Shown: positions 1 to 8,808 of the stretch, in pieces | Position numbering within the stretch: position 1 is the stretch's first letter | Layout: every line of letters starts with the position of its first letter | Assembly (NCBI GenBank): GCA_934754755.1 | Contig: CAKVJS010000038.1 | Span: 1 to 8,808 of the forward strand | DNA: 8,808 nucleotides | From: an uncultured Erysipelotrichales bacterium | GTDB taxonomy: Bacteria; Bacillota_I; Bacilli_A; Erysipelotrichales; Coprobacillaceae | Direction of reading: 5' to 3' | The notes under the pieces: generated by a model | The model's input: only the letters and a program-made list of their open reading frames with translations | What the model was told of the DNA's origin: nothing | The model's database searches: none | Position numbers and translations under genes: made by a program

Positions 1-1
1 A

Positions 2-97
2 GTATATGTTCCTCCACTTTCTCACCCTTGGAAACAGGCCTCTTTTAAGGCTTATTTACAAAAGCAGTCACACCAGAATGACGGTGTTAATGTTTGA
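2..97 (+). CDS. C-terminal fragment of a probable transposase, cut by the window edge
   Basis: An open frame enters from the left edge and ends at TGA 95-97, giving 31 codons. It contains the protein-like stretch VPPLSHPWKQASFKAYLQKQ, followed by a polar tail ending in GVNV. From memory, the 'PPxSHPWK..SF..Y' pattern is typical of the very C-terminus of DDE transposases of ISNCY/IS1202-like elements in Bacillota. I could not search for it, so the family is a recollection rather than a result. It is read on the plus strand, towards the small-peptide modules. Only the tail is present, so intactness and catalytic residues cannot be judged. No stop interrupts the fragment. An alternative view, that this stretch is a leader with an SD on the minus strand, is less likely (see rejected items). 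Confidence 0.55.
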   Translation, partial: VYVPPLSHPWKQASFKAYLQKQSHQNDGVNV

Positions 98-182
98 TTA
101 TTTTTGGGACATTTTCAATATCGGTTGACAGGCTTTATTGTATATATGATTTATAACAAAAGTGTCTTACCATACTGGAATT
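98..182 (+). mobile_element. Possible right end of the flanking insertion sequence
   Basis: This AT-rich stretch follows the transposase-like stop codon and precedes the first tandem module. It contains GGGACATTTTC (106-116) and ATCGGTTGACA (120-130). These resemble terminal sequences I remember beside such transposases, but the partner inverted repeat would lie outside the window, so the boundary is unproven. The TTGACA at 125-130 has no well-spaced -10 box. No gene is seen here. Confidence 0.3.
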
Positions 183-234
183 CAGTTCAACAATAACACG
201 ATTCAATAATGCATGTATTGTCGCCTCTATTCCA

Positions 235-263
235 TATCAAACACCAAGCTATTAAGATATAAT
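235..263 (+). promoter_or_regulatory. Promoter of peptide gene A
   Basis: A perfect -10 box TATAAT lies at 258-263. The weak -35 candidate TATCAA (235-240) sits 17 bp upstream. Both boxes and the spacing are kept in copy B. The expected start near 270 places the leader stem strand GTGGC right at the RNA 5' end. A second -10-like hexamer, TATACT (264-269), could shift the start by 6 nt. Confidence 0.55.
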
Positions 264-269
264 TATACT

Positions 270-340
270 GTGGCAACTGTTCGGGTGGTTTGTCCTGCAT
301 ATAAAAGCATCCCCTTTTACGGAATCAGCCACAAGGGGAG
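270..340 (+). promoter_or_regulatory. Structured leader that sequesters the SD of peptide A
   Basis: CCCCTT (311-316) pairs with AAGGGG (333-338), which is the core of the SD AAGGGGAG (333-340). The 5' terminal GTGGC (270-274) pairs with GCCAC (328-332), which lies in the loop of that hairpin. Together they can form a pseudoknot or two alternative folds. Copy B keeps both pairings, one of them with a G-U wobble. Hiding the SD in the full-length transcript is a common property of type I toxin mRNAs. Confidence 0.55.
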
Positions 341-355
341 TTAATTTTATTATCG

Positions 356-442
356 ATGGATATCCTGGTGCAAATTGCACAAACTATCTATTATATTTTT
401 AGCACTATCTACATAGTATTAAAAATAAAAAAAGGCGTATAA
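356..442 (+). CDS. Small hydrophobic peptide A, putative type I toxin (28 aa)
   Basis: The ORF starts ATG GAT ATC and stops at TAA 440-442. Residues 3-22 form one continuous hydrophobic segment, ILVQIAQTIYYIFSTIYIVL, followed by KIKKGV, so a single membrane span with a positively charged and probably cytoplasmic C-terminus is expected. The copy B peptide is identical at 18 of the first 25 residues. The other residues are mostly conservative changes, several codons differ only silently, and there is no indel in the shared part although the flanks have indels. That pattern argues for a translated, selected peptide. The SD (333-340) is 15 nt from the ATG, which is long. An in-frame ATT at 344-346 is conserved and would be an unusual alternative start. 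Gene context suggests a membrane-acting toxin controlled by the convergent RNA at 444-536. The family is not recognised; it lacks an Fst-type Pro-x-x-Val-Gly core. Confidence 0.75.
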   Translation: MDILVQIAQTIYYIFSTIYIVLKIKKGV

Positions 443-443
443 A

Positions 444-536
444 GAGAAAAAAGAAGAGATGACGCTCTTCTTTTTTTAGGGTTGATTACCTAATGGATAT
501 CATGCGCATAGATAAACACCTGCAAAGCTTATCTAT
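444..536 (-). ncRNA. Convergent short RNA A, putative antitoxin
   Basis: Transcription should start near 534-536, below a consensus promoter, and stop at the shared terminator, giving about 90 nt. Three hairpins are visible. H1 is AUAGAUAA/UUAUCUAU (529-536 with 508-515) with a 13-nt loop containing GCAGG. H2 is UUAGG/CCUAA with the loop UAAUCAAC, the complement of 481-488. H3 is the terminator. Between H1 and H2, GAUAUCCAU (501-493) is a perfect complement of the peptide A start region (356-364). The H2 loop is complementary at 6 of 8 positions to 340-347, just after the SD. The RNA should therefore pair with the peptide mRNA at the initiation region and again at the terminator, as in par/Fst antitoxins. 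A protein product is unlikely, because the ATG frame stops after seven codons. Confidence 0.7.
447..477. terminator. Bidirectional terminator of module A
   Basis: A 12-bp perfect stem (447-458 with 465-476) encloses the loop ATGACG. Reading plus, the stem ends in a run of seven T (471-477). Reading minus, it ends in TTTTTTCTCTTT. It can therefore end both the peptide mRNA and the convergent short RNA, making their 3' ends complementary over about 30 nt. Confidence 0.8.
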
Positions 537-540
537 ACTC

Positions 541-569
541 TTTATATACTAGCCATCTGTAAATGTCAA
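541..569 (-). promoter_or_regulatory. Promoter of short RNA A
   Basis: Minus strand: -35 TTGACA (569-564), 17-bp spacer, -10 TATAAA (546-541). This is near consensus and clearly stronger than the promoter of the peptide gene, as expected if an unstable antitoxin RNA must be in excess. The spacer motif GGCTAGTA is identical in copy B. Confidence 0.8.
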
Positions 570-790
570 TTAGGCTATACAGTATACATGAACTATGTAT
601 TTCATAAAGTATAATCCATATTACCTCTTATACATATTCAGATATTGATTTGGAATATCATGCCCTCTGTAGGAGAGATAAATACATCCAAGAATATATC
701 ACTAAAAATGGACAACACATCTATAATCAATTAAAAAATCAGCCAATAAAACGATTCAATAATAATACATGAATTATCGCTTCCATTTCA

Positions 791-819
791 TATCAAACAC
801 AAATCTAATAAGATATAAT
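791..819 (+). promoter_or_regulatory. Promoter of peptide gene B
   Basis: The -10 box TATAAT (814-819) lies 17 bp after TATCAA (791-796), identical boxes and spacing to copy A. The expected start is near 826-827, at the leader strand GTGGT. TATACT (820-825) is an alternative -10. Confidence 0.55.
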
Positions 820-826
820 TATACTC

Positions 827-895
827 GTGGTAACTGTTTAGGCGGTTGCCTACATATAAAAGCAATCCCTTTTACAGAATCAGCCACTAGGGGAG
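827..895 (+). promoter_or_regulatory. Structured leader that sequesters the SD of peptide B
   Basis: CCCT (867-870) can pair with AGGG (889-892) inside the SD TAGGGGAG (888-895). GTGGT (827-831) can pair with GCCAC (883-887), the last pair being U-G where copy A has C-G. The SD stem is shorter than in copy A (4 versus 6 bp). The overall pseudoknot-like topology is preserved despite substitutions. Confidence 0.5.
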
Positions 896-910
896 TTGAT
901 TTTATTAAAA

Positions 911-1024
911 ATGAGCATCCTGCTACATCTCGCACAAATCATCTACTATATTTTTAGTACTCTATATATAGCATTAAAAATAAAAAGTATTTGTGCAAGG
1001 AAAAAAGATAAAAAGGGAGAGTGA
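911..1024 (+). CDS. Small hydrophobic peptide B, putative type I toxin (37 aa)
   Basis: The ORF starts ATG AGC ATC CTG and stops at TGA 1022-1024. The conserved core AQ-x-IYYIFST-x-YI-x-LKIK is shared with peptide A, and residues 3-22 form one hydrophobic span. It differs from A by a C-terminal extension SICARKKDKKGE, strongly basic, created because the position of A's stop is open. The extension is read through the 5' arm of the terminator, and the stop lies in the terminator loop. The SD (888-895) is again exactly 15 nt from the ATG. The convergent RNA at 1003-1100 carries matching complementarity to this start region. A membrane-active toxin is inferred from its size, topology and antisense partner. 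No known family is recognised. The basic tail could be neutral drift or could alter potency. Confidence 0.75.
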   Translation: MSILLHLAQIIYYIFSTLYIALKIKSICARKKDKKGE

Positions 1025-1100
1025 CAGCTCTTCCTTTTTTTAGGGTTGATTTCCCAATGAACATCATGCACATAGATAAACTCCTGCAAGACTTATCTAT
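1003..1100 (-). ncRNA. Convergent short RNA B, putative antitoxin
   Basis: It has the same layout as RNA A. H1 AUAGAUAA/UUAUCUAU (1100-1093 with 1079-1072) has a 13-nt loop with GCAGG. H2 is UUGGG/CCUAA, with one G-U pair where copy A has A-U, and its loop is AAAUCAAC. H3 is the terminator. The H2 loop is fully complementary to GTTGATTT (895-902) directly after the SD of peptide B. GAUGUUCAU (1065-1057) pairs with the start region AUGAGCAUC (911-919) with one G-U wobble. Pairing to peptide A mRNA would be interrupted, so each RNA appears matched to its own neighbour. A 39-codon ORF inside it is not conserved in copy A and is not called. Confidence 0.7.
1010..1041. terminator. Bidirectional terminator of module B
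   Basis: The stem is 1010-1021 with 1028-1039, around the loop TGACAG. On the plus RNA all 12 pairs form, one as G-U (1017 with 1032). On the minus RNA the same position is an A-C mismatch. T runs follow on both sides: 1035-1041 on plus, and TTTTTATCTTTTTT on minus. One pair is A-U in copy A and G-C here, a compensatory change. Confidence 0.75.
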
Positions 1101-1106
1101 ACTCCT

Positions 1107-1135
1107 ACTATATACTAGCCATATTTAAATGTCAA
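1107..1135 (-). promoter_or_regulatory. Promoter of short RNA B
   Basis: Minus strand: TTGACA (1135-1130), 17-bp spacer, TATAGT (1112-1107). The -35 box and the spacer core GGCTAGTA match copy A exactly. Around them, 1141-1294 is AT-rich spacer in which I see no gene. Confidence 0.8.
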
Positions 1136-1294
1136 TTAAGAAATATGATATACTTGAACACTATAACCAATATATAATAATCTATATTATTATTAATACT
1201 TTTATGCAATTAAAATTCACTAATATCTCTTATTACAAATTAGAACTGTTGATGCAATTCTTAATTAGTTAATAAGTAATTATTTTGTGAATGA

Positions 1295-1330
1295 ACTAAA
1301 ACGAAAAGAGAGAGCCATATGACCCTCTCT
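1295..1330 (-). terminator. Intrinsic terminator of the rpoBC operon
   Basis: On the minus strand a 10-bp stem (1330-1321 with 1316-1307, containing two G-U pairs) with the loop ATAT is followed by TTTTCGTTTT. It starts 3 nt after the rpoC stop. No T run follows on the plus strand, so it is one-directional and closes the operon before the peptide modules. Confidence 0.85.
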
Positions 1331-1333
1331 ATA

Positions 1334-4300
1334 TTATATACTATGTGCTGTTTCAAAATTTTCTTCAATAGTCTTTTCTAGAACTTCATCACTTTTTTCA
1401 TTTGTTTTATCAACGAGTGATCCTCTGATACCTGTACCAGCAGGAATCAGTTTACCAATTAAGACATTTTCTTTTAATCCCGTTAGGTAATCCTTTTTCC
1501 CTTTAATAGAAGCATCGGTTAAGATTTTTGTTGTTTCTTGGAAAGAGGCAGCTGATAAGAATGATTCAGTTTCTAATGAGGCTTTTGTTATACCTAATAA
1601 AACAGGTCTTGCAACAGCAGGGTGTTTTCCGGTACGTAATACTTCTTTGTTTAATTCTGTAAATGCACCAACACTTATATGCGTTCCTGGTAAGGCTCCT
1701 GTATCTCCACCTTCAACGATTCGCATTTTCTTTAACATTTGTTTAATGATAACTTCAATATGTTTATCAGAAATTTCAATCCCTTGAATTCGGTATACTT
1801 TTTGTACTTCCTTAAGAATGTAATTCTCTACTGCTTCTAAATCAGCGACAGCTAGTAATTCTTTAGGGTCAATCGAACCTTCTGTTATCTTAGCCCCAAG
1901 AACAACATGATCACCGATGGAAACTCGTAGTTTTGCACCATATGGAGCTAAATAGCTTCTTGTTTCCATCTTATTTGTAACAACAATTTCACTACGACCG
2001 CTGTTATCAATAATGTTTGTTACATCACCTTCAATTTCACTGATAATTGATTTAGCTTTAGGATTTCTAGCTTCAAACAATTCTTGAATACGTGGAAGAC
2101 CTTGTGTAATATCAGCACCACCAGCAACTCCACCCATGTGGAAGGTACGCATTGTTAACTGTGTCCCTGGTTCTCCAATGGATTGCGCAGCCATAATACC
2201 AATCGCTTCTCCGACTTCCACTATATTACCAGTTGCGAGGTTTGTTCCATAACATTTTTGACAAACACCATATTTCGCATTACATCCCAATACCGAACGA
2301 ATTTCTACCGATGTAATACCGGCTGCAATAATTTCATCCGCTAAAGCTTCTGTGATTAATTCACTAGCACCGACAATAACTTTTCCCGTATCCGGGTGAA
2401 TAATATCTTTTTGTGAGAAACGACCTACTAATCGGTCATATAAAGGTGCAATAATGGAGTTATCACTTGTGTTAAATAAACCTGTAACAACAAATCCTCG
2501 GTCTGTATGACAGTCCTCTTCTGAAATAATAACTTCTTGTGCAACATCGACTAGCCTTCTTGTTAAATACCCAGAATCGGCTGTTTTTAAGGCAGTATCG
2601 GTAGATCCCTTACGGGCTCCATGGGTAGAAATAAAGAATTCAGATGCGGTTAAGCCTTCTCTAAACGAAGATTTAATCGGTAATTCAATCGTTTCTCCCT
2701 TTGGATTCGACATCAATCCACGCATACCTACTAGTTGGGTAAAGTTTGATAGATTTCCACGGGCTCCAGAATCAGACATAATGAAGATTGGATTTTTATT
2801 ATCTGCCTCGAATTCTTCTTTTACTACGCCTTGGACATCATCTTTAACAGACTCCCAAAGTTTAATAACTTTTTGTTTCCGTTCTTCTTCCGTTAGTTTT
2901 CCTTTACGATAATACATCTTAATTGTTTCTAGGCGATGATCCGCATCATCAAATAAGCTATACTTATCTTCTGGAACTTGGATATCATATACGGAAACCG
3001 TAATGCCCGCAATCGTTGAATAATAGAATCCTTGATTCTTTAGCTTATCCAACATCGCTGTTGTATTCGATACATTATCATTTTTAAAGGCCTCATCAAT
3101 AATGTTACCTAGTGCCTTTTTATCAAATGGTTTAATAAGTTCTTGCGCTTTAATATGTTCTTTAATATTTGTTCCCATCGGTACAAAATATTTATCTGGC
3201 GTTGCTACTAAGTTTTCTGAACTTGTATCATTTACAAAAGGGAATTTTCCTTCAAAGATTTCATTGAAGAATATCTTACCAACACTAGTAATTAAGTATT
3301 CCTTATTTTGTTGCTCCGTAAAAGTAATATTATTTAATGCAGAAGCACGTATTGCAATACGACTATGCAGTCCTACTTTACGAACAAAGTACGCATGCTG
3401 TACTTCATTTTTATCCGCAAAAACAGACCCTTCTCCAATAGCACCGGCTTCTTCTGTTGTTAAGTAATAATTCCCTAACACCATATCCTGTGATGGCGTA
3501 ACGATTGGTTTACCATCCTTAGGTCCTAAGATATTATTCGATCCTAACATTAATTGTTTGGCCTCTTGAATCGCTTCTTCACATAATGGCACATGGACAG
3601 CCATTTGGTCACCATCAAAGTCCGCATTAAATGCTGGGGTTACTAGAGGGTGTAAACGAATAGCCCGTCCTTCGACCAATTTAGGTTGGAAGGCTTGTAT
3701 TCCCAAACGGTGTAAGGTAGGCGCCCGGTTTAGTAATACTGGGTGTTCCTTTATAACCTCTTCGACAATTGGCCAAATACGATCATCCATTTTATCAATT
3801 AAACGCTCTGCTGCCTTAATGTTGCTCGCAAGTTGTTCATTTACTAGGCCATTAATAACAAAAGGTTTAAATAGATTCAATGCCATTTCCCGAGGGATAC
3901 CACATTGATACATTTTTAAATCAGGACCCACGGCAATAACCGAACGACCAGAATAATCAACACGTTTTCCAAGTAGGTTTTGACGGAATCGTCCTTGTTT
4001 CCCCTTTAATGTATGGCTGAGTGATTTTAAGGTTCTTCCACCAGCACCAGTAATTGGTTTAGAACGACGACCATTATCAATTAAAGCATCTACTGCTTCT
4101 TGTAACATTCTCTTTTCATTTTGAACAATAATTGATGGAGCACCAAGTTCTAATAATTTCTTTAGTCGATTGTTACGCGTGATAACACGACGATATAAAT
4201 CATTTAAATCAGAGGTTGCAAATCGTCCTCCATCCAATTGTAACATCGGCCGTAAATCAGGCGGTATAACCGGTAATGCTTCAATAATCATCCAATCCGG

Positions 4301-4966
4301 ATCATTATCAGACGTTCTAAAGGCTTCGATTGCTTCCAATCGTTTTAATAGTTTAGTACGGCGTTGTCCTTGTGCTTCTTTTAATTCTTTGGTCACAGAT
4401 TCAAACTCTGCTTCTAAATCGACTTGATGTAATAAAGTACGAATCGCCTCTGCCCCAATTTGGGCGGTAAAGGTATGTCCAAATTGTTCATAACACTTAC
4501 GATAATCTCTTTCTGATAGTACTTGTTTATACTCTAGAGGCGTGCTTCCCTTATCAATGACAACATAGGATACAAAATAGATTATCTCCTCTAATTGTTT
4601 TGGTGACATATCAAGGATAAGTCCCATACGAGAGGGAATTCCCTTTAAATACCAAATATGAGCAATGGGAGTAGCTAATTCAATATGTCCCATTCGTTCC
4701 CGACGAACACTTGATTTAGTAACCTCTACGCCACAGCGATCACAAACAACTCCTTTATATCTAACCTTTTTGTATTTACCACAGCTACATTCCCAATCCT
4801 TAGATGGACCAAAAATTCTTTCACAAAACAAACCATCCTTTTCTGGTTTTTGAGAACGGTAATTAATGGTTTCCGGTTTTTTAACTTCCCCATAGGACCA
4901 GTCTCGAATTTTTGCAGGAGAGGCTAAACCTATTTGAATTGCTGAAAATTTATTTGTACTTGCCAT
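1334..4966 (-). CDS. rpoC: DNA-directed RNA polymerase subunit beta'
   Basis: This is the 1210-residue beta' subunit, which together with beta forms the catalytic cleft of RNA polymerase. The N-terminal zinc site has Cys60, Cys62, Cys75 and Cys78. Clamp helices that contact sigma lie at about 250-300. Switch 2 reads [14 protein letters not shown] from 331. The catalytic magnesium loop NADFDGDQM (447-455) carries Asp449, Asp451 and Asp453. The bridge helix is about 776-811. The second zinc site uses Cys819, Cys895, Cys902 and Cys905. The trigger loop contains MTRTFH-type residues as TMRTFH (938-943). Length matches Bacillota RpoC, without the large insertion of proteobacteria. The start is ATG with SD AGGAGGA (4980-4974) overlapping the rpoB stop TAG, so translation is probably coupled. 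The gap to rpoB is 12 nt. Confidence 0.98.
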
Positions 4967-4981
4967 ATATGTCTCCTCCTA
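4967..4981 (-). promoter_or_regulatory. rpoC ribosome binding site overlapping the rpoB stop
   Basis: The sequence TAGGAGGAGACATAT precedes the rpoC ATG. The stop TAG of rpoB (4981-4979) supplies the first bases of the near-perfect SD AGGAGGA. A ribosome ending rpoB would be placed directly on the rpoC start, which suits equal synthesis of beta and beta'. Confidence 0.85.
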
Positions 4982-7900
4982 TAAAGACTTACTTCCATCT
5001 AACGCTATTTCGTCAATGTCAAATGCATCCATACCTAACTCCTCGATATCTTCTTCCTCTATATCTAACGCTTCTTTCGTAGTGGAACTATCTTCCTCTA
5101 CTGGTTCTTTTATCTTCTTTGCGTTTTTTGTTTCTATGTGATCCATATTTTTTAGGGTAGGCGTATAATGTTGATCTTCCTCTTCCATATTACGCATATC
5201 AATTTCTTTACCCTCATTGTCTAAGAGTCGAATATCTAAAGCTAAGGCTTGTAATTCTTTTTTCAATACACGGAAGGATTCTGGCAATCCAGGCTCTGGT
5301 AATTCTTGTCCTTTAACGATTGCTTCGTATGTTTTAACCCGTCCTACAACATCATCTGATTTAACTGTTAAAATCTCTCTTAAAGAGTAAGCAGCACCAT
5401 ATGCTTCTAATGCCCAAACTTCCATTTCTCCAAATCTTTGTCCACCATTTTGGGCTTTTCCACCTAATGGTTGTTGTGTTACAAGAGAATATGGTCCAAC
5501 GGAACGTGCATGCAATTTATCATCAACCATGTGGGCTAATTTAATCATATACATAACCCCTACAGAGATTCTTGAATCAAAAGCATCCCCTGTTCTTCCG
5601 TCTATAACAACTTGCTTACCATCTTTTTGCATACCCGCTTCATTCATTAAGGATTCTAAATCTTTCCGATTTAGCCCATCAAATGCTGGGGTTGCAAAGT
5701 AAGCATTTAATTCTCTAGCAGCATACCCTAAGTGTAATTCTAATACTTGTCCAATATTCATCCGAGAAGGTACCCCTAGTGGGTTTAACATGATGTCAAG
5801 TGGTGTACCATCTTGTAAATGTGGCATATCTTCTATTGGTAAAATCTTTGAGATAACCCCTTTATTACCATGGCGACCTGACATTTTATCCCCTTCGGAA
5901 ATTTTTCGTTTTTGCACAATATATACTTTAACAACCCGATTTACTCCTGGTTGTAATTCATCACCATTTTTACGAGTGAATTCTTTAATGTCGTGAACAA
6001 TTCCTGCTCCACCATGCGGTACTCGTAAGGAATTATCTTTTACCTCTCTTGATTTTTCACCAAAGATAGCAAGTAATAATTTTTCTTCTGCCGATAACTC
6101 CGCTTGTCCTTTAGGCGTTACTTTTCCAACTAATATATCGCCCTCTTTAACTTCTGCACCGATCATAATAATCCCTTTATTATCCAGGTTTTTACGTGCT
6201 TCATCACCTACATTAGGAATATCCCGTGTGATTTCTTCCGGTCCTAATTTAGTGTCTCGACACTCAATCGCATATTCATCAATATGCACAGAAGTATAAA
6301 CGTCGTCTTTCACGAGTCTTTCGGACATGATTACAGCATCTTCATAGTTATATCCATTCCATGTCATGAATCCAACTAAAACGTTTTGTCCTAAAGCTAG
6401 CTCTCCTTGTTCCATAGCTGGTCCATCCGCTAACACTTGTCCCTTTACAATTTCTTCTCCAAGTTTCACGATTGGCTTATGGTTAATACATGTACCGGCA
6501 TTTGAGATCGTAAATTTAGATAAACGATACTCATGTTCTCCATCCATATTCTTAACGATAATCTTTTTAGCATCTACATAGGAAACAACACCATCTTCTT
6601 TACTAACTACAGCGGCACCAGAGTCACGCGCAGCTTGGTATTCCATTCCAGTTCCAACATAAGGTGTATGTGGGCTTAATAAAGGAACGGCTTGTCGTTG
6701 CATGTTGGCTCCCATCAAGGCTCTCGTTGCATCGTCATTTTCTAAAAATGGAATACAAGAAGTAGCGACCGATACAATTTGTTTTGGTGAAATATCAATA
6801 TAATCTAAATCTTCTCTTTTAGCCATAATATTTTCGCCTAAATGACGGGCCATTACTTGTTCATCAACAATTAACCCAGTGTCATCTGTCCGTACATTGG
6901 CTTGGGCAATCGTATAATTCTTTTCTTCATCGGCTGTTAAGTAACGAACATCGTGTTCATTAATAATAGACTTGTTCACTTTTCGATATGGCGTTTCAAT
7001 AAATCCATATTCATTTATTTTAGCGTACGAAGCAAGCGTAGATATCAATCCGATATTAGGACCTTCTGGTGTTTCAATCGGACAGATCCGACCATAGTGA
7101 GAGGGGTGGACGTCACGTACTTCATATCCAGCACGATCCCGACTTAGTCCCCCTGGACCTAACGCTGATAAACGACGCTTATTGGTTAGTTCGGCTAAAG
7201 GATTAATTTGATCCATGAATTGTGACAACTGTGAAGAAGAGAAAAACTCCTTCATAGCAGCTGTAAGTGGGCGGATATTGGTTAATGTTTGCGGTGTTAC
7301 CGAATCAACCTCTGATAAAGACATCCGTTCTTTAACAACCCGCTCCATTCGAGACAATCCAATTCTAAATTGATTTTGAATTAATTCCCCAACCGAGCGA
7401 ACTCGACGATTCCCTAGATGGTCAATATCATCTAATAATCCGGTACGAGCCATTACACTCACGCGATCCTCAGCAGCCAAATCAAGACAGTCAAAAATAT
7501 CCACTAAGTTAACCATATACGAATAGGCGGCAATAATATCAGAAACAGTAATATATTTGCTGTCCAATGATAAATCTGTCCCAATCACCCGCATCTTACG
7601 AGTTCTTGCATCGTCAACATATACTTCTAGTGTTTGAATCACACCATTTGTTTCTAATTTTGCATTTGTATGTATTTCCTTAGTATGTGCTCCTGCTTCT
7701 AATTCCGGTTTGATGGCATCTAAAATTTCGGTTGTAATTAAGGTTCCTTCTGGATACAGAACATTACCTGAAGCATCTTTAATATCTTCAGCAACAATAC
7801 GATTCAAGATACGATCATATAAACTAAGTTTCTTTTTAATTTTAAAACGTCCGGCCTTCGCTAAGTCATATCTTTTTTTATCAAATAATTTAGCGAATAA

Positions 7901-8662
7901 TAAATTATTAGCACCATCTAATGTTGCTGGTTCTCCGGGACGTAATTTATTATATATTTCAATTAAGGCATCTTCCGTATTATCGGTATTATCCTTTTCT
8001 AGTGTGTTAACAATAAAATCATGTTCACCAAATACTTCTAAGATATCATCATCACTAGATAATCCGATGGCACGCAATAAAATAGTCCCAGGCATTTTAC
8101 GGTTACGATCAATGCGGATATTTAATACGTCCTTAGCATCATTTTCAAATTCCAACCACGTTCCACGCGATGGTATAATGCTACCTTCAAAGATGGTTTT
8201 TCCACTTTTATCCATAGAATCCGCAAAATAAGCTCCTGGTGAACGAACGAGTTGAGATACAATAACACGCTCTGCTCCATTGATTACAAAAGTACCAGCA
8301 TCTGTCATTAATGGGAAATCACCCATAAACACTTCCTGTTCCTTTATTTCTCCGGTTCCCGTATTGACTAATCGAAGTAAGGCTTTAATGGGTGCAGAAT
8401 AATTGGCATCACAGTTTTTGCTTTCTTCTGCTGTATACTTAGGCTTATCAAACATACAATCAACAAACTCTAATGATAATGTCTCATTGAAATTAGTGAT
8501 TGGATATATGTCATGAAATACTTCTTTAATACCTTCTTCTTTAAACCATTTATAAGAATTGGTTTGAATTTCCACCAAATTCGGTAATTCTAATGATCCA
8601 CTAATTCTTGAGTAATTACGACGATAAATCTTACTTTTTGCTTTTGTTGTTTTATTTTCCAC
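4979..8662 (-). CDS. rpoB: DNA-directed RNA polymerase subunit beta
   Basis: This is the 1227-residue beta subunit. The protrusion and lobe occupy the N-terminal part up to about 450. The rifampicin pocket and fork loop run from about 475 to 540 ([11 protein letters not shown], then [13 protein letters not shown] and [13 protein letters not shown]). The conserved GYNYEDA (770-776) holds the Glu-Asp pair near the active site. [10 protein letters not shown] (926-935) carries the catalytic-site lysines. The C-terminal clamp segment includes [21 protein letters not shown] from 1067. The last ~40 residues form an acidic tail ([17 protein letters not shown]). Asn494 and Ile486 occupy the E. coli 526 and 518 positions of the rifampicin site. 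The start is GTG (8662-8660), chosen because the SD AAAGAGGTGA lies 7 nt upstream and the N-terminus [20 protein letters not shown] then fits the family. Confidence 0.98.
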
Positions 8663-8669
8663 GTGCCAC

Positions 8670-8679
8670 TCACCTCTTT
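8670..8679 (-). promoter_or_regulatory. rpoB ribosome binding site deciding a GTG start
   Basis: AAAGAGGTGA matches 9 of 10 bases of the anti-SD complement AAGGAGGTGA and lies 7 nt before GTG (8662-8660). The strong SD compensates for the non-ATG start. Confidence 0.85.
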
Positions 8680-8697
8680 GATAATCTCTATTTTCAC

Positions 8698-8734
8698 TGT
8701 TTTAAGGCGCACAAAAAGAACACCATTTTAAACA
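8698..8734 (-). other. Possible leader stem-loop upstream of rpoB
   Basis: In the transcribed strand GTGTTTAAAATGGTG and CGCCTTAAAACA can form an imperfect hairpin: TGTTT with AAACA outside, GGTG with CGCC (one G-U pair) inside. No T run follows, so it is not a terminator. A role is not evident. Confidence 0.3.
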
Positions 8735-8751
8735 CGAATAGGCATTTAAAT

Positions 8752-8780
8752 ACTTTATCATAAAAATAAATAATAGTCAA
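8752..8780 (-). promoter_or_regulatory. Promoter upstream of rpoB
   Basis: Minus strand: -35 TTGACT (8780-8775), 17-bp spacer ending in TGA, -10 TAAAGT (8757-8752). TG one base before the -10 makes it an extended -10 promoter. The predicted start near 8745 gives a leader of about 80 nt. rpoBC can thus be transcribed separately from any upstream ribosomal protein genes outside the window. The rest, 8781-8808, is A/T-rich with nothing recognisable. Confidence 0.75.
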
Positions 8781-8808
8781 ATGTTTTTTGTTCGAATTGT
8801 GTTTTTTT

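Follow-up and report, generated by a model that had tools for sequence, protein, structure and literature searches.

The window, the 8,808-nt stretch of DNA analysed here, carries a pair of small gene modules that adjoins RNA polymerase genes in a relative of the Erysipelotrichaceae (Table 1). The modules, A (about 236–572) and B (about 792–1135), are the two diverged direct copies that the initial annotation had described, and self-comparison resolves them into four repeat blocks of 75–86% identity (82% over 138 nt, 86% over 79 nt, 75% over 81 nt and 86% over 65 nt) at a spacing of 555–566. The same annotation had placed indels in the flanks and none in the peptide core, which the alignment bears out. 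The 25-codon core, the body of the RNA and the toxin promoter are free of indels, as is the sequence past the antitoxin promoter; indels occur upstream of the toxin promoter, within the antitoxin promoter and the terminator, and in the ORF tail and 5' UTR. An insertion-sequence remnant adjoins the tandem modules.

Table 1 Features of the tandem modules (window coordinates; ends of RNAs are predicted)
Feature	Position	Strand	Basis
Duplicated unit, copy A	191..623	+	self-comparison of sequence
A toxin-side -10, TATAAT	258..263	+	sequence; putative promoter
A 5' UTR, predicted 5'-end helix and SD/start hairpin	270..355	+	RNAalifold consensus of A and B; predicted start
A Shine-Dalgarno-like AGGGGAG	334..340	+	sequence
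A peptide ORF, 28 aa, MDILVQIAQTIYYIFSTIYIVLKIKKGV	356..442	+	ORF list, A/B alignment, dN/dS
A start-region direct repeat, toxin copy (DRb-like)	356..367	+	repeat search
A shared, potentially bidirectional terminator, 12 pairs	447..476	.	inverted repeat; terminator scan (- strand only)
A predicted antitoxin RNA, about 88 nt, 5' hairpin AUAGAUAAGC..GUUUAUCUAU	447..534	-	folding, pairing
A start-region direct repeat, antitoxin-gene copy	493..504	+	repeat search
A antitoxin promoter TTGACA-17-TATAAA, 11/12	541..569	-	sequence, promoter scoring
Duplicated unit, copy B	744..1189	+	self-comparison of sequence
B toxin-side -10, TATAAT	814..819	+	sequence
B 5' UTR	827..910	+	RNA folding, RNAalifold consensus; predicted start
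B Shine-Dalgarno-like AGGGGAG	889..895	+	sequence
B peptide ORF, 37 aa from ATG, MSILLHLAQIIYYIFSTLYIALKIKSICARKKDKKGE	911..1024	+	ORF list, A/B alignment, helix prediction
B start-region direct repeat, toxin copy	911..922	+	repeat scoring
B predicted antitoxin RNA, about 95 nt	1006..1100	-	folding, pairing
B shared terminator-like hairpin, 12 pairs, one mismatch	1010..1039	.	inverted repeat
B start-region direct repeat, antitoxin-gene copy	1057..1068	+	repeat scoring
B antitoxin promoter TTGACA-17-TATAGT, 11/12	1107..1135	-	sequence, promoter scan

The 28- and 37-codon frames first annotated specify peptides that contain a single hydrophobic stretch and end in a basic tail; an in-frame TTG at 896 would extend the frame of B to 42 aa. 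Over the first 25 residues the peptides agree at 18 positions without an indel, which reproduces the earlier count, and between the copies dN is 0.18 and dS 0.84. The remaining two frames show no comparable saving in the A/B comparison, and by permutation the coding signal is weak (253/5000). Peptide B is predicted to form a single helix over residues 3–35 (mean pLDDT 86). Support for the frame comes from these two copies only, because none of the searches led to an accepted homologue of it.

The signals for expressing the peptides appear poor. Module A has a TATACT at 264–269 directly after its TATAAT, and the region 236–269 is 91% identical to its counterpart in B, with no good -35 element found in the sequence on the toxin side, which suggests a weak toxin promoter. 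In both copies the AGGGGAG lies 15 nt upstream of the ATG, above the usual spacing. A predicted 5'-end helix in A joins GUGGC at 270–274 with GCCAC at 328–332. The consensus pairs of the 5' UTR are conserved between A and B, yet the individual minimum-energy folds differ, and two-sided changes occur in 1 of the 28 pairs.

Facing each peptide gene is the near-consensus promoter that the initial annotation had noted, matching 11 of 12 positions on the minus strand in both copies; a strict promoter rule lists B only, because the -10 element of A does not end in T. The annotation had further claimed a shared bidirectional terminator. Its inverted repeats are present in both copies, with the toxin stop codon of B in the loop of the hairpin, and both hairpins may work on both strands; a terminator scan of 1.5 kb gave 4 sites (0.4 in shuffles), of which only one belongs to the modules, that of A on the minus strand, the hairpin of B being absent from the list. 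The direct repeats claimed at the peptide start and inside the RNA gene were found with 11/12 matches in A and 10/12 in B, the latter in a second scoring only and not in the first repeat search. The score was reached by 18 of 200 shuffles for A, which is ordinary alone, and by none of 200 for B; among 826 control segments, scores of 19, 22 and 26 were reached by 64, 19 and 6, respectively. On its own, the repeat score proves little. A duplicated intergenic stretch with a fortuitous ORF, hairpins and promoters would suit AT-rich DNA with modest single repeat scores and a modest coding signal, but several features coincide in both copies (which are not independent) near par geometry, and we regard such a coincidence as extremely unlikely.

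The predicted antitoxin RNA of A folds far better than its shuffles (z -5.38 for 445–539) and that of B slightly better (z -1.81 and -1.59), with two-sided changes in none of the 34 consensus pairs. Each RNA is predicted to pair with its own message over the Shine-Dalgarno region and start codon at -34.8 (A) and -37.5 (B) kcal/mol, for RNA pieces starting 3–5 nt ahead of the predicted RNA starts, and 7 (A) and 6 (B) of 1000 shuffled RNAs match these energies. Crosswise pairing is predicted to be weaker (-32.1 and -28.1 kcal/mol). When the same substitutions were placed at random 1000 times, 38 and 41 of the placements matched the resulting cognate preference of -12.1 kcal/mol (about 4%). Three adjacent positions in the toxin copy of the start repeat differ between A and B; for two of them the RNA gene carries the matching change, and the third gives a G-U pair. 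A tandem duplication is the probable origin of the copies, which have since diverged in such a way that each RNA is predicted to pair best with its own message.

The available parts of PMC7472228 describe par as having convergent promoters, a shared terminator, direct repeats that cover the Shine-Dalgarno sequence or start codon and recur in the RNA gene, a 5' UTR structured around the Shine-Dalgarno sequence, and a hydrophobic peptide of about 30 aa with a charged tail. The window modules share such layout features with par of pAD1 and the chromosomal Fst/par loci (Fst/Ldr superfamily, PF13955/NF033608): convergent promoters with a shared terminator, and start-region repeats, are present as sequence features, the toxin -35 being poor. 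In 43 genomes of the nearest family covered by the search, matches to Fst-like peptides were obtained at 37 places in 20 genomes (E<=0.01), although not one of the 43 has a match above Pfam's Fst cut-off. From 20 of these loci (L216, L225–L243) we measured 14, excluding L228, L237, L238 and L240, whose peptide duplicates a kept one, and L232 and L234, which have no ATG start; the 14 are not independent, since they hold 12 distinct peptides, several near-identical. The terminator lies at +91 (A) and +99 (B) from the start in the window and at +98 to +133 in the Fst/par loci, and the repeats are spaced 137 and 146 nt apart as against 138–177, so that the values +91 and 137 lie slightly below the Fst range. 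The geometry favours the par/Fst-like layout originally proposed. The modules differ in a predicted RNA of about 90 nt, where RNA II of pAD1 has about 40 nt in the same source (PMC7472228), in a predicted 5' UTR of 84–86 nt and in the 15-nt Shine-Dalgarno spacing.

The peptides themselves had been placed outside Fst, and the comparison agrees. On an Fst profile they score 0.7 and 1.0 bits, and among 300 shuffles 43 and 18 do as well; Fst peptides withheld one at a time reach 33–62 bits, and 12 of 12 pass. Profile–profile comparison with an Fst alignment in which the start of L225, L226 and L227 was misplaced by one codon gave a probability of 1.6% over 6 columns, and there is no Fst family match in Pfam or NCBIfam. 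Fst features given in the accessible text of PMC7472228 include a Trp between the membrane helix and the charged C-terminus, and a P/D/S/TxxxG(C) motif in 'the majority' of toxins. Besides the sequence similarity expected of the Fst/Ldr superfamily, both window peptides lack Trp (a criterion that is not absolute, because pAD1 Fst has Val there; same text) and the motif, including PxxxG, their hydrophobic segment being without Gly. It is still conceivable that they are true Fst toxins diverged past recognition and the modules ordinary Fst/par loci, given a layout so close to the 14 measured loci, the similar length, the basic tail and the common string YYI; set against the profile scores, the 1.6% and the missing residues and family matches, we consider this unlikely.

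Two other described systems are informative. Lpt of Lactobacillus rhamnosus plasmids has a par-like layout and a 29-aa peptide that, in the available portion of PMC5608710, is scarcely linked to Fst by ordinary searches and is tied to it by HHpred, whereas no comparison made here ties the window peptides to Fst. The txpA/RatA and C. difficile RCd-type systems, as far as the accessible sections of PMC4147584 and PMC6563280 go, resemble the window in having an antisense RNA convergent with a gene for a small peptide. There, however, the overlap is described as extensive and the C. difficile peptides are 50–53 aa long, whereas in each window module the overlap amounts to about 30 nt, which is little more than the terminator, and the predicted pairing lies at the start region. 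Control of that type, in which an antisense RNA overlies the 3' portion of the toxin's message and triggers its decay, would account for convergent genes with overlapping 3' ends and for the stop codon of B within the terminator. Antisense overlap with the 3' coding part was not found: the stop codon of A ends 4 nt ahead of the terminator, the last codons of B lie inside it, and the separate start-region repeat is a par feature, which together make this explanation very improbable.

The initial annotation had called for a search for the peptide in relatives. We ran it with a tool that can see short peptides, given that a single Fst query of 29 aa retrieved relatives at 33–58% identity; no relative was accepted, and the frame is thus compared in two copies only. 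A two-peptide profile gave no accepted relative in overlapping sets of 43 (family), 315 (order), 395 (class sample) and 195 (phylum sample) genomes, the inspected matches being those given as loci, and none was recognised for the 42-aa frame of B in 5.8 billion proteins. Among the rejected matches, one in G100 (E 2.0e-5) lies on the opposite strand over the start of a gene read as cysteine synthase, in a frame with an internal stop and no start; another (E 2.5e-4) is out of frame inside a gene read as an ABC ATPase; a third (E 3.9e-4) abuts a gene read as a helicase; and the other inspected matches have no par layout at the site. In 1 of the 315 genomes, the match at L210 (G086, E 0.0046) is a 30-aa peptide whose core is similar and which lies under an 11/12 promoter; it was rejected as it heads what may be a small operon and a direct repeat was looked for in vain.

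Searches by nucleotide and by other collections were likewise negative. Blastn of 183–1205 against plasmids and phages gave no match, and tblastn of peptide B only gave none in plasmids and one in phages at E 9. In four scans of viral contigs, the outcome was 13 pattern matches with no peptide resembling those of the window, then no match, and 79 pattern stretches, not one of which was confirmed. In seven relatives, the best blastn match to 849–1135 was 34 nt at 85% (E 5.1e-4), and a motif search of 37 loci alongside found no similar peptide. Rfam gave ten weak matches and no family at gathering score over 1–1500; PADLOC gave no match. Weak matches to PF11044 (0.011), PF13153 (0.077), NF010232 (0.012) and phrog_16020 (0.013) fall below curated cut-offs where such exist and were taken as chance. 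Among the open-licence papers listed in literature searches, none described a type I system for the clade or a peptide other than Fst in a par layout.

Our best reading is that the modules place an undescribed family of hydrophobic peptides, likely membrane toxins, under par-type RNA control, a prediction from sequence to which we assign a probability of about 0.77. The RNA of about 90 nt would base-pair with the peptide message over the Shine-Dalgarno region and start codon, likely blocking translation. Strong antitoxin transcription would thereby silence a weakly transcribed, poorly initiated toxin message, and on loss of the RNA the peptide would be made and insert in the membrane. Because the peptide is not recognisably Fst, the Fst control scheme would here govern another peptide. 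The same RNA scheme could also serve antisense-controlled genes for small membrane or regulatory proteins that are not toxins, for example modulators of an enzyme or transporter; expression signals are weak, the Shine-Dalgarno spacing is long and toxicity is only predicted. Described loci of this layout nevertheless encode toxic peptides in the available text of PMC7472228 and PMC5608710, and tandem modules by an insertion-sequence remnant would suit the habits of toxin–antitoxin systems, so that we hold a non-toxic role to be quite improbable.

Models of the two RNAs and scans for the layout itself bear on how far such control might extend. The antitoxin RNA model matched 24 places in 21 of the 315 genomes (E<=0.05), six of them the loci of MEYLI peptides (L166–L170 and L174), which combine a short hydrophobic peptide with a downstream terminator in the same bacterial family; four of the six have a start-codon repeat beyond the terminator. 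These peptides are 19–21 aa long and unlike the window peptides in sequence, and no family match was found for the two of six that were tried. The toxin-side RNA model matched in 77 of the 315 genomes (E<=0.1); among the five best, which were inspected, the top match sits inside a gene read as an oxidoreductase and was rejected. A layout scan of rpoC loci (787 kb, 43 Bacillota loci) gave 10 ORF-plus-terminator candidates, of which L043 alone reached 19 in the repeat score while also having a promoter scored at least 9, at thresholds chosen after the window was seen. A second scan (80 stretches, 1.6 Mb, five genomes) gave 209 such candidates, 18 of them distinct with a repeat score >=17 near the start, and 6 of the 8 at >=21 were Fst-like; it is no unbiased census, because those six sites were already known from the Fst peptide search and some stretches were chosen to include them.

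These loci permit a more tentative suggestion, against which we would still lean, that the par cassette is a reusable chassis in which the RNA–RNA switch is kept and the membrane peptide beneath it is swapped. If so, Fst, the IYYIFST peptide of the window and the MEYLI and L043 peptides, unrelated in sequence, would stand under one scheme in this family and its neighbours, and searches by peptide sequence would miss all but Fst.

Type I toxins have mostly been searched for by peptide similarity. The window peptides are too short and divergent for such searches, and it was the RNA layout that revealed the modules. If the main reading is true, the twin modules would offer a natural test of how sister antitoxin RNAs gain specificity, par-type control would not be bound to Fst, and a search by layout could reveal more families in bacteria that gave no type I system among the papers listed.

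Within about 1.3 kb that lacks any long gene, downstream of rpoC in the window, lie modules A and B, which we judge to be diverged tandem modules with a par-type layout and an undescribed peptide. The direct copies are 553-566 nt apart, and each runs from left to right through a TATAAT box, a 5' UTR that would be 84-86 nt long, a small ORF for a hydrophobic peptide, an inverted repeat that could terminate both strands, a predicted RNA gene on the - strand, convergent with the ORF, and the promoter of that RNA gene (TTGACA-17-TATAAA/TATAGT). An SD-like AGGGGAG stands 15 nt ahead of the ATG in both copies.

Features of the window and of loci from searched genomes
Feature	Location	Strand	Remark
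rpoB + rpoC	window	-	names are our reading of the proteins; rpoC borne out by comparison with relatives
Module A	window, about 236-572		
Module B	window, about 792-1135		
SD-like motif to ATG, A	window 334-356		
SD-like motif to ATG, B	window 889-911		
Frame resembling the C-terminus of ISNCY-family transposases	window 2-97		
Stretch compared with rpoC-rpsL loci	window 1-1333		at least 1.3 kb downstream of rpoC, with IS end and both modules
Fst peptide in par layout	L216:1471-1560		
Fst-like peptide with altered motif	L322:8322		weak match to L216 query, E 0.099
Possible further Fst variant	L319:1618		may be one
Scan locus	L043:501-572		
Apparent three-gene operon	L210:1436-1997		palindromic promoter

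As a yardstick we used Fst loci of the nearest family searched, in whose 43 genomes nothing exceeded the cut-off of the Pfam Fst model. The best match below it, L216 in Candidatus Stoquefichus massiliensis AP9 (G003, which also contains locus L016), lies in a par layout and shows the Trp, the PxxxG and the charged tail of a plain Fst peptide; used as a query, it found 37 places in 20 of the 43 genomes at E<=0.01, and 26 of the 43 at E<=0.5. Layout geometry was measured on 14 of 20 fetched Fst loci. In each of the 14, a terminator of 12-14 pairs, which in one locus includes a mismatch, lies at +98 to +133 from the start, and a repeat placed on or close to the start codon has a spacing of 138-177. 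The window modules, with terminators at +91 (A) and +99 (B) and repeat spacings of 137 (A) and 146 (B), fall at or just below the low end of these loci, and their duplex energies lie within the same range. Of 200 shuffles per locus, the number that reached the repeat score was 18 for A and 0 for B, against 7 for L231, 4 for L225, 1 for L242 and 0 for the other eleven. From the matching features and similar spacing of the 14 loci, the layout is, on sequence features and as the initial annotation had claimed, that of par, with a geometry close to it; the 15-nt SD-ATG gap is clearly longer than in those Fst loci whose leaders were compared. The 37 places include a tandem Fst-like pair, 352 nt apart, in G035:C6.

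Membership of the Fst family itself is unlikely for the window peptides, given their profile scores and the absence of both Trp and the PxxxG motif. Against a profile of 12 Fst peptides from the nearest family they score 0.7 and 1.0 bits, values that 43 and 18 of 300 shuffled versions of the same peptides equal or better, whereas Fst peptides left out one at a time score 33.4 to 62.0 bits; this supports the earlier suggestion that they may be a family apart from Fst. Profile-profile comparison aligned six columns at 1.6% probability. At E<=10 the NCBIfam Fst model matched neither window peptide, but of the seven Fst peptides in our alignment it matched four (best E 9.4e-6); L216 falls below the cut-off of that model.

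In both peptides a hydrophobic segment of 19 residues (mean hydropathy 1.62 and 1.68) leads into a basic tail, and the peptide of B is predicted as a single helix over residues 3-35. The ORF cores of A and B align without indels and with 18 of 25 residues identical, as first annotated; their DNA identity is 78.7%. Across 26 codons the copies differ at 18 sites, 10 of them third positions (dN 0.18, dS 0.84). When the same 16 substitutions were placed at random in the 25-codon core, 253 of 5000 trials kept the frame free of stops with no more amino-acid changes than seen; for the two alternative frames the observed changes were typical. This comparison supports coding, short of proof, and the backing of the frame by two copies only is the strongest doubt on our verdict. 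No relative was accepted for the 42-aa frame of B among 5.8 billion proteins, nor for the peptides in overlapping sets of 43, 315, 395 and 195 genomes or in plasmids, phages and viral contigs. Because the genome searches took one genome per species and included none close to the window species, their outcome fits a peptide confined to an unsampled genus just as well as a rare one.

The closest matches to the window rpoC, at 78-82% amino-acid identity, come from Thomasclavelia, Massilimicrobiota, Candidatus Stoquefichus and Beduini, in keeping with the Erysipelotrichia placement guessed initially; NCBI gives Erysipelotrichaceae for the two relatives looked up. At DNA level identity reached at most 79% in 315 genomes of the order, and no genome close to the window was found. 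The modules are probably bordered by an insertion sequence, since 19 residues of the frame at the window's start are 68% identical to plasmid copies annotated as ISNCY transposase (E 0.06). Among the relatives' loci compared (L014-L020, L154, L156, L163; gene identities are our reading), rpsL follows rpoC in nine, directly in seven, after one gene in L017 and after three in L020. In the window, at least 1.3 kb with the IS end and both modules comes between rpoC and any such gene. In L154 (G008) rpsL is absent within 1.4 kb of rpoC, and a frame there looks to us like an ISNCY transposase.

We also scanned for the layout alone, asking for a short ORF of hydrophobic character, a terminator, a repeat of the start and a promoter facing the ORF, with thresholds that were set once the window had been seen. 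The scan recovered both modules, and the 787 kb around 43 Bacillota rpoC loci gave a single further locus, L043, from a Clostridia MAG: a 24-aa hydrophobic peptide with a terminator, an 11-of-12 promoter facing it and an extended repeat covering SD and start (score 39). Applied to 80 stretches of five genomes, it recovered the six Fst-like sites known to lie in them and no convincing further family. It also showed that six of the 24 places matched by the antitoxin RNA model, each in a different genome of the nearest family searched, are loci of a further peptide, MEYLIILFLILYLIKS or a variant of it. These MEYLI loci (L166, L167, L168, L169, L170, L174) combine a hydrophobic peptide of 19-21 aa with a terminator, and four of the six have a start-codon repeat beyond it; the two members tested, each at least 20 residues long, had no Pfam or NCBIfam match. 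As repeat scores of 19-22 are not rare in control segments, the MEYLI case rests tentatively on recurrence across genomes and that of L043 on its very high score. The apparent operon at L210 would encode a 30-aa peptide weakly similar to the window peptides, a 54-aa membrane peptide and a 68-aa protein that looks to us like a DNA-binding regulator.

The toxin start region recurs, imperfectly, on the + strand of each RNA gene (in A ATGGATATCCTG against ATGGATATCATG; in B ATGAGCATCCTG against ATGAACATCATG), with further matches to the SD region upstream, so the RNA is predicted to pair with the SD, start codon and first codons. Predicted energies for own pairs are -34.8 kcal/mol (A) and -37.5 kcal/mol (B), reached by 7 and 6 of 1000 dinucleotide-shuffled RNAs; crosswise pairing gives -32.1 and -28.1 kcal/mol. 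Random placements of the same substitutions reached the summed own-partner preference of -12.1 kcal/mol in 38/1000 and 41/1000 cases, which suggests, at about the 4% level, that RNA and message have co-diverged. A consensus fold of both messages puts SD and start in a hairpin; individual minimum-energy folds differ. For pAD1, pairing through complementary terminator loops is described as a second contact (PMC7472228), and such pairing of message and RNA would play that part here. In the cell both genes of a module would be transcribed, message and RNA would pair, and the RNA would repress a putatively toxic peptide; the modules likely work like par.
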